DNA of 51,976 nt, from NCBI GenBank assembly GCA_007376725.1, contig VMGT01000004.1:1-51976 (forward strand). The letters are read 5' to 3'. This document shows positions 1-51,976 of the stretch, piece by piece; the first letter of the stretch is position 1; the number at the start of each line of letters is the position of its first letter. Position numbers and translations under genes: made by a program. Source of the DNA: Parcubacteria group bacterium Greene1014_15 (GTDB taxonomy: Bacteria; Patescibacteriota; Minisyncoccia; Phycocordibacterales; VMGT01). The notes below the pieces were generated by a model, which was given only the letters and a program-made list of their open reading frames with translations, had not been told where the DNA came from and made no database searches.

Positions 1-618
1 GATCATGTCTGCTTGCGCATCCACAATCCCATCCAACCGGGAAACTCGTTCACCTAGAGCTACAATTTCTTGATCCAGAACATCTTTGGTAACGGGTACC
101 TGTGGAGAAGTTTTCTCCGCAATCATTGCCATTGTAGCAGGCAAACGAATAATTGAACCTCTGCAAATCTCATTCAAATTAGAAATCTGCGAGTCAAGGT
201 ACTTCACCGCTTCAAGGTACGCGTCTCTCGTTTCTATTTCCCTCTCGGTAAAAGCGCTATATTTTTTCCAATAGCCTAAAACAGTGTCACCCCATGCAAT
301 CCTCGTAGAATAGACGTGCACATCCCCTATATCCGGTATGGACAGAGACTGTATCCCCTGAATAGGTTGTGCATCGGCACAGACAATCCGTGACCTACTC
401 TTTCTAACTGTGGTAGAAGCTTCCGTTGCCGAGATATCCCCCCTCACGCCCGCAACGGCACTTTTTACGGCATCCGGAAGTTCATCCTTTTGACCCGCAA
501 TCGCCAACCGCACCGCATCCGGCATCTGCATAAGATTTTCTTGCCCAAAAACAGGTACGGCACAACAGACGAGCACGAGCGCCGTAAAAAGACTCATGTG
601 CATACGCTTTCCTCTCAT
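1..618 (-). CDS. Secreted protein of unknown function, signal peptide, runs off the left edge
   Basis: Reverse complement open from ATG at 618 to base 1: MRGKRMHMSLFTALVLVCCAVPVFGQENLMQMPDAVRLAIAGQKDELPDAVKSAV...VSRLDGIVDAQADMI; clear signal peptide; absent from the ORF track because it has no stop inside the window. Confidence 0.75.
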   Translation of the reverse strand, partial: MRGKRMHMSLFTALVLVCCAVPVFGQENLMQMPDAVRLAIAGQKDELPDAVKSAVAGVRGDISATEASTTVRKSRSRIVCADAQPIQGIQSLSIPDIGDVHVYSTRIAWGDTVLGYWKKYSAFTEREIETRDAYLEAVKYLDSQISNLNEICRGSIIRLPATMAMIAEKTSPQVPVTKDVLDQEIVALGERVSRLDGIVDAQADMI

Positions 619-704
619 TACGCTCTCCTTTTCTCAAACGGCACAAAAACATGACTCAAAACTTCACATGTACAACCGTGATTACACTACATACATATAA
701 AAAT

Positions 705-731
705 TTGTCAAGTCCCGCAAATACTTGACAA
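705..731. promoter_or_regulatory. Symmetrical divergent promoter region: TTGTCAAG-N11-CTTGACAA with opposing TTGACA -35-like boxes
   Basis: Inverted repeat ttgtcaag (705-712) / cttgacaa (724-731) between divergent genes starting at 618(-) and 835(+). Confidence 0.45.
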
Positions 732-834
732 TATACTCCCGTGGTGGTTCAATGTCACGCAGATTCCACGGGCGCAAAAGCGCTCTACGGCTAGAAAAAG
801 GCATTTTGCACATTGTCATGAAGGATATGCATCA

Positions 835-1266
835 ATGAACAGATCAGTAGTGCTTCGAGTAGTGCTAGCTTTGTCCATGTCCGTTGGCGTACGTAATGCC
901 TGCGCACAATGGGCATCGTCGGTTTCCCCTGCGGAAAACTTTTTCCATTCTCTCGGATTCCAGAGTGCTCTCGATCGAGGGGCAGATTACAATTTTATCC
1001 GCCTACAAGAACAAATCCGCAGCGGTAAAACAATCGGGGATACATATTACCCATTCGAGGGAGACATGATAAACAACACCTCAATCGGGGTAATTATTTC
1101 AGATAGCCCCGGCGCTACCGGGACCAACAACGGACCGGTGAGTGCACAATCAAACCTCGGCAGTCGCGGAGGCGCTGGGAGTGGTTCGATTAATCATCAA
1201 GGATCATTCACCATACAAGCGCCCGCTCCGAAGCCTAACCCATGCATAAAGGAGTGCCCGCAATGA
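835..1266 (+). CDS. Small secreted Asn/Gly/Ser-rich protein, candidate fibre/surface subunit
   Basis: Signal peptide MNRSVVLRVVLALSMSVGVRNACAQ; C-terminal half with NNTSIG and TNNGPVSAQSNLG motifs; ATGA overlap with the next gene. Confidence 0.65.
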   Translation: MNRSVVLRVVLALSMSVGVRNACAQWASSVSPAENFFHSLGFQSALDRGADYNFIRLQEQIRSGKTIGDTYYPFEGDMINNTSIGVIISDSPGATGTNNGPVSAQSNLGSRGGAGSGSINHQGSFTIQAPAPKPNPCIKECPQ

Positions 1267-2576
1267 ACTGGCGCAAAAAAATATTCGTTTGCACTATATC
1301 GCTTGGCTGCTTTCTCATCGTAACCGGTTGCAGGGGTATGCTGCCAAAAAATGTAGAGTGGGCGGAAAAGCCAGGGGTTCAGGTGCCACAAGTAAAACGG
1401 TCACAGAATTATTATCCTGAACTCGACAACTGCCAGCGCAACATACTTTTCGCAGGAAAACCATCAACAACAATTATGGTCGTGGACGGTAATGATTATT
1501 CCGGCAAAAGAGATTATTACACTGGATTCTTCTTGTCCCAAGCATTTGCCGGATTTGTCATGGATCCGATCAAGCGCACCGCTTCGAATATCACCATGAT
1601 GGACGGGACAAGAATGGCGCGCGATATCGTTTCATGGATGCGGCAGAACGCAGTTCAAGGGGAAACGCCGCAACCTGTATGGCAAGCGCCGCCCGGAGTC
1701 GAGTTTATTCTGATCGTTGAAATAAACGGCCTTGATTTCTCAAAAGGAACTGTCGCCGAAGCTGAAGTATTTAAGGCCGGCGCAGGTCTCCGAACGTATG
1801 GTGGGCTTATCTCTCTCCATGCACGACTTGTGCATCGTTCGGGAACTGTTGTTGCAATCAGTAATTTCCAAAAAGATGTGCCGGGCATAACGGCATATCT
1901 TAAGACAAGCGGTGTTATTGAAAAAATGTTGGTGCATGCGCGCCTTGAAGCAGGTGAACATGAAGCATTTCAAAATGCCCTTCGCGCACTCTCACACATT
2001 GCAGAATACGACATATTCGCAAAATTCTATGGCGACCGTACCTGCGATAAAGATGCACAAGGGATATTCGATGGAGAGACATTGACGGAAGACATACCAC
2101 CTTATAAGCGACACCAACATTTAGCCGCACTGGCAAAAATTAAGAAACCAGAAGCAACGCAACCCGTCCAAACCAAAACACCGCAATGTCCGCTTGGCAT
2201 TTCTGATATTGTTGTGGAAGTCATACCCTACGACGGCCACAATAACGACACATTCGATCCGGAACGAAACGAAAAGCAAAGGCAGGCGATGCAACACATC
2301 GTAACATGGTGGCAAAAAGGGTGTATCGTCAAAAGTATTGAAGGTGTGCGTTGCCCGAAACCGCCAAAATCGGGAGTTGTGCTTGCGCGTGCAACAAAAC
2401 CAGCAGAATGGTTACACAAAGGAGGCATACCAAAACCATCTGCAATCGAAATGCCAGAAAAAAAACTCGCTGCGCTGCATGCAACATGCGTGAAAGAGAA
2501 GGGATGCGACGAAGACACGTATCCATGGTTTTACGCCGGATATGCCACAATCGTGCATCCAAATCATCAACCCTAA
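1263..2576 (+). CDS. Lipoprotein, CsgG/HfaB-like (curli/holdfast-type export channel family)
   Basis: MNWRKKIFVCTISLGCFLIVTGC lipobox; VEFILIVEINGLDF...GAGLRTYGGLISLHARLVHRSGTVVAISNFQKDV...LEAGEHEAFQNALRALSHIAEYDIF follows the CsgG/HfaB family pattern; ATG at 1263 overlaps the upstream stop (ATGA). Confidence 0.5.
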   Translation: MNWRKKIFVCTISLGCFLIVTGCRGMLPKNVEWAEKPGVQVPQVKRSQNYYPELDNCQRNILFAGKPSTTIMVVDGNDYSGKRDYYTGFFLSQAFAGFVMDPIKRTASNITMMDGTRMARDIVSWMRQNAVQGETPQPVWQAPPGVEFILIVEINGLDFSKGTVAEAEVFKAGAGLRTYGGLISLHARLVHRSGTVVAISNFQKDVPGITAYLKTSGVIEKMLVHARLEAGEHEAFQNALRALSHIAEYDIFAKFYGDRTCDKDAQGIFDGETLTEDIPPYKRHQHLAALAKIKKPEATQPVQTKTPQCPLGISDIVVEVIPYDGHNNDTFDPERNEKQRQAMQHIVTWWQKGCIVKSIEGVRCPKPPKSGVVLARATKPAEWLHKGGIPKPSAIEMPEKKLAALHATCVKEKGCDEDTYPWFYAGYATIVHPNHQP

Positions 2577-2665
2577 ACTGGAAAAGGATCATTGTAGAAA
2601 CTGAAAATTGAGTTGCTGTTCGAAGTCGGTTTTATATTCACTTGAATAAACACAAGGAGAACACC

Positions 2666-3091
2666 ATGAAAAAGTTCATGAACATTGTTATCGCTTTTGC
2701 AGCTCTCACACTCATGGCGACGCCCGTGCTCGCATGCCAAGGCGATGATTGCCCATTTGGACACCATCATCGTCACCATCACCATCACCATTGGTCCCCG
2801 CCTAATCCGCAGTCAAACGTGAGCGGTTTCAATGACGCTCCTGTTGTTGCGATCATAAACGGCGGTTCCCTTATCGTAGCGGGCCCCGCAGACATCACGA
2901 ACACCGCCGCAGGCGTGCTTATGTCAATGCCCGCAGGATGTGGAGAATGTCCACGCGGCGTCAATGTATCCGGTGTTAACACCGGTCCTATAGACGCCAT
3001 TGTGAACATTGGAAACGCGCACTTTCATGGGCCGCTCAAGCTAGACAATACAGCGATTGGCACCGGCATATTCAACGCCGACAAGAAGTAG
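2666..3091 (+). CDS. Secreted His-rich protein with two ~41-aa internal repeats
   Basis: SD aaggag; signal peptide MKKFMNIVIAFAALTLMATPVLA; GHHHRHHHHHHW; repeats NVSGFNDAPVVAIINGGSLIVAGPADITNTAAG and NVSGVNTGPIDAIVNIGNAHFHGPLKLDNTAIG. Confidence 0.75.
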   Translation: MKKFMNIVIAFAALTLMATPVLACQGDDCPFGHHHRHHHHHHWSPPNPQSNVSGFNDAPVVAIINGGSLIVAGPADITNTAAGVLMSMPAGCGECPRGVNVSGVNTGPIDAIVNIGNAHFHGPLKLDNTAIGTGIFNADKK

Positions 3092-3101
3092 GTTGCAAGA
3101 A

Positions 3102-3142
3102 GGGCAGAAGATAGCAAATATCTTCTGCCCTTTATTTTTTTC
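3102..3142 (+). terminator. Intrinsic terminator
   Basis: gggcagaagata-gcaaa-tatcttctgccc followed by tttatttttttc. Confidence 0.8.
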
Positions 3143-3163
3143 TTCCTCTGTTATACTTACTCT

Positions 3164-4132
3164 ATGAAAAATACCTGCCCGCCTGGAATTTCAAAGAAAC
3201 TTGCACAAGGTCTCATTCTTGATGAACTCTTTGCATTACTTTTATATAAACACTGGAGTAAAAAAGCTTCACCAGAGCTCGCGCACGTATTGAGCGAACT
3301 CACTGCTATCGAAGAAAAACACTACGTCTTCTGGCAAAAATTTTTAGGACATGCAATGGGCTCACTTACGCTCGGGCGCCGAATTAAACTCACGGTATTT
3401 CTATTTGTTACAAAAATTTGGGGCGAGAAAGCCATGCATCTTCTTCTTGAGGCAACAGAAGTAAATAGTATTCGCAAGCACCTCCAAATCTGGAATATCT
3501 GCGCGCATACCGAATACGAAAGCATGGTGCGTGCGATCATCGAAGAGGAATTCGGGCGCGAGGACGCCATTATTGAAAAACTTATTACACGAAAAATCAA
3601 TCCTGAACGCATCCGTAACATTTTTCTTGGTTTCAATGACGGCCTCGTGGAGTTGCTCGGCGCTATAAGCGGTTTTTATGCCGCCTTCGCCAATACCTCT
3701 TCCGTGGTTGTTGCAAGCATCACGGTCGCCGCCGCGGGAGCAATATCCATGGGCGCCGGCGCCTACGTCGCACTCGGCTCACAAAACGAAATCTCTAAAA
3801 TCGAGGCGCAGAAGCTCGCCTTCAAAAATCCGGAAGCGAACGTATCTCTCACGCATGAACGCCTCTTTGTAAGCGGCGCAACTGTTGCTATTTCATATTT
3901 TATCGGGGCACTCGTGCCCCTTACGCCAATTCTCTTCGGATCAAAAAATATCTTTCTCTCGCTTGCATGCGGCGGAATACTGATTATTCTGGTGTCAGCA
4001 GTGCTCGCCTTTCTTTCAGGAATGAACGCGCGGCGGCGGATTGCGACAAATCTAGTGCTCATTATTGGCGCAGTTGTCCTATCATACGGCATAGGTATTT
4101 TTGCTCGAAATATATGGGGGATTTCAATCTAA
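3164..4132 (+). CDS. VIT1/CCC1-family membrane protein with N-terminal ferritin-like/rubrerythrin domain
   Basis: NIFLGFNDGLVELLGAISGFYAA...SMGAGAYVA VIT1 signature; N-terminal helical E..H repeats. Confidence 0.8.
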   Translation: MKNTCPPGISKKLAQGLILDELFALLLYKHWSKKASPELAHVLSELTAIEEKHYVFWQKFLGHAMGSLTLGRRIKLTVFLFVTKIWGEKAMHLLLEATEVNSIRKHLQIWNICAHTEYESMVRAIIEEEFGREDAIIEKLITRKINPERIRNIFLGFNDGLVELLGAISGFYAAFANTSSVVVASITVAAAGAISMGAGAYVALGSQNEISKIEAQKLAFKNPEANVSLTHERLFVSGATVAISYFIGALVPLTPILFGSKNIFLSLACGGILIILVSAVLAFLSGMNARRRIATNLVLIIGAVVLSYGIGIFARNIWGISI

Positions 4133-4138
4133 AAATGA

Positions 4139-4169
4139 AAGCGCCCACAACAGTTTATTGTGGGCGCTT
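4139..4169. terminator. Bidirectional hairpin between convergent genes
   Basis: aagcgcccacaa-cagttta-ttgtgggcgctt. Confidence 0.65.
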
Positions 4170-4181
4170 GGTGCGCGAAAC

Positions 4182-5153
4182 TCATGTATTCTCTTCTGCT
4201 TCATCCATCACATTCCGAAGCAGTAGAGGAAACAGGGCAGGAAAATCAGAGTATGCCTCACTGACAAGTTGTGAGAGTTCACGCTCGTTGCAAAGAGCCT
4301 GATCTAATCGAAGTTCGAGATCCTCGATAACCTCGAGAAGTTTTTCCCGTTCGGCAATCCAAGCTTCTTCGACTTCTTCATGCGCTTCACTTTCCTCATC
4401 CTGTTCACGACAAATCTCCGTCATCTCATCTTCAACGCCGGCAAATTCAAGTTCCATTGCTTCGATCCGTTCGCGATACTTCTCGTTCATCCGCCGGGTA
4501 CTCTCGAGCGCTTGCTCAATATCTTCCGTTTCAGAAGTTTCTTCCATAAGCTGCTGCCGCCAATCATCGTACCGAAGCACGAGTCTTTCAAAATAGAGAC
4601 TTTTTGCGGCTTCTGTGAGAAAATCCAGTGACGGTCGTGCGAGAAAGCAAAACATTTTGTGCGGAGAAATATACCATATATGTTCGCAAGACTCGTAGGA
4701 CTTGCGAAAGTTTGTGGTAAATTTTCCCGCCGGCGTTACAAGATCGACAAATGCTCCATCAGAAATTGAGATCGAAACACCTGAAACTGGAACCGAAAAT
4801 GCAAGAGAGAGATGTGTTTTCGGACGTCCGTTTCTGTCTGTTGTTACAGAGATAAATACAACAGTATCCTGGTGCACTTCACTTTCACAACACGAACATC
4901 GTGTGTCCGGCACGATATGCCGGACCACAACACCGACTAAGCCTTTTTCGGGTTGCGCCGGAGTCCCAATGACGATTGATTTTAATCTGCCATCAGATCC
5001 CCTCTTCGTTTCTTTTACCTGCTCACTTGTTCCCAAGAGTATGAAAGAGTCTGTCGATAAAACGGTCTTAATGACACAACAGTGCTCCTTGTCCTCTGTG
5101 GTTGCAAGCAAGGCGTCGGGTAGCTTTTTCTCGCCCCCATTCTTCTTACGCAT
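4182..5153 (-). CDS. Hypothetical protein with C-terminal coiled coil
   Basis: Long ORF, 323 aa, Glu-rich heptads; no family recognised. Confidence 0.65.
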   Translation of the reverse strand: MRKKNGGEKKLPDALLATTEDKEHCCVIKTVLSTDSFILLGTSEQVKETKRGSDGRLKSIVIGTPAQPEKGLVGVVVRHIVPDTRCSCCESEVHQDTVVFISVTTDRNGRPKTHLSLAFSVPVSGVSISISDGAFVDLVTPAGKFTTNFRKSYESCEHIWYISPHKMFCFLARPSLDFLTEAAKSLYFERLVLRYDDWRQQLMEETSETEDIEQALESTRRMNEKYRERIEAMELEFAGVEDEMTEICREQDEESEAHEEVEEAWIAEREKLLEVIEDLELRLDQALCNERELSQLVSEAYSDFPALFPLLLRNVMDEAEENT

Positions 5154-5276
5154 TGCTGCCCCCTGTCTTTGACTCCATAGAGAAATACACTTACACCTAT
5201 TCGCACTAATTCTGCCCCTAGTTTGACATACTTCTTAAAAAAGTCAACAATGGCGCCCTCATAACCTCTCACACAT

Positions 5277-5376
5277 GTCATTGCGAGCGTAGCGAAGCAA
5301 TCCAGGATTCTGAGGGGAAATCTCGAATTTTGAGGTAGTCTCACTGGATTGCTTCGGGCTTTGTTCTCGCAATGAC
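5277..5376. repeat. REP-like palindrome (gtcattgcgag...gaagcaatccag / ctggattgcttc...ctcgcaatgac)
   Basis: Imperfect inverted repeat; second diverged copy at 12543-12618. Confidence 0.7.
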
Positions 5377-5413
5377 GGCTCTGTTGCTGAGTCTTTAGCT
5401 TGTAGCAGGCGTA

Positions 5414-5599
5414 AGAAACTGTCTAAAGTCTAATGCCTTGAAAAAATGTTCAAATTTCGAGCGAAAATCACATATTCTGACGAAGCATATCGAGATACGT
5501 TGAGGAGGAATAGGTGATTTGTAGCTGAAATTTGGGCATTTTTACAGGCAAGCGTATATTCTACCTCGTTTTTTAGCAGTTAGACTTTAGACAGTTTCT
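5414..5599. repeat. Long-hairpin intergenic element, copy A
   Basis: 20-bp perfect terminal inverted repeat agaaactgtctaaagtctaa (5414-5433) / ttagactttagacagtttct (5580-5599); interior semi-complementary and related to copies B and C. Confidence 0.8.
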
Positions 5600-5626
5600 A
5601 AGTGGTTACTTGCTCTCTTTGGCCGT

Positions 5627-6049
5627 TTACCCTCGATGCTTTCTGCGCACGCGTATGCGATTGAGTTCCCGGTCAAGGAGCGACTGGAAGCGCGCATACT
5701 CGACATCATCAATATGTTCTTTTTCCTCGAGCATTTTTTGCGCGCGGGCGCGGGCAGCTTCCGCCGCCTCGAGATCAATATCTTCTGCGCGTTCGGCAGT
5801 ATCCGCAAGCACGACAACCTCGCTCTTGGGCCTAATCTCTGCGACTCCATGCGATACAGCAAAGTGATGCGAAACTCCACCTTTTACGATAATCATCTCT
5901 CCCGGTCGAAGAAGCGTTACGAGCGGACGATGATTCGCAAGAACAGTAATCTGCCCTTCAGCCGTCGGAAGAGACACCTGATCAACAGCATCATCTTTAT
6001 ATGCTACTCCTTCGGGCGTTACAACACTGAATGAAAGTGTGTGTACCAT
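5627..6049 (-). CDS. atpC: F1Fo ATP synthase subunit epsilon
   Basis: MVHTLSFSVVTPEGVAYKDDAVDQVSLPTAEGQITVLANHRPLVTLLRPGE. Confidence 0.9.
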   Translation of the reverse strand: MVHTLSFSVVTPEGVAYKDDAVDQVSLPTAEGQITVLANHRPLVTLLRPGEMIIVKGGVSHHFAVSHGVAEIRPKSEVVVLADTAERAEDIDLEAAEAARARAQKMLEEKEHIDDVEYARFQSLLDRELNRIRVRRKHRG

Positions 6050-6056
6050 ACAATTT

Positions 6057-7475
<1,419 letters not shown>

Positions 7476-8339
7476 TTATACCGCGAGAGCATTTGCTCCT
7501 GCGGCAATTTCAGAAATTTCCTGTGTGATCCCATCTTGCCTTGCACGGTTCCAGTCGAGCGCCAAGTCGGAAATCATTTCTCCGGCGCTTTCGCTTGCAT
7601 TCTTCATGGCAACCATGCGAGCGCTTTGTTCGCTCGCGACAGATTCCAGATTCATTTGATACAGTTGCGTGGCAACAAGTCCAGGAAGTATTTCTGCGAG
7701 TACCGCCGTCTCGTCTGGCTCAAAGAGATATACGTCTTCGGAAAAAGTGCTCTGCACCGCAATTTCAGATATTGGCAGGAGCGAACGAATCACCGGTTCA
7801 TATCGAACCGTGGAAATATATTTGTTGTATGCAACAACGACACGTGTATATCTCCCAAAAAGAAATTCATCGAGAACAAGTCTGCGCAGGCCTCGTACGC
7901 TATAGACGCCGGCTGTTTCGGCAAATTCCACAAAACTGCCACGAACATCCGCGCCAAGTTTACGCGCCAAGCGTTCCGCGTTTTTTCCTATCGTGACAAA
8001 ATCCACGGATTCCCGTCCGCCGTAGTCGACAAAAGAACGCGACACCGCTTTCGCGAGCGCGACATTAAAACCGCCGCAGAGACCGCGGTTCGAAGCAACG
8101 ATGACGATAAGTGTTCGATTGCCGGCACCCGCTCTCAAAAGCGGATGTGTGATCTTGCGTTCTGCCGCAAGCGCTGCAAGGAGATCAAGCGCAGAAACGC
8201 TATAGGCGCGCGTCATAAGCGCACGTGCGACCGCACGCTTCATTTTGCTTACCGCCACCATCTCCATCGCTTTTGTGATCTTTCTGATATTCTTCACTGA
8301 TGCGATCTTCTGTTTTATTGCCCGTGTTCGTAACGCCAT
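7476..8339 (-). CDS. atpG: F1Fo ATP synthase subunit gamma
   Basis: TRAIKQKIASVKNIRKITKAMEMVAVSKM; position between alpha and beta. Confidence 0.95.
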   Translation of the reverse strand: MALRTRAIKQKIASVKNIRKITKAMEMVAVSKMKRAVARALMTRAYSVSALDLLAALAAERKITHPLLRAGAGNRTLIVIVASNRGLCGGFNVALAKAVSRSFVDYGGRESVDFVTIGKNAERLARKLGADVRGSFVEFAETAGVYSVRGLRRLVLDEFLFGRYTRVVVAYNKYISTVRYEPVIRSLLPISEIAVQSTFSEDVYLFEPDETAVLAEILPGLVATQLYQMNLESVASEQSARMVAMKNASESAGEMISDLALDWNRARQDGITQEISEIAAGANALAV

Positions 8340-8345
8340 ATAGTT

Positions 8346-9845
8346 TTATTTTGATTCAAATCTTTTGATGTGTTCCTCGATCGCCCGTTTTAATTTTTCT
8401 TCAATCTCGTCACTCCATGATTCCGCAAGCGACGCGAGCACATCCGGTTTACTATCGCGCATAAATGTAAGGAATGCCTTCTCCCATGAAAAAAGACGAT
8501 CAACCGAAATGCTATCAAGATATCCTTTTGTCGCGGCATACATAACGGCAACTTGGAGACCAGCAGAAAGCGGAGCATATTGTGGCTGTTTGAGCAACTC
8601 TGTGAGACGTGCGCCGCGATCAAGCTGCTTTTTTGTATCAATGTCGAGATCGGATGCAAATTGCGTAAAAGCTTCAAGTTCTCGGAACTGCGCCATCGCG
8701 AGCTTCATCGGACCCGCAACTTTTTTCATTGATTTGATCTGCGCGGCTGAACCGACACGAGATACCGAGAGCCCCACATTGATCGCCGGACGTATGCCTT
8801 TATAAAAAAGTGGCGCTTCGAGAAAAATTTGGCCGTCAGTAATGGAAATGACATTCGTTGGAATATATGCCGATACATCGCCTGCCTGTGTTTCGATAAT
8901 CGGAAGCGCAGTGATCGAGCCGCCGCCGGCAGCTGCGTTTCTCCGACACGCGCGCTCAAGAAGACGTGAGTGCAAATAGAATACATCGCCCGGATACGCT
9001 TCGCGACCGGGAGGACGGCGGAGCAAGAGAGAAATTTCCCGGTATGCCGCGGCATGTTTCGAAAGATCGTCATAGACAATCAGCACGTCTTTGCCTTGAT
9101 CCATGAAGTATTCCGCGATGGCGCATCCGGCGTATGGTGAAAGATATGCAAACGATGCGGGATCAGAAGCGCCGGCAACAACCACAATCGTATACGAAAG
9201 AGCCCCCGCCTCTTCAAGCTTTGCCACAATACGCGCCACTTTTGATTTTTTTTGCGATATCGCAACATAAACACAAATTACGTCGGTTCCCTTTTGGTTG
9301 ATGATTGTGTCAACGGCAAGCGCGGTCTTTCCCGTCTGACGATCACCAATGATGAGCTCACGCTGTCCGCGTCCGATCGGAATCATGGCGTCCACCGCCT
9401 TAATGCCCGTTTGCAGGGGAACCGAAACCGGCTCGCGGTCCATGACCCCCGGAGCAATTTTTTCTATCGTGTATGAGACGCTTGTCCGTATTTCTCCTTT
9501 GCCATCAAGCGGCGAGGCGAGCGGATCAACAACGCGGCCAATAAGCTCGTCTCCAACAAGCACAGAGAGAATCTTTCCTGTCCGTTGCACCACATCACCC
9601 TCGCGAATGTGCGTATAGTCGCCAAGAATAATCACTCCAACCATGTCTTCTTCGAGGTTGAGAGCAAGCCCCATCGTATCTCCCGGAAATTCAAGCATTT
9701 CAAGCGATTCGCAGGCAGAAAGTCCCGAAAGTCGCGCGATGCCATCGCCAATCTCAATAACGGTCCCCGTTTCTATCACATCGACTCTCGCTTCAAATTC
9801 GCCGATCCTTTCTTTTATATTTTTTATTAATGTATCAACACTCAT
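8346..9845 (-). CDS. atpA: F1Fo ATP synthase subunit alpha
   Basis: [31 protein letters not shown]. Confidence 0.97.
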
Positions 9846-9857
9846 GTACATATTCAA

Positions 9858-10250
9858 TTACGCCAACAATTTCTCTCGAAGCACAGCAATCTGACTTCGC
9901 ATACTCGCATCATACACAGTCTCCCCATACGAAGCTACAAAGCCGCCAAGGATATCGGGATCTTCTTCGATAGCAGTATGCGCATCTTTCGGCGCCTGCA
10001 TGCGCGATCTCACCCCGTCCACAATGCTTGCACCAATCGGGTAAGCTACGCGAATGTGAAGCGTATGCTCTGCCGCATACTCTTCCGACAATCTCTCCAG
10101 ATGACGCACAACTGCGGGAGCCAGATGAAAAAGATTGTTCCCATTGAGAAATCTGATACATCGCCCCGCCACGTCGTCTCCGCTATGCTTATCATCAAGC
10201 ACCAGAGACCAAAGCGCCTGTGCAACAAATTTTGATCGGGGCGCGCTCAT
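9858..10250 (-). CDS. atpH: F1Fo ATP synthase subunit delta
   Basis: Position between b and alpha, size, and C-terminal delta-like segment. Confidence 0.8.
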   Translation of the reverse strand: MSAPRSKFVAQALWSLVLDDKHSGDDVAGRCIRFLNGNNLFHLAPAVVRHLERLSEEYAAEHTLHIRVAYPIGASIVDGVRSRMQAPKDAHTAIEEDPDILGGFVASYGETVYDASMRSQIAVLREKLLA

Positions 10251-10741
10251 GATTGCGCAAGAAACTTTTTAATAATTTTTTCGCCTCGTTCCTGATTCAC
10301 TTCTTCCTGTAAGACTTTTGTAACGCCCAGAAGCACGGTGTCGACAATCTTTTCGTTAACGGCCATTTCCATCTCTTTTTGTTCGCGTATAAGACGAGCT
10401 CGCGTCTTTGCTAAAATCTCCTCCGCTTCTCTTTCTGCGGCATTTTTCGACGCAAGTACGAGAGCATCACCACTTTTTTTAGCAGATGCGATGACATCTG
10501 TCGCCTCCGTTTCCGCCTTTGCAAGAACACGCGACCGTTCCTCGCCTGCCATCGTGAGCGCAGTTTCCGCGCGCGTTGCATTGTCGAGGCCTTCCTGTAT
10601 GCGATTCGCTCGCTCCGCAATTACTTTTTTTATCGGCCCAAACGCAAACTTTTTGAGCACAAAAAAAATAATCAGAAAGTTTGCGATATTTGCAAGCGCA
10701 ATATGCCAGTCAAATCCGATATTTCCTAAAATTTCTAACAT
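10247..10741 (-). CDS. atpF: F1Fo ATP synthase subunit b
   Basis: MLEILGNIGFDWHIALANIANFLIIFFVLKKFAFGPIKKVIAERANRIQEGL. Confidence 0.92.
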   Translation of the reverse strand: MLEILGNIGFDWHIALANIANFLIIFFVLKKFAFGPIKKVIAERANRIQEGLDNATRAETALTMAGEERSRVLAKAETEATDVIASAKKSGDALVLASKNAAEREAEEILAKTRARLIREQKEMEMAVNEKIVDTVLLGVTKVLQEEVNQERGEKIIKKFLAQS

Positions 10742-10751
10742 GATATATACA

Positions 10752-11057
10752 TTATTTCCGTTTACTTTTCCACACACCCGGCTCGTCATAGCGAAGCTCT
10801 CCTCGTTCGAAGAGAACTCCTGCCTTAGGCACAACGTTCTGCACTCCTTCCGCTCGCTTCATCCGCGTATGAAACCTCCAGAAAAGAACCCATGAAAGAA
10901 TAAAAGAAAATGCAAGGGTTATGAGAATATATCTGCGGTCTGTGTCAAAATAGCGATCAAGAAACAGCCCCGCAAAAAATCCTCCAAACGCGGGTATGCC
11001 GAAGATACCAGCGATCTTCACCATAAGCCACACAAGTTGCGAATGATAGTCCTTCAT
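10752..11057 (-). CDS. AtpZ/AtpI-like small membrane protein at the head of the ATP synthase operon
   Basis: Two-TM protein GIFGIPAFGGFFAGLFLDRYFDTDRRYILITLAFSFILSW directly upstream of atpF. Confidence 0.7.
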   Translation of the reverse strand: MKDYHSQLVWLMVKIAGIFGIPAFGGFFAGLFLDRYFDTDRRYILITLAFSFILSWVLFWRFHTRMKRAEGVQNVVPKAGVLFERGELRYDEPGVWKSKRK

Positions 11058-11241
11058 AAGCTACAAAAAATCTGCGCCGACCGCGAGGCCTTGCAGTATG
11101 TCAAAACAATACTTGAAAATCAAAAATAAATCAACTTTTCACCCGTTTTCATTAAGATGTCAATATATCCTGCTCAATTGTGCCGTGCTATTTTTAGTGC
11201 AGAAGCACACAGTCAACAGACACATCAGAATGGAGAGCGCC

Positions 11242-12000
11242 ATGCGTATGAAAGAAAAAACTATAGCTTTTTTGCAGCCCTATGCGAAAGAACTGCTTCT
11301 GCATCAGATGGTAGTGATTCCTTTTTCAATAAAAAGTATTCACTGTTTTGAACAAACCGCGCAGCAATTCGAACAGCTCCTCCTCTCTGAATCTCGCAGA
11401 TACATACGATCATGGGAACTAAAGCTCCGAGATGACGATGAGGCAGATGACGGCATTATCGTGCGAAAAGACAAGAAACACGACCCAAAAACATTCTTTC
11501 ACTTTCGACCGGGGCTTACAGAAGAACTGACAAGACGCAACGTGAATTTCGCGCGATATCATTCATTTCTTGAACATGCCTCCGGCGACTATTACACGTG
11601 CAATGAACATATGCTTGCACTTGCGGCAGCTCTCGATCGCGAAGCTCCCGGTTTCTATTTCCATGAAAAATTACTGGCATCAGAAATACCAAGAAGGGGG
11701 GTGTACCGGATCCTCTGGTATCCCAGCATCGGTAAGAAACTTGGAGCAATTCTCGCCCAAGAACATACCGATAAATCCTGCATTACCTATCACCTGTGGG
11801 ATCGTACAGCCGGACTCCGCTATGGAGAAGACAAAGTGCAGTATCTCGCAGAACCCGGCACTGTTTTAGTTTTTTGGGGAAAGAAAGCCCCGATCCTTAC
11901 AAATGGTCTTGCACAGCCATTGCTCCATGATGTCGTGAATTGCGTTCAAGCCGAGAATGCCCGCATGGCATCCATTTTTTTCGGACATACGGCGCCATAA
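11242..12000 (+). CDS. Candidate 2-oxoglutarate/Fe(II)-dependent (IPNS-like) oxygenase
   Basis: EHTDKS (HxD), LLHDV distal His, ARMASIFF Arg: HxD...H...R order; SD ggag before ATG 11242. Confidence 0.5.
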   Translation: MRMKEKTIAFLQPYAKELLLHQMVVIPFSIKSIHCFEQTAQQFEQLLLSESRRYIRSWELKLRDDDEADDGIIVRKDKKHDPKTFFHFRPGLTEELTRRNVNFARYHSFLEHASGDYYTCNEHMLALAAALDREAPGFYFHEKLLASEIPRRGVYRILWYPSIGKKLGAILAQEHTDKSCITYHLWDRTAGLRYGEDKVQYLAEPGTVLVFWGKKAPILTNGLAQPLLHDVVNCVQAENARMASIFFGHTAP

Positions 12001-12004
12001 CCAC

Positions 12005-12041
12005 ACTACAGCCCTGCGTTCACCGAACGCAGGGCTGTAGT
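12005..12041. terminator. Strong hairpin between convergent genes
   Basis: actacagccctgcgttc-acc-gaacgcagggctgtagt. Confidence 0.65.
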
Positions 12042-12047
12042 TACTAT

Positions 12048-12434
12048 CTATGGAACCAGCGGCAAACCAGCTCGGACTCGAGCTAATGCCCTATCACCAT
12101 CAGAACCAATCGGGAGTTTCGCTTCCAAATACAGTGCAAACAAATTGTTATCATGGCGCATTTTTTTTGTACTATCGTGAAGCGTTTTTCCCGAAAGACA
12201 CGCAGCAGTCTGTCTGTCGGGATAATACAATAATTCAACAATGGGTTCATTATTAAAAAGAAGTTGCGCAACCGGAAAGCGTTCGATCAAAACCCAAAAC
12301 TCAAGTTCAAGCTTTCCGATTCGTTTGTGCTGTTCTTCCTGCATCCAAGTGACACAGTCATAATGAAAAAATGGAAATCCTTTGATCTTCCAAGCTTTTC
12401 CCGCGACTGTTACATTCGCTATAATCTTCTCCAT
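12048..12434 (-). CDS. Hypothetical protein
   Basis: ORF; likely start MEKIIANVTVAGKAWKIKG after an SD-like aggagcg. Confidence 0.55.
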   Translation of the reverse strand: MEKIIANVTVAGKAWKIKGFPFFHYDCVTWMQEEQHKRIGKLELEFWVLIERFPVAQLLFNNEPIVELLYYPDRQTAACLSGKTLHDSTKKMRHDNNLFALYLEAKLPIGSDGDRALARVRAGLPLVP

Positions 12435-12542
12435 CTGTACGCTCCTATGAGGGTTTGTTCGTATGTGTTTCCATTGCCATAGTAGCACGACAGCCTCATT
12501 GCGCAATGCATCTTCAACAAGACCCGCACAAACAGCTCTTTT

Positions 12543-12618
12543 CGTCTTTGCGAGCGCTATGCGCGAAGCAATCCAGACTTATTCTTACTAGATTGCTTCG
12601 GAGTACCTCGCAAAGACG
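12543..12618. repeat. REP-like palindrome, second copy (cgtctttgcgag...ctcgcaaagacg)
   Basis: Same layout as 5277-5376, with symmetric base changes in both arms. Confidence 0.65.
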
Positions 12619-12701
12619 CCCACATACATAGGTTCTATCAACCTCTCTTTTCAATAGCTATACTTTCAGTAACGTTTCGCATCCTATGTACCACACTAAA
12701 A

Positions 12702-14534
12702 CTATGGTGACGTCAGATCATAACATGCCCCAGTGGTACTGCCATCGCACGACAGGTCATCCTCTCCTGAAAAACCTCTGGTATATCCAGCTTTCGCTGA
12801 ATCGAAATCTGCATCCACACTCAATCCACCATCATCCAAAGGAACAGTTGCACCAAGATGATACGCAGAACCATCGGGCAGAACAGCATAAGCATATTCG
12901 GCTCCGCTTATAGGATCAGTTAATATGTTTGCAAAATAGATTGTAGCAAGTTCATTGAGGCTCTGCGGATATTTTTTATTGTCTTCCTTGTACGACTCAA
13001 GGGCGATCTGAATATCAGGAAGAAGCGGCTCGTTCTGCGCTGCTTCTTCCATCACCGAACCCAACCCAAGAGATGAAATAACGTCCTCTGCCGGAACAAA
13101 TTTTGTCGGCGCCGTCACGACAATGGGCTTATTCCAATTATTAAAATCAATCTGTAATTTGAGATGAAACACAGACCCAGATGGCTCCTGTATCGTGAGT
13201 GTAATCTCACTCCGATACGGTAGAAAATCATCGGTGCCGATCCAAATATCTCCGCTCATTTCTTGCAGAGCATCAATCGTGGACTTGATTGACTCGCTCG
13301 CCTCTTTCTGTGAAGGAGGAGTGATGCCGGGTGTTTTCTTGTCCATACCTTCCTCATACGCAACGGCAAGGAGCCCGTCGAGAAACTGCGCGAGTCCACC
13401 TTTGTCTACGTCAAGTTTGTAGTGATACACAGCGCCTCCCGTGGCTATCGTTTCTTTGCCGCGACCAGTCATGGTAAAAAGATGTGCATTCTTAAACAGT
13501 GAGACAATCTTTTCTTTCGCCTGCGCCGAAATCTCTTGACGTTTTTCTCCTGTCATCTTTTCATCCGCATCACTCGAAGCGGCATCCTCGAGCGCTCCCA
13601 AAGAAGCAAGGTCAAACTTCATCCATTCTTCCTCAAGTTTTTTATACTCCGGAGCAAGTTGCGAGATATTGTCGAATTTCACGTAGTTTGCATTATTGGT
13701 CATTCGAGCATCCATGCCAATCTCAAACTCCTTACCATTGGCGGATCCATGCAGCACACCCTCAAATGACCTTTTCCTTTTCATGGGATCACTCCCATCA
13801 AAGCCGCCCGATACTGAAAATTTCGCTTGTATGCTTTGACGTTTTTCTCCAAAAGAAAGTTCTTTCGTATTCTGAACAAACAAAAGCGGTTCAACAAGAG
13901 CATACACCGCAGTTGAAAGCCCAAAACTTTGTTCTGTTTTTCCTTCCTCAAATGAGAATTCAATCGTACCGCTATAGGTTCCTGACGTTACAGATTCAAG
14001 TGCTATTGCCATATTTTCAAATACTTCTCTCCGAGTCAGGGTCGGTTCGATAAATGACCAGTACGCAAACGCGCCGCCACCAATAATAAATGAAGCGATA
14101 ATAATCGCTACTGCAGGAAATTTTGTGGAGTGACGACGAGCGGCAGATATTTGCTCTGCGCGCAAAACTGGCACGTCACTTGCCGAAGCACTCGTCTCGG
14201 GAATGGGCATGCTCTTTTGCTCGACAGGAGGAACAAGCACAGGCACATTTGCAGAAGTTTCCTCGAGAGACTCTGTGCTCGGCGCCACAAATGCTGCGAC
14301 TGGACTGCTTCCAAGAAGACTCGCATCCCATGCAGTATCGAGAGCTCCCGTTGCAATAGACGTCTTCGTCTCGTGCAATGCTTTGTTGTCATTTGATACT
14401 GAACCGATATTTTTCCACGCTTTTTCTACATCCTCTTCAGAAACTCCACTTGACACAAGCGCATCCTTGATCGCCTCTGGCGACGCATCAGCAGAATGCT
14501 TTTGAATGAACGCAATTATTTCTTCCTGATTCAT
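12702..14534 (-). CDS. Membrane-anchored protein with N-terminal small helical domain and C-terminal pilin/GspG-like segment
   Basis: N-term EEIIAFIQKHSADASPEAIKDALVSSGVSEEDVEKAW; TM AVAIIIASFIIGGGAFAYWSF; C-term QIALESYKEDNKKYPQSLNELATIYFANILTDPISGAEYAYAVLPDGSAYHLGA. Confidence 0.6.
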   Translation of the reverse strand: MNQEEIIAFIQKHSADASPEAIKDALVSSGVSEEDVEKAWKNIGSVSNDNKALHETKTSIATGALDTAWDASLLGSSPVAAFVAPSTESLEETSANVPVLVPPVEQKSMPIPETSASASDVPVLRAEQISAARRHSTKFPAVAIIIASFIIGGGAFAYWSFIEPTLTRREVFENMAIALESVTSGTYSGTIEFSFEEGKTEQSFGLSTAVYALVEPLLFVQNTKELSFGEKRQSIQAKFSVSGGFDGSDPMKRKRSFEGVLHGSANGKEFEIGMDARMTNNANYVKFDNISQLAPEYKKLEEEWMKFDLASLGALEDAASSDADEKMTGEKRQEISAQAKEKIVSLFKNAHLFTMTGRGKETIATGGAVYHYKLDVDKGGLAQFLDGLLAVAYEEGMDKKTPGITPPSQKEASESIKSTIDALQEMSGDIWIGTDDFLPYRSEITLTIQEPSGSVFHLKLQIDFNNWNKPIVVTAPTKFVPAEDVISSLGLGSVMEEAAQNEPLLPDIQIALESYKEDNKKYPQSLNELATIYFANILTDPISGAEYAYAVLPDGSAYHLGATVPLDDGGLSVDADFDSAKAGYTRGFSGEDDLSCDGSTTGACYDLTSP

Positions 14535-14541
14535 GATCGTT

Positions 14542-14685
14542 AGAACCTATCCACTATCTAATGCCTAGACGAAATGTTCAAAATTCGTTGCGAAAATTGC
14601 GTATTTTGAGGAAGCATGAGGGGAAGCTGACGAAAAAGAGTGATATTTTGCTTCATATTTTGCGGTTAGATAGTGGATAGGTTCT
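14542..14685. repeat. Long-hairpin intergenic element, copy B
   Basis: 20-bp perfect TIR agaacctatccactatctaa / ttagatagtggataggttct. Confidence 0.85.
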
Positions 14686-14766
14686 TACATACAGTATACG
14701 CCACAATGCTAGACCAGAGAGACTGCGGCAGTGGATATCTCCGCAAGATGTTGTTAGTATGTACAG

Positions 14767-16077
14767 ATGACACGAAAAGAAGTAGAAAAATTATCCACAG
14801 AGCCATATAAAGGTGTTCGTGATTTTTATCCCGAAGAAATGTCGGTGCAAAATCACATTTGGAATGTGGCACGCGAAGTCGTTGAACGCTACGGGTATGA
14901 AGAATACTCCGCGTCTCTTCTTGAACCGAGCGAACTCTACTATGCAAAAACGGGTGAAGAAATTGTGAATGAGCAAACATACACTTTTACCGATCGAGGT
15001 GGACGCGACGTAACGCTCCGGCCGGAAATGACACCGACGGTCGCACGCTTGGTTGCGGCAAAGAGACGCGAACTCGCCTTTCCTCTTCGCTGGTACTCTA
15101 TTCCCAATCTTTTCAGATATGAACGGCCGCAGCGCGGGCGCCTGCGCGAGCACTGGCAGCTTAATGTCGATCTCTTTGGCGCAGACACCATCGAAGCTGA
15201 TGCTGAAATAATCACGATTGTGCATGCTATTTTGCAGAAGTACGGACTTGCGTCGGAGCACTACAGCATCAGCGTGAGTTACGCAGGCATGCTCAAAGAA
15301 ACACTCGAGCGCGAATATACTCTTGCCGAAGAAGAAGCTGTTCGTGTCATCAAACTGCTTGATAAGTTCGTTAAGGGCGATGAAGTTCATCTTATGGGAG
15401 ATGAATTCAAAAAAGCGCTTGAGGAAAATATGAAAAACGAGAAAGCAAATGTGCTCTACGAAGTGCTCCAAACAAAACAATTTGCCGATACTTTAGGCAA
15501 ACACGCGGAACATGCATATATGGCGGAGCTTGTTGCTCTTCTGCAAAGTGAGGGGATACCGGCACAAACAAATATCTTTCTCACACGCGGGTTCGATTAT
15601 TATACGGGAATGATATTCGAAGTATTTGACACAAATCCCTCAAACAACCGTTCTCTTTTTGGCGGTGGGCGTTACAATGACCTGCTTTCCATCTTCGGTG
15701 TGGAAAAAGTTTCCGCCGTCGGCTTCGGCATGGGTGATGTTACAATTCGCGACGTCCTTGAAACATACAACCTCATACCAAAGCATCTTCCAAAAACAAA
15801 ACTGCTCATCATTCCCCATTCGAGCGAATCAATTCCCGCATGTAAAAAATTGGCAGCCAAGTTGCGTAGCGAAGAAATCTGCGTCGCTCTCCAACTCTTG
15901 GATAAAAAAACGGGCGACAATTTCAAATATGCAGAGAAGCATGGCATCCCATTTGCTCTCATTGTCGGTGAAAACGAGCAAGCGTTAGGAAACTACACTA
16001 TCAAAAATATAACAACACAGGATCAAACAACGCTTCGTCAAGAAGAAATACCCCCTTGGATCAAAGCACAAATATGA
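14767..16077 (+). CDS. hisS: Histidyl-tRNA synthetase
   Basis: GVRDFYPEEM, TLRPEMTPTVARLV, FRYERPQRGRLREHWQLNVDLFG. Confidence 0.95.
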   Translation: MTRKEVEKLSTEPYKGVRDFYPEEMSVQNHIWNVAREVVERYGYEEYSASLLEPSELYYAKTGEEIVNEQTYTFTDRGGRDVTLRPEMTPTVARLVAAKRRELAFPLRWYSIPNLFRYERPQRGRLREHWQLNVDLFGADTIEADAEIITIVHAILQKYGLASEHYSISVSYAGMLKETLEREYTLAEEEAVRVIKLLDKFVKGDEVHLMGDEFKKALEENMKNEKANVLYEVLQTKQFADTLGKHAEHAYMAELVALLQSEGIPAQTNIFLTRGFDYYTGMIFEVFDTNPSNNRSLFGGGRYNDLLSIFGVEKVSAVGFGMGDVTIRDVLETYNLIPKHLPKTKLLIIPHSSESIPACKKLAAKLRSEEICVALQLLDKKTGDNFKYAEKHGIPFALIVGENEQALGNYTIKNITTQDQTTLRQEEIPPWIKAQI

Positions 16078-16256
16078 TAGACCTCTTCGGAAAATCATTT
16101 CGTTACGAAATTTTTGGTTTTCGAGCGAGACAAGGAATGCGAGCAAAATGATTCGACGACGTACTGGTTGTACGGCGAGAATCATTTTGCGAAGCATGAC
16201 GAAGTCGTAGCCGAAAACCAAAAATTGTAGTAGAAATGACTTTCCGAAGAGGTCTA
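16078..16256. repeat. Long-hairpin intergenic element, copy E (nested full-length imperfect palindrome)
   Basis: tagacctcttcggaaaatcatttc / gaaatgactttccgaagaggtcta; inner ttttggttttcg/cgaaaaccaaaa and gcaaaatgattc/gaatcattttgc. Confidence 0.85.
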
Positions 16257-16278
16257 ATAGAGTAATCATCAAAAAACT

Positions 16279-17043
16279 ATGAACGATAATCAAAATTACA
16301 ACGCAGCAGAATATGCATATAAACCGGAGCCGCGCAAAAGAAGTTTCGTAATTCCAATTGCCATTGTTATTGCAGGTCTTTTTGTTGGCGGTGCTCTTTT
16401 TTTTAGCCGTGGTGGATTTGGCGGACAGAGCGCAGCTGTAGGAGTAACGGGAAATACTCCTTCCACAACAGCAACCGTGCCCCCAGTAAGTAGTAATGAC
16501 CACATCCTCGGAAATCCAAACGCGCCAATCGTTATTGTTGAGTATTCGGATACAGAATGCCCATTTTGCAAAACTTTCCACGAAACCATGCACAAGATCA
16601 TAAATGAGTACGGCACAAGCGGCAAAGTTGCTTGGGTGTATCGCCATTTCCCTCTTGATGTTCTGCATAAGAAAGCACGCAAAGAGGCAGAGGCAACGGA
16701 GTGCGCATTCGACCAGGGCGGCAATAATGCTTTCTGGAAATATATTGATTTGATCTTCAAAAAAACTCCTTCAAATGACGGACTCGATCTCTCTCTACTG
16801 CCAAAATTCGCAGAAGACATCCATCTCGACAAATCTTCTTTTGAGTCTTGTCTTCTAAGCGGTCGGCATACTGCGAAAATCGCGGGGGCATTTGATGAGG
16901 CCATCGCAGCGGGTGCAAGTGGAACTCCCACAAGTTTTCTCTTCTTCAATGGCCAGAGCATACCTGTTGAAGGAGCGCAGTCTTTTGCGTCTGTTACAAC
17001 ACTTATTGAAGGCATCCTCGCACAGATTAAACCCTCCATATAG
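16279..17043 (+). CDS. Membrane-anchored DsbA-family thioredoxin-like protein
   Basis: N-terminal TM; VEYSDTECPFCKTFH (CPFC); GTPTSFLFFNGQ cis-Pro region. Confidence 0.85.
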   Translation: MNDNQNYNAAEYAYKPEPRKRSFVIPIAIVIAGLFVGGALFFSRGGFGGQSAAVGVTGNTPSTTATVPPVSSNDHILGNPNAPIVIVEYSDTECPFCKTFHETMHKIINEYGTSGKVAWVYRHFPLDVLHKKARKEAEATECAFDQGGNNAFWKYIDLIFKKTPSNDGLDLSLLPKFAEDIHLDKSSFESCLLSGRHTAKIAGAFDEAIAAGASGTPTSFLFFNGQSIPVEGAQSFASVTTLIEGILAQIKPSI

Positions 17044-17196
17044 AAGCATCCACAAAATACTGCTTAAAAAATCCTGCAGTTTTGCAAAGGGGTTGTTTTT
17101 GGACTAAAAAGACTTATAGTTACGACAGAAAAACAACTATAGGATAGGTCTTTGATACGCACAAATCACAAGTGTAGTGCACATTGAGGAGAATCT

Positions 17197-20100
17197 ATGA
17201 TTCGCCTATATTCTCAAAGAAATATCGGGAGCCGCGAGCACGAGAAAGCGGCAGACTTTTTTGCAAGCGTGGGACGGAAAAATATAAAACTCGTTTCAGA
17301 ATGGTGTTACTACATAGAATCAAGCACGTCGTTTTCTTCGCATGATATTGAAATTCTCACGTGGCTTTTTAAATCACATGAAAATTTCGCTGTTCGCACC
17401 TTTTCGGTAATTTCTTCATCAGCCGTAATTGAAATCGGGTCTCGACAAAGCTTCGAAACAGCATGGTCGAGCGCCGCAGTTTCTATCACTTCCGCATGCG
17501 GAATTGCAAACATCACACGCATTGAGCGCTCGCGGCGCTACAATGTCGCACATGAACTCACCAAACAGCAAGAAGAATTGTTCGTTAGTATATTTGCCGA
17601 TGCCATGACCGAGGAACGCTATCGTGCACCACTCACCTCATTCTCCAATAAACACGCACGTAAGGTGAACGAAATCTTCCCACTTACCAAAGAAACCTAT
17701 TTCGAATCTCTTGCAGAGCTTTCAAAAAATGAGGGTCTTGGCTGGGACAGAGATGACATTGAGTTTATCGGAAATCTTTTTGTCCATACACTTCGTAGAA
17801 ATCCTTCAAAGGCAGAACTCTTCCAGATCGCACAGGCAAACTCGGAACACTCGAGGCATTGGTTTTTTAAGGGCCGTCTCTCTATTGATGGAAAGGAAAT
17901 GGATGAAAGCCTCATGGAGATAGTTCAAACTCCATGGAAAAAGTTTCCGAACAATTCTCTCATTGCATTTTGCGACGACTCGTCGGCTTTGCGCGGAAAA
18001 AAGGTTGCATCAATAATTCCCCAATACGCCGACAAAAAATCTCCGTATATACCCGTGCGGCGCACGCTTCATCCGACGCTCACCGCAGAAACACATAATT
18101 TTCCAACAGGCATCGCCCCCTATCCCGGCGCCGCAACAGGCACGGGTGGGCGCATTCGCGACAACGAAGCTGTCGGTCGTGGCGGACATGTTATCGCAAG
18201 CGCTGCCGCCTACTGTGTCGGCAATCTTCATATTCCTGGGTATACCTTGCCGTGGGAAAACGATGGCTGGCAACATCCCAAAAACCTCGCCTCGCCGCTC
18301 TCGATACTCATACAAGCGAGCAACGGGGCATCCGACTACGGTAATTGTTTTGGCGAACCTGTTATTGCAGGCTTCGTCAGAACTGGAGGGATATATTCCA
18401 CAACAGAGTACAGAAGTTGGCTTAAACCGATCATGTACACAGCCGGGATTGGCCAGATAGACGACCAACACATCCACGCGGAATCTCCTATGAGAAACAT
18501 GTTACTCATTTTACTTGGAGGTCCTTCGTACCGCATCGGCATCGGCGGGGGTTCCGCAAGCTCGATTTCCACGGAAGCAGCACGAGACTCCCTCGACTTT
18601 AGAGCAGTGCAACGCGGCAACCCGGAAATGGGACAACGTCTCAATCGTGTTATTCGGTCATGTATTGAAATGGCCGAAAATAATCCACTCAAAAAAATTG
18701 TTGATCTCGGAGCGGGCGGCGCTTGCAACGCGCTCACGGAATTACTCTATTCGAGCGGCGGAAAGATCAATCTTGACGCATTTCCTCTCGGCGATAAATC
18801 GCTCTCAATACTTGAACTTTGGATTAACGAGTCGCAAGAAAGGATTGCCGCGCTCATACATCCGTACTCGTATCAACAGATCCTCTCGATCTGCAAACGT
18901 GAACGTGTGATGATTGCCCTTGTCGGTATAGTAACAAAGAGCGGTGAAATTCACGTTACGTACGAAAAAGGAGCAAAAACTGCGGTTCGATTACCCCTTG
19001 AGCATATTCTAGGAAATTTACCCCAAAAAACATTTCACCTAAAAAGCACGGCAAAAAACCACAGACCGTTCAGTGCGCCGAAAGATTTTTCTTTTCGCAA
19101 CGCCCTTCTGCACGTTCTGCGCTTGCCTTCTGTCGGATCCAAGCGATTCCTCACGACAAAGGTTGACCGAAGCGTTACCGGTCTTGTCGCACGTCAACAA
19201 TGTATTGGACCAAACCATCTTCCTCTCTCGGATTTCGGTTTGGTAGCTCAAAGTCACTTTGCACAATCAGGTATTGCATTTGCTCTTGGCGAGGCGCCTC
19301 TCAAGGGCCTCATTTCGGCAGCTGCATGCGCGCGTATGGCTGTTTCTGAAATGCTCCTTAATATGGCAGGCGCACGCATCGGGAACATTGAGAGTATTAA
19401 ATGCTCTGCAAACTGGATGCTCGCCGCAAAAGAAACCGACGGCGACGGAGCCTGGCTCCACGAAGCAGTATGTGCCCTCCGTGATATCTGCATCGCACTC
19501 GGTATCGCAATTGATGGCGGCAAAGATTCGCTTTCCATGGCTTCGAATGCAATAAACCCCGATGGAAAAGAAGAAAAAGTTCTTGCTCCTTCGCAACTTG
19601 TTGTTGCAGGATACGCTCCGGTGCCGAATATCAAAACACACATAACACCTGACATTAAAAGAAGGGGTTCACATCTCATTCTCATCGACCCAAGTGAGGG
19701 CAGTAATCGCATCGGTGGGTCGGCACTTGCCCAAATATCCGGACAAACCGGTGACACTTGTCCTGACATCGATGATCCCAAAGCTCTCGCTTCGGCATTC
19801 AAGATAGCGGGAATCCTCGCAGACAAAGGACTCGTGCTTTCAATGCATGATCGCTCGGATGGAGGACTCATTACTGCGGCTCTTGAGATGGCTTTTGCGG
19901 GAAATACGGGACTGACACTTTCGCTCTGTGGCGAAGGGGATCCAATTCACGAATTCTTCTCCGAAGAAGCGGGGCTGCTCATTGAGACAAGTGATATTAA
20001 CGCCGTTTGGAGCGCGCTCATCGATCACAAATCTGCATGCGACATCAAAGTCATTGGAAAAATTCCTGATGGAACTGAAGTCAAGGTAGTATGGAATAAC

Positions 20101-21087
20101 TCTGTTCTACTTACAGAAGATATGACATTTCTGCGCGCGACGTGGGAAGAAACAAGTTCAGCCATTGATATGCTCCAAGCAAATCCTCTCTGTGTCAAAA
20201 GTGAACAGGCAGCAATTAAAAACTTGGCTTCGCCACCGTATGCGCTTCTTTTCACTCCAAAGAAAACTTCTGATGCGCATATATATCGCAGAATCAAACC
20301 TGCGGTTGCAATTCTGCGTGAAGAAGGAAGCAACGGCGACCGCGAAATGGCATCAGCTTTTTTTGCAGCAGGATTCGACCCATTCGATGTCACCATGACT
20401 GATTTTCTCCAAAAAAAGGTGGCGCTTGCGCAATTTCGCGGTATTGCGTTCGTCGGTGGATTTTCTTTTGCCGATGTCCCGCAAGCAGGCAAGGGATGGG
20501 CCGCGATCATTCGCTACAATCAATTCATTAAGGAACAATTCAGATTGTTCTATGAGCGGCAAGACACCTTTTCTCTCGGCGTCTGTAACGGCTGCCAGCT
20601 CATGGCTTATTTGGGTGTAGTCGGGCCACAACCGTGGTGGGGAAAAAAAGAATTCCGTTTCGTTCAAAATACTTCGGAGAGATTTGAGTCGCGCTTCAGC
20701 ACGGTTCGCATTGAAAAATCTCCGAGCATATTCTTCAGGGGTATGACGGATTCAATTCTTGGTATCTGGGTTGCACATGGAGAAGGCAGGATATACGCGA
20801 AAAAACAAAAAACAATCAGCCAACTCGTACAGAAGAATTTGGTCCCTCTCCGCTATACCGACAACAATGGAGAAGCGACTGAACAGTATCCATATAATCC
20901 GAACGGATCACCGCACGGCATTGCCGCAGTTTGTTCTCCCGACGGGCGACACCTCGCAATGATGCCGCATCCGGAGCGCACATTCATCACCTGGCAATGG
21001 CCCTGGATGCCCGAGTCATGGAAAAAAATGGATGCGAGCCCCTGGCTGCGCCTCTTCCAGAACGCCTATGACTGGTGCATGAAATAA
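17197..21087 (+). CDS. purL: Phosphoribosylformylglycinamidine synthase, single-chain large form with C-terminal GATase
   Basis: QANSEHSRHWFFKG; GVCNGCQLMAYLG; MPHPERTFITWQWPWMPESW; SD gaggag. Confidence 0.92.
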   Translation: MIRLYSQRNIGSREHEKAADFFASVGRKNIKLVSEWCYYIESSTSFSSHDIEILTWLFKSHENFAVRTFSVISSSAVIEIGSRQSFETAWSSAAVSITSACGIANITRIERSRRYNVAHELTKQQEELFVSIFADAMTEERYRAPLTSFSNKHARKVNEIFPLTKETYFESLAELSKNEGLGWDRDDIEFIGNLFVHTLRRNPSKAELFQIAQANSEHSRHWFFKGRLSIDGKEMDESLMEIVQTPWKKFPNNSLIAFCDDSSALRGKKVASIIPQYADKKSPYIPVRRTLHPTLTAETHNFPTGIAPYPGAATGTGGRIRDNEAVGRGGHVIASAAAYCVGNLHIPGYTLPWENDGWQHPKNLASPLSILIQASNGASDYGNCFGEPVIAGFVRTGGIYSTTEYRSWLKPIMYTAGIGQIDDQHIHAESPMRNMLLILLGGPSYRIGIGGGSASSISTEAARDSLDFRAVQRGNPEMGQRLNRVIRSCIEMAENNPLKKIVDLGAGGACNALTELLYSSGGKINLDAFPLGDKSLSILELWINESQERIAALIHPYSYQQILSICKRERVMIALVGIVTKSGEIHVTYEKGAKTAVRLPLEHILGNLPQKTFHLKSTAKNHRPFSAPKDFSFRNALLHVLRLPSVGSKRFLTTKVDRSVTGLVARQQCIGPNHLPLSDFGLVAQSHFAQSGIAFALGEAPLKGLISAAACARMAVSEMLLNMAGARIGNIESIKCSANWMLAAKETDGDGAWLHEAVCALRDICIALGIAIDGGKDSLSMASNAINPDGKEEKVLAPSQLVVAGYAPVPNIKTHITPDIKRRGSHLILIDPSEGSNRIGGSALAQISGQTGDTCPDIDDPKALASAFKIAGILADKGLVLSMHDRSDGGLITAALEMAFAGNTGLTLSLCGEGDPIHEFFSEEAGLLIETSDINAVWSALIDHKSACDIKVIGKIPDGTEVKVVWNNSVLLTEDMTFLRATWEETSSAIDMLQANPLCVKSEQAAIKNLASPPYALLFTPKKTSDAHIYRRIKPAVAILREEGSNGDREMASAFFAAGFDPFDVTMTDFLQKKVALAQFRGIAFVGGFSFADVPQAGKGWAAIIRYNQFIKEQFRLFYERQDTFSLGVCNGCQLMAYLGVVGPQPWWGKKEFRFVQNTSERFESRFSTVRIEKSPSIFFRGMTDSILGIWVAHGEGRIYAKKQKTISQLVQKNLVPLRYTDNNGEATEQYPYNPNGSPHGIAAVCSPDGRHLAMMPHPERTFITWQWPWMPESWKKMDASPWLRLFQNAYDWCMK

Positions 21088-21098
21088 CCTAAACACAA

Positions 21099-21130
21099 AC
21101 GGACTTTCCCAATCAGGAAAGTCCGTTTTT
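21099..21130 (+). terminator. Intrinsic terminator after purL
   Basis: acggactttcc-caatca-ggaaagtccgt-tttt. Confidence 0.85.
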
Positions 21131-21231
21131 CCTATCACAAATCTTCATATTCCTTTATGCGTTGTATCTTATTGCCATGCTCTTTGTTGTAGCAGGTAGA
21201 GATGTGTCTTTGAAATTAACGGGAGAAATGT

Positions 21232-21570
21232 ATGAGTAGTACAGTCTATGTCGTAACAGAATCGTGTCTTGGTATTTGCTCCGATCCAAAAATTCCACGG
21301 GATTTTTTTAAACATCCGATTTGCATCGATGTCTGCCCTGTCAATGGAATTAAGACTGTCGAGGGCGAAGACCAGATGTACTTCATTGATCCTACTCTTT
21401 GCATCGGTTGCAAAGCATGTTGGTATGAATGTCCAGTAGAAGCAATTTATGCAAAAGAAGATGTTCCGGAAACATGGAAAGAGTACATAGATCTGAACGC
21501 GCTTTGGCACGCTGGAGAAAAAGAAACTGTTCGAAAACGCATTGCAGAAATATCTCCAATTAAATCATAA
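21232..21570 (+). CDS. 4Fe-4S ferredoxin
   Basis: CIDVCPVNGIKTV and CIGCKACWYECPVEAIY cysteine motifs. Confidence 0.88.
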   Translation: MSSTVYVVTESCLGICSDPKIPRDFFKHPICIDVCPVNGIKTVEGEDQMYFIDPTLCIGCKACWYECPVEAIYAKEDVPETWKEYIDLNALWHAGEKETVRKRIAEISPIKS

Positions 21571-21606
21571 CTGTATTTCGCAAGGTATACTTTTTCATTC
21601 AGTATA

Positions 21607-21789
21607 AGAGCCTATCTCCTATCTAACCGCAAAATACAAAGTAAAATATCGCTTGCCTGCCGAAATGTCCAAAATTCTGCTGCAAATCGCGTCTTTTTCG
21701 TCAGCTTCCCCTCATGCTTCCTTAAAATACGCAATTTTCGCAACGAATTTTGAACATTTCGTCTAGGCATTAGATAGGAGATAGGCTCT
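21607..21789. repeat. Long-hairpin intergenic element, copy C (inverted relative to B)
   Basis: 20-bp perfect TIR agagcctatctcctatctaa / ttagataggagataggctct; interior nearly identical to copy B over ~80 nt. Confidence 0.85.
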
Positions 21790-21874
21790 AAGAGAAATCG
21801 CCGAAAATTGCGTTATGCAAGCAAACATGGTTTTATGCTTCGTAGTTGACGCTCTCTTTTTTGAAGGATAGGTC

Positions 21875-22432
21875 ATGTTTCTACAGGATGTCAGCGGAAT
21901 AGGACAAGTATTTGACCATGCCATAGCGCTTCACCAGAAAGGTATAAAAAGTATCGAATCAGTTTCTCAAGGCTCTCTCCGTCTTTACAGTGGTTCAACT
22001 CCAAACACATATGATCACAGTTCTTTGTGGTTCCATATTTCTCCGTGGTTAATTCGTAATAGACTAGAGCACATAAGCAAAAAAGCTATCTTGTTTTTCA
22101 CACCACAAGGTCATATTCATGATCCGGTATTCGAAATACAGATTTCTGAAGAAAACGAACTGCGCCGAATAGTTGCATCATTAACTCCGCTTACTCCAGC
22201 GTACTTTCCCGCTCTTTCATGTATTACACGCTTCATGTTGCGGAAAATCACGTTTATTCTCAAACAAAAGAGAAAATACCATGGCGAAAATGTTCTGTTG
22301 TTCTACTCAGCATATGACCAAACATACTTTGGATCAGTATATATTGGTGCAAAAGGAGCAGTCCTCTCGATCAAGGGACGCGATCGATCAGCGATAGAAT
22401 CAGGGATCAGATACATTATCAGCCACATGTAA
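21875..22432 (+). CDS. Hypothetical protein
   Basis: 185-aa ORF; no family recognised. Confidence 0.5.
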   Translation: MFLQDVSGIGQVFDHAIALHQKGIKSIESVSQGSLRLYSGSTPNTYDHSSLWFHISPWLIRNRLEHISKKAILFFTPQGHIHDPVFEIQISEENELRRIVASLTPLTPAYFPALSCITRFMLRKITFILKQKRKYHGENVLLFYSAYDQTYFGSVYIGAKGAVLSIKGRDRSAIESGIRYIISHM

Positions 22433-22446
22433 ATCCTTCCCACTAC

Positions 22447-25400
22447 CTACCCCACAGCATCTTTGGTGCTCGTGGGGTAGTCTTTTCCTTGCATCATATC
22501 CGCAAGTTCACAGTAGCTACACTCTTTTTTAAAACAACGTTCATTCCAGAACGAGAGGTCGAGGATGCGTGACGCGGCAGAGCGGATCTCATCTTTTAGA
22601 ATCAAAACATCTTCCTCGGATAATAGAAATTTCTCGCGATGATATTCCCCTTTTTTATCCGGCTCAACAAAATCGATTTCACCAGACACAACGATAAACT
22701 CTTTGGGTTCGTAGGAGTCAATGAGCAATTTATAAAACACAAGCTGGCGCCGCTCTTTACCAATAGAGCTTTTTGTTTTTCCCTCAATAGCGTTGCGTGA
22801 CTTGTATTTTCCGGTTTTATAATCAATGACATGCACTTCTTTGCCGTCCACGAGCTCTACCTTGTCAATCTTTCCGCGCAACATGAGTCTTTTTTCTGTA
22901 CCATCGTCACGTGGTATATCAAGAAAAATTCCTGCAATATTTTTTTCATTCCAGAACGGTGTAATAAAAAACTCATGATATGTATCATAATAGCCACCAA
23001 GAGCAATCGTCCCCTTGCGCAAAAATTCTTCCCGTACGTTCGCTTCAAGCGGAACTCCTGCAATCTCTCGTTTATAAAGCGAAAGCAAATCTTTTTTCGT
23101 ACGTTTTTCTCCGTCACGCCCCGCATCAAAAAAATGTGTCAGCACTGCATGTATAGCAATACCATAATATTGATGCCGCGACGGCGCTCGTTGAATACGA
23201 ATCAGATTGTCAAAAAAATATCTCCAAGGGCACTCGAGAAAATTATTGAGGTGTGTTACTGCAAACCCTTGATCAAGAAACAACTTGTTGAGATATTCTT
23301 TTTCGTCAATGCGAATATGCACATTCTTTTTGGGAGCAAACTGCGCGAAGAGCTCGTTTATACCGGAAACAGTGGTCACGCTTACAGCATTCAATTCCCG
23401 ATGCGCTTCGTCTATCTCTTCTATAAACTGCACGGGAAGCATCTTTTTACCACCTGCTTTTTCTTCCGCATACGTCAATATGACTTTCTTTTTCGCCCGC
23501 GTTAGCGCAACATAAAAAAGCCGCCGCTCATCGTCTCCGGTGTCAATACCTCCCGAACTTGTCGGAAGATGAAAATGATCGCTTCCACGCGCTCCTTCCC
23601 AATGTCCTTCAACGGCCCCCATGATATAGACGATATCAAACTCAAGCCCTTTTGAGCGATGTGCGGTCATAAGTTGCACGCCATGTATAAACGCTCCTCC
23701 AGCACGCGCGTTCATGGGTATCTTGTATGTCGTGTATAAATCCACCGTCTTCATAAAATCTGCAAGTTTACCACCTGGATTATTCGCGGCAAATATTTTA
23801 ATCTCCTTAAAAAAAGCATCGAGTTTGTGGAGCCGCTCCACAGAACCTTCTTTCCGGAGTAGCTCGGGAAGAAACCACGACTCACGGATGAGAATTTCGG
23901 CAGCGTCGGCGGCATTCTTGTTTCGAACCATAGAACCCCATGAAGCAAGCTTTCTGTGCAGCGCAAGAAAAGCATCGCTGTCCACCTTAAGAATGCCGGC
24001 TCGTGCAAGTATCGCTCTCGAACCGAGACACTCGAAAAGCATTCTTTTTGATTGCAAAGAGATGTGTAAAAGTTTATACACATCAAGAAGCGGCAGCTTC
24101 CAAAAGTCCATAAAAAGCAACTCGGTCAGCAGTTCTGCATTTCCAAGATCAAGCACGACACGGAGCAAAAGCACCAGTTTCGAAATATCGTCATCGGCAA
24201 GAATATTCTGATCTGAAAATATGGCATAAGAAATACCGTTCCGCTCAAAAACATCAATAAGAGGAAACACATCGCGATTGTTTCTGTAAAGCACGGCTAT
24301 TTCGCGCGGCTCTGTTCCTCGTGCAAGTTCTGCGGATATACTCTCCGCAATAAACCGATACTCATCATCTTCATTTTTGCACGAATAGACGCTATAGCGC
24401 TCTCCTTTTTCTCCCCGCACAGACACAAGCGGAATGCCAAGCCGCTCGTCAAATTCCGCACTTTTCGAGATAAGAGAGTGCGCTCCATCGAGAATACGCT
24501 GGGACGAGCGATAGTTCTCTCGAAGATTTACCACAAGAGCATTCCTATAGCGTTCTCTAAAATATAAAAAATTATCGAGAGATGCGCCTTGAAATCGAAA
24601 TATCGCCTGTTTTCCATCACCGACAACAAAAAGATTTGGATTTTCGTGGAAACTCGAGAGCAGCTCCAAAAGGCGATTTTGTGAACGGTTTGCGTCTTGG
24701 TGTTCATCCGCAAGGATGTAGAGATACTGTTCCTCAAGACGCAGAAGCAAATTTTCGTTGCTTTCAAGAACCCGCACCGTCTCAAGAATCATATCTTCAT
24801 AGTCATAGAGGCGCTTATCCGCGAGCACCTTTTCGTATTTTTCATATAACGTAAGCAGCTCTTTATTGCGCTCAATTTTTTTGAGCATATCGGTATATAC
24901 ACCCTTCATCTTGCCTTTGTGTGACCCCTTCACATGATAGAGATCATTGATCGCCCCAAATTCTTTTTCCTGCGTTGCGATAAAAACCGCAAGATCCTGC
25001 GGAGTATAATCCTCACGCTTGAGTTCTCGGATACTGTGCAAAACAGGACGCACATAATAAAGCGGATCGCCAAAAGGCTTGAGAGCCGTAAGAAACGTAT
25101 CCTCCACAATCTTCTCCATGATCTGTATCTGATCTATTTCGGAGATATTTGATGAGCCAATAATACGATCAAAGGCTTCGGGGAATCGCCTAATCACCTC
25201 ATTACAAAATCCATGAAATGTATGGATATTGACGCGATATGCAGAGGGACCAATAATCTCGACCAAACGCTTGCGCATCGAATACACTGCTGACTCCGTA
25301 AACGTAAGCGCAAGAATACCATCCGGCGTTGTGTCCGTTTGACGAAGTATATTTGCGATACGCAGTGTCAGAATATGTGTCTTGCCTGTTCCCGGACCCG

Positions 25401-25512
25401 CAATCACCGTCACCGGCCCCTCGATTGCATCGACAGCTTTTTTCTGTTCAGAATTAAGCTTTCTATAAAGCGTGTCGAAGGTCTCCAATGCAACTAATCC
25501 AAATGTGGACAT
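22447..25512 (-). CDS. UvrD/PcrA-like superfamily 1 helicase fused to RecB-like PD-(D/E)XK nuclease
   Basis: VTVIAGPGTGKTHILTLRIANIL, ILADEHQDANRSQNRLLELL, LMTAHRSKGLEFDIVYIMG, DYKTGKY nuclease motif, C-terminal CFKKECSYC. Confidence 0.9.
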   Translation of the reverse strand: MSTFGLVALETFDTLYRKLNSEQKKAVDAIEGPVTVIAGPGTGKTHILTLRIANILRQTDTTPDGILALTFTESAVYSMRKRLVEIIGPSAYRVNIHTFHGFCNEVIRRFPEAFDRIIGSSNISEIDQIQIMEKIVEDTFLTALKPFGDPLYYVRPVLHSIRELKREDYTPQDLAVFIATQEKEFGAINDLYHVKGSHKGKMKGVYTDMLKKIERNKELLTLYEKYEKVLADKRLYDYEDMILETVRVLESNENLLLRLEEQYLYILADEHQDANRSQNRLLELLSSFHENPNLFVVGDGKQAIFRFQGASLDNFLYFRERYRNALVVNLRENYRSSQRILDGAHSLISKSAEFDERLGIPLVSVRGEKGERYSVYSCKNEDDEYRFIAESISAELARGTEPREIAVLYRNNRDVFPLIDVFERNGISYAIFSDQNILADDDISKLVLLLRVVLDLGNAELLTELLFMDFWKLPLLDVYKLLHISLQSKRMLFECLGSRAILARAGILKVDSDAFLALHRKLASWGSMVRNKNAADAAEILIRESWFLPELLRKEGSVERLHKLDAFFKEIKIFAANNPGGKLADFMKTVDLYTTYKIPMNARAGGAFIHGVQLMTAHRSKGLEFDIVYIMGAVEGHWEGARGSDHFHLPTSSGGIDTGDDERRLFYVALTRAKKKVILTYAEEKAGGKKMLPVQFIEEIDEAHRELNAVSVTTVSGINELFAQFAPKKNVHIRIDEKEYLNKLFLDQGFAVTHLNNFLECPWRYFFDNLIRIQRAPSRHQYYGIAIHAVLTHFFDAGRDGEKRTKKDLLSLYKREIAGVPLEANVREEFLRKGTIALGGYYDTYHEFFITPFWNEKNIAGIFLDIPRDDGTEKRLMLRGKIDKVELVDGKEVHVIDYKTGKYKSRNAIEGKTKSSIGKERRQLVFYKLLIDSYEPKEFIVVSGEIDFVEPDKKGEYHREKFLLSEEDVLILKDEIRSAASRILDLSFWNERCFKKECSYCELADMMQGKDYPTSTKDAVG

Positions 25513-25515
25513 ATT

Positions 25516-25872
25516 TCAATTTTCTATAATTTCGATCTGATCGGGAAAAATAGGTCCCTTAAATACAACAATTCCGTGAAATGCCTGATCTGGACCCGTT
25601 AGACGAGGCTCAAGTCTCTCAATTGAATCTATGGAGATTCGTAAAAGTGCGCGATCCTCGCCAGGTGGCATGTAGGGATCTCGACCAATGGTTCCGGCAA
25701 CAATATTACCACCGATCCAAGAAGATGACTCTCGAATACCACGGCGAAGCATGGGAACATATTGCCGCGGAACAGTAACAACTGGTTTTTCACCCTGTTC
25801 AAACAACGTACGAATCATCTCATAGGCATTTTCAATTTCATCAAATTTTTCGAGTTTTTCAATATTTCTCAT
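25516..25872 (-). CDS. Hypothetical protein upstream of the helicase
   Basis: ORF with likely start MRNIEKLEKFDEIENAYEMI. Confidence 0.5.
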   Translation of the reverse strand: MRNIEKLEKFDEIENAYEMIRTLFEQGEKPVVTVPRQYVPMLRRGIRESSSWIGGNIVAGTIGRDPYMPPGEDRALLRISIDSIERLEPRLTGPDQAFHGIVVFKGPIFPDQIEIIEN

Positions 25873-25903
25873 AGTAATTAAAAGTATATCAAAGAGAATA
25901 AAA

Positions 25904-25939
25904 GAACGCCTTGTTTCTACGACGAGAAACAAGGCGTTC
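25904..25939 (-). terminator. Intrinsic terminator for a minus-strand gene
   Basis: gaacgccttgtttct / agaaacaaggcgttc; on the minus strand followed by TTTTATTC. Confidence 0.75.
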
Positions 25940-25949
25940 GGGGACGAGC

Positions 25950-26209
25950 TTAGCGTGGTATGACGACCCATACATAGCCGTTCCAATACATATATGGGGT
26001 TGGGTAATGCGGGTGGCCTTGCTCATGCCACCGCACTTCGTCGCGGTTCACGGGCAACCGCCCATGGTGGTCTTGCTTAAATTTAGCCTCATTGTGCCGC
26101 TCTTAGAGAGCCAGCCGTCAGTGTCACTTTTTTTCCCGCCAGCGCAGACAGCTGAAGCAAGAACCAACAAAAAAAGAAAACAAGCTGTAGTGGTCAAAAC
26201 TCTCTTCAT
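25950..26209 (-). pseudogene. Small secreted protein gene with apparent frameshift
   Basis: Minus strand MKRVLTTTACFLFLLVLASAVCAGGKKSDTDGWLSK... then another frame ...RHNEAKFKQDHHGRLPVNRDEVRWHEQGHPHYPTPYMYWNGYVWVVIPR*; promoter upstream and terminator downstream. Confidence 0.6.
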
Positions 26210-26249
26210 GATTACACCCTTTCATGCGAGAAACCCTGAATTCTGTGCC

Positions 26250-26278
26250 ATTGTATCATTATTTTGATATTTTGTCAA
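26250..26278 (-). promoter_or_regulatory. Sigma-70-type promoter TTGACA-N17-TACAAT
   Basis: Minus strand ttgacaaaatatcaaaataatgatacaat upstream of ATG at 26209. Confidence 0.7.
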
Positions 26279-26327
26279 CATTTACCCTGCGTCATTTCTC
26301 TGTTATTGTTTGAGTGGAGTACCATTC

Positions 26328-26933
26328 ATGAGCGGCTACAGAAGGAAAAAATCTGTGCAACCAGCATTTGTGCCAGGAAAAAAGATAGATTTACGAGTAT
26401 ACAATGAAGAAACAGACCTGCACGAATACTACAAGTGGATCAACGATCCCGCCGTCACGCAGTATATGGACGACATATACCCCGTAACGCTCGACGAAGC
26501 GCGTGAGCGTCTACGCAAGCTCGCCTCGCCCGACATGGACAACGTCATCTTCTTTTTGCAAGAGAAAAACAGTGGCGGCATTCCAATCGGCATCACCGGT
26601 CTCTATGACATGGATGACGTACATCGCCGCGCCCGGACAAGGACCATGATCGGCAGCGTGGAGCATTTCTCTAGAGGCTACGGAACTGAGTCGAAAATTC
26701 TCCTGTTCTGGTATGCCTTTTATCGAATCAACCTGCACCACATCACTTCAATCGTCCAGGCGGAAAATATCGCGAGCATCAAGTCGCTTAAACGTGTCGG
26801 ATATAAAAAAGAGGGCATACTTCGCCAGAATACATTCTTTGATGGAAGGTGGGTCAACGACATCATCTTTGGCATCACCAAAAAAGATTTTCGTCCCGTG
26901 TGGGAAAAATACAACGAATCGTTGAAAAAGTGA
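26328..26933 (+). CDS. GNAT acetyltransferase (RimJ/RimL-like)
   Basis: GITGLYDMDDVHRRARTRTMIGSVEHFSRGYGTESKILLFWYAFYRINLHHITSIVQAENIASIKSLKRVGYKKEGILRQ. Confidence 0.85.
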   Translation: MSGYRRKKSVQPAFVPGKKIDLRVYNEETDLHEYYKWINDPAVTQYMDDIYPVTLDEARERLRKLASPDMDNVIFFLQEKNSGGIPIGITGLYDMDDVHRRARTRTMIGSVEHFSRGYGTESKILLFWYAFYRINLHHITSIVQAENIASIKSLKRVGYKKEGILRQNTFFDGRWVNDIIFGITKKDFRPVWEKYNESLKK

Positions 26934-26943
26934 AAGGACGCAA

Positions 26944-27162
26944 ATGAAAAAGTTTGTGTATTATATTCAGGTGGCGCATCAACACCAGAGTGATATTCGT
27001 CTTGTCTCCATCGCCATGTCTGCATGCCCGAGAATAGCAGAGTTGCACATTAACGAGAATACCAATTCAATACGGGTAACAACCGAACAAGAAGTCATTG
27101 ATGCATTTCTCGTCCTTTTCCCTTCGTTGCAACTAACGAGAAACGGACAACGTAAACAATAA
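26944..27162 (+). CDS. Small hypothetical protein
   Basis: 72-aa ORF closely following the GNAT gene, SD-like aaagga. Confidence 0.45.
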   Translation: MKKFVYYIQVAHQHQSDIRLVSIAMSACPRIAELHINENTNSIRVTTEQEVIDAFLVLFPSLQLTRNGQRKQ

Positions 27163-27177
27163 ATATATGTGCCAAAC

Positions 27178-27214
27178 GCCCGCAATAGATTTTCGTTGCG
27201 GGCAATCCTTTTTT
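27178..27214 (+). terminator. Intrinsic terminator
   Basis: gcccgcaa-N10-ttgcgggc followed by aatccttttttaa. Confidence 0.75.
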
Positions 27215-28520
27215 AATAATTCTTCAGCCGATCCACTTTCTGGTGCTGTCTGATGCGTTCATGCGCTTTTGCTTCAATCTGGCGGATGCGTTCGCGCGTC
27301 ACACCAAATTCTCGCCCCACTTCTTCGAGCGTGTGCGTGATGCCATCGGTGAGACCGTTGCGCATTTCAAGAATTTTTCTCTCTTTCGGCGAAAGCGTTT
27401 CAAGAATATCACGGACATGGTCAGCAAGAATACGGCGAGAAGATTCTTGCTCTGGTGACAGGATCTTATCATCCGGAATAAAATCGCCAAGCGTTGATTT
27501 GTCATCACCATCATCACCGACAGGGTTTTCAAGCGACACTGTTCCCTGATCTATTTGCTCGATATTGCGAACTTTCTCAACTTCAATCCCCATCTCCACC
27601 GCCACTTCTTCAGTGAGAGGATCACGTCCCAAATCTTGCGCCAAACGCCGCACCACTTGTTTATATTTCGCAATCGTCTCAACCATGTGTACGGGAATAC
27701 GAATCGTGCGTGATTGGTCCGCAAGCGCGCGTGTAATTGCCTGACGAATCCACCACGTTGCATATGTTGAAAATTTGTATCCTTTTGTCCAATCAAATTT
27801 ATCGACAGCCTTAAAAAGGCCGAGATTCCCCTCTTGAATGAGATCGAGAAGTGTAAGATCGGGACTGCGGCCAACATACTTTTTAGCTATGGAAACAACG
27901 AGACGAAGGTTGGCGCGCGCAAGAAGATTGCGTGCCTCATCATCACCCGCGATAATGCGCCGCGCGAGTTCTTTTTCTTCGTTACCGGTCAAAAGTGCAT
28001 ACTGGCCGATTTCGCGCAGATACATCTGAATTGAATCATACGAAGAATCTCCACCGCCATAAATGCCTCCCTTTCGTCCCGAGAGCTCTTCCGGCGCCTC
28101 AACATCAAGAATACTTCCGCCTTCAAGCACGTCAACGCCTGCAGTACTCAACCGTTCATAGAGGTCCTCAAGAAAGACGATGTTATCCTCGATCGTCGGA
28201 AATTCTTTGAGAATTTCTTCATAGATAATAAACCCGCGCTGGCGGCCTTTCGCGATCAACTTTTCCGCTTTCCTATCATTATCCTCGGGCTTTTTTCTCG
28301 AAGTACCTGTTACTTTTGACTCAGCTTTTTTTACAGCCTTCTCTTTGTGTTTCTCTGCAACAACACGGCGCTCATTTTTTTTCTTCGATTTCTGCACCGT
28401 CGATTTGAATGACTTCTTTTTCACTACTTTAAACGTTTTTTTAGATTTTTTCTTCGATGCAAAAGAGGACCGACGTGCGGTCGCTGTCACTTTCTTCGCT
28501 TTTTTTGTACTTCGAACCAT
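27213..28520 (-). CDS. rpoD: RNA polymerase sigma-70 factor with Lys-rich N-terminal extension
   Basis: [78 protein letters not shown]. Confidence 0.95.
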
Positions 28521-28559
28521 ACAGGTATCGTAATAAGTTAGTATTAAAAATTGTATTTT

Positions 28560-28686
28560 ATAGGACGTACGCACTTGGCGCATTTCTTCGTTGCTTCGCT
28601 CGTTTGTTCCCGCGCTGTATAGGCAATACAGCTTGGTCACAAGCCTCACTCGCGCCTCAAACTGCGTTCAAGTGCGTACGTCCTAT
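28560..28686. repeat. Long-hairpin intergenic element, copy F (rpoD/dnaG junction)
   Basis: 18-bp perfect TIR ataggacgtacgcacttg / caagtgcgtacgtcctat; central ctgtat/atacag. Confidence 0.8.
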
Positions 28687-28687
28687 T

Positions 28688-30403
28688 TTATCTGGAAACT
28701 TTTTCAAAAAGTTTTCTTGAAATTTTGTCGCACGCCGCAAGCGCTTTTTCTATTCTCTCCGTATCTTCGCTTTCTTCCGCCATACGCAATTCATTCTGCG
28801 CGGCAGAATACCTTTCCTTAAGAACACGCCGGGAAAGGCGAGTAAGCATATCCTCTACTCTAAGGGCAACATCCGCAACTTCCCCCCATTCTTCTTCAGC
28901 TTCAAAAATCCTATTGTCGACATCGGCCGCCGCAGCTTCTAATTCCCGCTCCATACTTTCTCTACCATATATGTCTTTGAGTCTCTTTTCAACTCCCAAA
29001 AGATTAATCAACGGTTTCTTAAGTGACCGTTGCCACAGGAGAACATTCCATATCATACGATCGACCGAAGCGCCTGTTGTCTTTTCACCTCCACCATTTT
29101 CGTTTGCTCGCACACCCTCCGAAGAAGCATCCATCTTCACGCGCTTGAGTTCTTCACGAACCGACTCCTCGTCAATACCCAATCGTAGAGCGATCTTTGA
29201 AATAAAATGTGCTTGGTCTATCTTATTCGGAATACGCTTAACGAACGGAAGAACTGTTGCTGCCGTAGTGCGACGAAATGTTCGCACGTCTGTTTTTTTA
29301 GACTCAAGTTCGCGCAGATAGAAATCGACAACATGCTGTGCATTCTTTATCGCCTCCTTCCATGCATTAGGATCTTTCGCGATAAGGTCTGCGGGGTCGC
29401 TGTCTGCGGGAAGCGTGGCAACTTTCACGTCCATACCCATGCCAAGAGCAATATGCGCGCTGCGCTCCGTCGCTTTGAGTCCTGCAGCATCTCCGTCAAA
29501 CGCAAGTACAACATTGCTCGAAAGACGCTTGAGCAGCATGAGTTGCTGTGCCGTGAGCGCCGTCCCTGATGGGGCGACCGTATTGCCATACCCAGCTTGA
29601 TGACTCATGAGAAGATCCATCTGACCCTCAACAATGATCGAAAAATTCCATTTCCGGATCGGCAGTTTTCCTTTGTCGTATCCATAGAGAACGTGAGACT
29701 TTGAAAAGAGCGTGGTTTCGGGACTATTCACATATTTTGCTTCCGTGCTCTTTGTCCCGCTTTTGTCTGTCTCAAATATTCTGCCCGAAAAGGCAATGAT
29801 GCGACCAGAACTATCCGAGAGAGGAAACATGATACGGCTGCGAAACCGGTCATACATGCCTTTAGGTCCGGCAATACAAAGACCGCTTTCGAGCAATTCT
29901 TTTTCACGATATCCTTTTTCTTTAAGAAACAATTCAACGCTATGCCAATCATCCCGTGCGAAACCAACTCGAAACTTTTTGAGCGACTCAAGACTTGCAC
30001 CTCTATTGGTAAGATATGTTAGGACATCCGATGTCCGTATAAGCATATCCTCGAAATAGTTCGTTGCTATGTCGAGAATCTCAAAAGCTCGTTCCCGCTC
30101 GCTGCGCACTTCTTGCCGCTCGTGTACAATTTCCACCCCCGCGCGATCCGCAAGAACCTTGAGCGCTCCTTTGAAATCCACCCCTTCGAACGCTTCAACA
30201 AAACTGAAAATATCACCCTTTGCGTTGCAACCAAAACAATAGTACGAATTGCGCGCAAGCGACACCACAAACGATGGCGTCTTTTCATGATGAAACGGAC
30301 AGCGAGCCTTTAGGTTCACTCCCGCCTTTTCAAGCTTGATATATGAACCAACCACTTCCGCAATAGAGAGCCGCTCTTTGATAGTTTCAACAGTAGCCGA
30401 CAT
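28688..30403 (-). CDS. dnaG: DNA primase
   Basis: CPFHHEKTPSFVVSLARNSYYCFGCNAKGDIFSFVE; TOPRIM VEGQMDLL. Confidence 0.95.
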   Translation of the reverse strand: MSATVETIKERLSIAEVVGSYIKLEKAGVNLKARCPFHHEKTPSFVVSLARNSYYCFGCNAKGDIFSFVEAFEGVDFKGALKVLADRAGVEIVHERQEVRSERERAFEILDIATNYFEDMLIRTSDVLTYLTNRGASLESLKKFRVGFARDDWHSVELFLKEKGYREKELLESGLCIAGPKGMYDRFRSRIMFPLSDSSGRIIAFSGRIFETDKSGTKSTEAKYVNSPETTLFSKSHVLYGYDKGKLPIRKWNFSIIVEGQMDLLMSHQAGYGNTVAPSGTALTAQQLMLLKRLSSNVVLAFDGDAAGLKATERSAHIALGMGMDVKVATLPADSDPADLIAKDPNAWKEAIKNAQHVVDFYLRELESKKTDVRTFRRTTAATVLPFVKRIPNKIDQAHFISKIALRLGIDEESVREELKRVKMDASSEGVRANENGGGEKTTGASVDRMIWNVLLWQRSLKKPLINLLGVEKRLKDIYGRESMERELEAAAADVDNRIFEAEEEWGEVADVALRVEDMLTRLSRRVLKERYSAAQNELRMAEESEDTERIEKALAACDKISRKLFEKVSR

Positions 30404-30477
30404 ATTTGACTAATTTTGTTATGTGTGTTATCTTCAGAGAAGCGTCGTAAACAGTACTTGTTTATAGGAGAAAAGGT

Positions 30478-30729
30478 ATGATCGCCGATGTTCGCGTTGC
30501 GGAAAGAGTAATTGGAAAATGGTGGATGACACAACAAGAAGAAATAAGTTTTCTCAAATTATTCATCGCAGCAATGGACAATGAAGACGCTCAAGCTATT
30601 CGTGACTATACAAAATGGTTGGAGCTTTCGCAAGAAACGGCAATCAAAATTGCTCAGGCGTCGCTGCAGATACACTCCGCTTACGAAGAATTATCACGCA
30701 TAAACTTCGTCACTCACGATTCTCACTAA
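30478..30729 (+). CDS. Small hypothetical protein
   Basis: 83-aa ORF with SD aggagaaaagg and a downstream hairpin. Confidence 0.6.
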   Translation: MIADVRVAERVIGKWWMTQQEEISFLKLFIAAMDNEDAQAIRDYTKWLELSQETAIKIAQASLQIHSAYEELSRINFVTHDSH

Positions 30730-30756
30730 AAACGCACATTGATCCCCACTACTGCC

Positions 30757-30800
30757 ACAGAGCAATCCGCCAAAACACAGGTGAATTGCTCTGTTTCTTT
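30757..30800 (+). terminator. Intrinsic terminator
   Basis: acagagcaat...attgctctgt followed by ttctttttc. Confidence 0.6.
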
Positions 30801-30806
30801 TTCAAA

Positions 30807-33800
30807 TTACGCACCATATTCTCGTTCTCTCTCGGAATTCTCCGCAATACCTCTCGCAATCATCGCCTCTTTGTTGCTTCCTTCAAAACCGCTGCCTGCG
30901 GGAATGAGACGCCCGATAATAACGTTTTCCTTGAGGCCCCGCAGAACATCAACGCTCCCGCGAACAGCCGCTTTGATAAGAACCTTTGTCGTGTGTTGGA
31001 AAGAAGCCGACGAAAGAAAGCTCTGACGCGAAAGAGAAACATCGGAAATACCCATCACGAGCGATTCGCCTTTCATAAGCATCTTGCCCGCATCTTTCAG
31101 CTTTTCGTTTTCGCGAGCAAATTGCGCAGCCTCGATAATATCACCTTTTACAAAGTGCGTATCACCTGGATTCGTCAATTTTATGCGCGCGAACATCTGG
31201 CGCACAATAACTTCTATGTGCTTGCGAGCAATCGAAGCGCCCTGCATTTCATAAATTCTGCTCGTCTCTGAAATGATATACTGCTGCGCAAGCTCCTTAC
31301 CGCCAAATTTGTAGAGCTCACTAATATCTGCGGAACCGTCCGTCATAAGATCGCCTTTCTTAATCTTGTCACCAGCTTTCACGAGAATCGAACGGCGATA
31401 GTTGATCGAATAATCGAGCTTCATCTTTTTCTCCGATTTTCCATCCGGCAAAATAATAATCTCTTTGTCCTTGCCTGTTTCTTTGATCTCGGATACAACA
31501 CCATCCACCTGACAAACAACAGCAGGATTACGCGGAACGCGCCGTTCAAACACTTCTTCCACACGCGGAAGACCGAGAGTAATATCACCACCGATTGATG
31601 CCGTACCGCCGCTGTGGAACGTACGCATCGTGAGCTGTGTTGCCGGCTCCCCAATCGCTTGCGCCGCAACGGTGCCAACCGCCTCGCCAAGTTCAACAAT
31701 CTTATTGCGTCCGAGATCAACACCATAGCACTTCTGACAAACACCATAGAGTGTGTTGCACGTGAGTGGGGAATATACTTTAACTTCTCCGATTTCAAGT
31801 TCCGCAATCTGTTCCGCTTCGTCGTTACTCAAGAGATGCATTTTGGGAAAAAGCACGTCCCCCGTTGTCGGATCAAGTAGATCTTCGGCAAGATATCTGC
31901 CGCGCGCGTGCTTTGCAATCGCGACATCCATGCCGCTTGCATCCTTGCGAAAAATAGTAAACCCTTCTTTTGTGCCGCAGTCTTCCTCCATCGCAATAGC
32001 ATCCTGCGCCACATCAAAAAGACGGCGGGTGAGATACCCTGCTTTTGCTGTGTTGAGCGCCGTGTCAGTGAGACCTTTGCGTGACCCATGAGTACTAATG
32101 AAATACTCGACAGGCGTCAGCCCTTCTTTCATAGACGACACAATCGGAAATGCGATCGTTTCTCCGGATGTTGAAGCAATGAGACCCTTCATGCCGGCCA
32201 TCTGCACGATTTGGTTGAGCGAACCGCGAGCTCCTGACTGCCACATATCATAGACGCTTCCCATCGGATCGAGAGAATCAGGAATCAGTTTTTCAATATC
32301 ATTCTTCGCGGCATGCCAAATCTCAATATTTTTACGCTTCATTTCTTCGAGCGAGAGCAGACCATCATTGTATTGTTCAAGAAGTTCATCCGCTGCCTTT
32401 TGCGCCTGCTCCACAACTCCCACTTTTCCTTTGGGGATAACAACTTCATCAATCCCCCACGTGATGCCCGAAATAGTCGAGTAGGTGAAACCAAAGTGCT
32501 TAATCTTGTCGAGAATCGGCGGCATGTTTTCAATGCCATAGCGTTCGATCATTTCGTTCACCATCCCCGCCATCTCCTTACGAGTCACATTCTTGTTAAC
32601 ATATGGATAGTCTGACGGAAGCATGCTGTTGAAAAGAAGGCGACCAACAGAGGTTTCAAAAACTTTGCCTTCAAGTGCGGCATACTTGAGACTGTCTGTC
32701 GCAAGAACTTTAATCTTTGCGCGGAACGTGACCTCGCCGAAATCGCGTGCTGTAATCGCCGCATTCGGGTCGGCAAACATTTTTCCTTCGCCTTTTTCGC
32801 CCGGTATAAATTTTGTTACCCAATATGAACCAAGTACCATATCGAGTCTGTCAATGGAAATAATCGGATCGCCCGTTGCGGGCTTGAGCAGGTTTTTATT
32901 TGCTGCCATGATCTCACGCGCTTCGATTTGAGCTTCAGCTGAAAGTGGAACATGCACCGCCATCTGGTCGCCGTCGAAATCCGCATTAAACGCTGAACAA
33001 ACGAGTGGATGAATCTGAATGGCATTGCCTTCGATAAGAATAGGTTGAAATGCCTGAATGCCAAGGCGATGCAGCGTCGGCGCTCGGTTGAGCAGTACAT
33101 ATTTGTCTTTAATGACTTCTTCAAGCATCGCCCACACTTCTGGAATACCTTCGTCAATAAGCCGCCCGGCACCACGAATGTTATAGGCAAGTTCATTTTC
33201 AAGCAGTTTCGCGATGACGAATGGACGAAAAAGTTCAAGCGCCATGTGCTTCGGCAAACCGCACTGATTGAGGTGCAAATTCGGACCAACAACGATCACG
33301 GAACGGCCCGAATAGTCCACACGCTTGCCAAGAAGGTTTTGACGAAAAAGCCCCTGTTTGCCTTTGAGGCTGTCAGAAAGAGACTTAAGCGGTCGGCGCT
33401 GTGCCTGGCTCATTGCGGAGATTGGCCCCGCGCCGTGGCGAATAGAGTTGTCGACGAGAGCATCCACCGCTTCCTGCAGAATTCTTTTTTCGTTACGCAA
33501 AATGACATCGGGTGCATTAATCTCTTTGAGTTTTTTCAAACGATTGTTACGGTTGATGACGCGACGATAGAGATCGTTTAAGTCCGATGTCGCGTGACGT
33601 CCGCCATCAAGAGCAACCATCGGACGAAGCGCCGGAGGCGTGACCGGAATGCGCACTAGAAACATCCATTCCGGACGAACCTTTCCGTGGATCATGGAGC
33701 GAACAAGCGAGAGCCGCTTGCTTATCTTGGGACGTTCAACTGCGCCGGCAGTTTCATACTGCTCGTCGAGGGATTTTGCAAGAGCATCCATGTTCACCTT

Positions 33801-34487
33801 CTTGAACAGCTCATAAATAGCTTCGGCGCCGATACCTGCTTCGAACATTTGTCCATAGCGCATTGAGTAGCGATGATAGGTCACTTCATCGAGAACAACA
33901 CCTTCGACAACACCCTCAATTTCGCGCTTTGCTTTGACAAGCAATTCTTTGATCATTTCTTTTGTTTTGTCATCTTGGAGTGACTTCACTTTTGAACGAT
34001 ATTCGGCATCAAGCTCCTTCAGTAATTTTTCTTTTCCGTCTTGGTGCACTTTCATCACGATGTAGCCGGCAAAATAGATAACCCGTTCGAGATCTGAAAT
34101 CGTGAGTCCAAGAATGAGACCGATGCGCGACGGCACACCTTTCAAAAACCAGACATGCGACACCGGCGCCGCAAGTTCGATATGCGCCATGCGTTCGCGG
34201 CGCACGATCGATCGTGTCAGCTCAACACCGCATTTTTCACACACAATTCCTTTGTAGCGAATGCCGCGATACTTGCCGCAATAACACTCATAATCTTTTT
34301 CAGGTCCAAAAATTTTCTCGTCGAAAAGACCGCCGCGTTCGCTGCGTTGCGTTCTGTAGTTGATCGTTTCAGGCTTCGTCACTTCGCCGAACGACCACTC
34401 CTTGATTTTCTCGGGAGATGCAAGGGAAAGAACGACCGCGTTGAAATCAGAAGGATATGTCGATGCCTGTTGTTGCTGTTGTTTCAT
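30807..34487 (-). CDS. rpoC: RNA polymerase beta' subunit
   Basis: NADFDGDQMAVHVPLS; zinc motif CYCGKYRGIRYKGIVCEKCGVE. Confidence 0.98.
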   Translation of the reverse strand: MKQQQQQASTYPSDFNAVVLSLASPEKIKEWSFGEVTKPETINYRTQRSERGGLFDEKIFGPEKDYECYCGKYRGIRYKGIVCEKCGVELTRSIVRRERMAHIELAAPVSHVWFLKGVPSRIGLILGLTISDLERVIYFAGYIVMKVHQDGKEKLLKELDAEYRSKVKSLQDDKTKEMIKELLVKAKREIEGVVEGVVLDEVTYHRYSMRYGQMFEAGIGAEAIYELFKKVNMDALAKSLDEQYETAGAVERPKISKRLSLVRSMIHGKVRPEWMFLVRIPVTPPALRPMVALDGGRHATSDLNDLYRRVINRNNRLKKLKEINAPDVILRNEKRILQEAVDALVDNSIRHGAGPISAMSQAQRRPLKSLSDSLKGKQGLFRQNLLGKRVDYSGRSVIVVGPNLHLNQCGLPKHMALELFRPFVIAKLLENELAYNIRGAGRLIDEGIPEVWAMLEEVIKDKYVLLNRAPTLHRLGIQAFQPILIEGNAIQIHPLVCSAFNADFDGDQMAVHVPLSAEAQIEAREIMAANKNLLKPATGDPIISIDRLDMVLGSYWVTKFIPGEKGEGKMFADPNAAITARDFGEVTFRAKIKVLATDSLKYAALEGKVFETSVGRLLFNSMLPSDYPYVNKNVTRKEMAGMVNEMIERYGIENMPPILDKIKHFGFTYSTISGITWGIDEVVIPKGKVGVVEQAQKAADELLEQYNDGLLSLEEMKRKNIEIWHAAKNDIEKLIPDSLDPMGSVYDMWQSGARGSLNQIVQMAGMKGLIASTSGETIAFPIVSSMKEGLTPVEYFISTHGSRKGLTDTALNTAKAGYLTRRLFDVAQDAIAMEEDCGTKEGFTIFRKDASGMDVAIAKHARGRYLAEDLLDPTTGDVLFPKMHLLSNDEAEQIAELEIGEVKVYSPLTCNTLYGVCQKCYGVDLGRNKIVELGEAVGTVAAQAIGEPATQLTMRTFHSGGTASIGGDITLGLPRVEEVFERRVPRNPAVVCQVDGVVSEIKETGKDKEIIILPDGKSEKKMKLDYSINYRRSILVKAGDKIKKGDLMTDGSADISELYKFGGKELAQQYIISETSRIYEMQGASIARKHIEVIVRQMFARIKLTNPGDTHFVKGDIIEAAQFARENEKLKDAGKMLMKGESLVMGISDVSLSRQSFLSSASFQHTTKVLIKAAVRGSVDVLRGLKENVIIGRLIPAGSGFEGSNKEAMIARGIAENSEREREYGA

Positions 34488-34495
34488 AGTATTTC

Positions 34496-34614
34496 GCTTG
34501 ATGAAAATTGCGATCTGCTTCGTTGCAGGCTGCGAGTCTCATTCGTCGTAGCAAGCTCGTACGCCTCATTTCGATTCTCGCCTGCGCCTCGCATATCATC
34601 AATTTTGATCAAGC
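34496..34614. repeat. Long-hairpin element in the rpoB-rpoC junction, copy H
   Basis: gcttgatgaaaattg / caattttgatcaagc (14 of 15 paired), 119 nt span. Confidence 0.55.
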
Positions 34615-34635
34615 TCCATGGTTAACGTAACGCGA

Positions 34636-37600
34636 TTAATCTTCCCCCTTGGGAATTTCCTTTGCTAAATCGACGTCGAGCGCAAGACCGCGAAGGTTGT
34701 TAAGCAGCACGTTAAATGACGCCGGAATATTCGGCTGGCCAAGCGGTTCACCCTTCACGATCGCATCGAACGTTGCCGATCGCCCCAAAATGTCATCCGA
34801 TTTGACCGTAAGCATTTCTCGAAGCGTATACGCCGCTCCATACCCAAGAAGCGCCCAGACTTCCATTTCTCCAAAACGCTGGCCACCACCTTGCGCCTTG
34901 CCGCCGAGCGGCTGCTGTGTGATAAGCGAATATGGCCCAATCGAGCGCATGTGGATCTTGTCTTCCACCATGTGGTGCAGCTTCATAATGTACATATAGC
35001 CAACAGAAATGTTCTGTTCAAAGGCTTCACCGTTACGGCCGTCGAAAAGCTTGATCTTGCCGCCGCGGTTGAAACCTGCGCGTTCCAGTTCATCCTTGAT
35101 CTCGTGTTCAGTCGCGCCCACAAACGGCGGAACGATTGCCTGATAGCCAAGCGCCTGTGCCGCAAGCCCCAGGTGCAATTCGAGAATCTGTCCGAGATTC
35201 ATACGTGACGGCACACCGAGCGGTGTGAGAATGATGTCTACCGGTGTTCCATCTTCCATGTACGGCATATCCTCTTCGGGAAGCACCTTTGAAATAACGC
35301 CCTTGTTTCCGTGACGGCCGGCAAGCTTGTCTCCCACGGATACCGCACGAAGCTGTGCCACTTCTATATGTACACGCTTGATAATGCCTGATTCAAGATT
35401 ATCGCCGCGCTCGCGCGTAAAAACTTTCACACTCACAATACGCCCGCGCTTGCCGTTCTCCATGCGCAAAGAGGTATCTTTCACGTCGCGCGCTTTTTCG
35501 CCGAAGATTGAGCGCAAAAGACGCTCTTCCGGTGTTAGTTGAGTTTCACCTTTTGGTGTAATTTTTCCCACCAAAATGTCTCCCGGGCGGACTTCTGCGC
35601 CAATGCGCACAATTCCCTCTTCGTCAAGATTCTTCAGTTTCGCTTCCCCGACATTCGGAATATCGTGCGTCGTCACTTCAGGCCCAAGTTTTGTATCGCG
35701 AACATTGACCGTAAACTCTTCGATGTGAATACTCGTAAACGCGCTGTTCTTTACCAGACGCTCCGAGAGAATGATCGCATCTTCATAGTTTGAGCCTGAC
35801 CACGACATAAACGCCACAAGAATATTTTGTCCAAGAGCAACCTGACCGTTTGCTGTTGAAGACATGTCTGCGAGTATATCGCCCTTGTTCACCTTCTGTC
35901 CCATTTCGACAGACGGTCGCTGATGAAATGCGGTAAAACCGTTCGTTCGCGAAAATGAAACGAGTTTGTATTCAGTCTCTTTTTTACCCTTCACCACAAT
36001 GCGTGTTGCATCAACAAAGGTAATGACACCACCCTCATCAGCAATCACCACACGACCGGTATCTTTCACAATCTGCTCTTCAATGCCCGTCGCAACAAGC
36101 GGAGCTTCGGGAACAATGCACGGCGTTGCCTGTTTCTGCATATTTGAACCCATGAGTGCGCGGTTCGCGTCATCATGATTAAGAAACGGAATCATTGATG
36201 TCGCAATCGAGTATGCCTGATTCGTCGCGATGTCTATAAAATCGACATTCTCGCGTGGAGCGATGCCAAGCGAACCTCCAACGCGGACCTCGCAGCGCTC
36301 ATGTTCGAGGACACCGTCCTTGTGCGGTTCTCCCGCGTGCGCAATGTTATATTTCTCCTCTTCAAGAGCGTTCAAATACTTGATTTCATTTGTTATTTTC
36401 CCTTTTTCAACTTTGGCGTACGGCGTTTCGATCATGCCAAAATCGTTGAGGCGCGCATAGTTTGTCATGTGCAGAATAAGACCAATGTTGGGACCTTCCG
36501 GCGTGTGGATTGGGCACAGACGCCCGTAGTGCGAAGGATGCACGTCACGAACTTCAAACGATGCCCGCTCACGAGTAAGACCTCCCGGGCCGAGGGCCGA
36601 GAGTGTGCGAAGATGTTCGAGCTCGGAGAGAATATTCTCCTGTTGCATGAACTGCGAAAGCTGGTTTGTCGCAAAAAATTCTTTGATGCGCGCCTGGAGC
36701 GGACGTGGATTGATAAACTGAACCGGAAGTGTCGTGTCGAGTTCAACGGTCGACATTCTATTTTGGATATTTCTCTTCATGTGCGACATGCCAACGCGTA
36801 ATTTTTGCTGGAGCATTTCGCCCACGGCGCGCACACGACGCGAACCCAAATGATCAATGTCGTCTTCGGAAGCGCCGGGTGTAGCATTAAACTTGGCGAT
36901 CTGCTTGATGATATCTATAATATCTGCGAGAGAGATTGTGCGTACTGCGAGATCCTTTTCCTCGAGACCACGATTGAAGCGCTTGTTAAAACGAAAACGT
37001 CCGACACGTGAAAAATCATAGCGCTCTTCGCTAAAAATACCATTGATAAACTCGCGTGCATTCTCAACGGTCGCAAGATCGCCATCGCGCAATTTCTTGT
37101 AGACTTCCACATACGCTTCATCAACCGTCTTCGCGGCATCCTTCTCAAGACACGCGCGCATCATTGCAAGCGCTCCTTCGGCATCACGAAAAGTATCGAG
37201 AATCGCTTTGTCAGTCACAGCGCCTAAAATGCGTAAAAGAAGCGATGCGGGAAATTTTCTTTTTCGATCGATGCGAACATAGAGAGCGCCATCCGGTTCG
37301 CTCTCAAATTCTATCCACGCGCCGCGCGCTGGAATAATTTTTGCTCCAAAGTAACGGCGGCCTCTGTTTTCCGATGAGGAAAAGAACACGCCAAAAGAAC
37401 GAGCGAGTTGCGGCACAATTGCGCGTTCCACGCCGTTAATAATGAATGTTCCGTGCGGCGTCATCATCGGGAAATCCGCCATAAAAATTTCCTGTTCTTT
37501 TGACGAATTGAGTGTCTTGTTTTTAAGCTTCACCTGTGCGCGAAGCGGTGCTTCAAGCGTAAGCATATTTGCCTTGGCATGATATTCATCGTATGCCGGA

Positions 37601-37857
37601 TCGGAGAGTTCAAACTTAGTAAACTCGAGATCAAATTTCTTCCCGGAATAATCCGAGATTGGAGAAAATTCCTTAAACAGTTCTTTGAGCCCGTGCTCAA
37701 GGAGCCATTTGAAAGATTCTGTTTGCGTTTCCACAAAGTTAGGAAGCTTCGCGAGGGGCGGCGTATATCGACTAAAATACTTTTTCTCATGGCGCGGCTC
37801 CACGCGATCCATAGCAATGGGAAACTTGCTGCCAGCTGATTGGGTTTCTACACTCAT
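34636..37857 (-). CDS. rpoB: RNA polymerase beta subunit
   Basis: VRDVHPSHYGRLCPIHTPEGPNIGLI; GDKLAGRHGNKGVIS. Confidence 0.98.
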   Translation of the reverse strand: MSVETQSAGSKFPIAMDRVEPRHEKKYFSRYTPPLAKLPNFVETQTESFKWLLEHGLKELFKEFSPISDYSGKKFDLEFTKFELSDPAYDEYHAKANMLTLEAPLRAQVKLKNKTLNSSKEQEIFMADFPMMTPHGTFIINGVERAIVPQLARSFGVFFSSSENRGRRYFGAKIIPARGAWIEFESEPDGALYVRIDRKRKFPASLLLRILGAVTDKAILDTFRDAEGALAMMRACLEKDAAKTVDEAYVEVYKKLRDGDLATVENAREFINGIFSEERYDFSRVGRFRFNKRFNRGLEEKDLAVRTISLADIIDIIKQIAKFNATPGASEDDIDHLGSRRVRAVGEMLQQKLRVGMSHMKRNIQNRMSTVELDTTLPVQFINPRPLQARIKEFFATNQLSQFMQQENILSELEHLRTLSALGPGGLTRERASFEVRDVHPSHYGRLCPIHTPEGPNIGLILHMTNYARLNDFGMIETPYAKVEKGKITNEIKYLNALEEEKYNIAHAGEPHKDGVLEHERCEVRVGGSLGIAPRENVDFIDIATNQAYSIATSMIPFLNHDDANRALMGSNMQKQATPCIVPEAPLVATGIEEQIVKDTGRVVIADEGGVITFVDATRIVVKGKKETEYKLVSFSRTNGFTAFHQRPSVEMGQKVNKGDILADMSSTANGQVALGQNILVAFMSWSGSNYEDAIILSERLVKNSAFTSIHIEEFTVNVRDTKLGPEVTTHDIPNVGEAKLKNLDEEGIVRIGAEVRPGDILVGKITPKGETQLTPEERLLRSIFGEKARDVKDTSLRMENGKRGRIVSVKVFTRERGDNLESGIIKRVHIEVAQLRAVSVGDKLAGRHGNKGVISKVLPEEDMPYMEDGTPVDIILTPLGVPSRMNLGQILELHLGLAAQALGYQAIVPPFVGATEHEIKDELERAGFNRGGKIKLFDGRNGEAFEQNISVGYMYIMKLHHMVEDKIHMRSIGPYSLITQQPLGGKAQGGGQRFGEMEVWALLGYGAAYTLREMLTVKSDDILGRSATFDAIVKGEPLGQPNIPASFNVLLNNLRGLALDVDLAKEIPKGED

Positions 37858-38149
37858 GCTCTAGATAATGATTAGTATGGGCGAACTTAATAATTCTTCT
37901 CCACAAGCACGATGTGCCGCATCGTGTTGCAAATGGCGCAGTATGGACAGATAGATAACAATTAATTTGTTAATTTAGAAAAATAGACGCAAACACAAAC
38001 ACGCAGACAAAAAGTCCCTTTCTGCAAAGGTCTTTGTCCGTCATTCGTATTCAAATGTTATATCTAGAATCGCTTTTCAAGAAGATAGACGAGGGCCTAG
38101 ATACTGCACTTTTCATTCTGCCACAACACAATCGGCTTCAGGTAAGCCT

Positions 38150-38177
38150 AGTATACACGTTTGCAAAAAGTTGTCAA
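38150..38177 (-). promoter_or_regulatory. Strong sigma-70-type promoter TTGACA-N16-TATACT upstream of rpoB
   Basis: Minus strand ttgacaactttttgcaaacgtgtatact, ~290 nt upstream of the rpoB ATG. Confidence 0.75.
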
Positions 38178-38208
38178 CAAAAAGTGTGCATATCCAGTCG
38201 TCAACAGA

Positions 38209-38232
38209 AAAGAGGCCCTGTTGAGCCTCTTT
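38209..38232 (-). terminator. Short intrinsic terminator
   Basis: Minus strand aaagaggc-N8-gcctctttt after the gene ending at 38255. Confidence 0.55.
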
Positions 38233-38254
38233 GGATATCTGCAAAAAATGAAAA

Positions 38255-38806
38255 TTAGAACTTCAGACGAGCAAGAACAGCCTCATATGCTTTCCGTGCT
38301 GTCCGTTGACACTCAAGATCCGCCAACAGAGCATCTTCAGTCTCTTGCATAATTTGCTTGAATTTAGACAAAATCTTACGACCACGGCCGCATGCGGCAA
38401 CGGCAATCTTCATAGAATCATGCCCCATGCACGTTAGCTGCCAACGTGTAACAACAAATCTGCTGTTTTGTTCAAAACGATATGTTACGTCCAATCTCGC
38501 CCAGAAACCCTTACGCGTCAGCAGTAATAAACCTACAAACCCGTCTCCATGTGCACTCCAATTGCTTGAAAAAAGGTCAATCGTGCGTGCGTGAGTCGGA
38601 ATGGTGCCAAAACCCCTGTCACCTGTGATCGCGCCCGTTAAAACAACCTCTAACGCACCACGTGATAATTTCAGGTACGCCGTTATGAGCTCCGGTATCT
38701 CATGAAATCCGCGCCAAGAGTTCATGGCAGTGCGATTGCGAGAGAGAAACTCATTAATTTGCGCGCACCAGTCATTCGCCGTCCAGCCAGACGTATCTAC
38801 CGGCAA
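38255..38806 (-). CDS. Hypothetical protein
   Basis: 183-aa ORF; no family recognised. Confidence 0.5.
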   Translation of the reverse strand: MPVDTSGWTANDWCAQINEFLSRNRTAMNSWRGFHEIPELITAYLKLSRGALEVVLTGAITGDRGFGTIPTHARTIDLFSSNWSAHGDGFVGLLLLTRKGFWARLDVTYRFEQNSRFVVTRWQLTCMGHDSMKIAVAACGRGRKILSKFKQIMQETEDALLADLECQRTARKAYEAVLARLKF

Positions 38807-39010
38807 TTCCTTGTGGCCATTCCAAATGTAATCCTGAACAGACGCATTCCAAGCAAGATGAGCTTCAAAGCAATTTGGGGCTCATTTTGCGTTGGAATCA
38901 GTTTCTATTTGGGGTATCATCTTGCGTTGGACAAGACTGTAGCTTGACAAGAGCCGCAGTCCTGCTACACTGATACTGTCAAACCTCTCCCCGCTTCGGC
39001 GGGGGGATTC

Positions 39011-39529
39011 TTATGTATGTTTATGATAAGAAATCTTGTCCTTAATCTTTTTGAGGTTGATATATTTTGCTCGATCCAATAACTCTTTGGCGACATGGCC
39101 TTTTGTGGACATAACTAATACTCTTTTGTTTTGGGCCTTCACTGCATCAAGTAATGGCGCAAAGTCACTATCCCCCGACATCAGAACCAAGGTGTCAAAA
39201 TTATTGATATTCCCCAGCACGTCGATGGTAAGTTCAACGTCGAGATTCCCTTTCCATTCGTAGACACTCTTCGAAACCTTGATCCTCTTCACTTCTTTTG
39301 CTTTCACAACATAGCCAAATCTCTCAAGTTTTTGTATGAAAAGATTTTGCTTGTAATTTTCACCAACCCGGCCAGTATAAAAATACATAGCGCAAAGATT
39401 ACATTCTCCCTCGAAATACTTTTTTAATTTTTCATAATCCACACGCCAACGCAACGTCTGTTGCGAATAGAGAATATTGGCAGCGTCAACAAAAACATAC
39501 ACTCTTCCTTTTGCAAATTGGCCAATCAT
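39011..39529 (-). CDS. NYN/LabA-like PIN-fold domain protein
   Basis: VYVFVDAANILYSQ...DVELTIDVLGNINNFDTLVLMSGDSDFAPLLDAVKAQNKRVLVMS. Confidence 0.88.
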   Translation of the reverse strand: MIGQFAKGRVYVFVDAANILYSQQTLRWRVDYEKLKKYFEGECNLCAMYFYTGRVGENYKQNLFIQKLERFGYVVKAKEVKRIKVSKSVYEWKGNLDVELTIDVLGNINNFDTLVLMSGDSDFAPLLDAVKAQNKRVLVMSTKGHVAKELLDRAKYINLKKIKDKISYHKHT

Positions 39530-39571
39530 AATTTTCTGTTACTATAGCCCAAAATCCAACAGAAAAGCAAA

Positions 39572-39596
39572 ACCGGCTCTCGCGTTGAGAGCCGGT
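39572..39596 (-). terminator. Intrinsic terminator
   Basis: accggctctc-gcgtt-gagagccggt; minus strand followed by TTTTGCTTTT. Confidence 0.7.
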
Positions 39597-39638
39597 CACA
39601 GCATCTGCAGTATCATCGTTCTTCGTTCGGAACGAGTC

Positions 39639-39998
39639 TCACGCAAACATCACCAGAAAGCCAATCCCAACAAGTACTGCAAAAACAAAAGTCATCGCCC
39701 AACGCCGCGCATCGGTATCAGAATCATCATGGTGTTCTACAGATACGCGAGTTTTTCCATTTTCAGCGTAGGCAATTTTTTGAACAAGACACATCCGGTA
39801 GAAAATTTTGATCCAAACAGGAATCACGACCATAAACCACAACAGGCCAACAATGAGTTGAATCAAATCATTGCCAATCATTTTCCAGATGACAAGCACA
39901 ATAGTCAGTGTGCCCAGAGATGTCTTGGAAAAATCTTCAACTGCGATTCCAAGCTCCTTTGCCGCTCCACCCATTGCCTTTCCTACCCGCTCACCCAA
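39639..39998 (-). CDS. Small membrane protein, probable TTG start overlapping the upstream gene
   Basis: Two hydrophobic segments (LIQLIVGLLWFMVVIPVWI; WAMTFVFAVLVGIGFLVMFA). Confidence 0.5.
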   Translation of the reverse strand: MGERVGKAMGGAAKELGIAVEDFSKTSLGTLTIVLVIWKMIGNDLIQLIVGLLWFMVVIPVWIKIFYRMCLVQKIAYAENGKTRVSVEHHDDSDTDARRWAMTFVFAVLVGIGFLVMFA

Positions 39999-40210
39999 AA
40001 CAACCCATTGCTCGAGTTTTTCCGGCGTCGCTGGGCCTTTGTGCTCTGTTCCCGCATGGTAGCAGCTTGCTGCGCAAGCTGCGCTTTCTGTGAGTCAGTA
40101 AGATCGCTAAGATCAATTGACACAACACTGCCCGCATATACATAATCCAAATTCTCTGTCCCCAACATCACTCCAATTGTCAAAACAAAGGTCAATAGCC
40201 ATGGCCACAT
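39983..40210 (-). CDS. Small secreted/membrane-anchored protein
   Basis: MWPWLLTFVLTIGVMLGTENLDYVYAGSVV signal/anchor followed by a charged helix; overlaps the downstream ORF. Confidence 0.5.
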   Translation of the reverse strand: MWPWLLTFVLTIGVMLGTENLDYVYAGSVVSIDLSDLTDSQKAQLAQQAATMREQSTKAQRRRKNSSNGLFWVSG

Positions 40211-40319
40211 ATTCTGTCTCCTTGTTGTGTATTCATTATTCAAACTTCACCGTGCCCGTTCTTATAAATACACCATTTTATATAAAAGTCAAGAAGTGTG
40301 TTGGTTTGGTAGCCAGAAC

Positions 40320-40961
40320 CTATTTTTCTCGTTTTGCGCGCCACACATCAATGTTTTTGTGGTGCCCCGAAAGAAGCACCTTTGGCACCTTGTACTTTTT
40401 ACCTTTATAGAACAAAATCTCTGGCCGCGTATACACATCACTGCTCGCAATTCTCTCTTCCTCGAGTGATTCGTACGTTCCAATTACACCGGGGATTCGG
40501 CGAGTCGTTGTATCCATAATAACAAGCGCCGCAAGTTCGCCTCCCGTGAGAATATAGGGACCAATAGAAATATCATCCATAGGAAATACTTTTTTAACGC
40601 GAGCATCCACTCCCTCGTAGCGTCCACACACAAAGATCACATGAGTATATTTCTTCACTAAATTTTCTGCATAGGTATTCGTAAAGAGCCCTCCTGTCGG
40701 AGAGAAGAAAATTATTTTGACTTTTTTCCTTCTTCCTTTCGCTTTCGCAATAGCCTTGATCACAGCTTCAGCCTCGAGCACCATACCGGGGCCTCCGCCA
40801 TACGGCCGATGATCTACCCTCCTATGCTTGTCCGCAGTAAAATCACGCGGATTGTAGTAGAAGACTTTGATTTTCTTTTTTTCCAAAGCACGCGAAAGAA
40901 TCGACGTACCAAGATACGAGGAAAAACTTTCGGGAAATAATGTAACGATATGAAAATGCAT
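40320..40961 (-). CDS. trmD: tRNA (guanine-N1)-methyltransferase
   Basis: MHFHIVTLFPESFSSYLGTSILSRAL; DHRPYGGGPGMV; YILTGGELAALVIMDTTTRRIPGVIG. Confidence 0.95.
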   Translation of the reverse strand: MHFHIVTLFPESFSSYLGTSILSRALEKKKIKVFYYNPRDFTADKHRRVDHRPYGGGPGMVLEAEAVIKAIAKAKGRRKKVKIIFFSPTGGLFTNTYAENLVKKYTHVIFVCGRYEGVDARVKKVFPMDDISIGPYILTGGELAALVIMDTTTRRIPGVIGTYESLEEERIASSDVYTRPEILFYKGKKYKVPKVLLSGHHKNIDVWRAKREK

Positions 40962-40967
40962 AGCTTT

Positions 40968-41128
40968 AGAGCCTGTCCACGATCTCGCTTTCAAGACGAA
41001 TTTTTCAAATTTTGAGGCAAAAAAAGTGAAATTTGACAAACTGAATCGGGATTCAGAAAGGAAAATTACGCTTTTTTGGTCAAAAATTTGGAAAATTCTA
41101 GTCGAAATGGAGATCGTGGATAGGTTCT
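40968..41128. repeat. Long-hairpin intergenic element, copy D
   Basis: agagcctgtccacgatctc / gagatcgtggataggttct: 19 pairs with two G.U on the + strand RNA; interior arms and a central ctgaatc/gattcag also pair. Confidence 0.8.
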
Positions 41129-41132
41129 TATA

Positions 41133-41162
41133 GTAAACCGTGGCATTGCTGCCACGGTTTAC
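41133..41162. terminator. Hairpin terminator-like structure
   Basis: gtaaaccgtggca-ttgc-tgccacggtttac. Confidence 0.6.
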
Positions 41163-41187
41163 ATCTTCAACTTATTGAGAAACAAAT

Positions 41188-41511
41188 TTATATCTTGAAA
41201 TCGTCCATCGCCTCGTCTACGGCTGTCTGGCTGATAGAATTCGGTGAATTTCGTGTCGAACCCGCTGGTTCGTTGATCTTCAAGTTAACACGAGCATTGT
41301 TCTTCATGCCGACAACGCGCAAAAGTGTTCGGATCGCTTTAGCTGTATTGCCTGAGCGGCCAATAACCTTACCCATGTCTTGTGCATTAACATCAAGAGT
41401 AATAAGAACACCCATTTCATCTACAACGCGGTTAATCTTTACATCTTCAGGATGATCAACGAGCGCTTGAATAACGTACTCGAGGAATTCCTGATCGCGA
41501 TATTCTTCCAT
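41188..41511 (-). CDS. khpA: KH-domain RNA-binding protein (KhpA-like)
   Basis: MGKVIGRSGNTAKAIRTLLRVVG; between rpsP and trmD. Confidence 0.85.
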   Translation of the reverse strand: MEEYRDQEFLEYVIQALVDHPEDVKINRVVDEMGVLITLDVNAQDMGKVIGRSGNTAKAIRTLLRVVGMKNNARVNLKINEPAGSTRNSPNSISQTAVDEAMDDFKI

Positions 41512-41595
41512 ATCGGGATTAGTCTAAATCTGATAATCAAACATCTATCATTTCGACCGCTCGGTAAGGGTATTATACCAGAACACTCAAAACGG

Positions 41596-41964
41596 TCAAG
41601 ATGCAACTTCCGATGCGGCAACTTCAGCAGCAGGCGCAGGGGCACTTGCTGCTATCTTTTCTTCTTGTTTGACTTCCTTCAAAATCGGCCGCTTTTTCGG
41701 GAGAACATTCACTTTTTTGCCGGTAATGATCTTGTGGTTTAACAACATATTGTGCACCGTAGGAGATACTTGCGCGCCCTTTGAAACCCAGTACAAAATG
41801 CGCTCGCCGTTGATGCTAGCTTTTTCCTGACCTTCATGCGGATTGTATGATCCAAAGGTTTCAATAACACGGCCGCTTTTGGGACCACTTGTCGACTCCG
41901 TCAAAATAAGACGAAATGAAGGGTCATTTTTGCGGCCAACACGCTTCAATCTGACTTTTAACAT
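41596..41964 (-). CDS. rpsP: 30S ribosomal protein S16
   Basis: MLKVRLKRVGRKNDPSFRLILTESTSGPKSGRVIETFGSYNP. Confidence 0.95.
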   Translation of the reverse strand: MLKVRLKRVGRKNDPSFRLILTESTSGPKSGRVIETFGSYNPHEGQEKASINGERILYWVSKGAQVSPTVHNMLLNHKIITGKKVNVLPKKRPILKEVKQEEKIAASAPAPAAEVAASEVAS

Positions 41965-41971
41965 TTGGTGT

Positions 41972-42000
41972 ATACTAGCAAACAGAACTAAAACAGTCAA
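41972..42000 (-). promoter_or_regulatory. Promoter TTGACT-N17-TAGTAT ending 7 nt before the rpsP ATG
   Basis: Minus strand ttgactgttttagttctgtttgctagtatacaccaaATG. Confidence 0.75.
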
Positions 42001-42057
42001 CGACTCATTGACAATCAGCACTCGTGTATTTCGAGTCAGCATGTTAGCGTACATACT

Positions 42058-44010
42058 ATGAGAAAAAGAAAACGGATGCAAAAAAACACACCCTCAAAAC
42101 AACCATTTCGGGGTATCGTTTCGCTCACAGCACGTAGAATCGGTTTTGTCGCGAATGAAAAATTCGAAGAGGATATCCTTATTCCCGAAGAATATCTCAA
42201 TACCGCGCTTCAAGGTGACGAAGTGGAAGTTGAACTGCTACCTCCACGCCGAGGTGAACGACAGCAAGGAAAAATCCTCAAAATCATTGTTCGAAAAAGA
42301 ATGCAATTTGTCGGTACTATCAAAATAGAAAACGGAATCTCGACACTCATTCCCGACGACAGAAAAATGTACGCGACCATTATCATCACCAAGAATGAAG
42401 CAGAAAAACTTGCGCCAGAAACAAAAGCGCTCGTGGAAATCATCTGGGACAATCCGCGCGAAAACCCGATAGGCACAATTAAAAAAGTACTCGGTAAAAA
42501 AGGGGATCACGAAGTTGAAATGGAGGCAATCATTCTTGAAAAAGGGTTCACTTCAGGATTTCCCGAAAATGTCGAGAAGGAAGCGGAAGAGCTCAAGAAA
42601 AATTCAAGTAGTACAGAGAGAGATCGCGCAGAACGCAGAGACATGCGAGAAATACCGACATGCACTATTGACCCCGCAAACGCTAAAGATTTTGATGACG
42701 CGCTGTCGTTCCGAGAAAACGAAGACGGCAGCTATGAAATAGGTGTGCATATTGCCGATGTGTCACACTATGTACACGAAGGCACAGCACTCGATCGCGA
42801 AGCGATTTCCCGCGGCGTTTCGGTGTATCTTGTCGATCGCACCATCCCCATGCTTCCGCACATTCTTTCAAACGATCTCTGTAGCCTCAATCCAAATGAA
42901 GACAAAAGAACGTTCTCTGCGATTTTCACGCTTGACCAAAATGGCGCTGTCAAAGAACGCTGGTTCGGAAAGACACTCATGCATTCGAATAAGCGTTTCA
43001 GTTATGAAGAAGCGCAGCAGACGATAGAGAGTGGTGAAGGAATTTTCGGCCGAGAACTTGGTATTCTCAATGTGCTAGCAAAAAAAATAAAAGCTCGACG
43101 ACACGCACACGGCGCAATTGACTTCGAGGAAGATGAGGTTCAATTTACGCTCGACGCACAAGGAAAACCTATCGAGATCAAGCGCAAGGTGCGCCTTGAC
43201 GCGCACAAGCTCATCGAGGAATTCATGCTTCTTGCCAATCGAGAAGTCGCGGAATGTATCAATCGCCTCGAAAAAGAAACAGGAAGCAAAAGACTATTCG
43301 TCTACAGGATCCACGATATGCCAAACTCTGAAAAAATGGAGGAGCTCGCAATCTTTCTGCGTGCCATCGGTCATGAACTTCCCACACTGCAGGGAAAAGT
43401 AAGTTCAAAAGACCTTAACGCACTCTTTAAAAGAATAGAAGGTGAGGCAACTGAAGGTCTCATAAAAACCGCGGCTCTGCGCGCTATGTCAAAAGCGATA
43501 TACTCAACAAAAAACATCGGCCATTTCGGCCTTGCTTTTAAGTACTATACGCACTTCACCTCTCCTATTCGCCGCTATCCGGACATCATGGTGCATCGTC
43601 TTCTTGAAAAATATCTCAAGCACGAGGTTGTGCACGCATCGGAACTCAATAAGTATCACCGTCTTGCGACATCTTCGACACAACAGGAAATCGCCGCAAC
43701 GGACGCGGAGCGCGCGTCCATCAAGTTCAAGCAAGTCGAATATATGGCAGAACATATCGGAGAAACATTCGATGCAATTATTTCAGGCGTCACAGAATGG
43801 GGAATTTACGTTGAGGTCGTATCCACCAAAGCAGAAGGAATGATCCACATTCGCAATCTTGGAAGAGAATACTTTGAACTCGACCAAAAAAATTACCGTC
43901 TTATTGGCACAGACACGAGAAAGTCTTTCAATCTCGGAGACAAACTCAAAGTAAAACTCACCGGCGCCGACATAGACGCGCGGACTCTTGACTTTGCTCT
44001 TTTTGTGTGA
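42058..44010 (+). CDS. rnr: Ribonuclease R / RNase II family exoribonuclease
   Basis: TIDPANAKDFDDALSF; HIADVSHYVHEGTALDREA; HFTSPIRRYPDIMVHRLL; C-terminal S1-like domain. Confidence 0.95.
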   Translation: MRKRKRMQKNTPSKQPFRGIVSLTARRIGFVANEKFEEDILIPEEYLNTALQGDEVEVELLPPRRGERQQGKILKIIVRKRMQFVGTIKIENGISTLIPDDRKMYATIIITKNEAEKLAPETKALVEIIWDNPRENPIGTIKKVLGKKGDHEVEMEAIILEKGFTSGFPENVEKEAEELKKNSSSTERDRAERRDMREIPTCTIDPANAKDFDDALSFRENEDGSYEIGVHIADVSHYVHEGTALDREAISRGVSVYLVDRTIPMLPHILSNDLCSLNPNEDKRTFSAIFTLDQNGAVKERWFGKTLMHSNKRFSYEEAQQTIESGEGIFGRELGILNVLAKKIKARRHAHGAIDFEEDEVQFTLDAQGKPIEIKRKVRLDAHKLIEEFMLLANREVAECINRLEKETGSKRLFVYRIHDMPNSEKMEELAIFLRAIGHELPTLQGKVSSKDLNALFKRIEGEATEGLIKTAALRAMSKAIYSTKNIGHFGLAFKYYTHFTSPIRRYPDIMVHRLLEKYLKHEVVHASELNKYHRLATSSTQQEIAATDAERASIKFKQVEYMAEHIGETFDAIISGVTEWGIYVEVVSTKAEGMIHIRNLGREYFELDQKNYRLIGTDTRKSFNLGDKLKVKLTGADIDARTLDFALFV

Positions 44011-44064
44011 TACTCTTTTACGAGTCTTCGAAAGAGAGCATGCCACAAGAAAAAAGGAGAAAGA

Positions 44065-44437
44065 TATGCTTGCGGACCTCATGGAGGAACTCAAAAAACG
44101 CCCACAAACATGGGCCGAGCGGCGAAAACAACTTCGTCAACGACATGGAACTATCGACCCGGGTCTGCCTCCTCACTTCATCACGTTATTAGAAAACAGA
44201 AATGAAAACGAATTCTGGGAGGCAAAAAAATTGACCGACGCGCCGGTCATCATCAGTGAGGAAAGGTACACGGACATCCCAAATACAGTCATAGTATATG
44301 GCTTGGATGTCGAGCGCAGGAATCTTAACGAGTTCTGGCATGTTTTTGGACATCTTTGCAGTGAAAACTACCACACCTGCGATGCACGGTGTGAAATCTA
44401 CGAGCTTCCTCCTTACAAAGAAAAGCCGTTCATATAG
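44065..44437 (+). CDS. Hypothetical protein
   Basis: Likely start MLADLMEELKKRP after SD aggag; followed by a terminator. Confidence 0.5.
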
Positions 44438-44450
44438 AACATGCGCAGAA

Positions 44451-44486
44451 AACCCGAGGACACAACGTCCTCGGGTTGAATTTTTT
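44451..44486. terminator. Intrinsic terminator between convergent genes
   Basis: aacccgaggac-N5-gtcctcgggtt-gaatttttt. Confidence 0.8.
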
Positions 44487-44499
44487 CTTATCTACGCAA

Positions 44500-44961
44500 C
44501 TATTTCAAATGCAGCTCAAAATATGTATCTTTGCGCTCAAAGCCAAGTTTTTCGTAAAGGCTACGCCCAGCATTGCGATGTGCGGCGCTTGATAAAACTA
44601 TTTTGTGGCAATCTGCTTCGCGCGCATGTTCAATCGCTCTCAACATAAGCCGCTCCCCGATCCCGAGACCTCGATAATTTGTATCAACCACAACATCATC
44701 AATAGCGCCCTGACGGCCAGTCAATGTCTCAAATATGTTGAGCGTCAAAATGCCGATGATGTCGCCGCAAATTTCCGGCCGCGCAACATAGACAAAGGCA
44801 GAAGTTCTCTGCAAATACGAACGGAGTGTTGTTCCGCTCATACACACAAAGCTCTTGCTCAACTGTGTAAGTAGTCGGTTTATGGACCAAATATCTCGCC
44901 ATTCAACAATCGTATCTTGTTTCGTAATCAAAGAAATCGTTGTCGAAAGTAAATCGGTCAT
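44500..44961 (-). CDS. GNAT acetyltransferase
   Basis: IDDVVVDTNYRGLGIGERLMLRAIEHAREADCHKIVLSSAAHRNAGRSLYEKLGF; SD ggaggagg. Confidence 0.9.
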   Translation of the reverse strand: MTDLLSTTISLITKQDTIVEWRDIWSINRLLTQLSKSFVCMSGTTLRSYLQRTSAFVYVARPEICGDIIGILTLNIFETLTGRQGAIDDVVVDTNYRGLGIGERLMLRAIEHAREADCHKIVLSSAAHRNAGRSLYEKLGFERKDTYFELHLK

Positions 44962-45045
44962 GGCCTCCTCCATCAAAAAATTATCATGGCTGCTGCGATA
45001 ACCATGCGTTCGTCCTCTATATGGCACAACCCATATATCAAATGA

Positions 45046-45303
45046 TCAATTGCCCGATCTTCCCGCTTGGGTTTTTCCACTCGATAGCTCCTCATGTTCC
45101 CATGAAAATAAATCGTCTAGCAGCGCGAGAATTTGAATACGATTACCGAAATTTTTACTCGAAATAACCGTATTCCACCCACCGTCCATAAGAATGTCGA
45201 TCGTCCCACTTGGACGATCAATCCGAAACATCCGCCCATGATAGTGCCATCCTGGTGCAACAATCTTCCCAAGCTCCTCCAGAAACACCCATTCAACCGC
45301 CAT
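45046..45303 (-). CDS. Small hypothetical protein
   Basis: MAVEWVFLEELGKIVAPGWHYHGRMFRIDRPSGTIDIL; SD ggagg. Confidence 0.55.
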   Translation of the reverse strand: MAVEWVFLEELGKIVAPGWHYHGRMFRIDRPSGTIDILMDGGWNTVISSKNFGNRIQILALLDDLFSWEHEELSSGKTQAGRSGN

Positions 45304-45395
45304 GCAAACCTCCTTCGCATTTTTCAGTGACCTTAATCTAAAAAAACGATAGCACAAAGTATAATATATGTCAATTTTCCGTACCTACACAGAGG

Positions 45396-47651
45396 CTACT
45401 TCGCCACTTTTACTGCCTCATCAAAACGAACCGAGAGAAGCTGTGAGACACCGTCGCCGCTCATGGTTACGCCATACAAAATTCCAGCGCGGCTCATGGT
45501 CTCGCGATTGTGCGTAATCAAAATAAGCTGCGAGTGAACGGCAAGATTCTCTATCATGTCGCCGTACTTGCGCGAATTCGCTTCATCAAGCGCGGCGTCT
45601 GTTTCATCCAGTATCAAAAACGGCGGAGGATTCACTTGTGATATCGCAAAGATAAGCGCAATCGAGGTGAGCGCGCGCTCCCCTCCCGAGAGTATGTCGA
45701 GATTGCTCACGCGCTTGCGCGGCAGGCTGACCTCAATCATCATTCCCTCAACGCCCTCCTCCTCTTCAGAGATACTGTCTGCATCCTCCTCACCTGCAAG
45801 AACAAGCTGTAGACGCCGGCGCTTTTTTTCGCGTACCACAGAAAGAGATGCAGTGCCGCCGCCAAACATCAGAGAAAAATAATTCTGGAATTGATCGTTA
45901 ATTTTCGCAACGCCCGCTTTGAATTCGTAATCGAGGCGAACATCAAGGTCGGTTATTAGTTCACGAAGCGATTGCGCCGATTGACGCAAATCCCCAAGTT
46001 CCCTTGCAAGAAACTCATCTCGCGCGAGTATCTCATCATATTCCCGCTTGACTTCGCCGCCCGCACCGTTGCCCATCTCTTCGAGGCGAACACAAGTACG
46101 CTCAATGGCTCGTCTGCGCTCGCGCTGCTTATCTCTTCCCTCGGCAAGTACGTCCACACTATTAATAACAAAATTGGCATAGTTCACGAGCTCGCGCCCA
46201 ACAACAGCAGCAGCTTCGCCGAGATCATTTTTAAACTCTTTCTCTTCACGTTCGCACTGTTCTTCTTTCAAACGAATCTGCATCAATTCCGTGTGTAACA
46301 CTTGCTGCTCCCGCATAAGCGCAAACATCTCTCGCTCCGCTTCTCTGCCAACTTCCTTTTCCCTTTCCATCTCTTCACACATCATGCGATATTCAAGGTC
46401 AAGAGCACGTCCTTCTTTTTCAAGTTCTGATATTTTTTCCTCTATGTGCTTCTTCTGCTCAACCTGATCATCATAGTCTTTTGTATCGAGAGTGATCTTT
46501 TCTATTCCACCCTCGGACTCATGCAGAAGAAACTTTTGCATAATCTCATGTATCCGCGAAAAAGCAGCCTGAATACCCTCAAGCGTCTGCCGCTCCGCTA
46601 TATGCCCTATCTCCACATCAAGCTTGTGAACAAATTCTTCCACACGAGAAAAAGAAATACTCCTCTGTTTATGCGCGAGATTGCGCTCCTGTTCTTTGCG
46701 AAAATGCATCTGCCAAGCAGAGATCATGCCTTCAAGCCGCCCCAATTTGCGCTCGGCGCTGCTTCTCTCGTCTCGTGCCGCATGCATACGCTCTTCAAGA
46801 GAAACTATTGCATGGCTCCGTCCATCGGTCTTTGAACTCACAGCGAGCTCTTTTTTGAGATTTTGAAGTTTTTCCTCAAGTCCCTCTTTCTTTTTTTCTG
46901 GTATTTCGCGCTCTCGAACAAGCCGCTGCCGCACATCGGCAATATAGAGAGATTCGCGCTTGAAATATTCAAGGCAGAGTGTTCGCAAATCACCGCGCAT
47001 ATGTTCCGCTTTTGCAACTTTTTCAACCTGTCTCTTTAAAAAGGAAATGTGCGGTGCGATCTCTTTCCGCAGCGACTCGACAGAGCGCATATTTTCTTCT
47101 GTTTTTTCAAGCTTTTTTTCACTCTCCTGTTTTTTAAATTGATATACTTTGAGTCCAAGCGCTTCCTCGATCATGACACGACGCTCTTTGAGCGTTGCAT
47201 TCAAAATTCTATCCGCCTCACCTTGAGAAATAATGTGATGCCCGGAAGAACCAATGTGCGCGTGCGCAACCAATTCCATGATGTCACGCAGACGTACGCG
47301 AGATCCGTTGATAAAATACTCATTCGTACCATCTCGATGCACAATCCGTTCAATGACCACTTCGTTGTAGTCAATGTTGAGTATCCGGTCGGCATTATCG
47401 AGTGTGATCTTCACACTGCCGCGATTCGATTTTGCCCCCGCCCCGATACCGCTGTAAATAAGGTCTTCGCCACGCTTTCCGCGGAGCGACTTCATGGATT
47501 GTTCGCCGAGAGCAAAACGAAAACTCTCTGCAATATTTGATTTCCCGCTGCCGTTCGGACCAACGATCGCCGTAATAGGCGCACTAAACTCAAGCGAAGT
47601 TTTTTTCGCAAAAGACTTAAACCCCGAGAGTTCAAGAGAGATGAGGCGCAT
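45396..47651 (-). CDS. smc: SMC-family ATPase, unusually short (751 aa)
   Basis: ISLELSGFKSFAKKTSLEFSAPITAIVGPNGSGKSNI; LSGGERALTSIALIFAISQVNPPPFLILDETDAALDEANSRKY. Confidence 0.92.
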   Translation of the reverse strand: MRLISLELSGFKSFAKKTSLEFSAPITAIVGPNGSGKSNIAESFRFALGEQSMKSLRGKRGEDLIYSGIGAGAKSNRGSVKITLDNADRILNIDYNEVVIERIVHRDGTNEYFINGSRVRLRDIMELVAHAHIGSSGHHIISQGEADRILNATLKERRVMIEEALGLKVYQFKKQESEKKLEKTEENMRSVESLRKEIAPHISFLKRQVEKVAKAEHMRGDLRTLCLEYFKRESLYIADVRQRLVREREIPEKKKEGLEEKLQNLKKELAVSSKTDGRSHAIVSLEERMHAARDERSSAERKLGRLEGMISAWQMHFRKEQERNLAHKQRSISFSRVEEFVHKLDVEIGHIAERQTLEGIQAAFSRIHEIMQKFLLHESEGGIEKITLDTKDYDDQVEQKKHIEEKISELEKEGRALDLEYRMMCEEMEREKEVGREAEREMFALMREQQVLHTELMQIRLKEEQCEREEKEFKNDLGEAAAVVGRELVNYANFVINSVDVLAEGRDKQRERRRAIERTCVRLEEMGNGAGGEVKREYDEILARDEFLARELGDLRQSAQSLRELITDLDVRLDYEFKAGVAKINDQFQNYFSLMFGGGTASLSVVREKKRRRLQLVLAGEEDADSISEEEEGVEGMMIEVSLPRKRVSNLDILSGGERALTSIALIFAISQVNPPPFLILDETDAALDEANSRKYGDMIENLAVHSQLILITHNRETMSRAGILYGVTMSGDGVSQLLSVRFDEAVKVAK

Positions 47652-47707
47652 CGCTCTTTATTGTAATATCGGAACGTCCACAATGCACGAGGATTATGTG
47701 CTTTAGA

Positions 47708-47883
47708 CACTGTAACAAAATAAATTAAACATCTTATGCTCTCTGTATATCCATATATTGTTCGTGCTCAATCACAAAATGCTCACCGTATCTCTCGATA
47801 CGTTTCGAATTTGCTCATTCCGCGCCAAACAATATCTGAATACGCAGAAAACGTAATCTCGTCCAATTTATTTTGTTACAGTG
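47708..47883. repeat. Long-hairpin intergenic element, copy G (smc/rnc junction)
   Basis: 19-bp perfect TIR cactgtaacaaaataaatt / aatttattttgttacagtg; inner atattgtt.../...aacaatat; central cgtatc-tctc-gatacg. Confidence 0.85.
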
Positions 47884-47885
47884 CC

Positions 47886-48578
47886 TTAATTCCAACGTTT
47901 TTCTTCAAGCGCGTGTCGCGCAGCCTCCTGCTCCGCCTCTTGCTTTGAGCGCCCTTTTCCTTCCGCAATCATTTCACTTCCGAGATACACAGCAACCGTA
48001 AAGTATTTGTCGTGGTCCGGTCCAGTCTCCTTTACCGTCTTATACGTTGGCGTAACACTTGCAATATCCTGCGCTTTTTCCTGAAATAGACTCTTCGAAT
48101 CCTGCCACAATCCCATTTCAACCATTTCTTTCTGCAAGGGAAAAAGATTTTTTTCAATAAAACTTTGCGCGATAGCATATCCTTGGTCAAGATAGATCGC
48201 ACCAATAACCGCCTCAAAAGTATTTGCAAGAATATATTGCCTTGCGCGACCCGTGTCTTTCGCTTCCCCGCGAGAAAGAAGGAGATAATCATCCATGTAT
48301 AAATTCCCAGCAACTCGCGAAATCGTATTGGTGTTCACAAGCGCAGAACGAAACGAGGTCAATTCACCCTCGGTCTTGTCTGGATAGATGCCATACAAGT
48401 ATTCCGTCACAACAAGTTCGAGCACTGCATCGCCTAAAAACTCAAGACGCTCATTGTGTCCGAGTCCAGCGCTCTTATTTTCATTGATGTACGAACGATG
48501 CGTAAAAGCTTGCCGGAGCAGGGCCTTGTTCTTGAATACAACAGCGTTCTGCTCTTCGAATTCGTTAAAGTCAGCCAT
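47886..48578 (-). CDS. rnc: Ribonuclease III
   Basis: HNERLEFLGDAVLELVVTEYLY; C-terminal dsRBD GKGRSKQEAEQEAARHALEE. Confidence 0.95.
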   Translation of the reverse strand: MADFNEFEEQNAVVFKNKALLRQAFTHRSYINENKSAGLGHNERLEFLGDAVLELVVTEYLYGIYPDKTEGELTSFRSALVNTNTISRVAGNLYMDDYLLLSRGEAKDTGRARQYILANTFEAVIGAIYLDQGYAIAQSFIEKNLFPLQKEMVEMGLWQDSKSLFQEKAQDIASVTPTYKTVKETGPDHDKYFTVAVYLGSEMIAEGKGRSKQEAEQEAARHALEEKRWN

Positions 48579-48590
48579 AGAAATCCATCG

Positions 48591-48660
48591 GATTTCCAAG
48601 TTTGCAATTACCAATCTCCACGCTGGAGTAGACCCTATCGGGCATTGCAAAATTGAAAAT
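48591..48660. repeat. Imperfect hairpin in the rnc leader / nusB-rnc junction
   Basis: gatttccaagtttgcaat / attgcaaaattgaaaatt with inner ctcca-cgc-tggag. Confidence 0.5.
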
Positions 48661-49565
48661 TATTTTTTATCTAATAATATGTTTACAGCTTTCGTGACAA
48701 GCGGCAAAATGTCGTCGTAAAAATTCAGATCAACAATCTCGGAAAGTTTAAACCATCGCGCGTCGTCAAGACCTCCCCCCTCTTCGAGTTTAAGATCCTC
48801 GTGTTTCGCTTCGCCAAGAAAGTAGGTGACATTTTTGCGTTTCTTGCCGATCTCGGGATCATTCGCAATATACTCATTCTCGCCGAGCTTTTCCTTGATA
48901 TCGATATCAACTCCAATTTCTTCCTTAATTTTTCTGACAGTCCCAGGGAAAGGATCCTCTCCCGGAATCATACGCCCTTTCGAAAGCGTCCAGTGACCAA
49001 AAATATCGTGCACAAGCGCGAGGTAAATGTCATTTCCTTCGCGCGCATACACCACAGCGCCACCAAGCTGTTCGAGCGGCATTTTTTCATAAGGAACATC
49101 TTTGATCCTCACCTTTTTCCTCTTCGAAATCTCATCCTTTCCAGGTTCTCCGATCTCTTTATAGATCGCGCCGAGCACACCATTGATAAACTTGCCGCTG
49201 TTCTCGCCGCCGTATGTTTTAGCAAGTTCAATGGCCTCGTTAATCGCAACTTTCGCCGGCACTTCTTTGCGATCCGCAAACAGAAGCTCGTAGAGTCCGA
49301 GACGCAGCACATTTCGATCGACAACAGAAATTTTTTCAATAGGCCAATCGGGCGCAGCTTCCATAATGATCTTATCGAGCTGTTCGTGTTTACTTATAAC
49401 ACTCTTCATAAGCGCATCCATGAATGATGCATCCTTCACATCCGGAGCAAACTCCTCTATGTTGCGCATAAGAATTTCTGAAGGATCATCCGCGACCATA
49501 CCACGGAAGTCCCATTCAAAAAGCGCTTGCAAAACTATTGATCGTGAGAGGTGCCTATTTGCCAT
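48660..49565 (-). CDS. nusB: NusB transcription antitermination domain fused to NUDIX hydrolase
   Basis: N-term RSIVLQALFEWDF...VVDRNVLRLGLYELLF...AINEAIELAKTYGGENSGKFINGVLGAI; C-term NUDIX box GRMIPGEDPFPGTVRKIKEEIGV. Confidence 0.9.
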   Translation of the reverse strand: MANRHLSRSIVLQALFEWDFRGMVADDPSEILMRNIEEFAPDVKDASFMDALMKSVISKHEQLDKIIMEAAPDWPIEKISVVDRNVLRLGLYELLFADRKEVPAKVAINEAIELAKTYGGENSGKFINGVLGAIYKEIGEPGKDEISKRKKVRIKDVPYEKMPLEQLGGAVVYAREGNDIYLALVHDIFGHWTLSKGRMIPGEDPFPGTVRKIKEEIGVDIDIKEKLGENEYIANDPEIGKKRKNVTYFLGEAKHEDLKLEEGGGLDDARWFKLSEIVDLNFYDDILPLVTKAVNILLDKK

Positions 49566-49615
49566 GTATTGTTACTACGTGAAAGATCTTATCCAATTCG
49601 AGAGAGACGCGGTGC

Positions 49616-49846
49616 TTACTTCGCAGCGCTTTTCTCGCGTTCCTTTTTCTTTTTTTCCTTTCTTGTGATCGACGCAGAAGCGTCAAACACCGCCCTGCCT
49701 TGATATTTTCCGCAATTCTCGCATGCGCGATGACGCCGATGGGGAGAATTGCAGTCGTTACAGCGCGAAAGCCGCGGCTCTACGAGGGCGTGGTGACTTC
49801 TTCGGTTGCCCGTGTGCGCACGGGTATGTCTCATGCGATTAACCAT
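49616..49846 (-). CDS. rpmF: 50S ribosomal protein L32
   Basis: MRHTRAHTGNRRSHHALVEPRLSRCNDCNSPHRRHRACENCGKYQGRAVFD. Confidence 0.88.
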   Translation of the reverse strand: MVNRMRHTRAHTGNRRSHHALVEPRLSRCNDCNSPHRRHRACENCGKYQGRAVFDASASITRKEKKKKEREKSAAK

Positions 49847-49921
49847 AGTATGTCGTGTGTATTTTTGTATCCAAAGGCGCTTCTTCGATGCGTAACCGCA
49901 TCATATCTTGTTTTCTTCCGG

Positions 49922-50533
49922 TTAGCAAATGAGCAAACTTTTGAGATATGAACTGCGGTGAATCGGCGAAATACCGTATGCTGTAAGTGCAGCATAGTGG
50001 CCCTTGGTTCCATACCCTTTGTGCACTTCAAAACCATAGAGCGGGTAGAGCGTCGCAAGCTCCTTCATTTTCCGGTCACGCACCACTTTCGCGGCTATTG
50101 ATGCGAGAGAGATGATCGGCTCGGTTTCATCGCCGCGGACAATAGTTTCCTGATTCTTAAACATCTTCGGCGCATGAAGCGAACCATCAAGCAGCACGCG
50201 ACACACGTGCGGATCTACTTCAATTTTTCTAAGCACGGAAGAAATCCCCATTCGAACAGCAGACACAATACCCTCTGTATCTATTACAGTATGAGAAACA
50301 AGACCAACAGAGAATGACATTTTATTTTCTTTACGCAAAAAGACCATCCGTTCATACAATTCTTCGCGTCTTTTTTCCGACAGTTGTTTTGAATCACGTA
50401 TTCCCGGCAATGAAGAAAAGAGTGCGAGACAATCAGATTCTTTAATTATCACAGCGCCTACTGCGACAGGACCGGCAAGGGGCCCGCGACCCGCTTCGTC
50501 AATGCCGACAAGATACGTTAATGCTCGTTCCAT
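49922..50533 (-). CDS. rnhB: Ribonuclease HII
   Basis: LVGIDEAGRGPLAGPVAVGAVII; SLASIAAKVVRDRKM. Confidence 0.95.
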   Translation of the reverse strand: MERALTYLVGIDEAGRGPLAGPVAVGAVIIKESDCLALFSSLPGIRDSKQLSEKRREELYERMVFLRKENKMSFSVGLVSHTVIDTEGIVSAVRMGISSVLRKIEVDPHVCRVLLDGSLHAPKMFKNQETIVRGDETEPIISLASIAAKVVRDRKMKELATLYPLYGFEVHKGYGTKGHYAALTAYGISPIHRSSYLKSLLIC

Positions 50534-50642
50534 CTTCATCATAGTAACGCACATACGAGCACAGAACGAGGATATGTGTTACACTCTGGCAAGATTTAAT
50601 GAATATCAGTTTTATGACTAACTACGGTTGTGGAGTTTTGAT

Positions 50643-50984
50643 ATGCCATTTGATATAGAAAAGCGTATAAAAACTTTCGGCACATGTGTCATATCTGAAG
50701 AATGTGGGATTATAAGCGAATGTATGGCCTTTGCAGCAAGTAAGCGCTGCCTTGAAGACCTTGAGAACATTACTGCATATCTCGAGCGCAAAATTAAAAA
50801 TGGGGTTCAGTCACATCAGGAAGTTCATCGAGACGTTGAAAAATCAATGTATGGGTTACTCCGGCGGATTGTAAAAGACTTGATTCTTGAGACACAACAA
50901 CGCATAGCTGAGGATCAAAAATGGGCCTCCGTCAAACCCGAAGACTATAACATTCTGATCAAGCATCTCTACGACAACGGCTAG
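50643..50984 (+). CDS. Small hypothetical protein
   Basis: MPFDIEKRIKTFGTC ORF followed by a terminator. Confidence 0.5.
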   Translation: MPFDIEKRIKTFGTCVISEECGIISECMAFAASKRCLEDLENITAYLERKIKNGVQSHQEVHRDVEKSMYGLLRRIVKDLILETQQRIAEDQKWASVKPEDYNILIKHLYDNG

Positions 50985-50990
50985 CAACTC

Positions 50991-51030
50991 ACCGACCTGT
51001 ATCATCATCGATACGGGTCGGTTACATTTT
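50991..51030 (+). terminator. Hairpin terminator
   Basis: accgacctgtatc-N6-gatacgggtcggt followed by tacatttt. Confidence 0.65.
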
Positions 51031-51040
51031 GCGATTATTT

Positions 51041-51068
51041 TTGCAGCACGACATGTAAGATATATACT
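51041..51068 (+). promoter_or_regulatory. Promoter TTGCAG-N16-TATACT, 6 nt before the dnaE ATG
   Basis: ttgcagcacgacatgtaagatatatactatctccATG. Confidence 0.6.
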
Positions 51069-51074
51069 ATCTCC

Positions 51075-51976
51075 ATGAGACCTCCATTCGTACACCTCCA
51101 CACGCACAGCCATTACTCTCTTCTTGACGGGCTTTCCAAAGTGAACGAAATGGTTGCGCTCGCGAAAAAGTATGGCATGCCGGCGATCGGCCTTACTGAC
51201 CACGGCAATATGTACGGCGCCATTGAATTTTATAAAGAGTGCAAAGCGGCAAAAATCAAACCCATAATCGGCGTCGAAGCCTATATCGCAAACCGCACGC
51301 GATTCGACAAAGAACCTTCAATCGACAACAAACGATATCATCTTACTCTTCTTGCAAAAAACAAGACCGGCTACGAGAACCTCATCAAGCTCGTAACCGC
51401 GTCCCATCTTGAAGGCTACTATTACAAGCCGCGTATGGACCTTGATGTATTGAAGACGCATTCCGAAGGGCTCATTTGTCTCTCTGGTTGTTTCGGTAGT
51501 GAACTTTCTCATGCACTGCGCAATAAAAATGAAAAAGAAGCGATACATGTCGCAGAGACGTACCGCGACATCTTCGGCGAAGAAAATTATTTCTTCGAGA
51601 TAATGCATCATCCAGGAGTACCTGGTCTTATGGATGTCCGCGCCGCCACAGTGGAACTCGGAAAAAAGCTTGCTATTCCTCTCGTCGCGACAGCAGACTC
51701 GCACTATCTCCACGAAGACGACGGGCGCGCACACGAGACACTGCTTGCGATACAAACCAACTCCGATATGAATGACGAGAACCGCTTTTCCATGGCCTCG
51801 GATCGTTTCGCGTTTATCACGACAGAGATCGCCTACGACTATTTCAAAGACACGCCAGAAGCTGTGGAGAACACCTCAAAAATCGCAGATATGTGCGACA
51901 TAACGCTTGAGCTCGGCAGTTGGGTATTCCCCGATCTGAAAATTGGAAAGGAAACCACGTATGACGAAGAGCTCCG
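51075..51976 (+). CDS. dnaE: DNA polymerase III subunit alpha, 5' part, runs off the right edge
   Basis: Open from ATG 51075: MRPPFVHLHTHSHYSLLDGLSKVNEMVALAKKYGMPAIGLTDHGNMYGAIEFYKECKAAKIKPIIGVEAYIA; absent from the ORF track because no stop is reached. Confidence 0.95.
   Translation, partial: MRPPFVHLHTHSHYSLLDGLSKVNEMVALAKKYGMPAIGLTDHGNMYGAIEFYKECKAAKIKPIIGVEAYIANRTRFDKEPSIDNKRYHLTLLAKNKTGYENLIKLVTASHLEGYYYKPRMDLDVLKTHSEGLICLSGCFGSELSHALRNKNEKEAIHVAETYRDIFGEENYFFEIMHHPGVPGLMDVRAATVELGKKLAIPLVATADSHYLHEDDGRAHETLLAIQTNSDMNDENRFSMASDRFAFITTEIAYDYFKDTPEAVENTSKIADMCDITLELGSWVFPDLKIGKETTYDEEL

Follow-up and report, generated by a model that had tools for sequence, protein, structure and literature searches.

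A divergent HfaB-family protein in a candidate HfaABD-like surface-adhesin operon of a patescibacterial genome

How ultra-small Patescibacteria hold on to partner cells or surfaces is largely unknown; discussion of their attachment has centred on type IV pili as the leading candidate (PMC12206443). An initial annotation of a contig from Parcubacteria group bacterium Greene1014_15 (VMGT01000004.1), made from the DNA alone, had proposed a curli- or holdfast-like export locus around a lipoprotein of CsgG/HfaB type. In Caulobacter, HfaB is located in the outer membrane and is needed for the surface localization of HfaA and HfaD, which hold the holdfast (PMC6707917), and Patescibacteria have been proposed to be without an outer membrane (PMC12102498). 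The locus therefore raises the question of which family its central protein belongs to and what such a protein would do in such a cell. An HfaABD-like operon would give a single genus a definite attachment system that can be put to the test, and the locus also bears on whether Patescibacteria have any outer-membrane-like layer. Judged by titles, abstracts and term counts, the literature searched contained no paper that seems to describe a holdfast, curli or CsgG system in these bacteria.

Layout of the locus

The window, by which we mean the whole stretch of DNA that was analysed (51,976 nucleotides), is one entire contig of a 1.17-Mb genome (1,171,584 bases in 55 contigs, rated 100% complete). 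The four open reading frames with signal peptides, including a lipobox in gene 3, lie where the initial annotation had placed them, and the features of the locus are as follows.

1..618, minus strand: gene 1, incomplete (N-terminal part only), exported, in divergent orientation; signal peptide MRGKRMHMSLFTALVLVCCAVPVFGQ
835..1266, plus strand: gene 2, 143 aa, small exported protein in the hfaA position; signal peptide ends ACAQ
1263..2576, plus strand: gene 3, 437 aa, divergent HfaB-family protein
1263..1331, plus strand: signal peptide and lipobox (LIVTG-C) of gene 3, read from the sequence; codon of Cys23 at 1329-1331
1305..2027, plus strand: HfaB-like region of gene 3, residues 15-255, from hhalign against HfaB-type proteins and from hmmsearch
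2031..2573, plus strand: C-terminal extension of gene 3, residues 257-437 (about 180 residues); OmpA-like wall binding possible, similarity not significant
2666..3091, plus strand: gene 4, 141 aa, small exported repeat protein in the hfaD position; signal peptide ends VLA-C
2816..2914, plus strand: repeat unit 1 of gene 4, 33 residues (0 of 2000 shuffles)
2963..3061, plus strand: repeat unit 2 of gene 4, 33 residues (0 of 2000 shuffles)
3099..3133, plus strand: terminator-like hairpin with a 15-pair stem and a T tail, which closes the unit

Genes 2 and 3 overlap in the ATGA at 1263-1266, confirming the overlap that had earlier been read as translational coupling. The hairpin at 3099-3133 sits directly 3' of gene 4 and ahead of a gene for a ferritin-like/VIT protein, and genes 2, 3 and 4 therefore look like a single transcription unit.

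Gene 1 could not be completed, because the left end of the window is the end of the contig; no overlap of this end with any other contig of the genome was found. A reading of gene 1 by eye as a LysM protein was given no support by Pfam. The equivalent contig of a sister species (see below) also stops inside gene 1, where its region 1-273 encodes an exported, divergent product with a similar PxAV..A motif, and the fact that the contigs of both species stop there suggests a repeat or other assembly-breaking sequence just past this gene.

Relationship of gene 3 to HfaB and CsgG

By sequence comparison, gene 3 belongs to the HfaB family, as a divergent member homologous to HfaB. Its scan against NCBIfam gave one match, to the HfaB model NF037935 (E = 8.8e-7, 28.4 bits), and the protein of the sister species matched the same model independently and over the same region (E = 0.004). 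For comparison, plasmid-borne HfaB-type proteins were gathered through CsgG and HfaB-type searches, and five of them were used to build profiles; those scanned against the HfaB model scored 139-195 bits. Neither they nor gene 3 reach the equivalog cut-off of 300 bits that NCBIfam sets for HfaB proper, and because its score is far under this value we file gene 3 as a divergent family member and not as HfaB itself.

Profile comparisons gave the same assignment. Alignment by hhalign of a two-sequence gene 3 profile with the five HfaB-type proteins gave a probability of 97.3%, E = 2e-11 and a score of 84.2 over residues 15-255, compared with a maximum of 23.4 in 25 column-shuffled controls, whereas a CsgG-only profile scored 22.1 against 17.7 for shuffles, which is not significant; a mixed CsgG/HfaB profile scored 65.7 (shuffles 25.9). 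An HMM of the five HfaB-type proteins found gene 3 as its sole match among the 1,220 ORFs of the genome (E = 5.9e-11; next best 1.7). A CsgG HMM run against the same ORFs did not find it and had no hit in the genome, and a Pfam scan of gene 3 that included CsgG (PF03783) gave no match. In a maximum-likelihood tree, gene 3 and its sister protein fell inside the HfaB group, which was split from CsgG with support of 100/100, although their position within the group is on a long branch with moderate support (86). Of the CsgG/HfaB resemblance noticed initially, the HfaB half has thus held up and lies far above chance; membership of the CsgG family is rejected, since PF03783, the CsgG profile and the CsgG HMM were all without a significant match, and the proposed link of the locus to curli proper is not supported.

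Structural searches contributed little to this assignment: searching PDB sequences with gene 3 or its two-row profile returned chance stretches only, and AlphaFold2 models had pLDDT values of 30 (one sequence) and 33 (two sequences), at which their Foldseek matches are meaningless.

The HfaB-like region of gene 3 spans nearly all of the 271-residue Vibrio HfaB-type protein. Within it, few gaps interrupt the alignment of the segments that form the constriction loop and the two transmembrane hairpins in the CsgG structure. The FRF motif of the family has been lost from the second of these hairpin regions, which is nevertheless almost identical in the two species, and the Gly-Cys of the lipobox (C23) is likewise kept in the sister protein. 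The C-terminal extension is suggestive of OmpA by eye; its hhalign score of 13.8 against OmpA is below that of shuffled controls (16.8) and therefore not significant, and the Pfam scan found no OmpA-like domain there. Long C-terminal extensions are also found in the Variovorax and Pacificitalea HfaB-type proteins, and that of the Variovorax protein has a weak OmpA match (E = 0.044).

The small exported proteins

Scans of genes 1, 2 and 4 against Pfam and NCBIfam gave no match, including none to CsgE, CsgF or curlin. Asn/Gly-rich repeats, which the initial annotation had mentioned for the small secreted proteins of curli and holdfast export, are well supported in gene 4 only, which contains two Asn/Gly-rich units of 33 residues with starts 49 residues apart (score 76, 0 of 2000 shuffles); the sister-species gene 4 has an internal repeat too (score 54, 0 of 2000 shuffles). 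Genes 2 and 4 have in common a stretch of the form NTSIG...NNGPV.AQ.N.GS (hhalign 27.5, shuffled maximum 14.7), and their pairwise similarity was equalled in 7 of 2000 shuffles, or 48 of 2000 for the sister-species pair. By analogy, such sharing of a motif recalls surface fibres, in which the nucleator and the main subunit are related in this sort of way.

Against HfaA-like and HfaD-like profiles made from the plasmid loci, neither protein showed a match beyond layout and composition, and these comparisons thus gave no signal for genes 2 and 4 as HfaA and HfaD homologues; both are, however, small exported proteins in the right places. Layout, export and repeats would make them putative fibre subunits. 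The gene 4 product also carries a natural poly-His stretch at residues 32-43 (FGHHHRHHHHHHW), behind the signal peptide, which is missing from the sister protein.

Distribution and origin

A genomic-context search in related genomes found the same genes in the same order on contig JAHFLU010000029.1 of the metagenome-assembled genome nzgw440, a second species of the genus and the sister species referred to above. In both this contig and the window the locus is adjoined by the VIT gene and then by ATP synthase genes. Identity between the two species is about 64-65% for gene 3, 66% for the neighbouring VIT gene and 48-52% for the small proteins, which thus diverge faster than either; dS is saturated between the two species, and dN/dS is therefore unusable. 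We rejected a chimera or contamination, because the order of locus, VIT gene and ATP synthase genes recurs in the assembly of the second species and the G+C content of the locus is 48%, against 46% for the rest of the contig. This G+C content shows no sign of recent import. Between locus and ATP synthase genes, the sister-species contig also has a 530-aa ORF (5049-6641, minus strand), of galactose-oxidase/kelch type by eye, for which no counterpart was seen at this position in the window.

Among 397 genomes of the order, gene 3 was found in two, and a search of 377 found gene 4 in just these two. Across the phylum, the HfaB model matched the window genome alone among 380 genomes. PF03783 had some match in four of the 380, over the cut-off in three (G057, G659 and G737). 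The three proteins over the cut-off come, like gene 3, from small genomes of the phylum, but belong to the CsgG superfamily without profile similarity to gene 3, and the short flanks read around their genes held no comparable operon. That of G057, another genome of the order, is a 288-aa protein (1411-2277, minus strand) with the lipobox LVGC.

Searches of plasmids by tblastn with genes 3 and 4, and of viral contigs with gene 3, found nothing. The simplest reading of this distribution is lateral acquisition by an ancestor of the genus.

The envelope of the host

Ribosomal protein L30 was not found in the genome, while most other ribosomal proteins tested were. Absence of L30 is a feature of Candidate Phyla Radiation bacteria, and the genome looks patescibacterial in this respect.

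Omp85 was not found in the genome, nor were LspA and Lgt in it and 30 relatives of the order, the Lgt result being the weaker because its control missed B. subtilis. A tblastn search of the genome with E. coli BamA, Skp, LpxD, Lgt and LspA, which as a single-sequence search is insensitive, also gave nothing. A lipobox census of the 216 ORFs that have a hydrophobic segment at the N-terminus yielded nine candidates, of which many lie within longer transmembrane stretches; Cys was not enriched after lipobox triplets. With LspA and Lgt found in none of the 31 genomes and with very few lipobox proteins in this one, lipoprotein maturation may be missing from the lineage entirely. That the host has no outer membrane is judged here by gene absence and not by observing the envelope. 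With these envelope genes missing, the conserved lipobox and outer-membrane ancestry of gene 3 present a real puzzle, and the oddity of such a protein in a Patescibacteria-type genome, remarked on initially, has been strengthened by the failure to find Omp85, LspA and Lgt and by its being the sole HfaB match in the phylum sample. Where neither Omp85 nor lipoprotein processing is recognizable, a protein of outer-membrane type that two species have kept must have another seat or another job.

Proposed role and alternative explanations

On balance we favour the view that genes 2, 3 and 4 are an HfaABD-like surface-adhesin operon, in which gene 3 would export or anchor both small proteins at the surface, as its homology and the gene layout suggest. 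Like Caulobacter HfaB, gene 3 would form a complex bound to the envelope, through which both small proteins are exported and/or anchored. Outside the cell, gene 4 with its two repeats and gene 2 with part of the motif would build an adhesive coat or the base of a fibre, which would probably serve to attach the cell to a partner or to sediment. The extension at the C-terminus of gene 3 may perhaps tie the complex to the cell wall. To judge by its distribution, the system was probably acquired laterally from an outer-membrane bacterium and then kept in the genus, and it seems that an attachment device of outer-membrane bacteria has been taken over by a cell expected to have no outer membrane. 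More tentatively, and with some doubt, we can envisage an HfaB-type outer-membrane secretion complex at work in a cell without recognizable genes for outer-membrane assembly or lipoprotein maturation, either in an unrecognized outer bilayer or rebuilt for a single-membrane wall or for the membrane of a partner.

If the absence of Omp85, LspA and Lgt is taken at face value, gene 3 might have no pore function at all, and act as a wall-bound anchor in a single-membrane cell, held by its N-terminal segment and C-terminal extension and merely tethering surface proteins exported by Sec. The altered second hairpin agrees with this, as does the long extension, in which a model of very low confidence places elements in an OmpA-like order. 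We nevertheless think it unlikely, because gene 3 still has both hairpin regions in collinear order, with high conservation between the two species, and the OmpA relation is not significant. The same missing machinery, together with the episymbiotic life of cultivated Patescibacteria (PMC12206443), could suggest that the cell releases the complex or displays it on its surface, and that it works in the envelope of a partner cell to which this organism attaches; a signal peptide and lipobox point instead to the cell's own envelope, which makes this highly improbable.

The operon that we favour also presumes that genes 2 and 4 are substrates. They might be mere neighbours of an HfaB-family protein of unrelated role, since neither has detectable similarity to HfaA or HfaD; this would be rather surprising, however, given the overlap of genes 2 and 3, an order conserved in two species, the confinement of gene 4 to the two genomes that have gene 3 and the similar layout of the plasmid HfaB-type loci. 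Finally, CsgG and HfaB are remotely related and equivalent segments can be placed in both, but we regard a true curli (csg) system here as scarcely credible: gene 3 matches neither PF03783 nor, significantly, the CsgG profile, and the locus has no match to CsgE, CsgF or curlin.

Comparison with known systems

Gene 3 shares with Caulobacter HfaB a lipobox and collinearity over the whole HfaB domain, and the locus has the hfaA-hfaB-hfaD order of small exported protein, HfaB and exported repeat protein. It differs in the score of gene 3, 28.4 against a cut-off of 300 bits, in the C-terminal extension of about 180 residues, in small proteins that are not recognizably HfaA or HfaD and in a host without recognizable outer-membrane or lipoprotein machinery.

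The closest measurable relatives of gene 3 (97.3% by hhalign) are encoded by the plasmid HfaB-type loci of Variovorax, Pacificitalea, Vibrio, Photobacterium and Loktanella, which have similar neighbours, although their hosts are proteobacteria with an outer membrane and the proteins are only about 20% identical to gene 3. The loci of Variovorax and Pacificitalea consist of a small protein, an HfaB with an extension and a large secreted protein. In the Variovorax operon (2436-6753 of the plasmid region read) the HfaB-type protein has a possible OmpA-like domain and its partner, in contrast to gene 4, is a giant S-layer-type protein; the first two genes are annotated merely as hypothetical proteins. 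In the region read from the Vibrio plasmid (4896-6825), two genes for exported proteins, of repeat or Gly-rich type, come after the HfaB-type gene, and together they form an HfaABD-like set carried by a plasmid.
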